NCBI GenBank assembly: GCA_012514635.1
Contig: JAAYZX010000081.1
Location: 1 to 55,040, forward strand
Reading direction: 5' to 3'
DNA: 55,040 nucleotides
From: Actinomycetota bacterium
GTDB lineage: Bacteria; Actinomycetota; Thermoleophilia; RBG-16-64-13
A program made the translations under genes and the position numbers. Positions 1-55,040 of this stretch are shown piece by piece (the stretch's first letter is position 1; every line of letters begins with the position of its first letter). The notes beneath the pieces are model-generated. The model was not told the origin of the DNA, did no database searches, and saw only the letters and a program-made list of their open reading frames with translations.

Positions 1-349
1 ACGGCTCCCCGGCCGGAGTCAGCCACACGCTCATGGGCCAGCCCCCTCGCCCGGTGAAGGCAACCACGGCCTGCATGTAGATGGAGTCAAGATCGGGGCG
101 CTCTTCGCGATCCACTTTGATACACACGTAGTTGGCGTTCATGAAGGCCGCAACGCCGGGGTCCGCGAACGATTCCCGTTCCATGACGTGACACCAGTGG
201 CAGGCTGCGTAGCCGATACTGAGGAAGATGGGCAGATTCTCAAGCTGTGCGCGTTCCAGCGCCTCGGGTCCCCACGGGTACCAATCGACGGGGTTGCCGG
301 CGTGTTGGAGCAGATAAGGGCTGGTTTCCAGGGCCAGACGGTTGGGCAT
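1..349 (-). CDS. DUF255 thioredoxin-fold protein (YyaL/SSP411-like), N-terminal part
   Basis: The visible N-terminal 116 residues read [20 protein letters not shown] followed by a VDWYPWG segment, a CHWCHVM motif and a [11 protein letters not shown] segment. This is the hallmark of the DUF255 family (YyaL, or spermatogenesis-associated protein 20), which has an N-terminal thioredoxin-like domain with a CxxC pair and, in full-length members (about 650-700 aa), a C-terminal six-hairpin glycosidase-like domain. Only the thioredoxin part is in the window; the rest lies beyond base 1. The ATG is preceded by GAGGGAG at good spacing. The cellular role of the family is poorly defined; a redox or sugar-epimerase-like role is only suggested by fold. 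The next minus-strand gene upstream is a HAD phosphatase 57 bases away. Confidence 0.9.
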
Positions 350-406
350 GCGGCTCCCTCGAATGGGTTCTATCTAGTATCCCCCGGAGACCGATTGGCT
401 ATGCGT

Positions 407-1078
407 CTACTCCAAAACAGACGCCACCACCTCCGGAGTTATCCGACGAATGTCGTCCACCATGAGATCTGCCAGGCGACGATTTTCGTCGGCAGCAGAC
501 GGATGGACCGGCGGGACGGCGATGGTCCAGAGACCGGCGGCCTTGGCGGCGCGCAGACCGTCGGGAGCGTCTTCCACCGCAACGCTCTCGGCCGCGTGGA
601 CGCCCAGTCGGCGGCATGCATCAACGTAAACTTGAGGATCGGGCTTGCCTTTAAGTACCTCGTCCGCAGAGACGGTGGCTTCGAAGTATGGTGCCAGCCC
701 TCCATGCTCGAGTACCAGATCAATCACTTTGCGCGGCGATGCTGAAGCGAGCCCCACCTTGAAGTGCTGCGCCAGGAGTCTCACCGTGTCGACTGCTCCC
801 GGCATGAGTGGTAGATGGCGATGGTAGGACTCGATGATGCCGGCAATTATCCCATCGCGAACATCCTGCGCCGACATGGCGAGCCTGCACGTCTCCTTGA
901 ACCAAGACGACCACTCAGCGGAGTTGCTGCCGGCCATGGCTTCTTCAGGAGTGGGTGCGCGCCATGTGCCCCCTTGGCGGCGAACGAAGTTCGTGACCAC
1001 CTCTCCCCAGATGCGGTTGGAATCGATGAGCACACCGTCGAGGTCGAATACGATAGCGGTTATGGCGGTGGTAGGCAT
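407..1078 (-). CDS. HAD-IA family phosphatase (beta-phosphoglucomutase-like)
   Basis: A 223-residue HAD hydrolase. Motif I FDLDGVLID lies at residues 11-19 with nucleophile Asp12 and acid/base Asp14. A helical cap follows, then motif II (LASASPRK), the motif III lysine in GKPDPQVY and motif IV VAVEDAPDGLRAAKAAG. The layout and length match beta-phosphoglucomutase/phosphoglycolate-type members that act on small phosphorylated metabolites; the substrate cannot be told. The frame stays open 64 codons further upstream, but the ATG used here is chosen because GGAGAG precedes it and the domain begins directly after it. It is transcribed away from lepB, with a 134-bp divergent gap. Confidence 0.9.
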   Translation of the reverse strand: MPTTAITAIVFDLDGVLIDSNRIWGEVVTNFVRRQGGTWRAPTPEEAMAGSNSAEWSSWFKETCRLAMSAQDVRDGIIAGIIESYHRHLPLMPGAVDTVRLLAQHFKVGLASASPRKVIDLVLEHGGLAPYFEATVSADEVLKGKPDPQVYVDACRRLGVHAAESVAVEDAPDGLRAAKAAGLWTIAVPPVHPSAADENRRLADLMVDDIRRITPEVVASVLE

Positions 1079-1212
1079 GAATACTCTCCGTTGCCGGGTA
1101 TGTGGTGTGGTGGTTTTGGCAGGATTGTTTGGGCACAGCGGACGGTTGACCACCAAATAACAGTATATCGTGCTCAGGCAGGAGCGGGCCGGAGGGTGTA
1201 TCGTGAGTTGTC

Positions 1213-1899
1213 GTGAGTACGTCTGACGACAGAACGCCGCCGATTCGTCTGCCCGATGCGGGTACGTCATTGCCTGAAAGAACTCCCGTTCCCTTCGACG
1301 GCTCCGGCGCGGACGAGAGCGCTCAGAAGTCGGCTCGGGTTGAGCCTAACGCTCACGGCGGGACTAGGAAGGTCATGCACCCACTCATGAGGCGCGTGGG
1401 CGAGGTGGTGCTAATGGTGGCGGCCGCCTTTGGCCTGGCTATGCTTATCCAGGCCTTCGTGGTCAAGCCTTATGTGGTTCCCACCGGCTCTATGATCCCT
1501 GCCATACAGCTGAACGACCGTGTCCTTTGTGACCGCATCACCTTTCGCTTCCGAGCCCCGCGCGTGGGGGATGTCGTGGTTTTTGAGAACCCCATGCGGG
1601 GAGGAATCCCGCTGGTGAAGAGGGTGCTCGCCGTGGGTGGTCAGACGCTTGAGATCAACAAAGGTTACGTCTTTTTGGACGGAGATATGTTGGAGGAACC
1701 GTACATCGTTCCGGAGAGGCGTGGCATTTATACTTTGGAGGTGCCGATCCTAATTCCCGAAGAGGAACTGTGGATGATGGGAGACAATCGTATCGAGAGT
1801 GGGGACTCTCGCTATTTTGGTTCTATCCCGGTGGATTCCGTTTTGGGCCGGGCGTTCTTCACTTATTGGCCGCCGATGCACCTCGGCGCTTTGCGTTGA
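1213..1899 (+). CDS. lepB: Signal peptidase I
   Basis: Type I signal peptidase, 228 aa, which cleaves signal peptides from exported pre-proteins at the outer face of the membrane. A hydrophilic N-terminal tail of about 60 residues precedes one membrane helix (about 62-84). Box B VVPTGSM holds the catalytic Ser93, box D PLVKRVLAVGG holds the general-base Lys136, and box E is GDNRIESGDSR (190-200). Start is GTG; a GTG ten bases earlier soon hits a stop, and the GGAGGG nearby is rather far away, so the exact start is uncertain (Met55 is an alternative). The long cytoplasmic tail resembles actinobacterial enzymes. The last 41 bases overlap the end of the convergent epimerase gene. Confidence 0.95.
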   Translation: MSTSDDRTPPIRLPDAGTSLPERTPVPFDGSGADESAQKSARVEPNAHGGTRKVMHPLMRRVGEVVLMVAAAFGLAMLIQAFVVKPYVVPTGSMIPAIQLNDRVLCDRITFRFRAPRVGDVVVFENPMRGGIPLVKRVLAVGGQTLEINKGYVFLDGDMLEEPYIVPERRGIYTLEVPILIPEEELWMMGDNRIESGDSRYFGSIPVDSVLGRAFFTYWPPMHLGALR

Positions 1900-2962
1900 C
1901 CGGGATACGTCCGGTACGGCGGAACCAGCGTATCGTATCTTCCACTGTGTTATGTAGTGGGCGTGAACGGAATCCTAGTTCGCGTTCCGCCTTGTTGTGA
2001 GACATCTCACAGTTGGAGCGCAGTACGTCCATGGAATAGCTGGTGAAGAGGGGTTGCTGGCCCACCACCCGGTAATAGTAAGGGGAGAGGAAGCCGACGG
2101 TCCGTGCCAGGCGCGGAGGGATGCGCGTGCGTGGCGGGGTAACGCCTGTCATTTTGGCGGCGAGCTCCAGGAAGTCGTACACAGGCACTATATGACCGGC
2201 CATGATGTAGCCTTCTCCGGAGAGACCGTGGTCGGCGGCGGCCAACAGGCCGGCCGCCACATCGCGCACATCTACGAAGTTGTATGCGCCGTCTACATAA
2301 GCCTTGAGACCGCCGCCGGCCACCTCCAGGATCAGGCGTCCCATCTCAGAGGGCCTGTAGTCGTACGGGCCGATGATGCCTGACGGGTAGCAGACGACCA
2401 GGTCAAGCCCTCGCTTCCACTGTTCGCGCAGAGCAAGGGTGGCGGCTGCCTTGGAAGCCGCGTAATCTCCCAGCACGCGCTCTGGATCTATGGGCGTGTC
2501 TTCAGTTATGCACTCACCATGCGGCGGCTCCACAAAGGCATGCACCGAACTGGTATAGATGAGGCGACGGACCCGTTGCTGCAGGCAGGCGCCGGCCACG
2601 TTCTTGGTACCCTCCACATTGACCGCCCAGAGTAGGCGGCGCATGCCTGCCGAAATGGTGACGATGCCGCCTAGGTGATACACGATATCGACTCCCTGTA
2701 AAGCCAATACGAGAGAGCCGAGGTCGCGAACGTCTGCAGTGAACATCTCAACATCCATCCCAGCGAGAGGGGTGGTGTCCTCTCCGGGGGGGATCAAGGC
2801 GCGCACCCTCACTCCGCGGGTTAACAGCTCACGCACCAGCACGTTGCCCAAGTGTCCGGTGGCGCCGGTGACCGCGACCACATTGCGCCCGGTGGTGGGA
2901 CGGGACGAGACGGCCATCGGGTCAACCGCATTTGCGGGCAAGGTGTCACCACTTACGTGCAT
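1859..2962 (-). CDS. NAD-dependent epimerase/dehydratase (extended SDR)
   Basis: Extended short-chain dehydrogenase, about 367 aa. The Rossmann motif TGATGHLGN sits near the N terminus, followed by DVRD, a YHLGG stretch and the active-site region TSSVHAF...DYAASKAAA, where the Tyr-x3-Ala-Lys variant YAASK provides the catalytic Tyr and Lys. The family oxidises or epimerises nucleotide sugars or reduces aldehydes/steroid-like ketones; the close layout is dihydroflavonol-4-reductase-like, substrate unknown. The ATG chosen has no Shine-Dalgarno but has TACAAT six bases before it, as in leaderless genes; an ATG at 2917 is the alternative and would still keep the dinucleotide fold. Its 3' end overlaps lepB by 41 bp on the opposite strand. 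Confidence 0.85.
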   Translation of the reverse strand: MHVSGDTLPANAVDPMAVSSRPTTGRNVVAVTGATGHLGNVLVRELLTRGVRVRALIPPGEDTTPLAGMDVEMFTADVRDLGSLVLALQGVDIVYHLGGIVTISAGMRRLLWAVNVEGTKNVAGACLQQRVRRLIYTSSVHAFVEPPHGECITEDTPIDPERVLGDYAASKAAATLALREQWKRGLDLVVCYPSGIIGPYDYRPSEMGRLILEVAGGGLKAYVDGAYNFVDVRDVAAGLLAAADHGLSGEGYIMAGHIVPVYDFLELAAKMTGVTPPRTRIPPRLARTVGFLSPYYYRVVGQQPLFTSYSMDVLRSNCEMSHNKAERELGFRSRPLHNTVEDTIRWFRRTGRIPVNAKRRGASAANK

Positions 2963-2968
2963 ATCTTG

Positions 2969-2974
2969 ATTGTA
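2969..2974 (-). promoter_or_regulatory. Candidate -10 box for leaderless epimerase mRNA
   Basis: TACAAT lies exactly six bases upstream of the ATG at 2962, so transcription would start at or next to the start codon. There is no Shine-Dalgarno. No convincing -35 hexamer is seen at 16-18 bp spacing, which is usual for weak TANNNT-type promoters in actinobacteria. Confidence 0.4.
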
Positions 2975-3078
2975 ACGTGTCGGCCGACTCGGGGGAGTGG
3001 CCATTAACCGGCTCGTGTGGAACACCCACCAAGTCTGCACTACCGGCGGAGGCCTCTCTCGTGCTACGCTTCATACTC

Positions 3079-3915
3079 ATGAGTACGCCCGCCTCTCTGA
3101 AATTTCTGGGTACGGGTGGGGCCAGGTTTGTGGTTGCGCGTCAATTGCGGGCTTCGGGTGGCACGGTTATAAGTGCCGGAGAAGTCACGCTTATACTAGA
3201 TCCCGGTCCCGGTACGTTGGTGCGATGTGCCCGATCGCGCCCGCCGGTGGATGTCACCTCACTGAACGGCGTGGTGCTGACACATGCACATATTGATCAC
3301 AGCAACGATATCAATATACTAGTGGATGCCCTCACCGGCGGCGGATTGTGGCGTCGAGGGCTATTGTTCGCTCCTCTCGAGTGCCTCGAAGGTGAAAACG
3401 CGGTTGTACTACGCTACCTGCGCCCCTTCCTAGACGATGTGGTGGTCTTGGAACCCGAAACCGACTATGTTGTGGGCGATTTGAAGTTTCGTACATCGTT
3501 GCCCCACCGTCATGGGGTAGACCGTGAGGTAGAGACATACGGTGTGAAATTTAGGCTTGATGGTAAGACCGTCTCTTTTATGGTCGATACGGCCTATTTT
3601 GACGGCTTGGTTGAAGGGTATGCGGACAGCGATGTGCTTGTGATGAATGTGGTTCGCCATCTGGCGACGCATAATCCTGGTGTGCGGCACTTGTCTTCAG
3701 TAGATGCTGAAGTACTTCTTGAGCAGATAAGACCGTCGCGGGCAATCCTCACCCACTTCGGCCCAACGATGTTGAAGGCTAAACCTTGGGTAGTGGCGGA
3801 ACAGATGACGACACGATTGGGGCTGCCGGTGATGGCTGCGACGGATGGAATGATGTTTGATGTGGTGAAGTCGGTTGCTCCGATCTTGGGTTCGGGGCGG
3901 GGAGGTGAGGGGTGA
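3079..3915 (+). CDS. MBL-fold metallo-hydrolase
   Basis: A 278-residue metallo-beta-lactamase-fold protein. The metal-binding motif THAHIDHSND supplies His69, His71, Asp73 and His74; further candidate ligands are the LPHRHGV histidines, DTAYFDG and LTHFGP near the C terminus. The N-terminal LKFLGTGGARF resembles the RNase Z/PhnP/cyclic-phosphodiesterase branch, so hydrolysis of a phosphodiester is plausible but unproven. The open frame extends about 49 codons upstream; the ATG before STPASLKFLGTGG is preferred because the fold starts there. No Shine-Dalgarno precedes it, but CATACT and TACGCT lie just upstream, so it may be leaderless or nearly so. Its stop overlaps the start of the acyl-CoA ligase by four bases. 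Confidence 0.88.
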   Translation: MSTPASLKFLGTGGARFVVARQLRASGGTVISAGEVTLILDPGPGTLVRCARSRPPVDVTSLNGVVLTHAHIDHSNDINILVDALTGGGLWRRGLLFAPLECLEGENAVVLRYLRPFLDDVVVLEPETDYVVGDLKFRTSLPHRHGVDREVETYGVKFRLDGKTVSFMVDTAYFDGLVEGYADSDVLVMNVVRHLATHNPGVRHLSSVDAEVLLEQIRPSRAILTHFGPTMLKAKPWVVAEQMTTRLGLPVMAATDGMMFDVVKSVAPILGSGRGGEG

Positions 3916-5519
3916 AGTCAGTCAACTGCTCGTGGTGGGTGCAGCGATGGGCGGAACTGTATCCGTATAAGGCTGCACTAATAGTGGACCATGTTCCCAT
4001 AACCTACCGCGAGTTGAACATTCGCACCAACCGCACCGCGAGTTGGTTGCAGGATACGGGCATAGAGAAGGGAGACCGGGTCGCCGTGCTCCTGGATAAC
4101 TGCCCTGAGTTCATCGAATTGTACCTTGCCTGCGCTCGGCTGGGCGCCATCTTTGTCCCCCTCAACTTCAGGTTGACTGCTGGGGAGCTGGATTACCTCA
4201 TTCGCAACTGCCGTCCTCGTCTGTTTGTTTTCGGCGAGAGCGTACGCACCGCCGTGGACCAGCTCGATCTTTGCGCGTACCGGCCTCCTCTGCAGGCAGC
4301 GATCGTGCGTGATGGTATTTATCCTGCGATGGGGCAGGTGCCGTCGCATCACAGCGACAAGGAGGCGGGAACAGAAACCAACGGCGCCACCTTCATCTTC
4401 GATTATCATCGTGAGACGGCGGAGTGCAGTGGCCGGCAGCCCGCCCTCACGCCGTCATTGGCTCCGACGGATCTCAATGAGGCGCAGGTCATCATGTACA
4501 CGTCCGGTACTACCGGTTGGCCTAAGGGCGCTGTTCTCACGCATGCCAAGACCTTCTTCAACTGCCTCAACGCGGACATTTTTTTCGAGCTTAGTTTTCA
4601 CGACATCATGCTGGTAGTGCTGCCACTTTTCCATTCCGGTGGGCTGTTCATCCAGACGTCGCCCTGCCTGTACAAGGGAGCGACATTGGTACTACATCGC
4701 CATTTCGATCCCGTGGCCGCATACGAGGATATCGAGCGCTATCAGGTCACAAAGTTTCTTGGAGTGCCCACTGTCTATCGTTCGCTGTTCAAAGTGGAGG
4801 CGGAGGGCCGGGCAGAGCTGACGTCACTGCGGGTTTGTGCCATCGGAGGCGAGAAGCTAACTCCCGAGACGCTGGTCGAGTGCTGGAATAACGGTTTCCC
4901 GGTGCGCCAGGTCATGGGACAGACGGAGACCTCAATCCTCCTATGGTCTTCCGAGCAGGAAGTTCACGACCGGCCCGGCTCGGTAGGGCGGCCTGTATTT
5001 CACGCTGAGGTGGATGTGTGGAATGACCAAGGCATGCCTGTGGCTACGGATGAGGTGGGCGAGATCGTGGTACGCGGCAGCGTGTTGATGAAAGAATACT
5101 GGCAGGAACCTGCGCAGACTGAGTGGGTATTGCGTGGAGGATGGCTGCATACCGGAGATCTCGCGCGTCGGGACCGCGATGGCTATTATTATCTGGTGGA
5201 TCGAGCCAAAGATATGTACATCTCCGGTGGTGAGAATGTTTATCCGGCCGAAGTGGAACGGGTACTGGCTCAGCATCCGGCGGTCCACGAGGTGGCCATC
5301 ATTGGCGTAGCCGATGATACGTGGGGTGAAGTGGGCCACGCCTTCATCATCTCCACGGACGGACACAATGCGCCGTGCCCAGAAGAACTGGCGGCTTGGA
5401 CTCGCCGGCATTTGGCCGGCTATAAGGTTCCGCGCCATTTCACATTCTGCGACGATTTCCCTCGTACGGCTTTAGGCAAAGTCCGCAAGTTCATGCTCAA
5501 GCAGATGCTGCAGGAGTGA
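3912..5519 (+). CDS. AMP-dependent acyl-CoA synthetase/ligase
   Basis: ANL-superfamily adenylating enzyme, 535 aa, the full family length. The phosphate loop YTSGTTGWPKG, the GGEKLTPE region, the adenine-binding QTETS, the hinge-region GWLHTGDLARRDRDGYYY with DRAKDMYISGGENVYP, and the C-terminal catalytic lysine in ALGKVRKF are all present. It activates a carboxylic acid to acyl-AMP and then acyl-CoA; the pattern fits medium/long-chain fatty acid or aryl-acid CoA ligases. A stretch of about 40 residues after residue 130 is poorly conserved. The GTG start overlaps the upstream TGA and is preceded by GGAGGTGAGG, so it is translationally coupled to the MBL protein. Confidence 0.93.
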   Translation: MKSVNCSWWVQRWAELYPYKAALIVDHVPITYRELNIRTNRTASWLQDTGIEKGDRVAVLLDNCPEFIELYLACARLGAIFVPLNFRLTAGELDYLIRNCRPRLFVFGESVRTAVDQLDLCAYRPPLQAAIVRDGIYPAMGQVPSHHSDKEAGTETNGATFIFDYHRETAECSGRQPALTPSLAPTDLNEAQVIMYTSGTTGWPKGAVLTHAKTFFNCLNADIFFELSFHDIMLVVLPLFHSGGLFIQTSPCLYKGATLVLHRHFDPVAAYEDIERYQVTKFLGVPTVYRSLFKVEAEGRAELTSLRVCAIGGEKLTPETLVECWNNGFPVRQVMGQTETSILLWSSEQEVHDRPGSVGRPVFHAEVDVWNDQGMPVATDEVGEIVVRGSVLMKEYWQEPAQTEWVLRGGWLHTGDLARRDRDGYYYLVDRAKDMYISGGENVYPAEVERVLAQHPAVHEVAIIGVADDTWGEVGHAFIISTDGHNAPCPEELAAWTRRHLAGYKVPRHFTFCDDFPRTALGKVRKFMLKQMLQE

Positions 5520-5523
5520 GCCG

Positions 5524-7320
5524 GTGGAGCGACGGTTTCGTCCCAGTGTAACCCCCCCTAACCTGGAGAGGCGATGGGCGGCCGCGCAGTGTGCCCTCGG
5601 CCGGGTGACTCCAGACATGGTGCTGGCAAACGGAGTGATCTTTAATAGCGTTACGGGCGAATTTATTTCTAACCTGAACGTTTGGATCAAAGAGGGGCTG
5701 GTGGCGCGGGTCACGGAGGAGAGTGCGAAGGCAGAGTTCCGGGTGGATCTCAATGGTATGGTGGTCATACCAGGATTGCTGGACACGCATACCCATGTGT
5801 ATGGCCAGACCGGTGTGGATGAATTCGTTCGTTACGTCCTCCCTACGGGTGTTACCACGGTGGTAGCAGAGACCGACGAGCTCCCCCGCATCATCGGCCG
5901 CGCCGGCTATGAACTGATCGCGGAGCAGATTGCAGCTCAACCTCTGCGTTTCTACTATACGCTTGCTCCGCTCTCTGGACTGACTCCTGAGGAGGAGGCT
6001 GCGTCTCCTGGTGTTGCTGAAATTGCGGATCTCCTGGCCGACCCACGTTGCGTGGGTTTGGGAGAAGCGTATTGGAACATCGCACTTCTGGACGATGGCC
6101 AAGGAGCGCGGGTGCGCGAACTGATGGCTGCAGTCGTGGCCATGGGAAAAAGGGCTGAAGGTCATACCGCCGGCGCTCGCGACGATCGCTTACAGGCCTA
6201 CATCGCTTTGGGACCGTCGTCTTGCCACGAGCCCATCACGGAGGCACAGGTTCTGGATCGGCTGCGTCTAGGATTGTGGACCATGGTGCGCCAAGGTGGG
6301 GTGCGCAAGGAACTTGATGCGGTGGCGCCTGTCTTTTTCAGCGATATCGATCTGCGGCGCTTGGTGCTGGTAACGGATGGCCAGTATCCTCGTGGCTTCC
6401 TCGATGAAGGGTATCTCGACGGAGCGGTGAGGACGGCCTTGGCGATGGGAATACCGCCTGCGCGTGTGTATCAGTCGGTTACTATCAATGCGGCAGAACA
6501 CTTTGGATTGGGAAGTATGCTGGGATCGTTTTCGCCGGGAGCATACGCGGACGCTGTAGTCATCCCTTCGCCGGACGATTATTGGCCACAGGCTATTTTC
6601 TGCGAAGGGCGCATGATCTATGAGGATGGTCGGGCGCTGGTGGATCCGCAACCGGTGTCGTATCCGCCCGAGTTTCTGGACACGGTCAAGACGACCGACG
6701 ATTGGGAAGGCGGCGGCGCCCAGCTGTGGGCGCCGCCGCCCGGCGTTCCTCTGCGGGCACTGGAACTGGTGAGCCGTCTGGTCGCCAAAGAGGCGATCCT
6801 AGACCCCAAGGCCCTGCCTTCGTCGCCGACGGCTGCCGATGACGGCCTCTTGGGGTTGGGTGAGGACGTGCTTGCTTTGCTGGCCGTGGATCGCCTCCGT
6901 CGTCGCGGTGCCTTTTGGGGGCTCATCAAGGGATTCGGTTTGAAGCGAGGGGCGTGTGGCACCACTATCTGCTGGGATACGGCTGATCTGCTTGCCGTGG
7001 GCTGCGATCGCAAGTCCATGCGCACTGTGGTGCGGCGCCTCAGTGAGACAGGTGGGGGCATCGTTTATGCGGTGGAGGGTCAGGTGGTGGCCGAGCTGGT
7101 GGCTCCCTTCTGTGGAATCGTTTCTCTTGAGCCGATGAGAGAGGTAGCTGAGGCTATGGAAGAGGTAGAGCGGGCGCTGGCTGCTGCCGGAGTGCCCTGG
7201 GAGAATCCTTTGCTTACGTTGAGCACACTTGCCACTGCGGCTATACCTTTCTTTCGTATCACCCACCGCGGCTACCTGCGGGTGACCGATCGTGCGCTGC
7301 TGCCTCTGGAAGTGTCGTGA
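5524..7320 (+). CDS. Adenine deaminase-like amidohydrolase
   Basis: Amidohydrolase-superfamily protein of 598 aa with the two-domain plan of adenine deaminase (Ade). The metal site begins with GLLDTHTHVYGQ (His89, His91). GHTAGARDDRLQAYIALG and the SSCHEPIT segment correspond to the conserved HxxG and HE regions of Ade, and LVTDGQYPRGFLDEGY to the TDD metal-ligand region, here Thr-Asp-Gly instead of the usual Thr-Asp-Asp. The C-terminal ~170 residues match the Ade C-terminal domain. Adenine deaminases convert adenine to hypoxanthine with Mn/Fe; because the second acidic residue differs, the substrate may differ too. GTG start, four bases after the ligase stop. A perfect 14-bp inverted repeat lies in the interdomain linker. 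Confidence 0.82.
   Translation: MERRFRPSVTPPNLERRWAAAQCALGRVTPDMVLANGVIFNSVTGEFISNLNVWIKEGLVARVTEESAKAEFRVDLNGMVVIPGLLDTHTHVYGQTGVDEFVRYVLPTGVTTVVAETDELPRIIGRAGYELIAEQIAAQPLRFYYTLAPLSGLTPEEEAASPGVAEIADLLADPRCVGLGEAYWNIALLDDGQGARVRELMAAVVAMGKRAEGHTAGARDDRLQAYIALGPSSCHEPITEAQVLDRLRLGLWTMVRQGGVRKELDAVAPVFFSDIDLRRLVLVTDGQYPRGFLDEGYLDGAVRTALAMGIPPARVYQSVTINAAEHFGLGSMLGSFSPGAYADAVVIPSPDDYWPQAIFCEGRMIYEDGRALVDPQPVSYPPEFLDTVKTTDDWEGGGAQLWAPPPGVPLRALELVSRLVAKEAILDPKALPSSPTAADDGLLGLGEDVLALLAVDRLRRRGAFWGLIKGFGLKRGACGTTICWDTADLLAVGCDRKSMRTVVRRLSETGGGIVYAVEGQVVAELVAPFCGIVSLEPMREVAEAMEEVERALAAAGVPWENPLLTLSTLATAAIPFFRITHRGYLRVTDRALLPLEVS
6709..6740. repeat. Perfect 14-bp GC-rich inverted repeat inside a gene
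   Basis: Left arm GGCGGCGGCGCCCA, four-base loop GCTG, right arm the exact reverse complement. It encodes a Gly/Ala/Pro linker (EGGGAQLWAPPPG) between the two domains of the amidohydrolase. No T-run follows, so it is not a standard terminator. Confidence 0.85.
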
Positions 7321-7384
7321 TCTGAAGGTCGGCAGGAGGGTCTGCGGTAGGTCTGCGGTGGGTCCGTGTTGATGTGGGTGTTGT

Positions 7385-8125
7385 GTGAGGTGGAGCATTC
7401 AGCCGGCTGAACTGCATTCTTGGGACCTCACTCCTCGCGAGGCGATAGAGCTGCAGCGACGGCTGGGCTCTCGGTTGGTGGTGAGATCTCTGCGAGAGCC
7501 GATACGCTTGGTTGCCGGTGTAGACGTGCATGTACCGGCATCTAGATCGTCGACCGCGGCGACGTGTGCGGAATCGTCCTCGTGCTCCCACGCCCCCCGC
7601 GGATACGCTACGGCAGCGGCAGTTGTACTCTCATATCCTGAGCTCGAGCCGGTGGAGACGGCCTCCGCCTCTGTGACGGTATCTTTCCCTTATATTCCTG
7701 GACTTCTGTCGTTTCGGGAGCTACCGCCTGTGCTGAATGCTCTTGGAAAGCTGGCGTCTCGGCCGGATCTGATTCTCTGCGACGGCCAAGGGTATGCGCA
7801 CCCCCGCCGCTTCGGTTTGGCGTGTCATTTGGGAGTGCTGACAGGGATCCCCACGGTGGGGGTGGCCAAGACCCTGCTCATAGGGAAACACGAGCCTCTC
7901 GATGCCTCCCGAGGCTCATGGGTGCCACTAATGGATGGCGAGGAAGTGATAGGCGCTGCGGTTCGTACACGAAGAGGTGTGCGGCCGGTGTATGTATCTG
8001 TAGGCCATCTCGTGGATCTGGACACGGCGGTTGAGTGGACGCTACGGTGTGCTCCCCATTATCGTTTGCCGGAAACGACTCGTTGGGCTCATAAGGTTGC
8101 GGGAGAAGTGGGCCGGGTACCATAG
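7385..8125 (+). CDS. nfi: Endonuclease V (deoxyinosine 3'-endonuclease)
   Basis: DNA repair nuclease of 246 aa that nicks DNA one base 3' of deoxyinosine and other deaminated bases. Catalytic acids are in place: Asp47 in VAGVDVH, Glu112 in FRELPP and Asp133 in [24 protein letters not shown], the [10 protein letters not shown] segment and [12 protein letters not shown] are all family signatures. The N-terminal strand has an extra Ser/Ala/Cys-rich stretch of about 20 residues just after Asp47, between two strands that are directly joined in the Escherichia coli enzyme. GTG start with only a weak Shine-Dalgarno. It lies 64 bases after the adenine-deaminase-like gene, on the same strand. Confidence 0.95.
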
Positions 8126-8160
8126 GGGAACGAGGGAACACTTTACGGACGGAGGTCTTC

Positions 8161-8499
8161 ATGAATGAGAATTTGATCGGTGTTCCGGTGACGCTGGCGG
8201 ATGTCGTGGAGATGCAGGCGGGTGCGGTTGTCAGCCGCGAAATCGTGCGGGCGGAACAGGGAACCGTCACAGCGTTTGCGTTTGATGCGGGCCAGGGGCT
8301 CAGCGAACACACCGCCCCCTTCGATGCCATGGTAGTGGCGCTGGAGGGAGAGGTGGAGATCACCATTGCCGGAATGGCCCACCGGGTGGTCGCCGGTCAG
8401 ATGCTCATCATGCCTGCCGGGAAGCCTCATGCTTTGCTTGCCGTCACTCCTTTTAAGATGCTGCTGGTGCTGATAAGGACACAGAGTCAGGAAGCTTGA
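8161..8499 (+). CDS. Small cupin-domain protein
   Basis: A 112-residue single-domain cupin. Motif 1 is GQGLSEHTAPFDAMVVALEG, with the usual first-histidine pair reduced to one His plus Asp. Motif 2 is PAGKPHALLAV, with one His. Such small beta-barrels bind a metal or small ligand and often act as sugar or metabolite isomerases or sensors; function here is unknown. The ATG follows GGAGG at ideal spacing. It probably sits at the end of the plus-strand run after nfi, and the 47-bp gap to the convergent HAD-AIRS gene holds no clear terminator. Confidence 0.85.
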   Translation: MNENLIGVPVTLADVVEMQAGAVVSREIVRAEQGTVTAFAFDAGQGLSEHTAPFDAMVVALEGEVEITIAGMAHRVVAGQMLIMPAGKPHALLAVTPFKMLLVLIRTQSQEA

Positions 8500-8546
8500 A
8501 GAAGTCGGAGGTTTAGAGCTTTCGAGAGGGTACGGCGACGGTCTTT

Positions 8547-10247
8547 CTACGGGGAGTCGTGTTGTCCCGACGACGCTTCCTGGAAGAAGCGGGCCACCTC
8601 ATCCACGGCGAACACGGGCCAATTTGCGGGCGCTCCCTTCTGGGTGGCGCTGACGCCGGGTGGGGTATCCAGCACTTCGCCCAAAACGGTTGCCTCTATT
8701 CCGGCAGAGTCGAGAGCGGCTATCAGTTTGGGAGTATCTGTTTGTGCGCAACCAATCAACATGCTCCCCGAGCCGATCAGGCCCAGTGCATCGATTCCCA
8801 GGAGGGAGCACATCCGACGGGTCTCCGGGTACAAGGGGATGCGATCCAACTCCACCAGTATGCCGCGCCCCGCCGCTTCGCTCAATTCCATCACAGCTGT
8901 GGCGAGCCCTCCCTCGGTGACATCGTGCATGGCCCGGACGCCTTGACAACCCAGGGCGATACGGCCTTCAGGGACCACACTGAGCTGATCGAGTAGCGCG
9001 CGACAGGACGCGAGCTCCGTGTCGCTCATTCCTCGGCTGCGTAGCAGAGAGGCGGCTTCTCCGGCAAGCAGGGCCGTGCCTTCCACAGCCACCCTCTTTG
9101 TCAGGAGGAGGCGGTCTCCGGGCCGGAGTTGACATTTGTCGCGCAGGTCCGCACGCTGCAGAGTCCCGGCGGCGAAACCTACGATAACCGGACGCGAAAC
9201 CGCATCGGTGACCTCGGTATGGCCTCCGCAGAGTGTGAGCCCTTCTCGTGTAACCGCCGTCGCCAAGTCGTAGAGAAGGATCTGCGCCTGCGAGGGGGTA
9301 GTACCCATGGGGAGGAGTACGGTGGCCAAGAACCAGCGGGGATGCGCTCCGCAGGTAATGAGGTCGTTGGCGTTGACACGGACTGCATACGCGGCCGGCT
9401 CTGTGGTTGTGAAGGTGATGGGATCCGTCTTGAGGGCCAGAAGCTCGGGCAACGGGTCTTCGGGCGATAACTCCGTTTTACGTCCGGCTGTGAGTTGTAC
9501 GCAGGCGACATCCTGTCCTATACCGGGCCTCACTATCAGCGATGGGTCGTCTGTAGGTAGGCCGGCAAAGAACTGAGACAAGAGGGCCGGGGGCAGCTTT
9601 CCGCCGGGCAAAGGGAGACCCTGCATTACCAGCTGCGGTAGTTCTTCCAGAGAGGCAATGATGTAGTCGGCCTCGTTGCGCCAGGGGGGATGGTTGCTGT
9701 GGGAGACTTTGTTGAGGAGAAGAACTCCAACCGACCCTGCCCTGCGCGCCGCGCATAGATCGAGCACATAGTCACCTACCAGCATGATCTCAGCCGGGGT
9801 TATGCTCAGAAGATCGGCTGCGTGGAGGATGCCGTCTGGGGAAGGCTTGGGTGGCAGCGGTGTATCCCGTGTAATGATGAGATCGAAGTGGGCGGCTGAG
9901 AGATGGGAGAAGTTGGCCAGCGCCCGGTTGATGGAGGCCCGACCGTTGCGCGTGAGCACGCCCAGTTTAACTCCCAGGCTTCGTATCGACGCGATCGCTT
10001 CCTCGGCACCCGGGTTGGGGAAGGAACGGGCGGCTGCTTCCAACTCGAATTCTTCGAGCAGGCCTCCGCAGCGTCTGCGTTCCTCTGCATCGGGACGCGC
10101 TTGGATCCATTCCAGCACCGGATGTCCTGCCGGGCACCCGATGGAGCGGGCAAATCTGGGGAAATCGAGAGCACCGGGATGAGTGAGGGTGCCGTCGAAA
10201 TCGAACAGCACCGCGCTGATTTTGAAGGGCCGGGGCGGGTACTTCAT
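8547..10247 (-). CDS. HAD phosphatase fused to AIR-synthase-related (HypE/ThiL-like) domain
   Basis: One uninterrupted 566-residue frame carries two enzymes. Residues 1 to about 220 are a HAD phosphatase: FDFDGTLTH (Asp16, Asp18), LTRNGR, the lysine in PKPSPDG, and LVGDYVLDLCAARRAG. Residues about 240-560 are an AIR-synthase-related fold: GQDVACVQL, VNANDLITCGAHP, LCGGHTEVTD, LRPGDRLLLTKRVAVEGTA, AMHDVTEGGLATAV and LIGSGSMLIG, closest in layout to HypE and ThiL. The C-terminal Cys tail that HypE uses for carbamoyl transfer is missing, so hydrogenase maturation is unlikely; an ATP-dependent phosphotransfer coupled to dephosphorylation is possible. The ATG lies eight bases after the helicase stop with GGTGAG overlapping it, so the pair is coupled. 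Confidence 0.85.
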   Translation of the reverse strand: MKYPPRPFKISAVLFDFDGTLTHPGALDFPRFARSIGCPAGHPVLEWIQARPDAEERRRCGGLLEEFELEAAARSFPNPGAEEAIASIRSLGVKLGVLTRNGRASINRALANFSHLSAAHFDLIITRDTPLPPKPSPDGILHAADLLSITPAEIMLVGDYVLDLCAARRAGSVGVLLLNKVSHSNHPPWRNEADYIIASLEELPQLVMQGLPLPGGKLPPALLSQFFAGLPTDDPSLIVRPGIGQDVACVQLTAGRKTELSPEDPLPELLALKTDPITFTTTEPAAYAVRVNANDLITCGAHPRWFLATVLLPMGTTPSQAQILLYDLATAVTREGLTLCGGHTEVTDAVSRPVIVGFAAGTLQRADLRDKCQLRPGDRLLLTKRVAVEGTALLAGEAASLLRSRGMSDTELASCRALLDQLSVVPEGRIALGCQGVRAMHDVTEGGLATAVMELSEAAGRGILVELDRIPLYPETRRMCSLLGIDALGLIGSGSMLIGCAQTDTPKLIAALDSAGIEATVLGEVLDTPPGVSATQKGAPANWPVFAVDEVARFFQEASSGQHDSP

Positions 10248-10255
10248 GTTGTGTC

Positions 10256-13200
10256 TCACCAACCATCCCAGCTCATGCCGGGGTCGTCGGGATAGAAACC
10301 GGCTGCCGTAAGATACTCGCGCCAGGGTGATTGCGATACGTTTACGCCGTTCCACTCGCTTACGGTGGTCAGAGGTTGTATTTTGCGGAGGTAACGCAGC
10401 AGCGTTGCCAGAGCTGCTTGGATTGCGTGCGGCTCTGCTTCCTGCGGCGAGGTGAGGCGGGAGCCGGAGTCTGCGGCCACGAGGGTGGGGAACCCTCCAT
10501 CCAGTACGATCCAGGTGGAGGGAATCCGGACGGCAACTGCAGGTCCGTAGATGTTGGCGGGATCGCAGGCGTTGAGAACGGTGGGCTCAGGGGTGCCGTC
10601 GGAGATAGGTTTTGCGATACGGGCTGCGGTTTCGCGTAGGAGCTCTACGGCGTCGGGCAGGGCGAATTGTGGTCCGGGGAGCCCGTGTACAAAGTAGCCG
10701 CGTCTCACTTCTCCGCGCAGTTCTAAGCGCTTGAGCACAGGGAACAGCAAGCTCCATTCCCAGCCGGTGGTCTCGCGATCTATGGCGGCTGGGGTGAGGA
10801 CTCCGTAGCGTGCCAGGAGGAGGTGGGTTTGGAGGAGACGGTCCTGGGAGAGGCGGGTCTGGAGGTCGGCCTCTTCAGGGGCGGCCGACTGCGGATCGCC
10901 TGTGTCCCAGCGATGGAGTAGGGCCCATCGTCCGGTGCGGATGCGCGCCTCCTCCTGTTCTAACCTGCGACGCACGCGCTGCTTGGCGGCGCGTAGTTCC
11001 CGGCGTGGCGGGCGGCCGTATAGATGAAGTGAGGGAACTCGGGGCTCTGTCGGTTGGAGAGGGATATCTGGGCCCAGGAGGAAGCGTCTGGCGACATCGA
11101 TATCGTCATTGGTGACGAGACCGGCGAGCATGAGCTCCAGGAGGGCGGCCTCGGCCTGAGCTATGCTCAGGCCGAGGCCGCCGGCCACCTCCGTTGAGAA
11201 GGCTGCGCCCTCCCGGTGGAGGTGGCCGTGGACTGCGCGCGCAATACCGCCGACCTGTTCCGGGTCGCCTGGAGGCAAAAGCGCAGTCTCCTCTCCGCGC
11301 AGGAGGAAGATGAGGCGGGTGCGACCGGATGCGGCGCCTCCAGTGCAGGCCCAGACGAGCTCGCCGGCAGTGGCCAGTTGGTCTAAGTGGGTGGGCTTAT
11401 AGAGACGAAGCCGCGCAGGCAACACGTCTCGCTCCCATACGACGGCCGGCACGGGAAGGGCCCGCAACTGTTGGAGGACGCAACGTAACCCGGTGACGTC
11501 CTCGAGCTGTGTACCGGGGGTCGCATGTTGCCATTCGGCCAGGAAGACGGCGTAGGCACTGAGGGGTACGGCTTTGATCTCGCGACGCAGCAGGTACAAC
11601 GAATGCCGATGCAGCTGTTGCAGGACGTGGGCGTCCACGTACTCGTCGTTTAGGGGCGCTTGTTGGGAAATGGGCTCTTCGCTGTGGGTCCATGCGGGTG
11701 TACTGGGGGTGAAGTGCCCGTGGGCCAGATGTCTACTCGATACCAGATCATCGAGCAGACGGGACACCCATTCACGCGGCACGGCATAGCGGTGAAGGAT
11801 TGTGTCCAGCGTGACGGGGCCCGATCCGGCGAGAAAACGCTCGAGCACCCGTCGGGCGGCCGCTTCACGTAAGATATCGGGTTTGGCGACGTCGGCGTCC
11901 TCCAGGGCGAAGGCGGTTTCGTATGTGTGGCGGTCTTCGGTTGTGATCCAGCGGGATTCGGGGCCATAAGGAGTGGGAATGAGGACCTCCCCTATTCGCC
12001 CGGCCTGCGCCAGCCGGGCGAGCCATGAGAAGGAGTCGCCCGCCGAGCGCTCGGCCGCTTCATGGCTGCTGAGATCACCGGCTTCTTCCAGGAGGACGGC
12101 CAACTCGTCGGCTGTGCGGGCTTTGGTGCCCGGGTCTGTATGACGCAAACGAGACTCTACTTCATGCAAAGCCTCAGACTTGAGCAGCTGGGAGAGATCG
12201 ACATCTCGGAGGAGTTCTTGGAGCAAATCCAGATTGAGTGCCAGGTCGTGGAAACGACGCTCGGCTCTGGGCGCATCCCATTCGTACAAGTGCACCGTGA
12301 TGAAGTCTCGCATCAGGCTTTGGGCGGCCGGGGACGGAGTGGGAGAGTCCACCACCACCGTCTGTATCTCGCCTCGTTGGATACCTTCAAGCACGCGCTC
12401 GAGATGAGGGAGGTCCATCACGTCCTCGAGGCAGTCGCGGTACGTCTCCAGCAGGATGGGAAAGTCAGGGAAAGCTTTGACGGTCTGCAGGAGGTCGCGG
12501 GCCCGCAGACGTTGCAGCCAGAAAGGGGTTCGTCTGCCTCCGCGCAATCCTGGTAAAAGTAGAGCGCGGGTGGCGTTCTGGCGGAACTGGGCGCCGAATA
12601 CCGCCGATTCGGGAAGACCCGCCAGAATGCGGCGGCGGGCGTCTTGGGGTGTGAGCGCAGTGACGATATCGAGGGGGAGCGCTACGTCAGAATCGGGAAC
12701 GTGCAACAGTATGCCGTCATCGTTGGTCTGGGCCTCGATCTGCGCTCCCGTGTGGTCGTGGAGGATTTCGGCCAGTGCCAGCGCCCAAGGGCCGTTCACC
12801 CTTCCGCCAAAAGGAGAGTGAATGACGAGGCGGGCATCGCCTAGGGGATCGTGGAATGCTTCCAGCACGATGGTGTTGTCCGAGGCGATGGTGCCGATAC
12901 CGTCCAGTTGCGCCGCTATGTAGTCGAGGATTGTGTCGGTGGACGGAGCGTCTAGTGCATATTCTGTGGCCAGCCAGATGCGCAGGGTCTCGAGGTGGGA
13001 GGATGCCCGAGTCTCTTTGGCTGCATCTAATGCTTGGTGGAGCGCCGCGCGGCAGGACTTGACGCCCAGCCTGTCTTTTAGATCCCTGAGCCGTTCGGCC
13101 ACCTCGCGACGGAATGCGCCGACGCGGTAGCCCAGCTCGTACGGTCGCCAGGGATAGTCTCCTCTCCAAAAGGGCATGCGTGGGGTGAAGCCGGGTGCCT

Positions 13201-15256
13201 CCCCTACGATCACGCGATCATCGGTAATCTCCAGGACACGCCAAACCTGGGCTCCCAGCATGAAGGTGTCGCCCACACGGGTTTCGAAGACGAACTCTTC
13301 GTCCAACTCTCCGATACGTGTCTTGCGGTCCGGGAGGAACGCGCCGAAGGAGCCGCGGTCCGTTATGGTGCCTGGATTGGTGACGGCCTGTAGGCGCGAG
13401 CCGGGAAGGGCGGCCAACACTCCGTTTACGCGGTCCCATGACAAACGGGCCCGTAATGCGCGATGGGTGGCGGAGGGATAGCGACCGGCCAGCATGTCGA
13501 GTACGTTGTGGAACACCGCCGGAGTGAGTCCCTCGTAAGGGTACGCTTGGCGGATTAGGTGGAATAGGTCGTCCGCGTGCCACGAGTCGGTGGCCACAGA
13601 TGCCACCACCTGCTGGGCGAGGACATCGAGCGGCGCATGGGGTGTCGGCGTATCCTCCACCTCGCCGCGCAGCATGCCGCCGGCTATTACCGCGGCCTCC
13701 ATCAGGTCCTCGCGGTGCAACGGGAAGATGCGCCCGGTACTGGTGTGGCCTACAAGGTGCCCCGACCGCCCCACGCGTTGAAGTCCCTCCGACACCGCTT
13801 TCGGAGAACCCAGCTGCACCACCAGGTCCACCGAACCGATATCTATGCCCAGCTGCAGCGACGAGGTGCCCACCAGTGCGTCCAGGCGTCCGGCCTTCAG
13901 GTCTTGTTCCATTTCCAGACGAATTTCGCGAGACATGCTGCCGTGGTGGGCACGGATGGGATTCTCGTGGTCACCTTTACCCAGCGCAGTGAGCCCCGCT
14001 CCTGTAGCCACACCCATCTCCATCAGTGCACCGGATTCCCCACGGGCCTCAGCGGCGCGCTGCTCATTGAGGCGATCGGCGGTGCGTTCCGCAAGGCGAC
14101 GGTTATTGGCAAAGATGAGCGTTGTTCGATGCTCGTGAATGAGCCGAGACACGCGTGCGACCAGCGTTGGCCAGATAGAGTCGCCGGGCAGGTTACGGAA
14201 TCCAGGTACCACCGTCTCCACACACAGATCAAGCGGCTTCCGACGACCGGCATCGATAATTCTGACAGGGCGCGGGCGGAGGGATGAGGCCGTTTCCTTG
14301 CAGAGAGAACCGGTTGGGCTGTCGTGGTTATCTGCCATCCACTCGTTGCCTCCCAGGAAGCGTGCTACCTCGTGGAGCGGCTGTGCGGTGGCCGACAGGC
14401 CGATCCGCTGGACGCGGCCTTCCGCTAGGTGCTGCAATCGTTCCAGGCTGAGCGCCAAGTGTACTCCTCGTTTGTTGCCGGCCAGGGTGTGGATCTCATC
14501 GACAATGACCGTGTGGACCGTGCGAAACAGCTCACGTGCGCGTGGGCTCGTAAGCATGAGGTAGAGCGATTCCGGTGTGGTGATGAGAATGTGCGGGGGG
14601 CTGGCGAGGATGGCCCTTCGTTCGCGGGTAGACGTGTCGCCGGAGCGAACGGCTGTGCGGATATCCGGCCACCACATCCGGCCGGCGGCCGTTCCGGCCG
14701 CCGGCGAGAGGCCCGCCCATTCGGCCGCCTCTGTAGCAGGAGATGGGTCACCCTCTGTTGTGGCTTCGGCCTCCGCTCGTGCGCTCGCCCGCTTGATCCC
14801 GGCAAGAGGGGCGCGGAGGTTGCGCTCGATGTCGTTGTTCAGCGCCTTCAGTGGCGAGACATACACCAGGTGGATGCCGCGTGACATCTGTTCTTCCCTG
14901 TGATCCGACTGCGGCGCGGCGCCTGGGCGCGCTGCGCCGGCGGTCGGCCGCCGCCGCTCCTGCTGTAGACTCGGTGGCGTGGGCGGCGACGTCCCCGGGT
15001 TCGGCCGCAGCTCTGTCAGTTCCCGGAAAATCCTGTCGATACCGCAGAGGAAGGCGGCTAGAGTTTTGCCCGAACCGGTGGGGGAGAGCAGAAGAACATG
15101 CTCACCGCGGTGGATTGGCGGCCAGCCCTGTTCCTGAGGTGGTGTGGGTGCGGCGAAGGTTTCCTGGAACCAGGTTCGTACGGGTGCGCAGAATAGACTC
15201 AGGACGTCCGAGGCCGGTGTGGATGACTGTGCGCTATGCTTCATACTGAACATCAT
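10256..15256 (-). CDS. lhr: Large ATP-dependent helicase, Lhr family (full length)
   Basis: Superfamily-2 DNA/RNA-DNA translocase, 1666 aa, longer than the roughly 1500-residue family norm. Walker A SPTGSGKT is at 58-65, motif Ia YVSPLKALNNDIERNLRAPL, motif II VDEIH at 251-255, motif III GLSATAQPL; the RecA2 domain has TLIFANNRR, the SLQLGIDIGSVDLVVQ segment and QRVGRSGH. Lhr-type winged-helix, beta-barrel and C-terminal domains follow (GRWALLHRW, LFPVLKRLELRGEVRRGYFV). Two Ala/Pro/Glu-rich insertions (about 81-122 and 154-195) flank motif Ia, and a third shorter one follows motif III, explaining the extra length. Lhr is implicated in DNA repair. Start: first of two tandem ATGs; the Shine-Dalgarno is weak. 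Confidence 0.95.
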   Translation of the reverse strand: MMFSMKHSAQSSTPASDVLSLFCAPVRTWFQETFAAPTPPQEQGWPPIHRGEHVLLLSPTGSGKTLAAFLCGIDRIFRELTELRPNPGTSPPTPPSLQQERRRPTAGAARPGAAPQSDHREEQMSRGIHLVYVSPLKALNNDIERNLRAPLAGIKRASARAEAEATTEGDPSPATEAAEWAGLSPAAGTAAGRMWWPDIRTAVRSGDTSTRERRAILASPPHILITTPESLYLMLTSPRARELFRTVHTVIVDEIHTLAGNKRGVHLALSLERLQHLAEGRVQRIGLSATAQPLHEVARFLGGNEWMADNHDSPTGSLCKETASSLRPRPVRIIDAGRRKPLDLCVETVVPGFRNLPGDSIWPTLVARVSRLIHEHRTTLIFANNRRLAERTADRLNEQRAAEARGESGALMEMGVATGAGLTALGKGDHENPIRAHHGSMSREIRLEMEQDLKAGRLDALVGTSSLQLGIDIGSVDLVVQLGSPKAVSEGLQRVGRSGHLVGHTSTGRIFPLHREDLMEAAVIAGGMLRGEVEDTPTPHAPLDVLAQQVVASVATDSWHADDLFHLIRQAYPYEGLTPAVFHNVLDMLAGRYPSATHRALRARLSWDRVNGVLAALPGSRLQAVTNPGTITDRGSFGAFLPDRKTRIGELDEEFVFETRVGDTFMLGAQVWRVLEITDDRVIVGEAPGFTPRMPFWRGDYPWRPYELGYRVGAFRREVAERLRDLKDRLGVKSCRAALHQALDAAKETRASSHLETLRIWLATEYALDAPSTDTILDYIAAQLDGIGTIASDNTIVLEAFHDPLGDARLVIHSPFGGRVNGPWALALAEILHDHTGAQIEAQTNDDGILLHVPDSDVALPLDIVTALTPQDARRRILAGLPESAVFGAQFRQNATRALLLPGLRGGRRTPFWLQRLRARDLLQTVKAFPDFPILLETYRDCLEDVMDLPHLERVLEGIQRGEIQTVVVDSPTPSPAAQSLMRDFITVHLYEWDAPRAERRFHDLALNLDLLQELLRDVDLSQLLKSEALHEVESRLRHTDPGTKARTADELAVLLEEAGDLSSHEAAERSAGDSFSWLARLAQAGRIGEVLIPTPYGPESRWITTEDRHTYETAFALEDADVAKPDILREAAARRVLERFLAGSGPVTLDTILHRYAVPREWVSRLLDDLVSSRHLAHGHFTPSTPAWTHSEEPISQQAPLNDEYVDAHVLQQLHRHSLYLLRREIKAVPLSAYAVFLAEWQHATPGTQLEDVTGLRCVLQQLRALPVPAVVWERDVLPARLRLYKPTHLDQLATAGELVWACTGGAASGRTRLIFLLRGEETALLPPGDPEQVGGIARAVHGHLHREGAAFSTEVAGGLGLSIAQAEAALLELMLAGLVTNDDIDVARRFLLGPDIPLQPTEPRVPSLHLYGRPPRRELRAAKQRVRRRLEQEEARIRTGRWALLHRWDTGDPQSAAPEEADLQTRLSQDRLLQTHLLLARYGVLTPAAIDRETTGWEWSLLFPVLKRLELRGEVRRGYFVHGLPGPQFALPDAVELLRETAARIAKPISDGTPEPTVLNACDPANIYGPAVAVRIPSTWIVLDGGFPTLVAADSGSRLTSPQEAEPHAIQAALATLLRYLRKIQPLTTVSEWNGVNVSQSPWREYLTAAGFYPDDPGMSWDGW
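11144..11182. repeat. Perfect 18-bp inverted repeat inside lhr
   Basis: Left arm GGCGGCCTCGGCCTGAGC, loop TAT, right arm its exact reverse complement. It encodes an ordered stretch of a winged-helix domain (GGLGLSIAQAEAALLE), so the palindrome has been kept within codon constraints. It is the longest perfect stem in the window. Confidence 0.88.
14681..14705. repeat. Perfect 11-bp inverted repeat inside an lhr insertion
   Basis: Left arm GCCGGCGGCCG, loop TTC, right arm the exact complement. It falls in the second low-complexity insertion of the helicase, encoding SPAAGTAAG. It shares the GGCGGCC core with other hairpins in the window. Confidence 0.8.
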
Positions 15257-15352
15257 CCATCATATTGCGGTGTTCTGACCAGAGCGAGGTGATGTTGACT
15301 GCTTCCGCTGGGCTGAGTTGGGAGGAGCAGCAGAGAAGTAGAGGAGGATGTA

Positions 15353-16168
15353 GTGACGGAGACAGATGATTTGTCTTTTCTGGATGACCCGCGGGTGCTT
15401 TGTCAGTTGTTCCCGTTCGCCTATGCATATGGATATCCTTCAGCCCAGCGCGATCTGCATCGGGCTCAACTCTCCAGCTATATCGAAATGGAGGACGGGG
15501 CGCGCCTGGGTTGCAAGTTCTGGGTACGCGATCGACAACTTCCCACCATCCTATACTTCCACGGCAACGGCGAGACCGTGGCCGATTACGAGTGGGTGGC
15601 ACCGCTATACCTGGAGAAGGGCATCAACCTGTTTGTGGTGGACTATCGGGGATACGGCGGCAGCGACGGGGAGCCCACATTTACGAATGTCATGAGCGAT
15701 GCGCGGGCGGTTCTCTTGGCGTTGCGGCAGGTGTTAGCGGACCAGGGTCTCTCCTCCGGTCTGTTTGTCATGGGTCGATCTATCGGCAGTATCCCGGCAT
15801 GCGAGGTGGCTCTACACCACCAGGGAGATCTCTGTGGGTTGATCATCGAAAGCGGAGCCGCCAACAACTTTCGTTATCGCTGGGCTGAGCATCGCCCGTA
15901 TCGAGACGATGTCATCGGAGACGACGGCATATTTCTCAACAAAGTGAAACTGCGTTCGGTGACTATCCCCACTCTGATCATCCACGGTCGGCGGGACAGC
16001 ATCGTGCCCTTCTCGGAAGGGGAGGAGTTGTATACAAACGCGGTCGCCGTGGACAAACGCCTACTTGCGCTGCCGGGTGGTCACAATGATTTGCTCGAGA
16101 CGGCCATGGAAGACTACTTCGCCGCCATTAGTGAGTTCGTGGGACGAAACAGATTGGACATTGTGTAA
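15353..16168 (+). CDS. Alpha/beta hydrolase
   Basis: Serine hydrolase of 271 aa. The oxyanion-side motif is LYFHGNGETV, followed by VDYRGYGGSDG. The nucleophile elbow is GRSIGS with Ser143, and the triad is completed by Asp215 (HGRRDSIVPF) and His244 (PGGHND). No signal peptide, so cytoplasmic. The closest layout is BEM46/ABHD13-type esterases; the substrate cannot be named. GTG start preceded by GAGGAGG. It is divergent from lhr with a 96-bp gap. The downstream lipoprotein gene follows at 63 bp but appears to have its own start signal. Confidence 0.9.
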   Translation: MTETDDLSFLDDPRVLCQLFPFAYAYGYPSAQRDLHRAQLSSYIEMEDGARLGCKFWVRDRQLPTILYFHGNGETVADYEWVAPLYLEKGINLFVVDYRGYGGSDGEPTFTNVMSDARAVLLALRQVLADQGLSSGLFVMGRSIGSIPACEVALHHQGDLCGLIIESGAANNFRYRWAEHRPYRDDVIGDDGIFLNKVKLRSVTIPTLIIHGRRDSIVPFSEGEELYTNAVAVDKRLLALPGGHNDLLETAMEDYFAAISEFVGRNRLDIV

Positions 16169-16219
16169 TTATGGGGCGTGCAATCAGCAGATGGTTGCAT
16201 TTTCTTTACAGTATCGCGG

Positions 16220-16225
16220 TACCCT
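16220..16225 (+). promoter_or_regulatory. Candidate -10 box, leaderless start of lipoprotein gene
   Basis: TACCCT ends six bases before the ATG at 16232; a possible -35 (TTGCAT, 16195-16200) lies 19 bp upstream. No Shine-Dalgarno precedes the ATG. The arrangement is the same as before the epimerase gene at 2962. Confidence 0.35.
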
Positions 16226-16231
16226 CCGGCT

Positions 16232-17767
16232 ATGAAGCAGTGGGGTGTGCATTCGTCTCATATGGGGTCCTCCCTTGTCGGGCTGTATTTGGCAGTTATC
16301 GTATGCTGCATGCTTCTCCTCGGTGTTCTTACCGGATGTGGGGATACGAGTCTCAACACGGCAGGTAGGTCTTCTTCCACGTCCGGCCTCGGGGAGGGGG
16401 CCGAATCTTCGGATACCGGCGTATCCACCGTGCCCGGTAATACGTCTTCCCCGCCTCAGATCGGGGTCAACTCCATCCGCTTTTTCTGGACCCAGGGTAG
16501 CGATATGGCGGACCATGAGATGGGACGGCAGGGGGGGAGCGAAGAGGGAGCGGTGCAGAGTTTCACGCTTCCCGACATTGTGTTTGCCGACTTTGCCGAG
16601 TTGGGCGTTCAGGCATACCGGCAGTTCTTCACGGCCGACCTGCTCTGGGACGTAGTGGAACCGCGCGATGACGACTGGCAGTTCGAGAGGGCCGATGCGG
16701 TGCTTATGAAATCGCCCAGCGAACCTATCGTCACTCTCTTTTCGCTGCAATATGCGTCTCCCAACCCGCCGTGGGCAACATCCGAGGACATGTTTCAAAA
16801 GACACTGGGAGCCGAAGCCCGCGACTATCTGACGACGGTGGTGAAGAGGTATGCACCTTACGTTCGCTACTGGGAGCTGGGAAATGAGATGGATCACTGG
16901 CGTATCGCCGATCCAGAAGGGTCCTTGGCGTCGGAAGCCGATCCGGAGACCCCGGGGACACACAGTCTTCCCTCGTGCCTGCCCGTCGATGGCTTCACGC
17001 CCCAGGAGCAGGGGGCTTTTCTGGCGGAAGCAGCGGCACTGATCCGCGAACTGGACCCGGATGCGGTCATCCTGATGCCCGGGATGTCCGGCTTGGATAC
17101 CTACCAGCTCACCTCGTGGTTACCCGGTTTGGTGGAAGGTGGCGGCTCCGACTGGTTCGATATTGTCGGCTATCACTACTATCTTTCGTGGTTCCGTTTC
17201 CCTGCGGCCAGACGTGCGCTGGCCGACATGCTTATGGATGTGGGCCTGGAGGATAAGTCTGTTTGGCTGACGGAGACGGGTTCTTCGGCGAGCTTCACAT
17301 TGTCGCAACGCACCAACTACCCAAACAGCGCAAGGTCGCAGGCGGCGGATATCTTTCGGCGTGTGCTGCCCGCCTACGCAGCCGGTGATGATCTTGTGCT
17401 GTGGCACACTTATATCGGCTCGCCCGACACTCCCGACAACTCCTGGCGCTGTTACGGGTTGCGCGACGAACAAGGCCGCAATTCCTCCGCTTACGCTTCC
17501 TTCCAGTTGCTCACTTCGGAGCTCATGCCGGTCGACCACGTGGAGGCTCTGGCTGAGGAGGGTCTGTACGGGTGCAATGCCTACCGGGTTACCACCGGCG
17601 AGGGAGCCGTGCGATACGTGGTCTGGGGTGCGGGGGTGTGGGAGGTTCCTTCCGGGATGAGTGAGGTAACTGAGGTTGTGGTGTCACGGGAGGAGTCATT
17701 TGCATGGCACTCGGTATCGCCGGGCGAGGTGCTGATTCTGGGCGACGTGCCGCTCTTGTTGCGGTGA
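16232..17767 (+). CDS. Secreted lipoprotein with glycoside-hydrolase-like (clan GH-A) barrel
   Basis: A 511-residue protein with a lipoprotein signal: a hydrophobic helix ending in the lipobox LTGC (Cys36), then a Ser/Gly-rich tether to about residue 75. The rest resembles a (beta/alpha)8 glycoside hydrolase of clan GH-A: YWELGNEMDHW carries the candidate acid/base Glu219 (Asn-Glu signature at the end of strand 4), and VWLTETGSS the candidate nucleophile Glu348 (end of strand 7). The middle region WFDIVGYHYYLSW also fits. GH39- or GH5-like families are the nearest guess, but no family can be assigned. It would be anchored outside the membrane. A GTG at 16178 and an ATG at 16262 are alternative starts. 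Confidence 0.75.
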   Translation: MKQWGVHSSHMGSSLVGLYLAVIVCCMLLLGVLTGCGDTSLNTAGRSSSTSGLGEGAESSDTGVSTVPGNTSSPPQIGVNSIRFFWTQGSDMADHEMGRQGGSEEGAVQSFTLPDIVFADFAELGVQAYRQFFTADLLWDVVEPRDDDWQFERADAVLMKSPSEPIVTLFSLQYASPNPPWATSEDMFQKTLGAEARDYLTTVVKRYAPYVRYWELGNEMDHWRIADPEGSLASEADPETPGTHSLPSCLPVDGFTPQEQGAFLAEAAALIRELDPDAVILMPGMSGLDTYQLTSWLPGLVEGGGSDWFDIVGYHYYLSWFRFPAARRALADMLMDVGLEDKSVWLTETGSSASFTLSQRTNYPNSARSQAADIFRRVLPAYAAGDDLVLWHTYIGSPDTPDNSWRCYGLRDEQGRNSSAYASFQLLTSELMPVDHVEALAEEGLYGCNAYRVTTGEGAVRYVVWGAGVWEVPSGMSEVTEVVVSREESFAWHSVSPGEVLILGDVPLLLR

Positions 17768-17794
17768 GGCGGCGTCGGTTGGTCCCCCTCTTGA

Positions 17795-18670
17795 TTACGG
17801 CCGCCTCGTACTCGAGTACATACGACGGTGTCCGATCCTGATGATGGCTCGGATGGCGGGCTGCAATAAGGGCCGGCGCCTCAGAGCGACGGCCACGCGA
17901 TAGGGAAAACCTGTGATTACCAGAGTTCGGTCGGTTGTAAGCCCTTTCAAGGAAGCTGCGACCACTTGTTGGGGTGAAAGCCACAGTGGTGACGGGAGTT
18001 GCCGCACACAATCCCATTCCGGCCCCAGATGCTCGTGGAATTCGGTCTTGACGAGGCCGGGACAGAGAGCCTGTACACGCACACCGGTTCCCCGTACTTC
18101 CTGGGCCAAACAGTCGGCCAAAACCACTCCGTATGCCTTGGTGGCGCAGTAGTCGACACTGCAGGGGAGGCAGAAAAACGCGGCCACCGAGGCCGTCAGC
18201 ACAATGGCACCTCGGCCGCGCCGGAGCATGCCGGGGAGCGCTGCGTGGGATAGGAGGGTGGGAGCCGTCACGTGTAGCTCCATCATGGCAGTGTGGGCCG
18301 CGGCGTCGAGGTGGTGGAAGCGTCCTACCAATCCCAACCCTGCGTTGTTGACCAACACGTCCAGGTCGGAGATGGTCTCCAGTTTGGCGGCCACCCGTTC
18401 GATTTCCTCGCGATGCGAGAGATCAGCCCTCCATATCCGACAGCTGGTTCCGGTGTCGCGACGAATTGTGGTTGCTATCTCCTCCAGGCGTCCCATGCGT
18501 CGGGCAACCAACACGGGGCGCAGTCCGCGCCGGGCGAGCTCGCGGGCATAGGCTGCGCCTATGCCGCTGGAGGCTCCGGTGATGACGGCAGTTCCTATGG
18601 GTTTTGTCGGCTCCGTTGGTTGTCGGTTGCGCACATTCGCTTCACGTGTGTAGCGTTTTTGGCCGTTCAT
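17795..18670 (-). CDS. Short-chain dehydrogenase/reductase (classical SDR)
   Basis: About 291 aa with the classical SDR plan: TGASSGIGAAYARELARRG (cofactor), NNAGLGLVG, a catalytic serine in LTASVAAFF, then YCATKAYG with the Tyr-x3-Lys pair, and LCPGLVKTEFHEH. Arg/Arg at the end of strand 2 (LVARRMGRL) suggests NADP(H) use. It resembles DltE/YqjQ-type oxidoreductases that reduce small ketones or acyl derivatives; substrate unknown. The ATG chosen has no Shine-Dalgarno; a GTG 11 codons later is possible. The C terminus is basic and hydrophobic, possibly membrane-associated. It ends 27 bases from the convergent lipoprotein gene. Confidence 0.88.
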   Translation of the reverse strand: MNGQKRYTREANVRNRQPTEPTKPIGTAVITGASSGIGAAYARELARRGLRPVLVARRMGRLEEIATTIRRDTGTSCRIWRADLSHREEIERVAAKLETISDLDVLVNNAGLGLVGRFHHLDAAAHTAMMELHVTAPTLLSHAALPGMLRRGRGAIVLTASVAAFFCLPCSVDYCATKAYGVVLADCLAQEVRGTGVRVQALCPGLVKTEFHEHLGPEWDCVRQLPSPLWLSPQQVVAASLKGLTTDRTLVITGFPYRVAVALRRRPLLQPAIRAIIRIGHRRMYSSTRRP

Positions 18671-18805
18671 GCAGGTGCAGGCGGCGATTCCCACGACTGA
18701 ACGGATAACGCGCGGAGCTCGCCAAATGTGTGTGGTTTGCTGAGTTGTCCGTGGAAGATCAGCATGTCTTTCGTTCACAGACGGAGAACGGCGCATGGAT
18801 CCTGT

Positions 18806-19300
18806 TCAACAACGTCCGAAGTCGTCCTCAAAGCGTTCTATGTCATCCTCTCCGCAGTATTCGCCGCGTTGCACCTCCACAAGCTCCATATCTACTGCGC
18901 CGGTGTTTTCGAGGCGGTGGGTTTGGCCGGCGGGGATATCGATAGTTTCACCGGGTGCGAGGTGGAGAGTTTCCTCCCCCAGTGTCACCAGGGCGGATCC
19001 GGCGAGCACCACCCAATGTTCCCAGCGGTATTTGTGGCGCTGAAGGCTTAGACGTTTGCCGGGGCGCACCACGATGCGCTTGATCTTGTGATTGCAGGCG
19101 TCTTCCAGCACTAAGAAATAGCCCCAGGGGCGGTGATGGGCGGCGGCACCACCGACAACGCCGGTGCCGGCGTTGTCGGTGGCCGCTATCATCGCGTCCT
19201 GCCGTGCGGCGTCCTGCGGCGTTACATGTTGCGCAGCGTCTCCCAACGGTGGAGTCGTGCCCGAGGGACAATCATCCATATTTGAGGGGTTGGTATTCAC
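18806..19300 (-). CDS. Stand-alone mannose-6-phosphate isomerase type II cupin
   Basis: A 164-residue protein whose last ~110 residues match the C-terminal cupin of bifunctional ManC/mannose-1-phosphate guanylyltransferases: [12 protein letters not shown], the [15 protein letters not shown] segment, [13 protein letters not shown] and the [11 protein letters not shown] segment with the metal-binding His and Glu. Here it has no nucleotidyltransferase domain. It may interconvert fructose-6-P and mannose-6-P, or act on a related sugar phosphate. The first ~50 residues are low-complexity (Ala/Gly/Thr) and include an exact 14-bp inverted repeat. The GTG start overlaps the proA stop by four bases, so its translation is coupled to proA. 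An internal ATG eight codons in is an alternative. Confidence 0.85.
19149..19182. repeat. Perfect 14-bp inverted repeat in cupin N-terminal linker
   Basis: Left arm CCACCGACAACGCC, loop GGTGCC, right arm its exact reverse complement. It encodes [11 protein letters not shown], just before the conserved PWG motif, in a region not expected to be under strong protein-level constraint. Confidence 0.85.
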
Positions 19301-20607
19301 TCTTCAAGATCGCGGTGAGTGAAGGGGCGCGCTTCGGATCCCGCGTAATCCGCGACTATCTGTCCGGTACCTTCAAGAAGGTACTTGTACGTGACTAAGC
19401 CTTCCAGGCCCACCGGTCCGCGCGGAGGCATCTTCTGCGTGCTGATGCCCACCTCGGCTCCGAAGCCGTAGCGGAAGCCGTCCGCAAAGCGAGTAGAAGC
19501 GTTGTGGTATACGCCGGCGCTGTCCACTAGGGAGAGGAAATTGCGGGCGGCCTCAGCGTCCTCTGTGGCAATGGCGTCGGTGTGACGGGAGCCGAAGGTG
19601 TTGATGTGGTCGATGGCCTCCTGTAGCGAGCCTACAGTCTTGACGGTCAGCACCAGGTCCAGATACTCGGTGCCCCAGTCGGCGTCGGTGGCGATTTGTG
19701 CGTCTCGGATATAGGCGGCGGCACGATTGTCGGCCAGGAGTCGCACCCCCTGCTCCCGCAGGGCTTCAGCGGCGGCCGGCAGAAAAGTAGGCGCGATTGC
19801 GCTGTGGACCAGCAGCGTCTCAATAGCGTTGCAGGCGGCTGCGTACTGGACCTTAGCATCCACGGCCAGGGCAACGGCTCTGTCGAGATTGGCGGCACGG
19901 TCGATATAGAGATGACATATTCCGTCGGCATGGCCGAGGACGGGGATGCGCGTGTTGTCCTGTACGTAGCGGACGAAGGCGTTGGAGCCGCGGGGGATGA
20001 TGAGGTCTACGTAGCGATCCAGCGTGAGCAGCTGCGCGATCTCCTCACGGGTAGTGAGAAGCTGCAGGGCGGCGGCGGGCGCGGCGCTGTGCGCCAGCCC
20101 GCGCCGCAGGGCGGTCATGATGGCGCGGCAGGTGCGCTCGGCCTCGCGGCCGCCTTTGAGTACCGCTCCATTGCCGGACTTGACGGCTAGAGCTGAGATC
20201 TGGATGGCGGCATCGGGACGCGACTCGAAGATGACGCCGAGCACGCCCACGGGACAGGTCATTCGGGTGAGGATAAGGTTGGTGTCCAACTCACGCCGGA
20301 TCTGCCGCCGCCCGACGGGGTCGGGCAGCCGGCCCACGCTGCGTACCCCCGCGATCTCGGATGCCAGCTTGGCCTCGTCGAGCTTGAGGCGGGCGTATAA
20401 GGCACTGGAGAGCCCTTCGGCCTCCGCCGCCGCCAGGTCTTCACGGTTGGCCGCCACTATCTCCGCTACTGACTCCTCAAGAGCTACGGCCATCTGCTCC
20501 ACGGCTTCTGTGCGCTGTTCCGGAGAAAGGGCGGCAAGGACGCGGGATGCCTCGCGGGTCTCCCGTCCCAGATCCGCCAGTGATGCTGCATCCTGCAGTG
20601 ATTCCAT
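19297..20607 (-). CDS. proA: Gamma-glutamyl phosphate reductase
   Basis: Second enzyme of proline biosynthesis, 436 aa: reduces L-glutamate-5-phosphate with NADPH to glutamate-5-semialdehyde. The aldehyde-dehydrogenase fold is complete: [38 protein letters not shown] and the catalytic cysteine in [14 protein letters not shown]; the C-terminal signature [20 protein letters not shown] is exact for the family. ATG start preceded by GAGGAGG. proB is not adjacent and must lie elsewhere. The downstream cupin gene is translationally coupled. The divergent gap to the S-layer-type gene is 301 bp. Confidence 0.97.
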
Positions 20608-20908
20608 GGCCGTCCGCCTCCTCGTGATACTTCTGCCGCCCCTTGCATTTCAAACATTAAGTCTAGCAGGCGAGGTGAAGGGAGCCGACTGAGTGTCTCA
20701 CCATGAGACGGTTTGGAGTTGCCCCGCTTTGGTGGACACTGTCATGCGATGACGCGGACCAAAGTGCGTCTTGATCTTCACGCATCCTGGGACCATACTA
20801 AACTGAGTTTTTCTACCAACAGAGAGACAAGAGCGATTAGTGGCAACTTAGGGGCGGTTGACGGCAACTCGACCGTATGTCGCCACAGGCATGGACAGGA
20901 GGGTGCCC
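20608..20908. other. 301-bp divergent intergenic region proA / surface protein
   Basis: No gene is seen. It holds the proA Shine-Dalgarno (GAGGAGG), a small dyad GTCTCA-CCA-TGAGAC (20695-20709), a plausible plus-strand promoter (listed separately) and an AT-richer stretch around 20800-20840. No riboswitch family could be recognised by its conserved core. Confidence 0.5.
20771..20799 (+). promoter_or_regulatory. Candidate promoter of surface-protein operon
   Basis: TTGATC, 17-bp spacer, CATACT: four of six matches in each hexamer with ideal spacing. The start would be near 20806, leaving an untranslated leader of about 100 bases before the ATG at 20909. Confidence 0.4.
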
Positions 20909-23467
20909 ATGGAAGTGCTCTTCAACTTTGGCCACCGGCGTAGCCGGGTAAGATTTGTTGCCGCTGTCTTGCTCTTGACTGCCATGTTGCTGACGGTCTT
21001 CGCAGGGCCGGCGTTGGCCGACACCTGGTCGGATATTACAGACGTAGAATGGCAGACCGTCTATCGTATCACCACGGCTCAGGCGTGGCGTGTGGCGGAG
21101 GGGTATCCGGATGGTACTTTTGGCCCCGCGCAGCCTGTCACCCGGGGTCAGTTCGCCAAAATGGCGGTGGAAGGCTCGGGGATACCCAAAGTTAATCCCC
21201 CCGTGCGGAGGTTCAACGATGTACCGCGCGGCCACATTTTCTATGAGCACGTGGAAGGCGCTGTGGCTGCTGGTATTATCAATGGCTATCCGGACGGAAC
21301 TTACGGGCCGGATAATAACATCGAGCGCCAGCAGTGTAACTCTATTTTGGGCGTCTATCTCGCCAACCTCGAGAAGCAGTGCTACGGCTACATCCCGGGC
21401 AACATGCGGCAGTACAATTCTCTGGAGCAGTGGTTCGCCTTTGAGGGACCATTTTGGCTGGGGGGATTTCAGGACGACGAAAAGGTTGATCCTGTACACC
21501 AACCCGGCACTGCGTATCTGATCTATCGCGGCATAGTGCTGGGGTCGCAATCGGGCGGGAAGTACTACCTCTCGCCGCACTCCAATCTGGCCAGAGCTCA
21601 AGCAGTTGCCATGATCGTACGTGTGGAGGCCAAAGCGGCCGAGTTCTCTCGGCCGGCGGTTACGTCTGTGAGCCCCAATTCAGGCCCACTTATGGGTGGC
21701 AATGAGGTGGAGATTCGGGGACACGGCTTCGTTGGTGTCACGCAGGTCGCCTTCGGTCCGCTGGTGGCTGGGTACACGGTGGAGAGCGGTACCAAGATCA
21801 CGGCTACGGCACCTGCGGGCATCGCACTTGGCACGGTACCGGTGCGCGTGATCACCGCCAAGGGCGGCATGTCCAATGATACCGCTGCCGACGATTACAC
21901 GTATATTGCGGCGCCTGTCATCAGTCTTATAAGTCCCAATGCCGGACCGCCGGCCGGAGGCAACTCAGTCATTATCAGCGGGAGTGGTTTCGTTGATGTG
22001 GAATGGGTCAAGTTTGGCGACATCATCTTGGATCCTGCGATGTACACAGTGGATGGCTTCTCGCAGATTAGTGCTACGGTTCCCGCTGCAACCACATTGG
22101 GAACGGTAAGAGTCTCTGTGTCCGCGTGCGGTGGAGTCACGTCGGAGACGGCAGGAGCGCAATACGCCTATGTAGCTGCTCCCACCGTCGCCGGTCTCGA
22201 CCCCGATGTCGGTCCTACTACAGGCGGTAACGAGGTGATCGTGAGTGGTACCAACTTCATCGCACCTGTGATGGTGAAGTTTGGAGATAGTGCGGCTACC
22301 GTTATATCGGTCGACAGTTCAGTCCAAGTACGCGCCACCGCACCGCCGCACGTGCCCGGCAAAGTCGATGTCGCGGTCTCTGCAGCGGGTGGGGTCTCCG
22401 CAGATACAGCGGTCGATGACTACACCTACTACTCGACTCCTGCGGTCTCGTCCGTGGAGCCGGGACATGGTCCCGTTGAGGGTGGTACCGACGTCATCAT
22501 CACGGGCACTGATTTCATTGCGCCTGTTACGGTTATGTTCGGTGACGTCACGGCAACGAGCGTACAGATCGACAGCACGACGCAGGTTACAGCCAGAACG
22601 CCCGTCCACGAAGCCGGCGCTGTTGACGTAGCAGTGATTACACCGGGCGGCACGGGAACCAAGACTGCTGGGTTTGAGTACCACGGTATTCCGGTGTTGT
22701 CCGCACTGAGCCCCAACGCCGGCCCGGCGGGTGGGGGTGAAATCGTTACTCTCAGCGGCATAGCGTTCTGCGATGTCTTGTACATAAGCTTCGGCGATAG
22801 GACCGTGGCTCCGTTGGGCGGCTACTCGCCGACATCGCTACAGGTGAAAGCACCTGTGCCGGTAAGTTACCCTGCGGATGTCACGGTGGCCGTCACGTCC
22901 TCGACCGGTACCAGTAACGGGCTTTCCTATCATTACTCCACACGTCCTACGGTGATATCGGTTGACCCCACGGTGAGTCCGCTGGGCGAGGCGGATGTGG
23001 TGGTAAAAGGTACTGAGTTCTACGGTGTGCAGGAAGTGTGGTTTGGAGGTATGCCCGTGAGCCGTTTCCAGGTTCTTAGTCCCACCCGGATCAGTGTCAC
23101 AGTACCCACCCATGAGGCGGGGACGGTTGACGTGGTGGTGAATGCAGCCGGAGGTTTGGGTACCGGTTACAGTCTGTTCGAATACGTGGGGGCGCCCACG
23201 ATTGTGAGTGTAGATCCCACAACGGGTACACTCGGGACGTCTGTGGAAATAGAGGGATCGAATTTCGTGGGCTCGTCGGCCGTGCCGGTGTCTGTCATGT
23301 TTAGTGGTATTCCTGCCGAATCCGTGACGGTTGATGGTCGGGACAAGCTTACGGTCATCGTCCCCGACCTGGGCTCTGCAGACACGGATGCGACTGTCAC
23401 TGTAACGGCCGCAGGTGGGAGTGCCTTGTGGTCGCTCTTCTTCCGCTACTTCCTCCCGTCGACGTAG
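20909..23467 (+). CDS. S-layer-homology protein with seven IPT/TIG domains
   Basis: An exported 852-residue surface protein. Residues 1-38 are a signal peptide (basic start, long hydrophobic core, cleavage after GPALA). Three SLH repeats follow (about 40-88, 101-154 and 182-240; GYPDGTFGPAQPVTRGQFA is the clearest), the usual triplet for non-covalent binding to secondary cell-wall polymer. From residue 249 seven immunoglobulin-like IPT/TIG domains run in tandem, each opening with P-x-[VI]-x-x-[VLI]-x-P-x-x-G/S-P and containing G-N-E/S-V-x-[IV]-x-G. There is no sortase motif. Likely an S-layer-bound adhesin or matrix protein. The ATG is chosen over an upstream in-frame TTG because AGGAGG precedes it at seven bases. 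Confidence 0.92.
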   Translation: MEVLFNFGHRRSRVRFVAAVLLLTAMLLTVFAGPALADTWSDITDVEWQTVYRITTAQAWRVAEGYPDGTFGPAQPVTRGQFAKMAVEGSGIPKVNPPVRRFNDVPRGHIFYEHVEGAVAAGIINGYPDGTYGPDNNIERQQCNSILGVYLANLEKQCYGYIPGNMRQYNSLEQWFAFEGPFWLGGFQDDEKVDPVHQPGTAYLIYRGIVLGSQSGGKYYLSPHSNLARAQAVAMIVRVEAKAAEFSRPAVTSVSPNSGPLMGGNEVEIRGHGFVGVTQVAFGPLVAGYTVESGTKITATAPAGIALGTVPVRVITAKGGMSNDTAADDYTYIAAPVISLISPNAGPPAGGNSVIISGSGFVDVEWVKFGDIILDPAMYTVDGFSQISATVPAATTLGTVRVSVSACGGVTSETAGAQYAYVAAPTVAGLDPDVGPTTGGNEVIVSGTNFIAPVMVKFGDSAATVISVDSSVQVRATAPPHVPGKVDVAVSAAGGVSADTAVDDYTYYSTPAVSSVEPGHGPVEGGTDVIITGTDFIAPVTVMFGDVTATSVQIDSTTQVTARTPVHEAGAVDVAVITPGGTGTKTAGFEYHGIPVLSALSPNAGPAGGGEIVTLSGIAFCDVLYISFGDRTVAPLGGYSPTSLQVKAPVPVSYPADVTVAVTSSTGTSNGLSYHYSTRPTVISVDPTVSPLGEADVVVKGTEFYGVQEVWFGGMPVSRFQVLSPTRISVTVPTHEAGTVDVVVNAAGGLGTGYSLFEYVGAPTIVSVDPTTGTLGTSVEIEGSNFVGSSAVPVSVMFSGIPAESVTVDGRDKLTVIVPDLGSADTDATVTVTAAGGSALWSLFFRYFLPST

Positions 23468-23483
23468 GCCTGGGAGGTGCTTG

Positions 23484-24248
23484 ATGAAGTCCGTTAGGAT
23501 CATTCCCTGTCTCGATCTAAAGGACGGTCGGGTGGTGAAGGGTGTCCACTTCGTCGACCTGCGCGACGCGGGTGATCCGGTGGAAAACTCGGCGTACTAC
23601 CAGCAGGAAGGTGCAGATGAGCTGGCCATGCTGGATATTGCGGCTACCGTGGAGAATCGCAAAACGCGGGTGGAATGGGCCGAGCAGGTGGCCGCAGTGC
23701 TGCGTATCCCGCTGGTGGTAGGAGGTGGGATCGGATCGCTGGAGGATATGGAAACTCTGTTTGCGGTGGGTGTGAGCAAGGTCTCTGTGGGTACGGCCGC
23801 TTTGATGCGGCCACAGCTCATTGCTGAGGCGGCGGAGCGATACGGGAGCGGTCGGATGGTGGTGGCAATCGATGGCCGTCGTAACCCCGATATGCCTTCG
23901 GGATTTGAGGTGACGGCGAGTGGTGGCCGTCGAGCGGTCGGCCGAGATGTGGTGGAGTGGGCCCGCGAGTGCGAGCAACTAGGCGCGGGAGAACTGCTTA
24001 CAACCAGCATGGATGGCGATGGTACGCTCGCAGGGTATGATCTTCCCTTCACGCGGACGTTGGCGGAAGCGGTTGGTCTTCCGGTTATCGCGTCGGGGGG
24101 TGCCGGTACCCTGGAGCATTTCTATGATGCGGTTGTAGAGGGCAAGGCATCGGCTCTGCTGGCGGCTTCAGTCTTTCACTTCCGGATGTTTACTGTTGGT
24201 CAGGTGAAAGAATATTTATCCGGGCGTGGGATCCCGGTTGAGGCATAG
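23484..24248 (+). CDS. hisF: Imidazole glycerol phosphate synthase cyclase subunit
   Basis: HisF, 254 aa, a (beta/alpha)8 barrel that uses ammonia from HisH to convert PRFAR into IGP and AICAR, joining histidine and purine synthesis. The N-terminal phosphate-site signature IIPCLDLKDGRVVKGVHF has the first catalytic Asp11; TTSMDGDGTLAGYDL carries the second. VGGGIGS and ASGGAGTLEHF are the phosphate-binding loops. ATG preceded by GGGAGGTG, 16 bases after the surface-protein stop. No other his gene is nearby, so it is displaced from the pathway operon. Confidence 0.95.
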   Translation: MKSVRIIPCLDLKDGRVVKGVHFVDLRDAGDPVENSAYYQQEGADELAMLDIAATVENRKTRVEWAEQVAAVLRIPLVVGGGIGSLEDMETLFAVGVSKVSVGTAALMRPQLIAEAAERYGSGRMVVAIDGRRNPDMPSGFEVTASGGRRAVGRDVVEWARECEQLGAGELLTTSMDGDGTLAGYDLPFTRTLAEAVGLPVIASGGAGTLEHFYDAVVEGKASALLAASVFHFRMFTVGQVKEYLSGRGIPVEA

Positions 24249-24254
24249 CTGCGA

Positions 24255-25547
24255 ATGATATCCCGCCCGGTATGGGCCGCGGTCATGGCTGTTGTCATAT
24301 TGGTGCTGCTGCTGGCTGCGCCGGATCATGCAGAGGCGTACGCACCTGGTTTTCCGTCGGCCGGGGTGACTCTGGAGAACTCCACCCCGATCACCAGCCC
24401 CGGCAAGTCCAGGGTGTTGTACGGTGCGTTGCCGGCGGGCGGTGATGCTCGGTACTTCCAGGTGCAGTTGTCCCAGGGAGAGAGGATTCGTCTCTCTGTA
24501 CTAACTCCTGACCGGACCGCCTTCGCCCCGTCACTGGCTGTTATGGGACCGGGGCTGACGTCGGAAGGATCAACGCCTGCTTTTCTTGAGATCCCACAGA
24601 ACGCGCAATCTGTGGTGATACCTGGTCGGCGCGTTGCGCCTGATTATCAGCCATTCACACCAGGAGCCTACTTCTTCACTGCTGAGGTCGATCTCACCGT
24701 TTCGGCCGCCGGTCTGTATCACGTGGCTGTTTTTGCGGAAGAGGCCGGAGCTTTTGGCTTGACGGTCGGCCATCGAGGGCATTTCACGTTACTTGAGTGG
24801 CTGTTACTTCCGTACAGCATGATACGGGTCTACTTGTGGGAAGGCGATGGTGTCCTGCTGTCCTTAGGTCCGGCCGTCCTAGCGCTGTTACTGGGTTTGG
24901 GTGCAGTGGTGTGGTGGGCCGTTGCGACGCGACGGAAGCTGAGCTTGTTTCGGTGGGCGGCCGTGATCGCGGGAATTCTGTACTTGAGTACTGCCGTCAA
25001 TATGTTGGCGCAGATGGTGCAGGCAGTCTTGGTTGTAGGTGCAACCGGGGGGTTGGCTGTAACGATTGCGCTTGTCGTTACTCTCATTGTGGCTGGGGCG
25101 ATGATGCTCAGGGTCGGCCTGTTGGAGAATGGTCCCACGTTATATGGGCGGATCACATTGGGTGTTCTAGGCTTGGCAGGCCTTGGGCTGTCGGCCGGCT
25201 TTGTGGCGGGCCCATTGCTGGCGGTGTTGGCGGCCGTATTGCCTCCGCAGGTGACAGCATGGGGATCTTCGCGCGAAGGATTGACGGCTGCTCTTGATGC
25301 GCCGGAGGCCACAGTCGCATCTGAGGCGGCCGTGGCCGAGGTGACACCCATATCCGAGGCGACGGCACCGGACGCGATAATCGTGGCCGCATCTGCGGTG
25401 CCGGATGGGGCGACGGCTTCGCCTGAGGCGGCAACATCGTCCGCCCTAGTGTCGTCGCTGGGGGACATTGGACCCGAATTCGGGTTGTGGAGCACACCCA
25501 CCGATGCTGATGGCGGTAAGTCGGAGCAGATGGACGAAGTCTTATAA
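24255..25547 (+). CDS. Membrane protein with N-terminal exported domain, unknown function
   Basis: Not recognised. 430 aa. An N-terminal signal/anchor (about 6-28) is followed by a beta-rich exported region (about 30-175; YGALPAGGDARYFQVQLSQGE resembles the start of pre-peptidase-type jelly rolls), then roughly five membrane helices (about 185-345), and a cytoplasmic or exported acidic Ala/Pro/Glu-rich tail of about 85 residues with repeated EA-x-V/T motifs. It starts six bases after hisF with a weak Shine-Dalgarno and is probably co-transcribed with the SLH protein, so a role at the cell envelope is the best contextual guess. Confidence 0.75.
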   Translation: MISRPVWAAVMAVVILVLLLAAPDHAEAYAPGFPSAGVTLENSTPITSPGKSRVLYGALPAGGDARYFQVQLSQGERIRLSVLTPDRTAFAPSLAVMGPGLTSEGSTPAFLEIPQNAQSVVIPGRRVAPDYQPFTPGAYFFTAEVDLTVSAAGLYHVAVFAEEAGAFGLTVGHRGHFTLLEWLLLPYSMIRVYLWEGDGVLLSLGPAVLALLLGLGAVVWWAVATRRKLSLFRWAAVIAGILYLSTAVNMLAQMVQAVLVVGATGGLAVTIALVVTLIVAGAMMLRVGLLENGPTLYGRITLGVLGLAGLGLSAGFVAGPLLAVLAAVLPPQVTAWGSSREGLTAALDAPEATVASEAAVAEVTPISEATAPDAIIVAASAVPDGATASPEAATSSALVSSLGDIGPEFGLWSTPTDADGGKSEQMDEVL

Positions 25548-25554
25548 TAGCTCC

Positions 25555-26368
25555 TCAGCTGTTGTGCGGCATTGTGAGGCTGCGCTTGGCTTCTCCGCTC
25601 CACGCGAGGGGTTTGTACCAGAACAGGGCAAGAGCCAAGCCCCCGGCAGTAAGCCCGCAGAAAAACCAAAGAGGAAGTACACCGGCCAAACGATTGCTTC
25701 GTTCGGCCACAAGGCCAGCGCAACAAAGCCGAGTTGGGCGGCTAGAAATCACGTGTGGCCAATACATCCCTCAGAGTATGGGGAGGTGGACTGGTTGCTG
25801 TGACCGGCGCGGGTGCAGCAATGGTTGCCGGGCGGACGATGACGGAGGACACGGGATCCGACCTCGCGACGCCTGGGGATTGAGGGGTGGGTGACCGGGC
25901 CCAAATAGCGATGGCTGCTACACTCAGCACCACCAGAGTGGCGCAGATGTAGAATACTGTGCGCCATCCGATAATTTCGTTCAACCAAGCGAGAGGGATC
26001 GCAGCCCCCAGCCCGATGAGCGCTCTCCCCGTACCGAGGGCGGAGAAGGAGTTGGCTGAGGCAAACAGGAGACAACCCGGCACTGCAGCCATCATTATCA
26101 AAGAGGTGACGCAGCGCGGGCCGTGACGGTCGAGGAGGCCGCCCAGCGGGAGCTGGGCGGCCGCAAATGCCAGGTAGAAGAGCGAGGTCATGAGTCCCAA
26201 TTGGCCGGCAGTCAGCGTGAATTCTCTCATCAGGTCTTGAGAGATAACCGCGTTGGCATGGCGGAAGAATTGGGAAAGGAAGAAGGCCGCCGTGAAGGCG
26301 GAGAATATCAGCATCCTCCGCGCTCCAAAATGCCGAGTATCTGGGCGTGAAGGTTTGGGGTTATTCAT
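25555..26368 (-). pseudogene. Decayed MFS transporter
   Basis: The first 208 codons (ATG 26368, stop at 25742) encode MFS helices 1-3 intact (AGQLGLMTSLFYLAFAAAQL; LGGLLDRHGPR), but the sequence jumps from GRALIGLGAA straight to IPLAWLNEIIGWRTVFYICA, losing about 45 residues that normally form helices 4-5. The frame stops just after the central loop. Reading on in another frame recovers AQLGFVALALWPNEAIVWP then VYFLFGFSAG, typical of helices 9-10, after which the frame shifts again and ends. Two internal deletions, at least two frame disruptions and a missing C terminus mean no working transporter. A perfect 11-bp inverted repeat (26138-26163) lies in the helix 2-3 part. Confidence 0.75.
26138..26163. 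repeat. Perfect 11-bp inverted repeat in MFS remnant
   Basis: Left arm GGCCGCCCAGC, loop GGGA, exact reverse-complement right arm. It encodes AQLPLGGLL of the transporter remnant and shares the GGCCGCC core with other hairpins here. Confidence 0.8.
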
Positions 26369-26423
26369 GTGAATCGGATTGTGGACCCGGGCTTCATACC
26401 TGGCAAGAAGTTGTTGTTGTGCG

Positions 26424-27107
26424 TTATACGCAGAGCATGCGCCAACCGCGTTCGCTGGCGACACGGGTCAGCTCACGGTCGGGCGCCACTGCAACGGGAT
26501 GGTGGGCGAGCTCCAACATGGGTATATCGGAGCCGGTATCGCCGTAGGCAGCTTCGATGGTAGGGGCTCGATCGCCTGTGGCAGCCGTCGCTTCAATTAA
26601 CTCAGTTGCCCGGCGGGCCTTCTCCGTTCCCACGCAGACGGGACCCGCGAAGCGTCCCGTGAATCGTCCATGGCGATACGAGAGAGGAGTGCCGACCACA
26701 GCTACTGTTCCGGTGTCTAGTTTCCTGCTGAGCGATTGCAGGACGGTATCGTACATGCCGGAAGCCAGAAGTACTGTGCGGCCCTGAGCATGGTGACTTT
26801 CCAGCTCGGAGATTACCTCCGGTCTGCGTAACGGCCATAGCTCCTCTTCCACCACCCACTCGGCCAGACGGTGAATATCGATGGGGTAGGATCCGGCGAG
26901 AAGCGCCGCCTGCATCTCCAGCCAGCGGTTTTTGTACGTTTGTCGATCGATGAGACCTAAGCGCATAGCTGCGATGCCCGGAAGCGTGCGTGTCACCAAC
27001 CATCGGTACGCACTACCCTGCCCGTTAAGACTTAGATAGCGACCGATTGCATGCCACATCGATCCGGCGCTGAGCGTGCCCTCTACATCCACGATAACGT
27101 ATTCCAT
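26424..27107 (-). CDS. HAD-IB phosphatase (SerB-like), atypical motif I
   Basis: A 227-residue HAD subfamily IB protein. Motif I is VDVEGTLSAG: the first Asp (nucleophile) is present but the second Asp, the usual general acid/base, is Glu. Motif II LASGMYDTVLQ, the motif III lysine in GTEKARRA, and motif IV AAYGDTGSDIPML are normal. The helical C1 cap (about 20-90) fits phosphoserine-phosphatase or lipid-phosphate-type relatives. Two in-frame ATGs are possible (27119 and 27107). The second is preferred because TATAAT overlaps the first and the second sits where transcription would begin or has GGTGGAG before it. It starts upstream of, and on the same strand as, the MFS remnant. Confidence 0.82.
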   Translation of the reverse strand: MEYVIVDVEGTLSAGSMWHAIGRYLSLNGQGSAYRWLVTRTLPGIAAMRLGLIDRQTYKNRWLEMQAALLAGSYPIDIHRLAEWVVEEELWPLRRPEVISELESHHAQGRTVLLASGMYDTVLQSLSRKLDTGTVAVVGTPLSYRHGRFTGRFAGPVCVGTEKARRATELIEATAATGDRAPTIEAAYGDTGSDIPMLELAHHPVAVAPDRELTRVASERGWRMLCV

Positions 27108-27115
27108 GTCTCCAC

Positions 27116-27121
27116 CCATTA
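27116..27121 (-). promoter_or_regulatory. Candidate -10 box (TATAAT) of HAD-IB gene
   Basis: A consensus TATAAT ends eight bases before the ATG at 27107, which would make the mRNA leaderless or nearly so. No good -35 is seen at standard spacing. Confidence 0.4.
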
Positions 27122-27191
27122 TAGGTATGGCGTATCAGAAGCGCCCATATTCGTAGATAGTCGTCGCGGTAGACACGTAGCCGCGCGCCGG

Positions 27192-27237
27192 AATCCGCCG
27201 CGAACAATCCGCCGCGAACTATTGTTCGGCGCGGATT
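27192..27237. repeat. Exact 14-bp tandem duplication plus inverted copy
   Basis: AATCCGCCGCGAAC occurs at 27192-27205 and again directly at 27206-27219. After a four-base loop (TATT) an inverted copy (27224-27237) pairs with the second unit except for a swapped CG/GC pair. The structure lies between two minus-strand genes, downstream of the nitroreductase. No T-run follows on the minus strand, so it is a hairpin of unknown role rather than a canonical terminator. Confidence 0.8.
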
Positions 27238-27252
27238 ATTGTCGGTCGCAGA

Positions 27253-27918
27253 CTACAATCCACGGAGCCGCACTACATCATCGAAGGGTCGCCGCGTGCT
27301 GCGGAAGGAGTTGAGCGTCGCCTCCTCGTCCGGGTAGCCCAGTGCAATACCCAGAGCTACGGCCACCTCCTCAGGGACCTCCAGTTCCGTGCGAATCAGG
27401 TCGGGGTACACGGAAAGGCTGAATGCGGGCACAGACGATACGCCGTACTGCTGTGCCGCCAGCATGAGGGCCATGGAGAAGGAACCCAGGTCGTAGAGCG
27501 GCCAGCCTGTCAAGTTGCTGTGCATACCTAGGAATACCACCAGTGGTGCACCGAAGAATCTGTAGTTGGGAAGACCGAAGGCCTTCTTGTCATCGGGGCG
27601 TTTGAGATCCAGACCCAGCAACGCGGAGCGCGCGGTCATGAGTTCAACCGCCCGTTGCTGCAATGCCGATGGCCAGTCGGTCACCCCGGGGATATCCGGT
27701 GTGGGTGCAACGCCCGCGTGGAAACGGTCAAGGTAGGCGCTGCGCAGACGTTCGAGCGGCTCCCCACCCGCCACGAAGACTTCCCATGGCTGCGTGTTTG
27801 TCCACGAGGGCGATAGGAGGGCTGCACCGACAATCGACAACACGGTATCGCGAGGTATAGGCTCGGATCTGAATACACGGGTGGAGTGACGGGCTTGTAG
27901 TGCGTTAAGAACGTTCAT
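27253..27918 (-). CDS. Nitroreductase-family FMN oxidoreductase
   Basis: About 221 aa of the NADH oxidase/nitroreductase fold, which reduces nitroaromatics, quinones or flavins with a bound FMN. The phosphate-binding RHSTRVFRSEPIP, the active-site region SPSWTNTQPWEVFV, a central YDLGSFSMALMLAAQQYG and the C-terminal LGIALGYPDE are all typical. The frame extends 38 codons upstream, but the ATG before NVLNALQARHSTR has GGAGG at proper spacing and matches the family start. It is divergent from the MarR gene across 168 bp, so it may share that regulator. Confidence 0.92.
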   Translation of the reverse strand: MNVLNALQARHSTRVFRSEPIPRDTVLSIVGAALLSPSWTNTQPWEVFVAGGEPLERLRSAYLDRFHAGVAPTPDIPGVTDWPSALQQRAVELMTARSALLGLDLKRPDDKKAFGLPNYRFFGAPLVVFLGMHSNLTGWPLYDLGSFSMALMLAAQQYGVSSVPAFSLSVYPDLIRTELEVPEEVAVALGIALGYPDEEATLNSFRSTRRPFDDVVRLRGL

Positions 27919-28002
27919 GGATACCTCCGTGTACGGTCTTCTCTGTTGTAGAGGGCGGACGATGTTGTTGGAGGGCGGCGGTGGGCCGGCGGCACCTCGC
28001 GC

Positions 28003-28032
28003 TTGACAGGTCATGAAGACACGATATACCAT
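28003..28032 (+). promoter_or_regulatory. Candidate promoter of marR-hydroxylase operon
   Basis: A perfect TTGACA (28003-28008), 18-bp spacer, then TATACC (28027-28032). Transcription would start near 28039, leaving a short leader of about 48 bases that contains a dyad (next entry). Confidence 0.5.
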
Positions 28033-28058
28033 TCCAGCCTAGATCATCCATATTTGAA

Positions 28059-28068
28059 CGATCGTTTC
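28059..28068. promoter_or_regulatory. Candidate MarR operator
   Basis: AACGATCGTT is a perfect 10-bp palindrome inside the looser dyad TTGAACGATCGTTTCGAACA (from 28056). It sits about 20 bp after the predicted transcription start and 18 bp before the MarR start codon, in the gap shared with the divergent nitroreductase. MarR proteins usually bind such dyads and repress their own operon. Confidence 0.45.
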
Positions 28069-28086
28069 GAACAATGAGAGAACAAC

Positions 28087-28584
28087 GTGACTCCTAATGA
28101 TAAGCGGCAATACAGTCCTCAGATGATTGAGGATGCCTCGGCTTGGGTCAAGCTGTGTCGTGCCCAGCTGGCGGTGTCTGCCCGCATTTTCCGTCGTCTT
28201 CCGGCAAAAACCAGTCTTGCCCAGTTTGCGGTGTTGGAGGCGTTGGATTATTTGGGACCCATGTACCAACGAGAGATCTCGGAGAAGATCCTCAAGAGCA
28301 CGGGTAATGTGACGGTGGTGGTGGACGCATTGGAGCGGGCGGGGCTTGCTGTGCGGCAGCGGTCGCAAGAAGATCGCCGGAAGATGGTAGTGAATATCAC
28401 CGATAAGGGTCGGCGCTGGCTTTACGAGATACTGCCGGTCTATACGCAGGCTCTGGCGGAAGAGTTCGCGGTATTGACGAGTGAAGAGAAGGTCGAGTTG
28501 GGGCGACTGTGCCGCATTCTTGGGTACGGTGCAAGGGTTGGTACTGACGACGTGGGGGACGATGTAGCAGGAGGTGAGGGGTGA
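28087..28584 (+). CDS. MarR-family transcriptional regulator
   Basis: A 165-residue winged-helix dimer. The LAQFAVLEALDYLGP helix, the recognition-helix region SEKILKSTGNVTVVVDALERAGLV-like segment (here ending GLA), and the wing RSQEDRRKMVVNITDKGRRW (the DxR signature of MarR) are clear. It probably senses an aromatic or purine-type substrate of the hydroxylase encoded next. GTG start with GAGAG before it. The stop overlaps the next gene's GTG by four bases, which puts the regulator at the head of its own target operon. Confidence 0.92.
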   Translation: MTPNDKRQYSPQMIEDASAWVKLCRAQLAVSARIFRRLPAKTSLAQFAVLEALDYLGPMYQREISEKILKSTGNVTVVVDALERAGLAVRQRSQEDRRKMVVNITDKGRRWLYEILPVYTQALAEEFAVLTSEEKVELGRLCRILGYGARVGTDDVGDDVAGGEG

Positions 28585-29471
28585 GGACGACGTTCAGGCC
28601 GGCGGCATACCTCAGGCCGGGCAGCGTGGAAGAAGCGGTGCGTATCTTGACCGAGGAGCCGGAGCGATGCCGTCTTATAGCGGGAGGGACAGACCTGTTG
28701 GTCCAGAAACCGGCTGAAGCTGAGATCCTGGTGGACGTGGCAGGTCTGGGCCTAGGGAAGATTGCATTGACCGATGGGCACCTGCGCGTGGGTGCGGCGG
28801 TTACTGTGGCCGAACTAGAGAGGGCGGAACCGGTGCTTCGTCATCCCTGTTTGACGATACTTGCCGAAGCAGCCGGGATGCTGGGTACGCCCGGGGTGCG
28901 CAACCGGGCAACCATAGGCGGCAACCTGTGCAACGGTTCTCCTGCGGCCGACCTGGCGGTGGCCGCCCTCGCTCTGGGCGCAGACGTGGAGATCACCGGA
29001 CCGCATGGCGTGCGACGAATGCCGTTGACGGATTTCTTCCGTGACGTCAACCTCACGGCCCTGGAGTCGGGAGAGATGGTCTCGGTGGTGGAGGTGCCTG
29101 TAGAGCCACTCGATCCGACGACAGCCGCCCGCGCGGCGGGGGCCTTCTTCAAGCTGCGCAGGCACCAGAGCTCGGTGGATATCGCCACGGTGAACGTTGC
29201 GACGGTGCTGTATCTGGACGGCGGTGTAATCACGGATGCGCGGGTGGCGCTCGGTGCCGTAGCAGAGGTACCGTTTGTCTCGGAGGCGGCAGCGGCCGCC
29301 TTGGCCGGCCACGAGCCTTTGGACGAGGTGCTCCGGGCCGCCGGCGCAGCCGCGGCCGCAGAGACTCGGCCTATCAGTGATATCCGGGCGTCGGCTGAAT
29401 ATCGACGGGAGATGACTGCAGTGCTCGTGCGTCGTGCACTGGAGGAAGCAGTGAGGAGGTGCCGGGCATGA
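28581..29471 (+). CDS. Molybdenum hydroxylase, FAD-binding subunit
   Basis: Medium subunit of the xanthine dehydrogenase family, 296 aa. The FAD motifs are AGGTDLLVQ near residue 35 and the TIGGNLCNGSPAADL segment near 110-125; the C-terminal CO-dehydrogenase-flavoprotein domain contains SVDIATVNVAT. The 4Fe-4S insertion of 4-hydroxybenzoyl-CoA reductase beta subunits is absent. FAD here takes electrons from the 2Fe-2S clusters and passes them to NAD+ or another carrier. GTG start inside the marR stop; it ends overlapping the iron-sulfur subunit start. Confidence 0.93.
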   Translation: MRTTFRPAAYLRPGSVEEAVRILTEEPERCRLIAGGTDLLVQKPAEAEILVDVAGLGLGKIALTDGHLRVGAAVTVAELERAEPVLRHPCLTILAEAAGMLGTPGVRNRATIGGNLCNGSPAADLAVAALALGADVEITGPHGVRRMPLTDFFRDVNLTALESGEMVSVVEVPVEPLDPTTAARAAGAFFKLRRHQSSVDIATVNVATVLYLDGGVITDARVALGAVAEVPFVSEAAAAALAGHEPLDEVLRAAGAAAAAETRPISDIRASAEYRREMTAVLVRRALEEAVRRCRA

Positions 29472-30067
29472 CTGCTGTGACTGTGAAATTGACGGTGAAT
29501 GGTCGCGAAGTCGAGTTGTCGCTAGAGCCTCACGAGCGGCTTGTGGATGTGCTGCGCGGCCGCCTCGGTCTCACCGGGACCAAGATGGGATGTGGCGAAG
29601 GCGAGTGCGGTGCGTGCACTGTGATTATGGATGGACAGGCGGTGCTCTCTTGTCTCATGCTTGCGGTTCAGGCCGAGGGCGGCGACATCCTCACCATCGA
29701 GGGGCTGGCTCCGGATGGCTCCGAGGCGGGGCTGCATCCCCTGCAGAAGGCCTTTGTCGCCGAAGCAGCCATCCAATGCGGTTACTGCACGCCGGGCATG
29801 ATCTTGACCGCCAAGACGTTGCTGGAGCGCGATCCTGACCCTACCCCTCAGGTCGTCAAGGAGGCCATCGCCGGGAACATCTGCCGTTGCACGGGGTACG
29901 ACAAGCCCGTCAAAGCCATTCTGGCGGCGGCGGCAGAGATGAGGGCGGCGGCCCAGGGTACGACTGCGGCGGCGACTGTGACCGCGGCTGCGATTGGGGC
30001 TCCAGAAGCTGTTGCTGTACCGGGCAATGTCTCGACAACGACCGTCGCTGAGCGAGGGGAGTCCTGA
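29468..30067 (+). CDS. Molybdenum hydroxylase, 2Fe-2S subunit
   Basis: Small subunit, 199 aa. An N-terminal plant-type ferredoxin domain has MGCGEGECGACTV plus a fourth cysteine (VLSCLM); the C-terminal helical domain has the second cluster, with QCGYCTPGMI and GNICRCTGYDKPV. These two clusters carry electrons from the molybdenum centre to FAD. The usual subunit ends near residue 160; here about 40 extra Ala/Thr/Val-rich residues follow, which are low-complexity and possibly disordered. The ATG is preceded by GAGGAGG and overlaps the upstream stop (ATGA). Confidence 0.95.
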   Translation: MTAVTVKLTVNGREVELSLEPHERLVDVLRGRLGLTGTKMGCGEGECGACTVIMDGQAVLSCLMLAVQAEGGDILTIEGLAPDGSEAGLHPLQKAFVAEAAIQCGYCTPGMILTAKTLLERDPDPTPQVVKEAIAGNICRCTGYDKPVKAILAAAAEMRAAAQGTTAAATVTAAAIGAPEAVAVPGNVSTTTVAERGES

Positions 30068-32346
30068 TGACCGAGCAACTGACAGTAGTGGGGACACGGG
30101 TCACCCGTATCGATGCTATGGAGAAAGTCACCGGCTTGGGTCTCTATGCCCCGGATCTTGAAGTCCAGGGCATGGTGCATGGTCTGACGTTGCGCAGTCC
30201 GCATCCGCATGCACGCGTGGTGAGTGTGGACGGCAGTCGGGCCGAGAAGCTGCCCGGTTTTCGTGGATTGGTCAAGGCTTCCGAAGTTCCCCGTGTGTGT
30301 GGCACCTGGTTCAACCTGCGTAGTCGCAAGGAGCTGACTAAACTTTTCCAGCAGGACGACAAAGTGCGCTTCATTGGCGACCCGGTTCTGGTGGTGGCCG
30401 CCGATGACGAGGAGACGGCCCGCGAAGCGATCTCGTTGATCGACGTAGAGTACCAGGTGCTACCGGCCGTGTTCGATCCGTTTGAGGCTGTGGTGTCTAC
30501 CGACGTGAAGATCCATGATCGTGGGAATGTTGGTTTCCACATAGTCAAGGAGTACGGAGATTCCGATGCGGGTTTTGCGGAGGCCGAAGTAATACAGGAA
30601 CATCGATATGTGACCTCCAAACAAAAACATGCCAGCTTGGAGCCGTGCGGGACGTGCATCGCCGAGTGGGGCAGAGAGGGATCTCTCACGCTCTGGTCGA
30701 CGACTCAGGTGCCGCACTGGACACAGATGTACCTGTCGTTGGCCATGGGTATTCCTATCGCCAAAGTACGGGTCATCAGGCCGCATGTGGGCGGCGCCTT
30801 CGGGGCCAGGGCGGGCGTGATCTGGGGTTTGGAACTGATGTGTGCGGCACTGGCCAAGGAGGCCGGGCACCCGGTGAAGATGGAGTTCACGCGGGAAGAG
30901 GATTTCTCGGCCACCGAATCCCGCCACCCCTTCACGGTGGACTACCGGGTGGGAGCCAAACGGGACGGGACGTTGGTGGCCGCGGACGCCCGCATCGTGA
31001 TCGATGTGGGTGGATACGGCACACATTATGTGAGCGTGTTGGCGGATGCTCTGGGGACGGGCGTGGGTATCTATCGTATCCCCAACTATCGTTTCGAGGG
31101 CACGTGTGTCTACACCAACAAATCCCTGGGTGGAGCTTTCCGTGGGTACGGCAACCCGCAGATGAACTTCGCACAGGAATCCGCCTTGGATGAACTCGCG
31201 GAGAAGCTCGGCATCGACCCGGTGGAGATGCGTCTCAAGAATTACCGCGGCGCCGGCGAGTTGGATCCGGTGTTCGAGGTACCGGTCAAGAGCGACGGCA
31301 TGAGGGGCTGTCTGCAGGATGGCGCCTCTGCCATGGATTGGCAGGTGCGCCGTGCGGCGTCCCGTGAGCAGAAAGCGGAGGGCACCTTGCGTCGCGGCGT
31401 GGGCATGGCCGCTCACCAGCACGGCACGGGAGCGCGGTTCGGCCTGCCGGATCCCTCGTCGGCTGTGATTCGCATAAACGCAGACGGCTCGGTGCATTTG
31501 CTCACGGCCTGTGCCGACGACGGACAGGGAAACCGCACGGTGCTGGCACAGATCGCGGCTGAAGTGTTGGGCGTGCCGTTTGAGTGGATTTCGGTGTCGG
31601 ACACGGATACCGCCATAGCTCCTCTCGACGGCGGTACGCACGGCAGTCGCCAAACATATTGCGGCGGCACGGCTGTGCTGAAAGCGGCAACCGAGGCCCG
31701 CGAATCGATCATGAAATTGGCAGCCGAATATCTAGAACGCAGCCAGGAGGGTCTGACCCTGACGGGCGGCAATATCGCGGATGTGGATACCGGTGAGTCC
31801 TTGGTTGGCTTGGGAGATCTCATGCGTCACTACCAGGTGGGCGATTTCTCCCGGTGCCACGAGGTCATCGCACACGCCTCAGGCGTGACTGAAGATCAGC
31901 CACCTGTATTCGGAGCCACTTTCGCTGAGGTTGAGGTTGATGTTGAGACCGGCCAGGTACGGGTGATCAAGATGGTTGGCGCCTTTGACGTGGGCAAGGC
32001 CATCAACCCGGCGCAGTGTGAGGGTCAGATCTCCGGTGGACTAACCATGGGTGTAGGATATGCGTTGACCGAGGGATTGGTCATTGAGGATGGGAAGGTG
32101 CTCAATCCCGGCTATCGCGACTACAAGATTCCGCGGGCGATCGACGCCCCGGAGGTGGTGTCGGTTCTGGTGGAGAGCATAGAGCCTACAGGACCGTTTG
32201 GCGCCAAAGGGCTTGGCGAGGCCACCATGATCTCCAGCGCAGCGGCCATCGCCAACGCCGTCCACGATGCGGTGGGGGCGCGTATCCGCGAGCTCACCAT
32301 CACGCCGGAGAAGATCTTGCGGGCGCTGAAGGAGACGGCGCAGTAG
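30067..32346 (+). CDS. Molybdenum hydroxylase, molybdopterin-binding subunit
   Basis: Catalytic large subunit, 759 aa, of the xanthine dehydrogenase/aldehyde oxidase family: hydroxylates an aromatic or N-heterocyclic carbon with water-derived oxygen at a Mo-molybdopterin cytosine/MPT centre. Motifs: KVTGLGLYAPDL at the start, GGAFGARAG, LGGAFRGYGNPQ, CADDGQGNRTVLAQIAAE-type Gln-Gly loop, and the catalytic glutamate in GAKGLGEATM near the C terminus. Which substrate (purine, nicotinate, aromatic acyl-CoA) cannot be told from the motifs; the MarR partner fits an aromatic. ATG overlaps the preceding stop (TGATG). A strong hairpin 13 bases after the stop ends the operon. Confidence 0.94.
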   Translation: MTEQLTVVGTRVTRIDAMEKVTGLGLYAPDLEVQGMVHGLTLRSPHPHARVVSVDGSRAEKLPGFRGLVKASEVPRVCGTWFNLRSRKELTKLFQQDDKVRFIGDPVLVVAADDEETAREAISLIDVEYQVLPAVFDPFEAVVSTDVKIHDRGNVGFHIVKEYGDSDAGFAEAEVIQEHRYVTSKQKHASLEPCGTCIAEWGREGSLTLWSTTQVPHWTQMYLSLAMGIPIAKVRVIRPHVGGAFGARAGVIWGLELMCAALAKEAGHPVKMEFTREEDFSATESRHPFTVDYRVGAKRDGTLVAADARIVIDVGGYGTHYVSVLADALGTGVGIYRIPNYRFEGTCVYTNKSLGGAFRGYGNPQMNFAQESALDELAEKLGIDPVEMRLKNYRGAGELDPVFEVPVKSDGMRGCLQDGASAMDWQVRRAASREQKAEGTLRRGVGMAAHQHGTGARFGLPDPSSAVIRINADGSVHLLTACADDGQGNRTVLAQIAAEVLGVPFEWISVSDTDTAIAPLDGGTHGSRQTYCGGTAVLKAATEARESIMKLAAEYLERSQEGLTLTGGNIADVDTGESLVGLGDLMRHYQVGDFSRCHEVIAHASGVTEDQPPVFGATFAEVEVDVETGQVRVIKMVGAFDVGKAINPAQCEGQISGGLTMGVGYALTEGLVIEDGKVLNPGYRDYKIPRAIDAPEVVSVLVESIEPTGPFGAKGLGEATMISSAAAIANAVHDAVGARIRELTITPEKILRALKETAQ

Positions 32347-32359
32347 GACAGGGGGGAGG

Positions 32360-32401
32360 CCGAGGCCGCCCGGGCCGGGCAGGATGCCCGGGCGGCCTCG
32401 G
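32360..32401 (+). terminator. Strong hairpin terminating the hydroxylase operon
   Basis: A perfect 16-bp stem (CCGAGGCCGCCCGGGC and its exact complement) with a 10-base loop, 13 bases after the large-subunit stop. Only short T pairs (GTCTTC) follow, so termination may be inefficient or factor-assisted; the stem would also protect mRNA from 3' decay. Confidence 0.65.
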
Positions 32402-32505
32402 CAGTCTTCAGCGGTCTTCGGCCCAGCGCCGTCGTGAGCCTGCAGCATCTCTACGCCACGCACAGCCCAAAGGATGGCCACATGCATAACCATAAGGATC
32501 GTCCC

Positions 32506-33552
32506 ATGGATCGTCTCACGTTCTTCGACGCCCACTGCGACACCATCCTGAAGATTCTGGATGAGGGAGCCGACTTCGAATACGGCTCCGACGGGGGCCT
32601 CCACGTCACGCTCGACGGCATGCGGACGGCCGGCATGGGTGCCCAGGTATTCGCCTGCTATGTGCTCGAGGCGCGCAACCCCGGACGTTCGCGTGAGCGG
32701 GGGTTGCAGGTGGTGGCGGCCGTGCACGAGTTGTGCCGGACCTATGCAGACGATCTGGCGGTGTGGGAGGGAGGGCCGTTGCCGCTCCCGGATTCCCCGG
32801 AACGGATGGCCGCCATCATCGCACTGGAGGGTGCCGATCCGCTCGAAGGTGATCCCGAAGCCATCGCCGACTTCCACAGGCAGGGTGTGCGACTCGTCAC
32901 CCTCGCCTGGGACGACAACCCTTTCTGCGGCACCACCTTCGGCGCCGGCGGTGGGCTCACACGCAGGGGAGAGGAACTCGTGCAGTTTTGCGAAGAACTG
33001 GGGGTGATGGTGGACGTATCCCACGCATCCGACATCGCGTTCTGGGACGTCTGCCGCGTGGCCTCGCGGCCGTTCGTGGCCAGCCACAGCAACTGCCGGG
33101 CGGTATGCGGCTCCCCGCGCAACCTCACCGACGAGATGATCCGTGCCCTGGCCGAACGCGGCGGCGTGATGGGTTTGAATCTGTGTTCCGGTTTTCTCTC
33201 CCAATCTTATTACAATCAGGAAGCTCCGGCGCGGGAGGCGTTTTGGGCTGCGGTGCGGTCCGGGGCCAAGAGTATTGAAGAGGCCCACGAGGAATCGGCT
33301 CGGGCTACCGCCTCCATCCCGCGACCTCCACTGGACGTGGTGGCGGCGCATGTCAAACACGCCATCAATGTGGGGGGAGAGGAGTGCATCGGGCTGGGCG
33401 GCGATCTCGATGGGATCGAGAGCATGCCCGCCGGTATAGAAGGGGTGGCCGACTACCCCAAGATCGCTGAGACACTGTTGGGCGCGGGTCTCACCGAGCG
33501 GCAGGTGGAGAGGGTGTGCTGGTCTAACTTCGCCAGAGCGATGCAGGGCTGA
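32506..33552 (+). CDS. Membrane dipeptidase (M19/renal dipeptidase family)
   Basis: A zinc dipeptidase of about 348 aa. The metal and catalytic residues are in place: DAHCDTI (His, Asp), the bridging Glu in IALEGADP, the histidines of VDVSHASD and VASHSNCRAVCGSPRNLTD, and the general-base region GGDLDGI. Family members hydrolyse L-D and L-L dipeptides, including dehydropeptides. No signal peptide is seen, so cytoplasmic. GTG (32434) and two ATGs (32482, 32506) are possible starts; both ATGs have AAGGAT upstream, and the last is used because the fold starts right after it. It stands alone after the hydroxylase hairpin. Confidence 0.92.
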   Translation: MDRLTFFDAHCDTILKILDEGADFEYGSDGGLHVTLDGMRTAGMGAQVFACYVLEARNPGRSRERGLQVVAAVHELCRTYADDLAVWEGGPLPLPDSPERMAAIIALEGADPLEGDPEAIADFHRQGVRLVTLAWDDNPFCGTTFGAGGGLTRRGEELVQFCEELGVMVDVSHASDIAFWDVCRVASRPFVASHSNCRAVCGSPRNLTDEMIRALAERGGVMGLNLCSGFLSQSYYNQEAPAREAFWAAVRSGAKSIEEAHEESARATASIPRPPLDVVAAHVKHAINVGGEECIGLGGDLDGIESMPAGIEGVADYPKIAETLLGAGLTERQVERVCWSNFARAMQG

Positions 33553-33630
33553 AAAGCAGAGCTAGGCCGGCTTCCCTTCGACCAGAGCCGCGCAAGCGCC
33601 CGCGATCTCGAGCAGGTTGGACGCAATCAC

Positions 33631-35028
33631 TCATGGCATAGGATCCGGACTCTCATAGGGGGTAGGATCTTGTCCCAACTGCCAGACGGAGGGGCTGAGA
33701 GAGCCCGCGGCCACCACCAACACAATCAGCGTACCGGCGCTCACCAGCACCTTCGTGGGATTCAATTGCATCAGCGCTCCGGCTGCGGCGTTGGACAGTG
33801 GGGATAGACCGATGACGGAGAACATGAGCACGCTCATTGTGCGTCCGAGCATATGGGGAGGCGTCCGTATTTGCATCCAAGTGATCCACTGAATCATCAC
33901 GTAACCTTGTGCGAACCCCATGATCAAAGCCGCCAGCGCAGCGGGGAGCAATGCCGAGGTAAGGCCCAGCAATACAAGTCCTATGCCCAGGAAAGCGCAC
34001 ATCACCACCATGGTGCCCGGGAAAGCGCGGCCCGAAGGCCTGCGGGTCAATGCAGCAAACGCGGTACCACTGAGCGAGCCCGCTCCGAAGCCGGAGAGTA
34101 TCGTGCCAAGAGCCACGGCTCCCTCTGAGTAGCGACTGTGCGCCAGCACCGGGATCCCAACGGCGAAGGGACCGAGTAAGAGAAAAGTGACGACTGCGAT
34201 CAAGATAAAGTAGTAGCGAAGAGCCCTGTCCCCCCAAATGGCGGCGAGACCTTCCTGTATGGAGCGCAGAACACTCGTCTCCTCGGGCACGATCTCAGCC
34301 CTCTTCTCTCGGACCCCCATGCGCATGAGCGAGAGGGCTATAACCGATGCGATGTAGGCAAGGGCATCGAGTCCAAATGCCGCGCCGATGCCTATGCTGC
34401 CCGACACGGAACCGGCAGCAGCTTTGCCGCTGAGCAGCGCGATCAACAGCCCGGCGAGGGTTGGTCCTACGAACATTGCCAGCTGAGCCGTACCCTGAAT
34501 CACGGCGTTCCCAATCTGCAGATGTTCCGCATCCACCAGTCTGGGGACTATAGTCCCCTGTGCAGGGAAAAAGAACGCATCGGCGAAGCCGAACAGCAGA
34601 GCAAGCACGTAGAGCATCCAGAGTTGGACGAGACCCGTTAGCGTAAGAACGGAGAGGGTTGCTACCAGAATCAGTCTTCCCAGGTTGGAACCGAGCATCA
34701 CCACTCGCGGTGAGAAACGGTCGGTGAGTGCGCCTCCCAACAGCATGAAAACGGCTCGTGGTACGGCGACCAGAGCCAGTACTGTACCCGTGGCGAAGGC
34801 GCTGCCCGTCAATTGAAGAACGAGCCAGGGGAGGGCTACGATATAGAGCTGATCACCGAGCAGTGAGATGCCTTGACCTATCCACAGCAGTCTGAAGTTG
34901 CGATTCTTCAGTATGTGACGTACCGCCGTGATCGAGTTGGAATCACTATCTCCAACAGCCGCCCGTACATCCGTTTTCTTGGACAGCAGTTCCACCGTGC
35001 AGACAACACCTCTTGGTTTCTTGCTCAC
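33631..35028 (-). CDS. MFS exporter (EntS/MFS_3-like)
   Basis: A 465-residue, 12-helix permease. The N-terminal FRLLWIGQGISLLGDQLYIVALPWLVLQ-type opening, GGALTDRFSPRVVMLGSNL (motif A between helices 2 and 3) and FGFADAFFFPAQ are typical of proton-driven drug or siderophore exporters of the MFS_3 group. The central loop (about 225-260) is charged. About 45 hydrophilic residues precede helix 1. Substrate unknown. GTG start with GGAGG five bases before it. It is divergent from the luciferase-like gene and convergent with the dipeptidase gene; unlike the MFS remnant at 26 kb it is intact. Confidence 0.9.
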   Translation of the reverse strand: MSKKPRGVVCTVELLSKKTDVRAAVGDSDSNSITAVRHILKNRNFRLLWIGQGISLLGDQLYIVALPWLVLQLTGSAFATGTVLALVAVPRAVFMLLGGALTDRFSPRVVMLGSNLGRLILVATLSVLTLTGLVQLWMLYVLALLFGFADAFFFPAQGTIVPRLVDAEHLQIGNAVIQGTAQLAMFVGPTLAGLLIALLSGKAAAGSVSGSIGIGAAFGLDALAYIASVIALSLMRMGVREKRAEIVPEETSVLRSIQEGLAAIWGDRALRYYFILIAVVTFLLLGPFAVGIPVLAHSRYSEGAVALGTILSGFGAGSLSGTAFAALTRRPSGRAFPGTMVVMCAFLGIGLVLLGLTSALLPAALAALIMGFAQGYVMIQWITWMQIRTPPHMLGRTMSVLMFSVIGLSPLSNAAAGALMQLNPTKVLVSAGTLIVLVVAAGSLSPSVWQLGQDPTPYESPDPMP

Positions 35029-35162
35029 ACCGGCCTCCGACCTGATGGTACAGGTTACTCTTTGTTGGTCTCAAGAGGCAGGAGCAGTAAGGGTGAGCCG
35101 CCATCGTCGGGCGCGTGACGCGTCGACGGTCTGGGTGTGCGCTGATCCCACTGTAGACTGCC

Positions 35163-35191
35163 TTGACGCATCACGGGTCTTTACCCATAAT
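35163..35191 (+). promoter_or_regulatory. Near-consensus sigma-70-type promoter
   Basis: TTGACG, 17-bp spacer, CATAAT: five of six matches in each hexamer at ideal spacing, one of the best promoters in the window. The start would be near 35198, about 100 bases ahead of the luciferase-like gene. The rest of the 270-bp divergent gap shows no other clear signal. Confidence 0.6.
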
Positions 35192-35298
35192 CGGACCTCT
35201 AGTGGCCGTTGCAGCTATGGGGGGGCGCCGGCTGCATGTTGCTGCGGCGATGAGTGGCAGCCCCGGGCACAGCAAGCATGAGCAAAGGAGTGGAAACA

Positions 35299-36318
35299 GT
35301 GACGACTTTCAGCGTTCGTTTCCTCGATCATCTGGCGCCGGCGCGCACTCTGGTGGATTGGGCTGTACTCGCGGAGGAGAAAGGGTTTGACGCGTGCTGG
35401 TTCCCGCATGACACGTTCCGGAAGCATAGTTGGATCCTAGGCGCTGCCGTGGCTGAAAACACCCGCCGCATGATCATTGGATCGGTGGGCACAAATCCTT
35501 ATACGTTCGATCCATCAGAGATTGCCACGTATATAGCCACGTTGGATGAGTTGTCCGGAGGCAGGGCGGCTTTGGGGCTGGGTATGCACACGGGAGAGAT
35601 GGTCGAGTGGTTGGGTATGGAGCCCGGTAACATGATCACGCGCACCCGCGAGGCCGTGGAGATTGTGCGGGCGTTGCTGCGTGGCGATGTCGTGGCGTAC
35701 GAGGGCAGCGAGTTCCAATGGACCCAGCAGTGCTATCTTCGTTTTACGCCCCGACGGGCCGAGGTGCCCATCTATCCGTGCGGATTTGGAGAGGAATACC
35801 TGGCTATGACCGGTGAGGTGGGTGATGGCAGCCTGCCCATGATAACGCCGCCGGAGTCTGCGTCGCGTATGGTAGCGGCGATTAATAAGGGCGTAGTGCG
35901 ATCCGGTCGACGAGTTGGGTCTATAGACATCGCAGGATGTGGCTGGTTCTCGGTGTCCGATGACCTGGAGGCGGCCAAAGCAACCATCCGGCCGGTAGTG
36001 GCTTATTTTGGGCCGTATTTGGAGGAAGAAGCACTCAATGCCGTTGGTGTCTCAGTTAGAGATTTCGATCCCATCAAGGAACGTCTCCAAGCCGGCGATT
36101 ATGCGGGTGCCGAGTCGCTTCTCACTGACGATATGCTGAAATTGGCCGTTGTGGGGACCCCTAAAGAGGTTATCCCGCGGGTGGAGGCTCTATTCGAGGC
36201 GGGCATTACTCAAGTGTCTATCGGTGGGCCGATAGGACCGGATGTGGCAAGGGCTATAGAATTGCTTGGCGACGAGGTATTACCGCATTTCCGTCCGAAG
36301 GGTGGGAGAGGGTCATAA
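35299..36318 (+). CDS. Luciferase-like (LLM) class flavin-dependent oxidoreductase
   Basis: About 339 aa of the bacterial luciferase-like fold. The closest layout is the F420-dependent methylene-tetrahydromethanopterin reductase/glucose-6-P dehydrogenase branch: LVDWAVLAEEKGFDACWFPHD, IIGSVGTNPYTFDP, a non-prolyl-cis-peptide region GRAALGLGMHTGEM, and YPCGFGEEYLAMTGEVGDG. It reduces or oxidises an unknown substrate with F420H2 or FMNH2. Possible starts are TTG/ATG upstream (ATG 35278), but the GTG at 35299 has AAAGGAG at eight bases. It is followed after ten bases by the DUF58 gene, so probably co-transcribed. Confidence 0.88.
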   Translation: MTTFSVRFLDHLAPARTLVDWAVLAEEKGFDACWFPHDTFRKHSWILGAAVAENTRRMIIGSVGTNPYTFDPSEIATYIATLDELSGGRAALGLGMHTGEMVEWLGMEPGNMITRTREAVEIVRALLRGDVVAYEGSEFQWTQQCYLRFTPRRAEVPIYPCGFGEEYLAMTGEVGDGSLPMITPPESASRMVAAINKGVVRSGRRVGSIDIAGCGWFSVSDDLEAAKATIRPVVAYFGPYLEEEALNAVGVSVRDFDPIKERLQAGDYAGAESLLTDDMLKLAVVGTPKEVIPRVEALFEAGITQVSIGGPIGPDVARAIELLGDEVLPHFRPKGGRGS

Positions 36319-36328
36319 CAGAGGAATT

Positions 36329-37708
36329 GTGCTGGATCGATTGAGGCGAAGAGACACCAAGACGCAGGTTCAACGAGCTACGGATCGACGGCCGGCGGAT
36401 CGACGGCCGTCGTCTGAAGTAGCAACTACGGGTACCCGCTCGGCAGGAGTGCTGTTCACCGCTATTGTTCTGATCGGAGTGTTGGGTCTACTGGTAGTTG
36501 TTGCGTGGAAGAGGCAGACGATAGTTGTAGTCCCTCTGAGTCTCCTGTTGTCTACGGCCGCCCTATCGTTTGTGTGGAGCCGTTTGGCGCTGCGCGGAGT
36601 CAGTTGCGAGCGGACTGTAAGCGCCGTCCGCGCCTTCCCCGGGGAAACACTACAGCTTCAGTTGAGATTGACCAATCGTAAGGTGCTTCCGGTTCCGTGG
36701 ATTTCAGTGTGCGATTGCATTCCACAGGGGATAGGGGTTCCGGGTGTAGTGGTCTCAGCGGCCGTTGCGGATTTGGAAGAGTGCGGCGGGTCGCCCGCTG
36801 AGGGCGACGGCATGCCTACGGAGGCCGCTCCCAACTTAGTGGAGCGCACCACAGCGCTTTCCTGGTATGCGGCTGCTTCGTGGGAGCAGGAGGTAATATG
36901 CAAACGTCGAGGCTACTACCAACTGGGTCCGTTGACTGTGACATCGGGCGATATCTTCGGTCTGTACTCGCGCACGGCGGTTTTGTCGGAAAACGGTGCG
37001 GTCATTGTGTACCCGCGGCTGTTTGATCTGGCGGAGATAGGTCTGCCGGCGAGGGCCTTTCTGGGCGAGACACGTGCCCCCGCACGCATCTTTGAAGATC
37101 CCACCCGCCCCGTAGGAGTGCGCGAGTATTTACCCGGGGACAGCCTGCGGCGTGTCCACTGGAAGGCCACAGCACGACAGGGAAAGCTACAGGTCAAAGT
37201 GTTCGAGCCCACTACTACGCATAAGGCGGCCCTCTTCCTTGCCGTCGACAGCTTCGCGAAATCTTTGGAGGACGAGTTCGAACTGGCGGTGAGCACAGCG
37301 GCGTCCGTGGCGCGTCACTTAATAGAGCAGGGCGGACAGGTGGGTTTATGGGTGAATTCGTACCCGGCCGACGGAGGACAGGGGGGCCACCTGCCGGCGG
37401 CAGGTGGCCAGGACCAGTTGGTGCATATTTTGGAGGCTCTGGCTAAGGTTACGCGCGTCGTGAGTGCCGGGTTCCCTGTGTATTTTGGCGCAGAACGACG
37501 GGCGTTATCGTTTGGCACTACACCGGTCTTTGTCTTGGCTCGTGTGGATACCGTACTGCGTGCCATTATCGCCGATCTGCGGGATTCGGGGCTGCAACCG
37601 GTGGTGATTCAGTTGGGTGAGGGACGACCCGGTGACCGCGTAGTCGGGGTGACGTGGCACACGGCAGGCGGGCCGGATTGGAGTGCAGCCCACACATGGA
37701 ACGCGTAA
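36329..37708 (+). CDS. DUF58 protein
   Basis: About 459 aa. After a basic N-terminal tail come two membrane helices (about 40-85), then a beta-rich exported or cytoplasmic part and the DUF58 core: DPTRPVGVREYLPGDSLRRVHWKATARQGKLQVKVFEPT, followed by a vWA-like region (ALFLAVDSF). The family is almost always encoded with a MoxR ATPase and a transglutaminase/DUF4129 protein, as here, and is thought to work with them in assembling or activating a surface or metal-dependent complex. GTG start closely follows AGAGGA. A perfect 11-bp inverted repeat lies in a Gly-rich linker (37385-37409). Confidence 0.88.
   Translation: MLDRLRRRDTKTQVQRATDRRPADRRPSSEVATTGTRSAGVLFTAIVLIGVLGLLVVVAWKRQTIVVVPLSLLLSTAALSFVWSRLALRGVSCERTVSAVRAFPGETLQLQLRLTNRKVLPVPWISVCDCIPQGIGVPGVVVSAAVADLEECGGSPAEGDGMPTEAAPNLVERTTALSWYAAASWEQEVICKRRGYYQLGPLTVTSGDIFGLYSRTAVLSENGAVIVYPRLFDLAEIGLPARAFLGETRAPARIFEDPTRPVGVREYLPGDSLRRVHWKATARQGKLQVKVFEPTTTHKAALFLAVDSFAKSLEDEFELAVSTAASVARHLIEQGGQVGLWVNSYPADGGQGGHLPAAGGQDQLVHILEALAKVTRVVSAGFPVYFGAERRALSFGTTPVFVLARVDTVLRAIIADLRDSGLQPVVIQLGEGRPGDRVVGVTWHTAGGPDWSAAHTWNA
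37385..37409. repeat. Perfect 11-bp inverted repeat inside DUF58 gene
   Basis: Left arm GGCCACCTGCC, loop GGC, exact complement right arm. It encodes GGHLPAAGG, a flexible loop in the vWA-like domain. Confidence 0.8.
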
Positions 37709-37722
37709 ATGGTGTCGGTACA

Positions 37723-39126
37723 ATGAGCGCTGCTCAGATGAGACCCGATATTGAGGAGTCCGGGCGCGCGGCACCGGTCGCCGCTGCGCCGGCCTCTGTG
37801 GTGGGTACCGAGCGGGTCGTTCTGCTGGTTATCCTTATGGTGATGGAGCTCATGTGGCTGGTCGTCGTCTTCACTGTTTTGAACACCACGTTGTCACTGG
37901 GACTGGATCTTCGTTTGTTGATGGGGCTCCTACCGGCTTCACTGGGCACTTGTCTGGTGTTGGGATTTTGGCGTCCACGTCGAGGTGGCCGGTTGTTCTC
38001 GTGGGCGGTGGCGGCTGCTATCGGCGCGGCGGCAGTGGGGGGTGCAGTGTGGGCGGGCAGTTCCACGACTCCGGTGGGGGTGCTGGTGGGGGGAGCGATT
38101 CTCTGGGTTGCCGGTATGCGACTGGGTTGGCTCGAGGTTCGTTTCCCCGTGGTCCTGGGTGAGTTTCAGTTCGGCCTCATCGTGCTGTTGGTGGCTCTGT
38201 TTGTGGGCAGACAGCTCTCTGTAGACCTGCCGGCCGGTGTGATTGTGGGGATCGTTTTTGTGGTCCTGGGATTATTGGGATTGGGCCTGGCCCGTAGTGG
38301 TGTTGGGAGCGGAGGGTTGAGTCGAGGTCGCTGGTGGCTGTTTCTGGGCGCGGGGGTGCTGGCGATTGTCGTGGTGGGTTTGGTGGTTGCCGCTCTTGTG
38401 ACACCGGATGCTCTCCGGGCTGTGGGTCGGGGTTTTCTCTGGCTCTGGCGCCAGATCGATAAGCTCATTGCTGCAGTTGGTGGGTGGTTTCCCGAGAAGA
38501 GCGTATCCATATCTGATGGTACCGAATGGAGTACTCCCGGGGTTGCCCAGGAGGAAACCGTGGGAGGTGGAGTGCTGCCGGAGTCCGTGCTGCGCGTAGT
38601 GCGTATTGCGTTCACCGTTTTCGTTATTATGATGGCTTCGTTGACTATGTATCTGCTCACGACGCGGGCTGTTGGCTGGGCGCGGCGACGGGCCAAGGGC
38701 TCGGGTTCCATCAAGGTGGAGCGGCTGCACGGCGCGTTTGGTGCGGACGTGCGTGCTTGGCTGAGCAGGTGGTGGGCCCGGATCGCGCAACGTGTTCTGT
38801 GGTTGCGACGTAGTCGGGAAGCCGATCCTACCGAAGCAACGTCGGTGAGGGATCTCTACCGTCATCTGTTACGCTGGGCCGCCGGACGAGGATGTTCGCG
38901 TGATGCAGCGCAGACTCCGTTCGAGTTTCAGACGGTGTTGGTGGAGTGCTGTCCAGAAGGACAGGGAGAAATAGACATCCTGACCCAAGCGTACGTGCAT
39001 ACGAGGTACGGTCCGCGGGTTCGGCGGACGGACGATATCCAAGCGCTGCGTGTGGCATGGGGTGTTCTGCGTAGGATAAAACCTGTCGGTGTGCGATCGG
39101 TCGACACAACACAGGAGGAAACATGA
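37723..39126 (+). CDS. DUF4129 polytopic membrane protein
   Basis: About 467 aa with six or seven membrane helices in the N-terminal half, one more near residue 305, and a cytoplasmic C-terminal DUF4129 domain (VRDLYRHLLRWAAGRGC, TPFEFQ, HTRYGPRV). The transglutaminase domain that often precedes DUF4129 is absent; a loop of about 50 residues (WFPEKSVSI) takes its place. It is the membrane partner of the MoxR/DUF58 system. ATG start chosen 14 bases after the DUF58 stop; an ATG at 37696 overlapping DUF58 is the alternative. Confidence 0.82.
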   Translation: MSAAQMRPDIEESGRAAPVAAAPASVVGTERVVLLVILMVMELMWLVVVFTVLNTTLSLGLDLRLLMGLLPASLGTCLVLGFWRPRRGGRLFSWAVAAAIGAAAVGGAVWAGSSTTPVGVLVGGAILWVAGMRLGWLEVRFPVVLGEFQFGLIVLLVALFVGRQLSVDLPAGVIVGIVFVVLGLLGLGLARSGVGSGGLSRGRWWLFLGAGVLAIVVVGLVVAALVTPDALRAVGRGFLWLWRQIDKLIAAVGGWFPEKSVSISDGTEWSTPGVAQEETVGGGVLPESVLRVVRIAFTVFVIMMASLTMYLLTTRAVGWARRRAKGSGSIKVERLHGAFGADVRAWLSRWWARIAQRVLWLRRSREADPTEATSVRDLYRHLLRWAAGRGCSRDAAQTPFEFQTVLVECCPEGQGEIDILTQAYVHTRYGPRVRRTDDIQALRVAWGVLRRIKPVGVRSVDTTQEET

Positions 39127-40175
39127 GCGCGCGGGAGCGTGACGACAAGGTGCGAGACGACGCGCATGGCGACGTACGGGACAATGTGTGGCATAAGAGC
39201 ACTGAGGGGACGCGGTATCTAGATGAAGGAGCTGTAGAACCTGTAACGCGTATCGCAAATGCCTTCCTCGCGGGTGTAGAACGCGTAATGGTAGGCAAAA
39301 CCGACGTGGCGGAGCTCGTTCTTGTAGCTCTGCTCTCTGAAGGGCACGTATTGCTGGAGGATGTGCCGGGTTTAGGTAAGACTATGCTGGCTAAGGCGGC
39401 GTCGGTATCTCTGGGCTGCAGGTTCCAGCGCATCCAATGCACTCCGGATCTGCTCCCTTCTGATGTAACTGGAGTCCAGTTCTACGATCAACACAGCGGT
39501 ACATTCACCTTCCGGCCGGGGCCGCTGATGAGTAATCTCGTGTTGGTGGACGAAATCAATCGCGCTACGCCGCGCACGCAGTCGGCGTTGCTGGAAGCCA
39601 TGCAGGAGCAGCAGATCACGGTGGATGTGGAGACGGTTCCTCTGCCCGGGCCGTTCATGCTGATGGCCACGCAGAATCCGGTGGAGCTGGAGGGTACATT
39701 TCCTCTACCCGAAGCTCAGCTGGATCGTTTTTTGTTTAGGCTTCGTATGGGGTATCCCACGTTCGAGCAGGAGGGCGAGATACTGTCTCGTTTTCAGGAG
39801 GAGGATCCGTTGCCCGGTCTGAGCCCGGTGGCGGAGGCCGACGAGCTGATCGTGCTTCAGGATCTCTGCCGGAGAGTGTACGTAGCGCCAACAGTGCGAG
39901 ACTATATTGTAGCTTTGGTCCGGGGCACTCGAGAGGATGTGGATGTCAGATTAGGAGCCAGTCCTCGTGCTTCGTTGGGACTGCAGCGTGCCGCACAGTC
40001 GCTCGCGGCGGTGCGGGGACGCGCCTACATTTTGCCCGACGATGTGAAATATGTGGCCACTCCCGTTCTCGCGCACCGGTTGATCGTTAAGACGGAGGCG
40101 CGCCTGCGCGGTCGGGTGGCCGAGGCGGTGGTGGAGGAGTTGCTCTCCTCCGTGCCGGTTCCGGTGGAGGCGTGA
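39123..40175 (+). CDS. MoxR-family AAA+ ATPase
   Basis: A 350-residue AAA+ ATPase of the AAA_3 group. Walker A is LEDVPGLGKTMLAKAAS, Walker B VLVDEINRATPRTQSALLEAMQE, sensor 1 MATQNPVELEGT, and the arginine-finger region LPEAQLDRF; the C-terminal lid domain contains GASPRASLGLQ. MoxR proteins act as chaperones that insert cofactors or assemble complexes together with vWA/DUF58 partners. About 30 hydrophilic residues precede the domain. ATG overlaps the DUF4129 stop and follows a very strong AGGAGG. The gene order DUF58-DUF4129-moxR is the reverse of the usual one. Confidence 0.95.
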   Translation: MSARERDDKVRDDAHGDVRDNVWHKSTEGTRYLDEGAVEPVTRIANAFLAGVERVMVGKTDVAELVLVALLSEGHVLLEDVPGLGKTMLAKAASVSLGCRFQRIQCTPDLLPSDVTGVQFYDQHSGTFTFRPGPLMSNLVLVDEINRATPRTQSALLEAMQEQQITVDVETVPLPGPFMLMATQNPVELEGTFPLPEAQLDRFLFRLRMGYPTFEQEGEILSRFQEEDPLPGLSPVAEADELIVLQDLCRRVYVAPTVRDYIVALVRGTREDVDVRLGASPRASLGLQRAAQSLAAVRGRAYILPDDVKYVATPVLAHRLIVKTEARLRGRVAEAVVEELLSSVPVPVEA

Positions 40176-40178
40176 GAG

Positions 40179-40751
40179 GTGGTAACCACGGTTGGTCGCC
40201 GCCGTATTGGAGTGGATGTGGACGGTGTATTGGCAGACCATGTCACCGCTCTGATACCGAGAGTACTGGATAAGTACGGCGTAGAACTGCGGTGGGAGGA
40301 GGCCAATCAGTGGCGGTTGCCGCTGGGTGATTCAGACATCGGGGTTGAGTTTGTAGAGGCCATGGTCGATCTGGAGTGGGTTGCGGGTATTCCGGTGTAT
40401 CAGGATGCAGCGGAGGCGGTCGGTGAGTTGGCTTCAGTGGCAGAAGTGGTAATCATCACCGCGCGCCCGCCGGTCGCGGCCGAGGCCACCCAGGCTTGGC
40501 TCCATCGTCACCAGGTTCCGTACGACCAGTTCATGTGTGGTCCAGAGTTGGACAGAAATCGTCAGGATCTCGCCATGCTGGTGGACGATTATGTAGGCAA
40601 TATCTACGAATTTGTGGCCCACACCGCCGGGATTGGCGTGCTTCTGGATCGTCCGTGGAATAGGGACGATCGCGAGGACCTGGGAACTGTTGGTGGCACG
40701 GGCCGTTTCTACGTGGTGCAATCGCTTCGCGAAGTGGTTGGCCTTCTTTAA
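40179..40751 (+). CDS. 5'-nucleotidase (NT5C)-like HAD protein
   Basis: A 190-residue HAD protein of the 5'(3')-deoxyribonucleotidase type: motif I GVDVDGVLADH, motif II ITARPP, motif III/IV LVDDYVGNIYEF. The small helical cap sits after residue 20. These enzymes dephosphorylate deoxynucleoside monophosphates, but many bacterial members have unknown substrates. GTG start three bases after the moxR stop. It is the last gene of the plus-strand run and ends 46 bp from the convergent transporter operon; no clear terminator is seen in that gap. Confidence 0.82.
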   Translation: MVTTVGRRRIGVDVDGVLADHVTALIPRVLDKYGVELRWEEANQWRLPLGDSDIGVEFVEAMVDLEWVAGIPVYQDAAEAVGELASVAEVVIITARPPVAAEATQAWLHRHQVPYDQFMCGPELDRNRQDLAMLVDDYVGNIYEFVAHTAGIGVLLDRPWNRDDREDLGTVGGTGRFYVVQSLREVVGLL

Positions 40752-40797
40752 CAGCTACTGTGCAAACATGGTAGATCGCATCCGGTGGAGAAGTGGT

Positions 40798-41850
40798 TCA
40801 GCCTCCCAGCGGGAAGTAGCACGCACAGAAATGACTGTCACCTCTGTCGAGCAACTCAGGCATGGATTCCGAGCAGATTGTCTGAGCACGCGAGCAGCGC
40901 GGGTGGAAGGGGCAACCCGGTGGTGGTGATGCAGGGCTGGGTACGTCACCTTCCAACACCTGACGCACACGGGTTTCCTCCAATTCCGGGTCGGGAATGG
41001 GGATGGCCGACATGAGGGCGAAGGTGTAGGGGTGAATAGGATTGAGGAAGAGTTCCTTCGATCCGGCCAACTCCACGATGTGGCCCAAGTACATGACCGC
41101 TACTCTATCCGAGATGTGTTTGACGACCGACAGGTCGTGCGCAATGAAGATATAAGTGAGACCGAACTCTTCCTGAAGCTCCGCCAGCAGATTGAGGATC
41201 TGAGCCTGGATGGAGACATCCAGGGCCGAAACGGGCTCATCGCAGATAATGAGCTTGGGGTTGAGTGCCAAGGATCGCGCAAGGCCTACTCTTTGACGCT
41301 GACCGCCCGACAATTCCCGTGGATAACGTTTGGCAAACTGCGAACCCAATCCCACTACATCGAGCAACTCACGAACGCGGGCCTTGCGCCCTTCGCTGTG
41401 CCCCTCGAGGCCGTGGATGGCCAGAGGTTCAATAATGATGCGTTCCACGGTTTTGCGCGGATTGAGCGAAGCATAGGGATCCTGGAAGATGATCTGCATG
41501 TCGCGGCGCATGACACGGAGGCTCTCGCCTTTTAGTTTGGTGAGTTCTACGCCCTCCAGGGTTATGCTGCCCGAGGTCGCACGGTGTAACTGCAGGATAC
41601 AACGCCCGGTGGTAGTTTTCCCGCACCCCGACTCGCCCACCAGACCCAAAGTCTCGCCCGGATAGACGTCGAAGGAGACGTCTTCCACAGCGTGTACGTG
41701 GCCGATGGTTTTCTGGAAAATAATGCCGGTGGTGATGGGGAAACGTTTCACGAGATGCCGCACGCGAAGCAGAGGTTCACGTGCGGCAGCTGTTGGCGCC
41801 GCTTCAGTGCTCACGGTTGGATTGACTTGGGTGGAGAGTGTGTCAGACAT
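40798..41850 (-). CDS. Peptide ABC transporter ATPase (DppF/OppF type)
   Basis: About 350 aa. Walker [17 protein letters not shown]-loop [12 protein letters not shown], signature [16 protein letters not shown], Walker [16 protein letters not shown]-loop FIAHDLS and the oligopeptide-transporter C-terminal motif [11 protein letters not shown], with conserved cysteines that can bind an Fe-S cluster in relatives. It supplies ATP hydrolysis for uptake of di/oligopeptides with the second ATPase encoded upstream. The ATG overlaps the end of the dppD-like gene by eight bases. It is the last gene of the seven-gene operon. Confidence 0.94.
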
Positions 41851-42841
41851 GCGCGCGTTCCTCGCGGGCGACGGGGTGATAACAGGCCACGAGATGATCA
41901 TCACGGTTGAGTTGCGGTACCAGTGGTGGCTCCATCTCTCGACATTCGTCGGTTGCATGGTTACAGCGCTGCGCGAAGCGGCATCCCGGAGGGGGATCCA
42001 CTAGATCAGGGGGGGCACCGGGTATGCTGGACAGCCGAGTATGGGCTGGGCCGTCCAAACGCGGGATGGAGCGGAGGAGGGCCAGCGTGTACGGGTGGCG
42101 CGGATTGGCAAACAACTCCTTGGTGTTTGCATGTTCCACGATCTTGCCTGCGTACATGACGGCCACTCGATTGGCGGTACCGGCCACTACGCCCAGATCG
42201 TGGGTGATGAGCAGGATGGACATGCCGATTCTGTGTTGGAGACGGCGTAGCAGGTCGAGAATCTGGGCCTGGATGGTCACATCCAACGCGGTGGTTGGTT
42301 CGTCGGCAATGAGGAGGTGCGGGTCGCAGCTCAGGGCCATCGCGATCATGATACGTTGACGCATGCCACCGGAGAATTGGTGTGGGTAATCGCGGAGCTT
42401 GCTCCGTCCGTCTGGGATGCCCACTGCGTCGATGAGCTCCACGGCCCGGTCTTCAGCCTCCTTCTGATCCAGCTTAAGATGAAGTTTGATGGATTCCGTC
42501 ATCTGGTCTCCGATACGGAGCACCGGATTTAGGGAGGTCATCGGGTCTTGAAAGATCATGGAGATCTCGTTACCACGTATCTTGCGGAGTTCTTTCTCGG
42601 GCATGGTAGTTAGGTTCCGCCCTTCGAAGAGAATGGTTCCCCCAACAATGCGGCCCGGAGGGTCGGGTACCAGGCGCATGATGGATAGGGCGCTTACGCT
42701 TTTGCCGCAGCCACTCTCACCTACCAAGCCCAGGGTTTCGCCTTGGTCGAGTCTGTAACTGACACCATCCACCGCCTTCACGACGCCCTCGCGGGTGAAG
42801 AAGTGGGTGCGGAGATCTTTGATCTCTAGTTGAGCCGGCAC
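41843..42841 (-). CDS. Peptide ABC transporter ATPase (DppD/OppD type)
   Basis: 332 aa. Walker [18 protein letters not shown]-loop [12 protein letters not shown], signature [19 protein letters not shown], Walker [16 protein letters not shown]-loop ITHDLGVV, and C-terminal [14 protein letters not shown]. It pairs with the DppF-type ATPase. GTG start preceded by AGGAGGG at seven bases. It lies 33 bases after the proximal M24 peptidase gene. Confidence 0.94.
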
Positions 42842-42874
42842 TCGTCGCCCTCCTGGTTCGTCGTCCGCCGGCGT

Positions 42875-44056
42875 CTACTCGATCACAATCATATCGAAGG
42901 TAGGCGTGGTGTTTAGTGACACTCCTCCATTGGAGGTCACCAGTACCACGTCTTCCACACGGACGAAGTAGTCGTGGTTTACCCAAAGACTGGGTTCAAC
43001 AGTGAAGGTCATACCGTTTTGCAGCACTGTGGCATCGGTGCTGCACAGGAAAGGATGCTCATGTACATCTATGCCGATGCCGTGTCCCAGGCGATGGATG
43101 AACTCGTGGCCGCGACCTTCCTTTACAAGCAGGTCACGTGCGGCGGCGTCGACTTCGGCGGCGGTGGCTCGGCCGCCTATCATAGCCGCCATTCCCAGGC
43201 GCTGGGCCTCCATGACTAGGTAGTGTGTACGACGCATCTCCTCGGTGGGTTCGCCGAAGTAAACGGTGCGCCCGAAGTCGGAGCACCAGCCATTGACCAG
43301 GAACCCGAAGTCGAAGGCCAGGACCCAACCGGATGTGAGCTCTCTTCCCAGTGGGCCGCCTGCCGATTCCGCAAAACCTGCCTGCAGCCCGGGGCGGCCG
43401 GTCAGAAGAGTAGTAGTGAAGGATGTACCCTCAGCGCCGAGCACCCGCATCTGCCACTCGATCTCGTGGTAGATGTCGCCCTCACGGATACCGTGGTGCA
43501 GCTTGGCAACCACGTTCTCAAAAGCCTGGTCGGCCATTCTGGCTGCAACGCGCATCTTGTCGAGATCGTCGGAGTCCTTGACCATGCGCATGGGGGAGAC
43601 CAAATCCTCCGTGCAGGTGAAGCGCATATTTGGATAGCGCTGAGCCAGCCTGATTGGGGTCATGGCCAGAGCGAATTTGGGCAGCGCCAGTGTGATTGCG
43701 CCGCCGCTTCCCGCGCCACCGTCCACCAACTCATCGAACGGGCGGAAACCAATGGTGGGATTTTCGTCTCCGTCGGGTAGATGGATGACGTCATCGCCCA
43801 ACCAGGGGAGGTTGGGGAGCTGGGGGTCGATGGAGAGGTGCTTCAGGTGGGGGATAATGGTCACAATGTGATTCTGTGTGACCAGCACTCCCTGCAGGTA
43901 GTCGCCAAAGGTATGCATCTCCACCGACTCGCCCGGCTGGCGCTTCAGGCCGGTAATAAACTCCATGTCGCCGGAGGGGGTCAGCAGGGCGGCGTCGATT
44001 CCTGCAGCCTGCATGGCCTCCCGCAGCTGCTCGATCCTCTTCTCGTAGCGATTCAC
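42875..44056 (-). CDS. M24 aminopeptidase (Xaa-Pro dipeptidase-like), copy A
   Basis: 393 aa with an N-terminal creatinase-type domain (about 1-150) and a C-terminal pita-bread domain. All five metal ligands are visible: Asp in LAFDFGF, Asp in WCSDFGRTVYFGEP, His in RLGHGIGIDVHEHP, Glu in TFTVEPSLWV and Glu in VRVEDVVLV. It should cleave X-Pro peptides or a related amide bond with two Mn/Zn ions. No signal peptide, so it acts on peptides after import. GTG preceded by GGAGG. It lies 17 bases after its paralogue, whose sequence is similar throughout. Confidence 0.92.
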   Translation of the reverse strand: MNRYEKRIEQLREAMQAAGIDAALLTPSGDMEFITGLKRQPGESVEMHTFGDYLQGVLVTQNHIVTIIPHLKHLSIDPQLPNLPWLGDDVIHLPDGDENPTIGFRPFDELVDGGAGSGGAITLALPKFALAMTPIRLAQRYPNMRFTCTEDLVSPMRMVKDSDDLDKMRVAARMADQAFENVVAKLHHGIREGDIYHEIEWQMRVLGAEGTSFTTTLLTGRPGLQAGFAESAGGPLGRELTSGWVLAFDFGFLVNGWCSDFGRTVYFGEPTEEMRRTHYLVMEAQRLGMAAMIGGRATAAEVDAAARDLLVKEGRGHEFIHRLGHGIGIDVHEHPFLCSTDATVLQNGMTFTVEPSLWVNHDYFVRVEDVVLVTSNGGVSLNTTPTFDMIVIE

Positions 44057-44073
44057 CTATGGTGCCTCCAAGC

Positions 44074-45264
44074 TCATTCGATGACGAAGATGTCGCGAGT
44101 GGGGACCCCGTGAAGGGTTTCGGCCCCCAATGGGGTGACAACCACCACATCCTCTGCACGGACGAAGTATCGACGATCCACCCACAGGCTTGGCTCCACA
44201 GCTAGAGTCATGCCGTTCTGCAGAATTGTGTCACTACCGGCGCTGAGGCTGGGTGGTTCATGGACGTTTACGCCCACTCCGTGGCCCAAGCCATGTATGA
44301 ACTCCTCGCTGCGGCCTGCGTCCGCAAAGACCCTGCGCGCTGCGGCGTCCGCCTGCGCGCCGGTTACCTCACCACCGCGCATAATATCCAGGGCGGCCTG
44401 CTGCGAGTCGGCGACCAACTGGTGATCGTGAAGCATTGCGGCCGTAGGCTCACCGATATATACGGTGCGACCAAAATCAGAACACCATCCCGCGTAGAGT
44501 ACCCCGAAGTCAAAGGCCAGGACGGTGCCTGGTGTCAGAGTAGCGTTGAGACTGCCCGGCCCAGCAAAGGAGGGCTGCGGAAACTCTTGACGCTCGGTAT
44601 GCGGTCCGCCGTAGAGCAGCATGGTGTTGAAGGAGGGGCCTTCTGCCCCCTGCTTCACCATTTGGGCATGGATTTCGCGGATTACGTCTGCTATCTCGTC
44701 TCCCGTATGCAGATCGTCGACGACTTGGCGAAAGATTGCGTCTGTTATCCTGCAGGCTTTGCGGATCGCCTCGATGTCGTCAGGATCGCGCATGGTCCGT
44801 AGAGAATCCATGAATGTATCGGTGTTGACGAAGCGCATATGCGGGTAGTGGCGCGCGAGGTTTATAACCGTCATGGCCTGCGCGAAGCGTGGCAGCGCCA
44901 CGGTGGCATTCGCCAGTCCTAAGGTCCCAAAAACAGCGTATCCCTCGGCCGGTTGATCGATACCTCTGGGTAACCGTACAATCTCCTGCATGAGCCAAGG
45001 ACAGTCCTGCAGCAACCCCTCCACGCCGTGTATCGCGGAAGAAGCGGGAAGGAAAGTGATGAGTCGATCTTGGGTCACCAGTATGCCCAACAGGTCGTCA
45101 CCTTGAAACGATGTCTCCACAGGATCCGGCGGTCGACGGCGTAGGCCGGTGACATATTCCATGTCGCCGGAGGGGGCCAAGAAGACCGCATCTACGCCGT
45201 GGGTCTGCATGGTGTGACGAAGCGTGTCGATACGGTTGGTGTATTTGTGGGATCTGCCGGTCAC
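44074..45264 (-). CDS. M24 aminopeptidase (Xaa-Pro dipeptidase-like), copy B
   Basis: 396 aa, a full-length paralogue of the next gene. The metal ligands are again intact: LAFDFGVLYAGWCSDFGRTVYIGEP, GLGHGVGVNVHEPPSL, LAVEPSLWV and VRAEDVVVV. The N-terminal domain is diverged, with PSGDMEYVTGLRRRPPDPVE matching PSGDMEFITGLKRQPGESVE of copy A, which is good evidence of an old tandem duplication. The two may split substrates or form heteromers. GTG start with a weak purine-rich Shine-Dalgarno, 27 bases after dppC. Confidence 0.92.
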   Translation of the reverse strand: MTGRSHKYTNRIDTLRHTMQTHGVDAVFLAPSGDMEYVTGLRRRPPDPVETSFQGDDLLGILVTQDRLITFLPASSAIHGVEGLLQDCPWLMQEIVRLPRGIDQPAEGYAVFGTLGLANATVALPRFAQAMTVINLARHYPHMRFVNTDTFMDSLRTMRDPDDIEAIRKACRITDAIFRQVVDDLHTGDEIADVIREIHAQMVKQGAEGPSFNTMLLYGGPHTERQEFPQPSFAGPGSLNATLTPGTVLAFDFGVLYAGWCSDFGRTVYIGEPTAAMLHDHQLVADSQQAALDIMRGGEVTGAQADAAARRVFADAGRSEEFIHGLGHGVGVNVHEPPSLSAGSDTILQNGMTLAVEPSLWVDRRYFVRAEDVVVVTPLGAETLHGVPTRDIFVIE

Positions 45265-45291
45265 GGAGCGGTCTCTCTTTCTCCAAGCAGG

Positions 45292-46137
45292 CTAGAGCAG
45301 ACGGCGGAGGCTGGGATCCATGAGATCGCGCAAAGCGTCGCCGATGAAGTTCCAAGCTAAGGCAAACGATACGATTGCCAGCCCTGGGAACATGGCCACC
45401 CACCACTTGGTGAAGTCTTGTGCGCCCACCGATACCATAGCGCCCCATTCCGCTGTGGGTGGTGCCTGCCCGAGGCCGAGGAAGCTGAGGCCCGCGAAAG
45501 TAAGCATGGCATTACCCAAATCAAGAGTGGCCATGATGAACACGGCGGAGATGGTGTTAGGGATCACAGTGCCTGCAAGAATGCGGGGGACCCGCGCTCC
45601 CTGAGCCACCACGGCGTCCACATACTCGCTGGAACGCATGGAGATGACCAGACTGCGCATCAGACGGGCATAGATGGGCCAGGAAACGGCCACCACCGCT
45701 ATAAGAGAGTGAAGGAGACTGGGGCCCAGAGCCGCGGCGATAGCCAGCGCCAGAATAATGCCGGGAAAAGAGAGGACCAGGTCGCAGATCCGCATAAGGA
45801 TCTCATCAACCGCCTTGCCGAAATAACCGGCTACTAAACCCACGGTACCGCCCAACAGCAGCGAAACCCCTACTACCATGAACGCCACGGGGATGGAGAT
45901 ACGAGAACCGAACACTACTCGGCTAAAAATGTCTCGTCCCAAACTGTCGGTTCCAAAGGGGTGTTTCCAGCTGGGTGGCTTGAAGCGCTGCACCAGATCT
46001 TGGACGATACCATCGTTGATGGAGATCTGCTCTGCGAAGATCAATACGACCAGCCAACCAAGTAAAATAAGCATGCCCAGCACAGCGAGGGGGCTGGCCC
46101 TCCACATGCGCGACAGCGCAACTCTGACTTTTTTCAC
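45292..46137 (-). CDS. Peptide ABC transporter permease (DppC/OppC type)
   Basis: 281 aa with six membrane helices. HPFGTDSLGRDIFSRVVFGSR is the DppC N-terminal signature, and EYVDAVVAQGARVPRILAGTVIPN is the EAA loop that docks on the ATPase. The C-terminal SFLGLGQAPPTAEWGAMV is also typical. GTG start overlaps the dppB stop by three bases, so it is translationally coupled. Confidence 0.94.
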   Translation of the reverse strand: MKKVRVALSRMWRASPLAVLGMLILLGWLVVLIFAEQISINDGIVQDLVQRFKPPSWKHPFGTDSLGRDIFSRVVFGSRISIPVAFMVVGVSLLLGGTVGLVAGYFGKAVDEILMRICDLVLSFPGIILALAIAAALGPSLLHSLIAVVAVSWPIYARLMRSLVISMRSSEYVDAVVAQGARVPRILAGTVIPNTISAVFIMATLDLGNAMLTFAGLSFLGLGQAPPTAEWGAMVSVGAQDFTKWWVAMFPGLAIVSFALAWNFIGDALRDLMDPSLRRLL

Positions 46138-47147
46138 TTGTACACCACCCTCGGGTCGAGGGCTGCGTACATAAGGTCAACCAGCAGGTTGACAAGCGCG
46201 TAGGTAAACGTGAACAGTAGGGTCACTCCCGTGATGGCGGGGAAGTCGAGCCCTGTGCTGGCCAGATAAGCGTATCGCCCAAGGCCGGGCCACGCAAAGA
46301 TGGTCTCCACAAAAACCGTTCCACCCAGCATGCTGCCGAAGGCCAGGCCCAGCAGCGTAACTGTGGGGATGAGGCCATTGCGCAGTACGTGCTTATACAC
46401 CAACGTTCGGGTAGGGAGGCCCTTGGCTTTGGCGGTGCGAATGTAATCCTGCTGCATGACCTCCAGCAGCGATGATCGGCTGGTACGGGCTATGAGCCCC
46501 GAAGAAAAGGAGGCCAGCACGGAAGCCGGTAGTACCAGATGCCAAAGAGCGTTGAGGAAGAGATCGAATCGGCCTGCAACTAAACAGTCGATGGTCATGA
46601 AGCCGGTAATGCGCGCCGGTACGTCGAGGTTGGCGCTCAGCTGTCCCGGTCCGGGGAACCAACCTAGGCGGTAGTAGAAGATATAGAGAACGATGAGCCC
46701 CAGCCAAAATCCGGGGATGGATACGCCAAGCAAACTGCCTGCGCGGGCGACATTGTCGAACCACTTTCCCCGCCACCAGGCGGCCGTGATACCTGTGAGT
46801 CCTCCCAGGACGGCGCTTATGAGAATGGCGGCGCCTGCCAGCTCTATGGTGGCCGGGAAGTAGATGAGGAGATCGCGTCCCACGTTCTGCCGTGTGGTGA
46901 GGGAGACTCCCAGATCCCCGTGGAGCAGATTCTTCATATAGACGAAATACTGCATGTGTAGCGGTTGATCCAATCCCCAACGCGCTCTAAACGCTTCTAC
47001 GATCGTGGGATTGGATGCCGCCTTCTCTCCCAGGTACCTCACCGTCGGGTCTGTAGGCACCAGGTGCGTCACCAAGAACATAATTATGGTCACGCCAAAC
47101 ATGATGAGCACGATGGCCAATAGCCGTCGGATGATGTACTTGATCAC
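46134..47147 (-). CDS. Peptide ABC transporter permease (DppB/OppB type)
   Basis: 337 aa. The N-terminal MIKYIIRRLLAIVLIMFGVT and LVPTDPTVRYLG segments, six helices and the EAA loop QQDYIRTAKAKGLPTRTLVYKHVLRNGL identify DppB. It forms the translocation pore with DppC. ATG start 78 bases after the binding-protein stop; a strong hairpin fills that gap. Confidence 0.94.
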   Translation of the reverse strand: MIKYIIRRLLAIVLIMFGVTIIMFLVTHLVPTDPTVRYLGEKAASNPTIVEAFRARWGLDQPLHMQYFVYMKNLLHGDLGVSLTTRQNVGRDLLIYFPATIELAGAAILISAVLGGLTGITAAWWRGKWFDNVARAGSLLGVSIPGFWLGLIVLYIFYYRLGWFPGPGQLSANLDVPARITGFMTIDCLVAGRFDLFLNALWHLVLPASVLASFSSGLIARTSRSSLLEVMQQDYIRTAKAKGLPTRTLVYKHVLRNGLIPTVTLLGLAFGSMLGGTVFVETIFAWPGLGRYAYLASTGLDFPAITGVTLLFTFTYALVNLLVDLMYAALDPRVVYK

Positions 47148-47172
47148 GAGATCTCCAAATGATCATGCACGA

Positions 47173-47204
47173 AGGACGGGGCGACGTTTCCGTCGCCCCG
47201 TCCT
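47173..47204 (-). terminator. Perfect 14-bp hairpin between binding-protein and permease genes
   Basis: AGGACGGGGCGACG, loop TTTC, exact complement. No T-run follows in the direction of transcription, so it is more likely a partial attenuator or 3' stabiliser. Such a hairpin usually makes the solute-binding-protein message more abundant than the permease message. Confidence 0.6.
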
Positions 47205-47225
47205 AGGGTTATCGTTGCACCACCA

Positions 47226-48869
47226 CTACTTCGTGAGCGCGTTCAGATCCAGCATGAATACCGGATCGGTCTTGATGCCGGAGACATTAGTAGTGGAACC
47301 GTAGTAGCGCGTGGGCTGGCCCCAGACCACGTACGGGCCTCTCTCAACCAGAATGTCCTGAATCTGCTTGAGAATGGCTACCCGCTTCTCTACATCGAGT
47401 TCCTGAGAGGATGCTACGCCCAGAGCTTCAAGTTCTGGGTCATCCCCAGCCTGCCAGCCCCCGTAGTTCTTTGCGGGCGGCCCACCGGGGAGGAACGCCA
47501 TCTGGCTTTGCGGATCCGGATAGTCCGGGCCCCACATAGAGATGGCCGTAGGCATCTTGGCGCTACGCATACGGTCGAGGAACAGGCCGATCTCCTGCCC
47601 CTTGAGGTCCACATTGATGCCTATGGCGGCAAGATCCTGCTGGATCTTCTGGGCGATCAGAGAGAAGTCGATACCGCTGATGGTGAGAGCCGGGTATTCC
47701 AGGTCTACAGTGAAACCGTCGGCCAGGCCGGCGTCGGTCATGATCTGCTTGGCCTTCTCAATATCTTGTTTGGCGGTATTGACCGGTTCTGCGCCCAGCA
47801 TGCCTTCCGGGATCACAGAGTAGGGAGTCTTGGTCCCTTCACCGCAGAGTTCACGGATGCCTTCGTAGTCGAGGGCGTAGCGAACGGCCTGCCATACCTC
47901 AGGCTTGGAGGCCGGGCCTTCGATGCTGCGGTTCTGGACGATATGGAAGAAGTCCAGCGTGGACGCGTAGTGCAGCGTCACGTTGGAATCGGACTCAAGT
48001 TCTTTGGCCTGTTCTGCAGTAAGGTTGACGGCAAAGTCAACTTCACCCTTCTGCAGAAGCAGTTTTTGAGTGTTGACGTCGTCGATCTGCTTGAGCACGA
48101 TTTTGTCAAACTTAGGCTTGTCCGGGCCCCAATAGTTCTCGTTGGCAGTCAGAACGGCCTGTTGCTTGTTGACGTACTCGGTGAGTGTGTAGGGGCCGGA
48201 GCCGGCGCTGTTGGTGTCGAGCCAGGCCTGAGCATCGTCGGTTGCGTCGGCGTCTTCGGCATCGGTTCCACCATGCTCCCTAACGACCTTGGCTTCAGTG
48301 ATGGCAAAGGTGGGCATGGCGATGTGAGCCAGGAAACCTGCGTCCACATCTTTCAGAACGATTTTGAGGGTGGTGTCATCCAGGGCTTCCATGGATTCAA
48401 CGGGATCCATGTGGAAGGAGGGGCTGCCCTTGACGTTCTTGAGACGGTTGAATGTGAAGATAACGTCTTCCGCCGTCAGCTTGGCACCGGTGTTGAAGGT
48501 GACGTCGTCGCGGAGCTTGAAGATATAGGTTTTGTTGTCCGCTTCTGTCTCCCAGGATTCGGCTACCCAAGGCGTGATCTCGCCGTTTTCGGCACGAACC
48601 AGCGTGTCGTAGCAGGCGAAGTTGACCATCATGCCGTCGATCTCGCCCGCCCGTGCCGGGTCAAAGCTCTTGTACTGCGGCTGGATGGCTATGGTGAAGG
48701 TGCCACCGGTAGCCGGTTCCTCAGTAGTTGGAGCCCCACCTTCCTCGGTAGTTGTGGTTATCTCGGCAGGGGTTGTAGTGGTGGTTTCACCACAACCGGC
48801 CGCTACAGCGACCACCATGATTAAAAGGGCCAATAGAACGGTAGGTACTGCCCATCGTTTGACTGTCAT
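47226..48869 (-). CDS. Peptide-binding lipoprotein (solute-binding protein family 5)
   Basis: About 547 aa. The ATG follows GGAGG; the N terminus is a signal peptide ending in the lipobox VAAGC, then a Thr/Glu-rich tether. The SBP_bac_5 signature region is LRDDVTFNTGAKLTAEDVIFTFNR, followed by GSGPYTLTEYVNKQQAVLTANENYWG. It captures the peptide outside the membrane and delivers it to DppBC. First gene of the operon, with a leader of about 150 bases containing extra copies of the promoter palindrome. The frame stays open 29 codons upstream, but the sequence there has no family similarity. Confidence 0.94.
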   Translation of the reverse strand: MTVKRWAVPTVLLALLIMVVAVAAGCGETTTTTPAEITTTTEEGGAPTTEEPATGGTFTIAIQPQYKSFDPARAGEIDGMMVNFACYDTLVRAENGEITPWVAESWETEADNKTYIFKLRDDVTFNTGAKLTAEDVIFTFNRLKNVKGSPSFHMDPVESMEALDDTTLKIVLKDVDAGFLAHIAMPTFAITEAKVVREHGGTDAEDADATDDAQAWLDTNSAGSGPYTLTEYVNKQQAVLTANENYWGPDKPKFDKIVLKQIDDVNTQKLLLQKGEVDFAVNLTAEQAKELESDSNVTLHYASTLDFFHIVQNRSIEGPASKPEVWQAVRYALDYEGIRELCGEGTKTPYSVIPEGMLGAEPVNTAKQDIEKAKQIMTDAGLADGFTVDLEYPALTISGIDFSLIAQKIQQDLAAIGINVDLKGQEIGLFLDRMRSAKMPTAISMWGPDYPDPQSQMAFLPGGPPAKNYGGWQAGDDPELEALGVASSQELDVEKRVAILKQIQDILVERGPYVVWGQPTRYYGSTTNVSGIKTDPVFMLDLNALTK

Positions 48870-48982
48870 CTGCACCTCCAGAGCTTTGCTCGTAGAACAC
48901 ACTTTCATTTTGCACCGAACCGACCGGCAACGGCAAATGCGCAATCGGGAGGACATCTATCCTCGGCGGGGCGCACTTCCGA

Positions 48983-48994
48983 CACCGGTCGGTG
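48983..48994. promoter_or_regulatory. Second copy of operator-like dyad in leader
   Basis: CACCG-GT-CGGTG: perfect 5-bp arms separated by two bases, the same layout as the promoter palindrome and matching its inner positions. A still weaker CCG-AC-CGG lies at 48920-48927. Confidence 0.4.
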
Positions 48995-49026
48995 GCACAT
49001 GTTCAACCGTCTTGCGGTTCACAGGC

Positions 49027-49056
49027 ATTGTCCGACCGCCCGGTCGGTTCTGTCAA
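49027..49056 (-). promoter_or_regulatory. Peptide-operon promoter
   Basis: Minus-strand TTGACA (49056-49051, perfect), 18-bp spacer, GACAAT (49032-49027, four of six). Transcription would start near 49020. The spacer is mostly filled by a perfect palindrome, so a bound repressor would directly block RNA polymerase. Confidence 0.6.
49032..49047. promoter_or_regulatory. Operator-like palindrome between -35 and -10
   Basis: CCGACCG-CC-CGGTCGG: perfect 7-bp arms with a two-base centre. The size and position are those of a TetR-type operator; no TetR gene is present in the window. Confidence 0.6.
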
Positions 49057-49117
49057 GCGCGTGGTTCGATGATTGGAGCGGAATCACCGAAAAGGCTCTA
49101 CATACAGCGCAGTAGGC

Positions 49118-49158
49118 CATGATGTCGGTATTCACGTCCATGACATCGGTGTCCACGT
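49118..49158. repeat. Direct repeat, two 20-bp units at 21-bp period
   Basis: Units at 49118-49137 and 49139-49158 share CATGA--TCGGT-T-CACGT, 16 of 20 positions identical. The period equals two helical turns. It lies about 100-140 bp upstream of the predicted peptide-operon start and 44 bp downstream of the hcp stop. Confidence 0.6.
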
Positions 49159-49201
49159 ATTTTGTGTAGACCGTGACTCCTTAGACCGTCGTCTTTGAAG
49201 T

Positions 49202-50845
49202 CTAGTTCCCGGCCATCATGGCGGCGATATCCTCTTCCACCGTGCCGATGGGCTTGAGGTCGAACTTCTCCACCAGAACCTTGGCTACGTTTGGCGAGAG
49301 GAAGCCGGGGAGCGTGGGGCCGAGTCTAATGCCTTTCACACCCAAGTAGAGCAGGGCTAGGAGGACGGCCACCGCCTTTTGCTCGTACCAGGCGATGTCG
49401 TAAGAGACCGGGAGCTCATTGATGTCGGAGAGGCCGAAAGCCTCTTGGAGCTTCATAGCGATGACGGCCAGCGAGTAGGAGTCGTTGCACTGGCCGGCGT
49501 CCAGCACGCGGGGGATACCGCCGATGTCGCCCAGGGACAGCTTGTTGTAACGGTACTTGGCGCAGCCCGCGGTGAGAATGACGGTGTCGGCCGGCAGTTG
49601 TTCGGCCACTTCGGTGAAGTAGTTGCGCGCCTTCTGGCGACCGTCGCAGCCGGCCATGACCACGAAGCGCTTGATGGCACCGGATTTGACGGCTTCTATC
49701 ACCTTGTCCGCCAGTGCCAATACCTGATTGTGCGCGAAGCCGCCCACGATGGTTCCCGTCTCAAGCTCGGTGGGGGGTGGGCAGTTCTTGGCACGCTCGA
49801 TCAGGGGGCCGAAGTCCTTGGCTCCGCCTGCCGGGCGGTCGGCCACGTGCTGTGCTCCGGGATAGTTGACCACACCAGTGGTGAACAGCCTATCCAGATA
49901 GGTATTGTTCTTCTTCAGGGGAACGAGGCAGTTGGTGGTGAGCAGTATGGGTCCGTTGAAGGACTCGAACTCCTCGTTCTGGTGCCACCAGGATCCGCCG
50001 TAGTTGCCCACGAAGTGCTCATACTTTTTGAAGGCGGGGTAGTAGTTGGCCGGCAACATCTCACCGTGTGTATAGACGTCTATGCCGGTGCCCTCGGTCT
50101 GCTTGAGCAGCTCCTCCATGTCTTTGAGGTCGTGGCCGGAGATGAGGATACCGGGATTGTTGCGCACACCGATGTTGACCTGCGTAATTTCAGGTTGACC
50201 ATAGGTGGCGGTGTTGGCTTCGTCCAGCAGGGCCATGGTGTTGACGGCCGTCTCTCCCGCCCTCATTACCATAGCCACCATCTCGTCGGCGGTGAGATCA
50301 CGGGTGGTGGAAGCCAGAGCCGAGAACAGTGAGGCGTAGATGTCGTCTTTCTCATAGCCCAGCACGGCGGCGTGGTCGGCATAGGCGGCGATACCCTTGG
50401 CGCCTATGATCAGCATCTCGCGTAAGGAGCGCACGTCCTCATCCGCCGTGGCGGTGATGCGCACTTCAGGGGATAGCGCCTTGGGTACGATGTCTTCACG
50501 CGAGGCGGGGGTCCAGGTGGCGCAGTCGGGAAGGTCGGTGGGCAGGGCGGATAGCTTGGCTTTGACTGCTTCGCGTACGGCCAGCGCCTGCTCGATGCGG
50601 TCGATTATCACGTCATCGTCCCAGGCCGCGTTGGTGATGGTCGTGAACAGCGCTTCGCACAAGAAGCGACCGGCGTCTCTGTCCACCGTGCCTTCTTGGG
50701 CCAGCTTCTCGCCGTAGACGGAGATGCCCTTGCATATGTAGATCAAGAGATCCTGCAGGTCGGCAGTCTCTTCCGGCTTGCCGCACACGCCTCGTACCGT
50801 ACACCCGGTATTTTTGGCCGTCTCTTGACACTGGAAACAGAACAT
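49202..50845 (-). CDS. hcp: Hybrid cluster protein (hydroxylamine reductase), class I
   Basis: About 547 aa, full class I length. The N-terminal cubane motif is CxxC-x8-C-x5-C (Cys3, 6, 15, 21 in [20 protein letters not shown] plus the next Cys), the spacing of strict anaerobes. Hybrid-cluster ligands appear in [46 protein letters not shown] and [17 protein letters not shown]. It reduces NO to N2O (or hydroxylamine to ammonia) and relieves nitrosative stress. The ATG is seven bases after GGAGG; a GTG two codons earlier would be too close. It follows the flavodiiron gene by 32 bases. Confidence 0.96.
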
Positions 50846-50877
50846 CAACACTCCTCCTTGGGTTCAAATGCTGCGGC

Positions 50878-52056
50878 TTATACGAAGCCGTTCTCTGCGT
50901 GTTTCTGGGCAATGGTGGCGGCCAACTGCTCGAGTGCTTCTAGATCGGTCTGGGAAGGTACGCCTTTACAGAGAATCGGTTCTAATACCTCCACCTTGAG
51001 GTTGGAGATCATGCCGGCCAGGGTTTCGACCGTCATCCCTCCCCAGGCATACGAACCGATGATGGAGACGAACTTGGCCTTGGGTCTCAGTGCATTGGCC
51101 AGGAAAGTGGCGTACGCAGCCAAAGGGTGGGGGCCGGCGAGGACGGTGGGAGCACCCACCACAATAGTGGCGGCGTCGACCAGGGCCATGGCCAGTTTGC
51201 CAATATCGGTAACGGCCAGATTGAACAGTTCCACCCGCACGCCTCGGTCCACCAGCGCGGACGCGAAATGATCCACCATTTGCGCCGTACTGCCGTGCAT
51301 GGAGACGTAGGGTAGCACCACCACGTTCTGGGGAGGACCCGAGACCCAATCCTGGTAGGCGTCCAATATCAGGCTGGGATCGTCGTAGATCTGCCCGTGA
51401 CTCGGGGCTATCATCTGGATGTCGTAAGCACTGAGTTTCTCGATATTTCTCTTGATGATGTGCCGGAACGGCATCATGATCTCGGCGAAATATCTCTTGG
51501 CGGCTTCGTAAACACGTCCACGGTCGCGTACATACAGATCTGTAGTGGCGATGTGCGAGCCGTAGAAGTCACAACTGAAGAGTATGCGATCCTCTTCCAG
51601 ATACGTGACCATCGTCTCCGGCCAGTGCACCCACGGAGTGTGGATGAATTTGAGCGTCTTGTCTCCCAAGGAGAGAGTTTCTCCGTCGTTCACTGTGAGA
51701 AATACGTCCTCAGCAATGCCGAGGGCATCGATCAGTATGGGTTTGGCTTTGGGGGTCGTCACCACCTTTGCTTGTGGAAAACGCTCGAGTACGGCGGGGA
51801 TGGTGCCGGAGTGATCCTGCTCGGCATGATGAGAGATTATGTAGTCCAGTTTAGACACGGTGGCCAACTGCTCCAACAGTTGCTCGGTCATGGGTGGATC
51901 TACGGTGTCCAGAAGTGCGGTCTGCTCGCCGCCCTCGATAAGATAGGCGTTGTAGCTGGTTCCGTCCGGAAGCGGTATGAGCGAGTCAAAGAGTCGCCTG
52001 TCCCAGTCGATTGCGCCCATCCAGTAGATGTTCTTTTTGATTTCTCTTCGGTCCAT
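50878..52056 (-). CDS. Flavodiiron protein (O2/NO reductase, ROO/FprA type)
   Basis: 392 aa: an MBL-fold diiron domain followed by a flavodoxin domain. The diiron ligands are all present: HHAEQDHSG (His, Glu, Asp, His), the histidine of WVHWPETM, the bridging Asp in FSCDFYGSH and the histidine of APSHGQ. The FMN loop is VSMHGSTAQMV with APTVLAG and GSYAWGG. No rubredoxin domain. It reduces O2 to water or NO to N2O, protecting anaerobic metabolism. ATG with GGAG before it. It lies between flavodoxin, a possible electron donor, and Hcp. Confidence 0.95.
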   Translation of the reverse strand: MDRREIKKNIYWMGAIDWDRRLFDSLIPLPDGTSYNAYLIEGGEQTALLDTVDPPMTEQLLEQLATVSKLDYIISHHAEQDHSGTIPAVLERFPQAKVVTTPKAKPILIDALGIAEDVFLTVNDGETLSLGDKTLKFIHTPWVHWPETMVTYLEEDRILFSCDFYGSHIATTDLYVRDRGRVYEAAKRYFAEIMMPFRHIIKRNIEKLSAYDIQMIAPSHGQIYDDPSLILDAYQDWVSGPPQNVVVLPYVSMHGSTAQMVDHFASALVDRGVRVELFNLAVTDIGKLAMALVDAATIVVGAPTVLAGPHPLAAYATFLANALRPKAKFVSIIGSYAWGGMTVETLAGMISNLKVEVLEPILCKGVPSQTDLEALEQLAATIAQKHAENGFV

Positions 52057-52128
52057 GAGATCAACTCCAGGCTGGGGGTGTGGCAGACGGCGCGCAGGTA
52101 CGTGCCGTGCCCTTGATATTTCCGCTAT

Positions 52129-52566
52129 CTATGCGCCCATCTTCTGGGCGATGAGTTCGCCATAACTTGCAGCCCGCGCGCATTCGTCATCTGTGGCGGG
52201 AGTCTTGACAACGAGCGGCTCGGGGAGCATGTCCATCTCCAGCCGACCGCCCATGGCGGCAGAGATGATGTCGGGAGCTTCTCCGCTCCAGCCGTAGGCA
52301 CCGAAGGCTGCCCCCACTTTGCCCTTGAGCTCGGCTTCTGCCGCCAACTCTAGGATGCGCGCGGTATCCTCCAGAGGCTCCGTGTAGTAGGTGGGGGAAC
52401 CTAGAACGTACCCATCGAAATTCTTGAGATCTTCAACTGACGCCAGCTCTTCACTTTCCTTAATGGTTACCTCCACGCCTTTGGAATTCAGGCCTTCGCT
52501 TATGCACTCGGCCAGTTTCTTGGTGGCCCCTTTTTTGGTGTTGTAGATTACAAGTGCCGTCTTCAT
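52129..52566 (-). CDS. Flavodoxin
   Basis: 145 aa, single-domain FMN carrier. The phosphate loop is YNTKKGATKKLAE; the two isoalloxazine loops are GSPTYYTEPLED and GAYGWSGEAPD. The C terminus lies over the flavin as in flavodoxins fused to flavodiiron proteins. It probably passes electrons to the flavodiiron protein and/or Hcp encoded downstream. ATG preceded by GGAGG. It starts 27 bases after the large UxaA-type subunit gene. Confidence 0.93.
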   Translation of the reverse strand: MKTALVIYNTKKGATKKLAECISEGLNSKGVEVTIKESEELASVEDLKNFDGYVLGSPTYYTEPLEDTARILELAAEAELKGKVGAAFGAYGWSGEAPDIISAAMGGRLEMDMLPEPLVVKTPATDDECARAASYGELIAQKMGA

Positions 52567-52593
52567 TCCCTCGGCCTCCGCTGGGACAAAATG

Positions 52594-53757
52594 CTAGATC
52601 ACCGGTCCGGTTGTGTAGATATTCATGGAGCGAATGTACTTGATGGCCTCACTCTTGGTGGCCTCGCCGGAGAGGACCCGTAGAAGGATCTTCAGCGTTT
52701 CTTCTCCCACCTCCTCGATGGATTTCCGGCCGGTGATGATCAAACCGGCGTTGATATCCATGTCGTGAATCATCTTTTGGTACGTCACTGGATTGCCGCA
52801 GATCTTTAGAACAGGAACAATGGGAAATCCTTGTGGAGCACCGCGACCGGTGGAAAAAAGCATAGCTTGAGCACCGGCTATAGCCATGGCCGTCAGCACT
52901 TCAGCTTCACGTCCGGGAGTGTCCTTCAAGAAGAGTCCCTTACCGCGCGGTTTTTCATCGTATGCCAGAACGCCTTCGATAGGTCGTGTTCCTGATTTGA
53001 TGATGGCGCCCAGCGATTTCTCTTCAATGGAACTCAGGCCCCCGGCGATGTTGCCGGGTGTTGGTTGCGATCCTCGCATGTCCACGCCTACCGATTTTGC
53101 TCTGGCTTCCATGTTCTCCACGATCTCGTATATGCGTCGCGCTACGTCCTGCGTGCGGGCACGTTTGGCCAGCACATGCTCGGCGCCAATGACTTCCGTA
53201 GTTTCACCGAAAATGACTGTGGCGCCCGCGTCGATCAGTTGATCGGTTACATACCCGATGACGGGATTAGAAGAAACGCCTGAAGTTGTGTCTGACGCTC
53301 CGCACTTGAGACCAAGGACCAGTTCGGATATATCAACAGGCTCTCTTTGTAGGCCCGAGACTTTCAGTACCAACTTCTGAACAATATCTACGCCTTGCTG
53401 CACGGCGCGGGAAGTGCCACCAAGGTCCTGCACTCTGATTCGCTCTACAGGCTTGCCGGTGGCGGCGATCTCCTCTACCACTCGATCACTGTCTACGCCT
53501 TCGCACCCCAGACTTACAACCAGGGCAGCAGCGGTGTTGGGGTTCTGTCCCAGACCGATCAGTGCATTAGTGACCATTGTGAGATCCGGCCCCAATTGGC
53601 AGCACCCCTGTGAATGGAAGATGCCGCGCGACCCCTCGGTCAGCCGTACTATTTCGTCCACCACTTCGGTTATGCAGACCACGCTGGGGATCACCGTGAC
53701 GTAGTTGCGGGACCCAACCGATCCATCTTCGCGGATGTAGCCCGTAAATTTCATCAT
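52594..53757 (-). CDS. UxaA/SuyB-family lyase, large subunit
   Basis: 387 aa, matching the C-terminal part of altronate/galactarate dehydratase and the separate SuyB subunit of (2R)-sulfolactate sulfo-lyase. Conserved: GYIREDGSVGSRNYVTVIPS at the start, HSQGCCQLGPDL, SLGCEGV, LGLKCGASDTTSGVSSNP (cysteines likely to bind Fe), FGETTEVIGAEH and PRGKGLFLKDTPGREAE. The enzyme eliminates water or sulfite from a hydroxy acid. Both options fit; a separate small subunit as seen here is the SuyAB arrangement. ATG overlaps the small-subunit stop and follows AAGGA. Confidence 0.88.
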   Translation of the reverse strand: MMKFTGYIREDGSVGSRNYVTVIPSVVCITEVVDEIVRLTEGSRGIFHSQGCCQLGPDLTMVTNALIGLGQNPNTAAALVVSLGCEGVDSDRVVEEIAATGKPVERIRVQDLGGTSRAVQQGVDIVQKLVLKVSGLQREPVDISELVLGLKCGASDTTSGVSSNPVIGYVTDQLIDAGATVIFGETTEVIGAEHVLAKRARTQDVARRIYEIVENMEARAKSVGVDMRGSQPTPGNIAGGLSSIEEKSLGAIIKSGTRPIEGVLAYDEKPRGKGLFLKDTPGREAEVLTAMAIAGAQAMLFSTGRGAPQGFPIVPVLKICGNPVTYQKMIHDMDINAGLIITGRKSIEEVGEETLKILLRVLSGEATKSEAIKYIRSMNIYTTGPVI

Positions 53758-54089
53758 GCTCTTCCTTCGGAGGCTGCAACGTCGCCCCGGCCACGGCGGC
53801 TTTCTATGTTATGAACGTGAACGTGCTCTCCGGCGTCGATGGCTCTGGTCGCTCGGCCGATAACCTCGCCATACTTGATGACGTCCTCGCCGGCGGCTAT
53901 AGGGCGTACTGCAATCTTGTGCCCGTAGGGGATGGGATTCAAAACGGTGATTTCTTCCGCTTCTCCGCGGGCGTCCCTCACCAGCACCGTCTCGCCTTGA
54001 TCTACGCGGCCGGATTCGGCTTCGACGAACACGGTGGCGACATTGTCGTTGTCGGTGAGTTGTAGACCGATATTGGTCGGTGCTGCCAT
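53754..54089 (-). CDS. SAF-domain small subunit of UxaA/SuyA-type lyase
   Basis: 111 aa. The SAF fold is visible: NVATVFVEAESGRVDQGETV, then NPIPYGHKIAVRPIAAGEDVIKYGEVIGRAT-type core ending in AIDAGEHVHVHN, which is the diagnostic HVHN end of UxaA N-terminal domains and SuyA. It forms part of the active site with the large subunit. The ATG before AAPTNIGLQL has GGAGATGGT; the open frame upstream is not family-like. It overlaps the large-subunit start. Confidence 0.88.
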   Translation of the reverse strand: MAAPTNIGLQLTDNDNVATVFVEAESGRVDQGETVLVRDARGEAEEITVLNPIPYGHKIAVRPIAAGEDVIKYGEVIGRATRAIDAGEHVHVHNIESRRGRGDVAASEGRA

Positions 54090-54159
54090 ACCATCTCCAA
54101 TCTCGATGCTTGTCTTTGGCTGCTGGAACGGCACGTCGTGGGTCTGTGAGTATGAGGGC

Positions 54160-54193
54160 GTGCCGAGGCCGGAGAGGTGCCGAGGCCGGAGAG
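54160..54193. repeat. Exact 17-bp tandem duplication
   Basis: GTGCCGAGGCCGGAGAG occurs twice head to tail (54160-54176, 54177-54193) in the gap between the aquaglyceroporin and the SAF-domain subunit. Confidence 0.9.
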
Positions 54194-54227
54194 GAACCAG
54201 AGCTGGGAGTGATGGGCCAAGGGTATT

Positions 54228-54261
54228 CCGGCACCTGTGCAGTCCCGGCACCTGTGCAGTC
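54228..54261. repeat. Second exact 17-bp tandem duplication
   Basis: CCGGCACCTGTGCAGTC occurs twice head to tail (54228-54244, 54245-54261), only 34 bases from the first duplication and with the same unit length but a different sequence. GAGCACCTGG just after it is a partial third copy. Confidence 0.9.
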
Positions 54262-54282
54262 CTGAGCACCTGGTAATGTAGA

Positions 54283-55040
54283 CTACAATTCTATTACTCG
54301 AATGAGTTCCCAGCCGAGTTTCCATACCAGAGCACCGATCACCCCACCGACGATAGGGCCGATAATGGGAACGGTAAGACCATAAGTCCAATCGGATGGT
54401 GCCTTATTCTTTATTGGCAGCACCGCGTGGGCAAGACGGGGGCCGAGGTCACGAGCCGGGTTGATGGCGTACCCGGTGGGGCCGCCGAGGCTGTTGCCTA
54501 CAACCAGGATGAGAAGGCCGACGACGAATGCCTGGAGCCCGCCGCTCACGCCTCCCACTTGGATTTCCCCTTCACCTAGATTGGCCGACCCGTATTGAGC
54601 GATGGCGAGCACGCCCAACACCAGGATGCCGGTACCGATGGCTTCGGTCATGCCGTTCCAGAAGTAGTTGCGGATTTCCGGGATGGTGCAGAAGACGCTT
54701 CGTTTGGCAATGGGGTCTTCAGTGGCGTCGAAGTGTTGCTTGTAGGTGAGGTAGACGAAGACTGCGCCGATGAAGCCGCCGATTATCTGGGCGATGATGT
54801 AGCCGGGTACCAGCGACCAAGGGAACATGCCGATGACCGCAAAAGCCACGGTGATGGCGGGATTGATGTGTCCGCCACTGACCCAACCACAAGCGTAGAT
54901 GGCTACCATCACGCCCAAACCCCAGGCCACGTTAATGAGGAGCCAGCCGCCACCCTTGCCTTTAGTCTTGTCCAGGAGAACGTTGGCGACCACGCCCACA
55001 CCCAAAACAATGAGGATCATAGTTCCCATCATCTCAGCGA
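54283..55040 (-). CDS. Aquaglyceroporin (MIP family, GlpF-like), N terminus cut
   Basis: At least 249 aa with six membrane helices and two half-helices. The NPA boxes are GGHINPAITVA and GYAINPARDLGPRL; the Asp after the second NPAR is typical of glycerol-conducting channels rather than water-only aquaporins. The visible frame continues with Ala-Glu before MMGTMILIVLG, matching the family opening AEFxGT, so the real start lies outside the window. It may import glycerol or an undissociated small hydroxy acid for the lyase encoded next. TAG stop; 193 bp to the small-subunit gene. Confidence 0.92.
   Translation of the reverse strand, partial: AEMMGTMILIVLGVGVVANVLLDKTKGKGGGWLLINVAWGLGVMVAIYACGWVSGGHINPAITVAFAVIGMFPWSLVPGYIIAQIIGGFIGAVFVYLTYKQHFDATEDPIAKRSVFCTIPEIRNYFWNGMTEAIGTGILVLGVLAIAQYGSANLGEGEIQVGGVSGGLQAFVVGLLILVVGNSLGGPTGYAINPARDLGPRLAHAVLPIKNKAPSDWTYGLTVPIIGPIVGGVIGALVWKLGWELIRVIEL

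Follow-up and report, generated by a model that had tools for sequence, protein, structure and literature searches.

A conserved HAD–AIRS fusion protein with a putative built-in clean-up phosphatase

The fusion gene and its domains

The window analysed here is a stretch of 55,040 nucleotides from an Actinomycetota bacterium (contig JAAYZX010000081.1, assembly GCA_012514635.1). On its reverse strand lies a gene that joins a HAD phosphatase domain to an AIRS enzyme in one uninterrupted frame of 566 codons plus stop (Table 1). A Pfam search of the protein returned PF00702 (Hydrolase/HAD, residues 10-171, E 1.3e-19), PF00586 (AIRS, residues 272-362, E 2.1e-9) and PF02769 (AIRS_C, residues 375-529, E 1.1e-18), all above the curated cut-offs; no acylphosphatase domain is among its Pfam matches, and the phosphatase is of the HAD type. 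With PF00586 followed by PF02769 and the conserved ATP/Mg residues, the protein belongs to the AIRS superfamily, and its intact motifs I-IV and helical C1 cap assign the other half to HAD type IA. A single-frame fusion with catalytic motifs in both halves, as described in the initial annotation, is therefore what the window holds.

Table 1 Features of the HAD–AIRS fusion locus in the window.
Feature	Position	Strand	Remarks
HAD-AIRS fusion gene	8547..10247	-	566 aa plus stop; ATG at 10247, TAG ending 8547
HAD (type IA, helical C1 cap) phosphatase domain, residues 10-207	9627..10220	-	PF00702, PF13419; AF2 model
HAD motif I DFDGT, residues 16-20	10188..10202	-	
HAD motif II Thr99 (in LTRN)	9951..9953	-	
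HAD motif III Lys134	9846..9848	-	
HAD motif IV GDYVLD (GDxxxD), residues 158-163	9759..9776	-	
AIRS and AIRS_C domains, residues 213-552	8592..9611	-	PF00586, PF02769; VIA-align to HypE
Gly216-Lys217, AIRS N-terminus	9597..9602	-	Gly-Lys invariant in 68/68 rows of alignment A1; Lys in 58/58 fusions
Asn294-Asp295, invariant	9363..9368	-	AIRS ATP/Mg site by homology
GGHTEVT, residues 341-347	9207..9227	-	GGHTE invariant
TKxxxxE, residues 383-389	9081..9101	-	Lys384, Glu389 invariant
HDVTEGG, residues 441-447	8907..8927	-	
lhr helicase, upstream neighbour	10256..15256	-	8 nt from lhr stop to fusion ATG

The fusion folds confidently in silico (AF2 pLDDT 92.5, pTM 0.88, from an alignment of 68 sequences), and in the model helices 29-90 form the C1 cap between the first and second core strands. 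By VIA-align, the AIRS half is closest to E. coli HypE (2i6r chain D; Z 32.5, 24% identity over 307 residues), followed by ThiL (Z 28.8), PurM (25.6) and SelD (24.8). No solved chain spans both halves among the best 60 of 113 profile matches. The closest solved HAD (2ybd/3m9l/3r09; phmmer E 7.5e-21, residues 12-180) is a stand-alone HAD-IA hydrolase of 205 aa, listed without a specific function, whereas the window protein combines HAD with AIRS; a literature search of partial coverage found no relevant paper on it. Against the phosphoglycolate phosphatase model TIGR01449 the fusion scored 61.8 of 180 bits, below the equivalog cut-off.

The upstream gene, lhr, is probably co-transcribed with the fusion. 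Lhr adjoins the fusion in one of the 78 other fusion loci scanned, that of the same-family genome G007, and lhr thus carries little meaning, as had been supposed when the coupling was first noted as giving no metabolic hint. Counts of 78 and 79 loci, here and below, include eight loci present twice, the figure of 79 adding the window's own L084, and the flanks searched extend up to 8 kb for L004-L061 and at most 1.5 kb for L084-L104.

Distribution of the fusion and constraint on its halves

The fusion is conserved. A scan of species genomes returned 580 relatives, and the 80 listed comprise 58 loci with all or a visible part of the fusion (L004-L061) and 22 with the AIRS half (L062-L083); the long ORF of L082 (1296 aa) was excluded as an apparent chance frame merge. 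Full length in a single frame was found for 48 of the 58 fusion loci. The other ten were left out because they are cut near a contig end (L031, L035, L053, L055, L058), because the frame is split (L059) or because the match starts late owing to a decayed HAD (L043, L050, L054); L046 was also left out. The search for other proteins with the same HAD+AIRS/AIRS_C order, as recommended at the outset, thus gave homologues that are not consistently two genes, and the 48 intact frames rule out a sequencing join, in line with the initial reading. By title, the carriers are Desulfobacterales and other 'Deltaproteobacteria', Actinomycetota, Acidobacteriota and one Spirochaetes bin (Spirochaetota); cultured carriers include Desulfonema magnum (L052) and Desulfatitalea alkaliphila. 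Alignment A1 has 68 rows, 58 of them fusions (56 distinct, there being two identical pairs), and PF00586 and PF02769 both match all 68 members at E 0.001.

Closer to the window's own genome, 61 genomes were searched. The full fusion is present in 12 of the 18 genomes of the window's family and the fusion in 5 of the 9 of family f3, and none was found in the remaining 34. The other six genomes of the window's family are G003 to G007 and G013: the G006 copy is cut at a contig start, the G007 match, which contains a flagged stop, covers residues 3-111 close to the end of a contig, G004 is split, G005 has HAD only, and G003 and G013 (76% and 64% complete) gave no fusion match. The halves lie in three pieces over two frames in G004, and the AIRS half of L059 is split over two frames; these splits may be errors or decayed copies. 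In a phylum-wide draw of 296 genomes, only G000 (the window's own genome), G009 and G014 matched in both halves, and G005 matched across the HAD half only (E 1e-25). Since the AIRS parts of the 18 fusions sampled group as a single clade in the tree (support 100/99), one fusion event followed by transfer would be the simplest history.

The AIRS sites are under the stronger constraint, and the HAD residues are usually kept yet dispensable. All 58 aligned fusions keep the 12 AIRS site residues, and 52 of them keep the six HAD residues, with Asp or Glu accepted at position 163 and Thr or Ser at 99. The remaining rows (L036, L038, L039, L045, L048, L051) have each lost three or more HAD residues. 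Mean identity among these six is 28% for HAD and 71% for AIRS, whereas live pairs in a similar AIRS range (46 pairs, AIRS 69%) average 56% in HAD. At like AIRS identity, the HAD domain thus shows constraint as long as its motifs persist and drifts after their loss. Among the ten loci outside the alignment, HAD is also decayed in L043, L046, L050, L053 and L054, two of which (L050 and L054) have a shortened one; what can be seen of it in L031, L035, L055 and L059 looks intact, and L058 has no visible HAD. Decay therefore affects 11 of the 57 loci with any HAD visible. Three changes are needed to explain the decay labels on the tree, only one of which is forced by well-supported branches.

No close replacement HAD was found in the six aligned decayed-HAD genomes: four show a single additional weak HAD match, one has only the decayed copy, and G087 has no HAD match whatever. 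The reverse separation occurs in G005: a HAD with intact motifs and no AIRS adjoins the MFS gene that in relatives comes after the fusion, and no other genome or locus examined shows a HAD-only form. In 21 genomes with a stand-alone AIRS relative, the HAD of the fusion found some match at E 1e-6 in 9 and a close one in none (best match 6.8e-15). Because of the decayed HADs, the HAD-only relative and the stand-alone AIRS proteins without a close HAD, we read the AIRS half as the probable core and the phosphatase as an accessory that would be selected in most lineages yet be dispensable for AIRS function. PA2803/PcrP (PMC12632274) is a precedent for a HAD protein that lacks catalytic residues, and for that point only.

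Adjoining the decayed-HAD fusions of L050 and L054 is a different HAD gene with intact-looking motifs (L050:3778-4440 and L054:1619-2281, both on the minus strand). The two copies are 61% alike, and the gene occurs at none of the other 56 fusion loci. This gene could take over from the lost domain, which counts against the reading of HAD as dispensable; the two genomes may be related.

Relation to HypE, SelD and ThiL

AIRS enzymes use ATP to activate an amide, phosphate or chalcogen nucleophile, and the known ones serve the synthesis of purines, thiamine diphosphate, selenophosphate and the cyanide ligands of hydrogenase. The fusion has a function distinct from those of HypE and SelD and does not replace ThiL. 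HypE shares its AIRS fold and provides both the best NCBIfam model and the closest fold; against that model (TIGR02124), however, the fusion reached 95 of 251.6 bits, far below the cut-off. HypE has a C-terminal Cys and a hypD partner, whereas the fusion lacks the Cys, as originally remarked for the window protein and now seen in all 58 aligned fusions, and is present where hypD is absent. Of 17 genomes with a full fusion, 5 have no hypD, the window's own among them. Score, Cys and hypD together rule out HypE and hydrogenase maturation, and a HypE variant serving [NiFe]-hydrogenase maturation, which fold and profile rank might otherwise suggest, is the least credible of all the readings weighed here.

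SelD presents a closer parallel at one position. Lys217, kept in all 58 fusions, aligns with Lys20 of E. coli SelD in a profile alignment to 3u0o, a residue that we take to be catalytic in that enzyme and that has no counterpart Lys in HypE in the same alignments. GGH and LTK are also common to the two proteins, as is the AIRS fold. The conserved Cys is not: at the catalytic Cys/Sec position of SelD, a Cys is found at residue 214 in 1 of 58 fusions and at residue 215 in 2 of 58. Identity with SelD was rejected on this ground, on a TIGR00476 score of 66.3 of 125 bits and on the presence of a separate SelD (366 bits) in the window's genome. A SelD-like enzyme could still activate sulfide or another nucleophile to give a thiophosphate-type product, with the HAD half hydrolysing the excess. 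Besides Lys217, GGH and LTK, the many Desulfobacterales among the carriers would suit this alternative, and a thiophosphate is proposed for the archaeal SelD-like family (PMC4210487); the want of a conserved Cys near Lys217 and a fold and profile nearer to HypE than to SelD make it improbable. The window's genome (98% complete) has only three AIRS-domain matches, namely SelD, PurM and the fusion. PurL was not seen in it, which may be a gap.

ThiL also shares the AIRS fold, and the fusion scored 62.2 of 184.15 bits against TIGR01379, below the cut-off. The idea that the fusion replaces ThiL came from the absence of ThiL above cut-off from all 27 genomes of f1 and f3, the families in which the fusion is found (29 of the 61 genomes have ThiL), and from a thiD-thiE operon at L105-L107. 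In those 27 genomes, however, thiE is above cut-off in only 4, with thiamine pyrophosphokinase in 25. Canonical ThiL coexists with the fusion in 24 of the 30 non-actinobacterial carriers searched (two more have a truncated match below cut-off), and thiE or thiD occurs in none of the searched flanks of 79 fusion loci. These results rule out a ThiL replacement and dispose of that form of the initial suggestion of thiamine phosphate as a substrate. They likewise make a thiamine-monophosphate kinase joined to a TMP phosphatase highly improbable, even with the missing ThiL of f1 and f3 and the thiE or thiD linkage of another AIRS family in its favour.

That other family, found in Actinomycetota (L105-L107 and L160-L175; for example L172:1444-2517 and L106:268-1353), has thiE or thiD-thiE adjoining in 18 of 19 loci and a PfkB-type kinase in nine. 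Its profile score is 279, against 145 for HypE and 111 for SelD, and it shares TK..E and MHDxTEGG with the fusion. It differs in lacking HAD, in its thiE/thiD linkage and in forming a separate clade, the grouping with the fusion being not strictly rejected by an AU test (p 0.078). ThiL is above cut-off in 15 of its 19 genomes (17 of 21 with two stand-alone-AIRS genomes included), which weakens the view of this family as a ThiL replacement. In two f3 genomes a HAD-like gene, recognized by eye, lies beside a transporter-like gene that follows the AIRS-thiD-thiE operon (L152:4150-4905 and L153:4228-4983). Four fusion carriers (G066, G072, G076, G088) have their ThiL match in frames of 532-566 aa, roughly 200 aa beyond ThiL, possibly a ThiL fusion.

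Candidate functions of the fusion

Our leading reading, held tentatively, is that the fusion may be a bifunctional AIRS enzyme with a built-in HAD clean-up (editing) phosphatase. The AIRS half would bind ATP and transfer phosphate to a small metabolite, or dehydrate it via a phosphorylated state; the HAD half would dephosphorylate the AIRS product or a misphosphorylated relative of that product. The single AIRS clade, the residue constraint, the HAD drift, the want of a close replacement HAD, the G005 form and an archaeal precedent led us to it. We infer that each half is active, that one metabolite is common to the two and that the HAD step runs in this direction.

The precedent is a SelD-like/acylphosphatase fusion of Thermoproteales, whose phosphatase is suggested to hydrolyse the product of the SelD-like half (PMC4210487); in that paper, the SelD-like family is reported from Sulfolobales and Thermoproteales only. 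It likewise pairs an AIRS-superfamily ATP enzyme with a small-molecule phosphatase, its function being unproven. By that account it differs from the present fusion in having an acylphosphatase-like domain, not HAD, and in keeping the Cys of SelD. Our literature search, of partial coverage, found no paper on a HAD–AIRS fusion. The domains are known and one archaeal AIRS–phosphatase precedent exists; the reaction itself may be new.

The initial annotation offered two steps on one metabolite or the proofreading of a phosphorylated intermediate. As two obligatory consecutive steps of one pathway, a kinase-type reaction followed by a phosphatase, the former agrees with the 52 of 58 rows in which both sites are intact, and the HAD gene beside the fusions of L050 and L054, peculiar to those two loci, would also fit it, as would a non-homologous phosphatase filling in elsewhere. 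The one-sided losses in both directions (eleven decayed-HAD loci, the HAD-only G005) and the stand-alone AIRS proteins without a close HAD weaken the obligatory form, leaving it quite improbable, a little below even the SelD-like enzyme. Proofreading or clean-up, itself a conditional reading, fits better. Separability both ways also fits two unrelated activities on one chain, which tells against editing: two enzymes could have been joined by chance, the join being harmless and no metabolite shared. We consider this unlikely, about half as likely as editing. The 11 decayed HADs, with AIRS intact in the six aligned ones, the HAD-only copy and the 21 stand-alone-AIRS genomes would all be expected of it; it sits poorly with a join kept across at least four phyla, with HAD catalytic residues retained in most rows and with a HAD-only form seen only once.

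A broader proposal, which we regard as somewhat unlikely, is that the fusion, its stand-alone relatives and the ThiE-linked family make up an AIRS branch with a reaction unlike those of HypE, ThiL, SelD, PurM and PurL, in which the fusion would be self-editing, its HAD erasing the AIRS product or a mis-phosphorylated substrate. The conservation of a branch that keeps its ATP-site residues, yet does not match HypE, ThiL or SelD on the marks tested, suggests that Desulfobacterales and Actinomycetota have an AIRS reaction not yet assigned. Having a phosphatase attached limits the candidates, since such an enzyme probably makes or polices some small phosphorylated molecule. Full, decayed-HAD, HAD-only and AIRS-only forms occur as a natural series on which the role of the phosphatase could be tested directly.

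Gene neighbours vary by lineage, with none common across lineages among the fusion loci scanned, which tells against the editing reading. Over the 78 loci (eight duplicates included) they are TetR (16), B12-radical SAM (10), MFS (9), AEC (8), PLP decarboxylase (5), Memo (3) and Lhr (1). In three Desulfobacteraceae bins (L014, L047, L060) the gene immediately upstream of the fusion is Memo-like, with PF01875 matched in L060; Memo is linked to AmmeMemoRadiSam.
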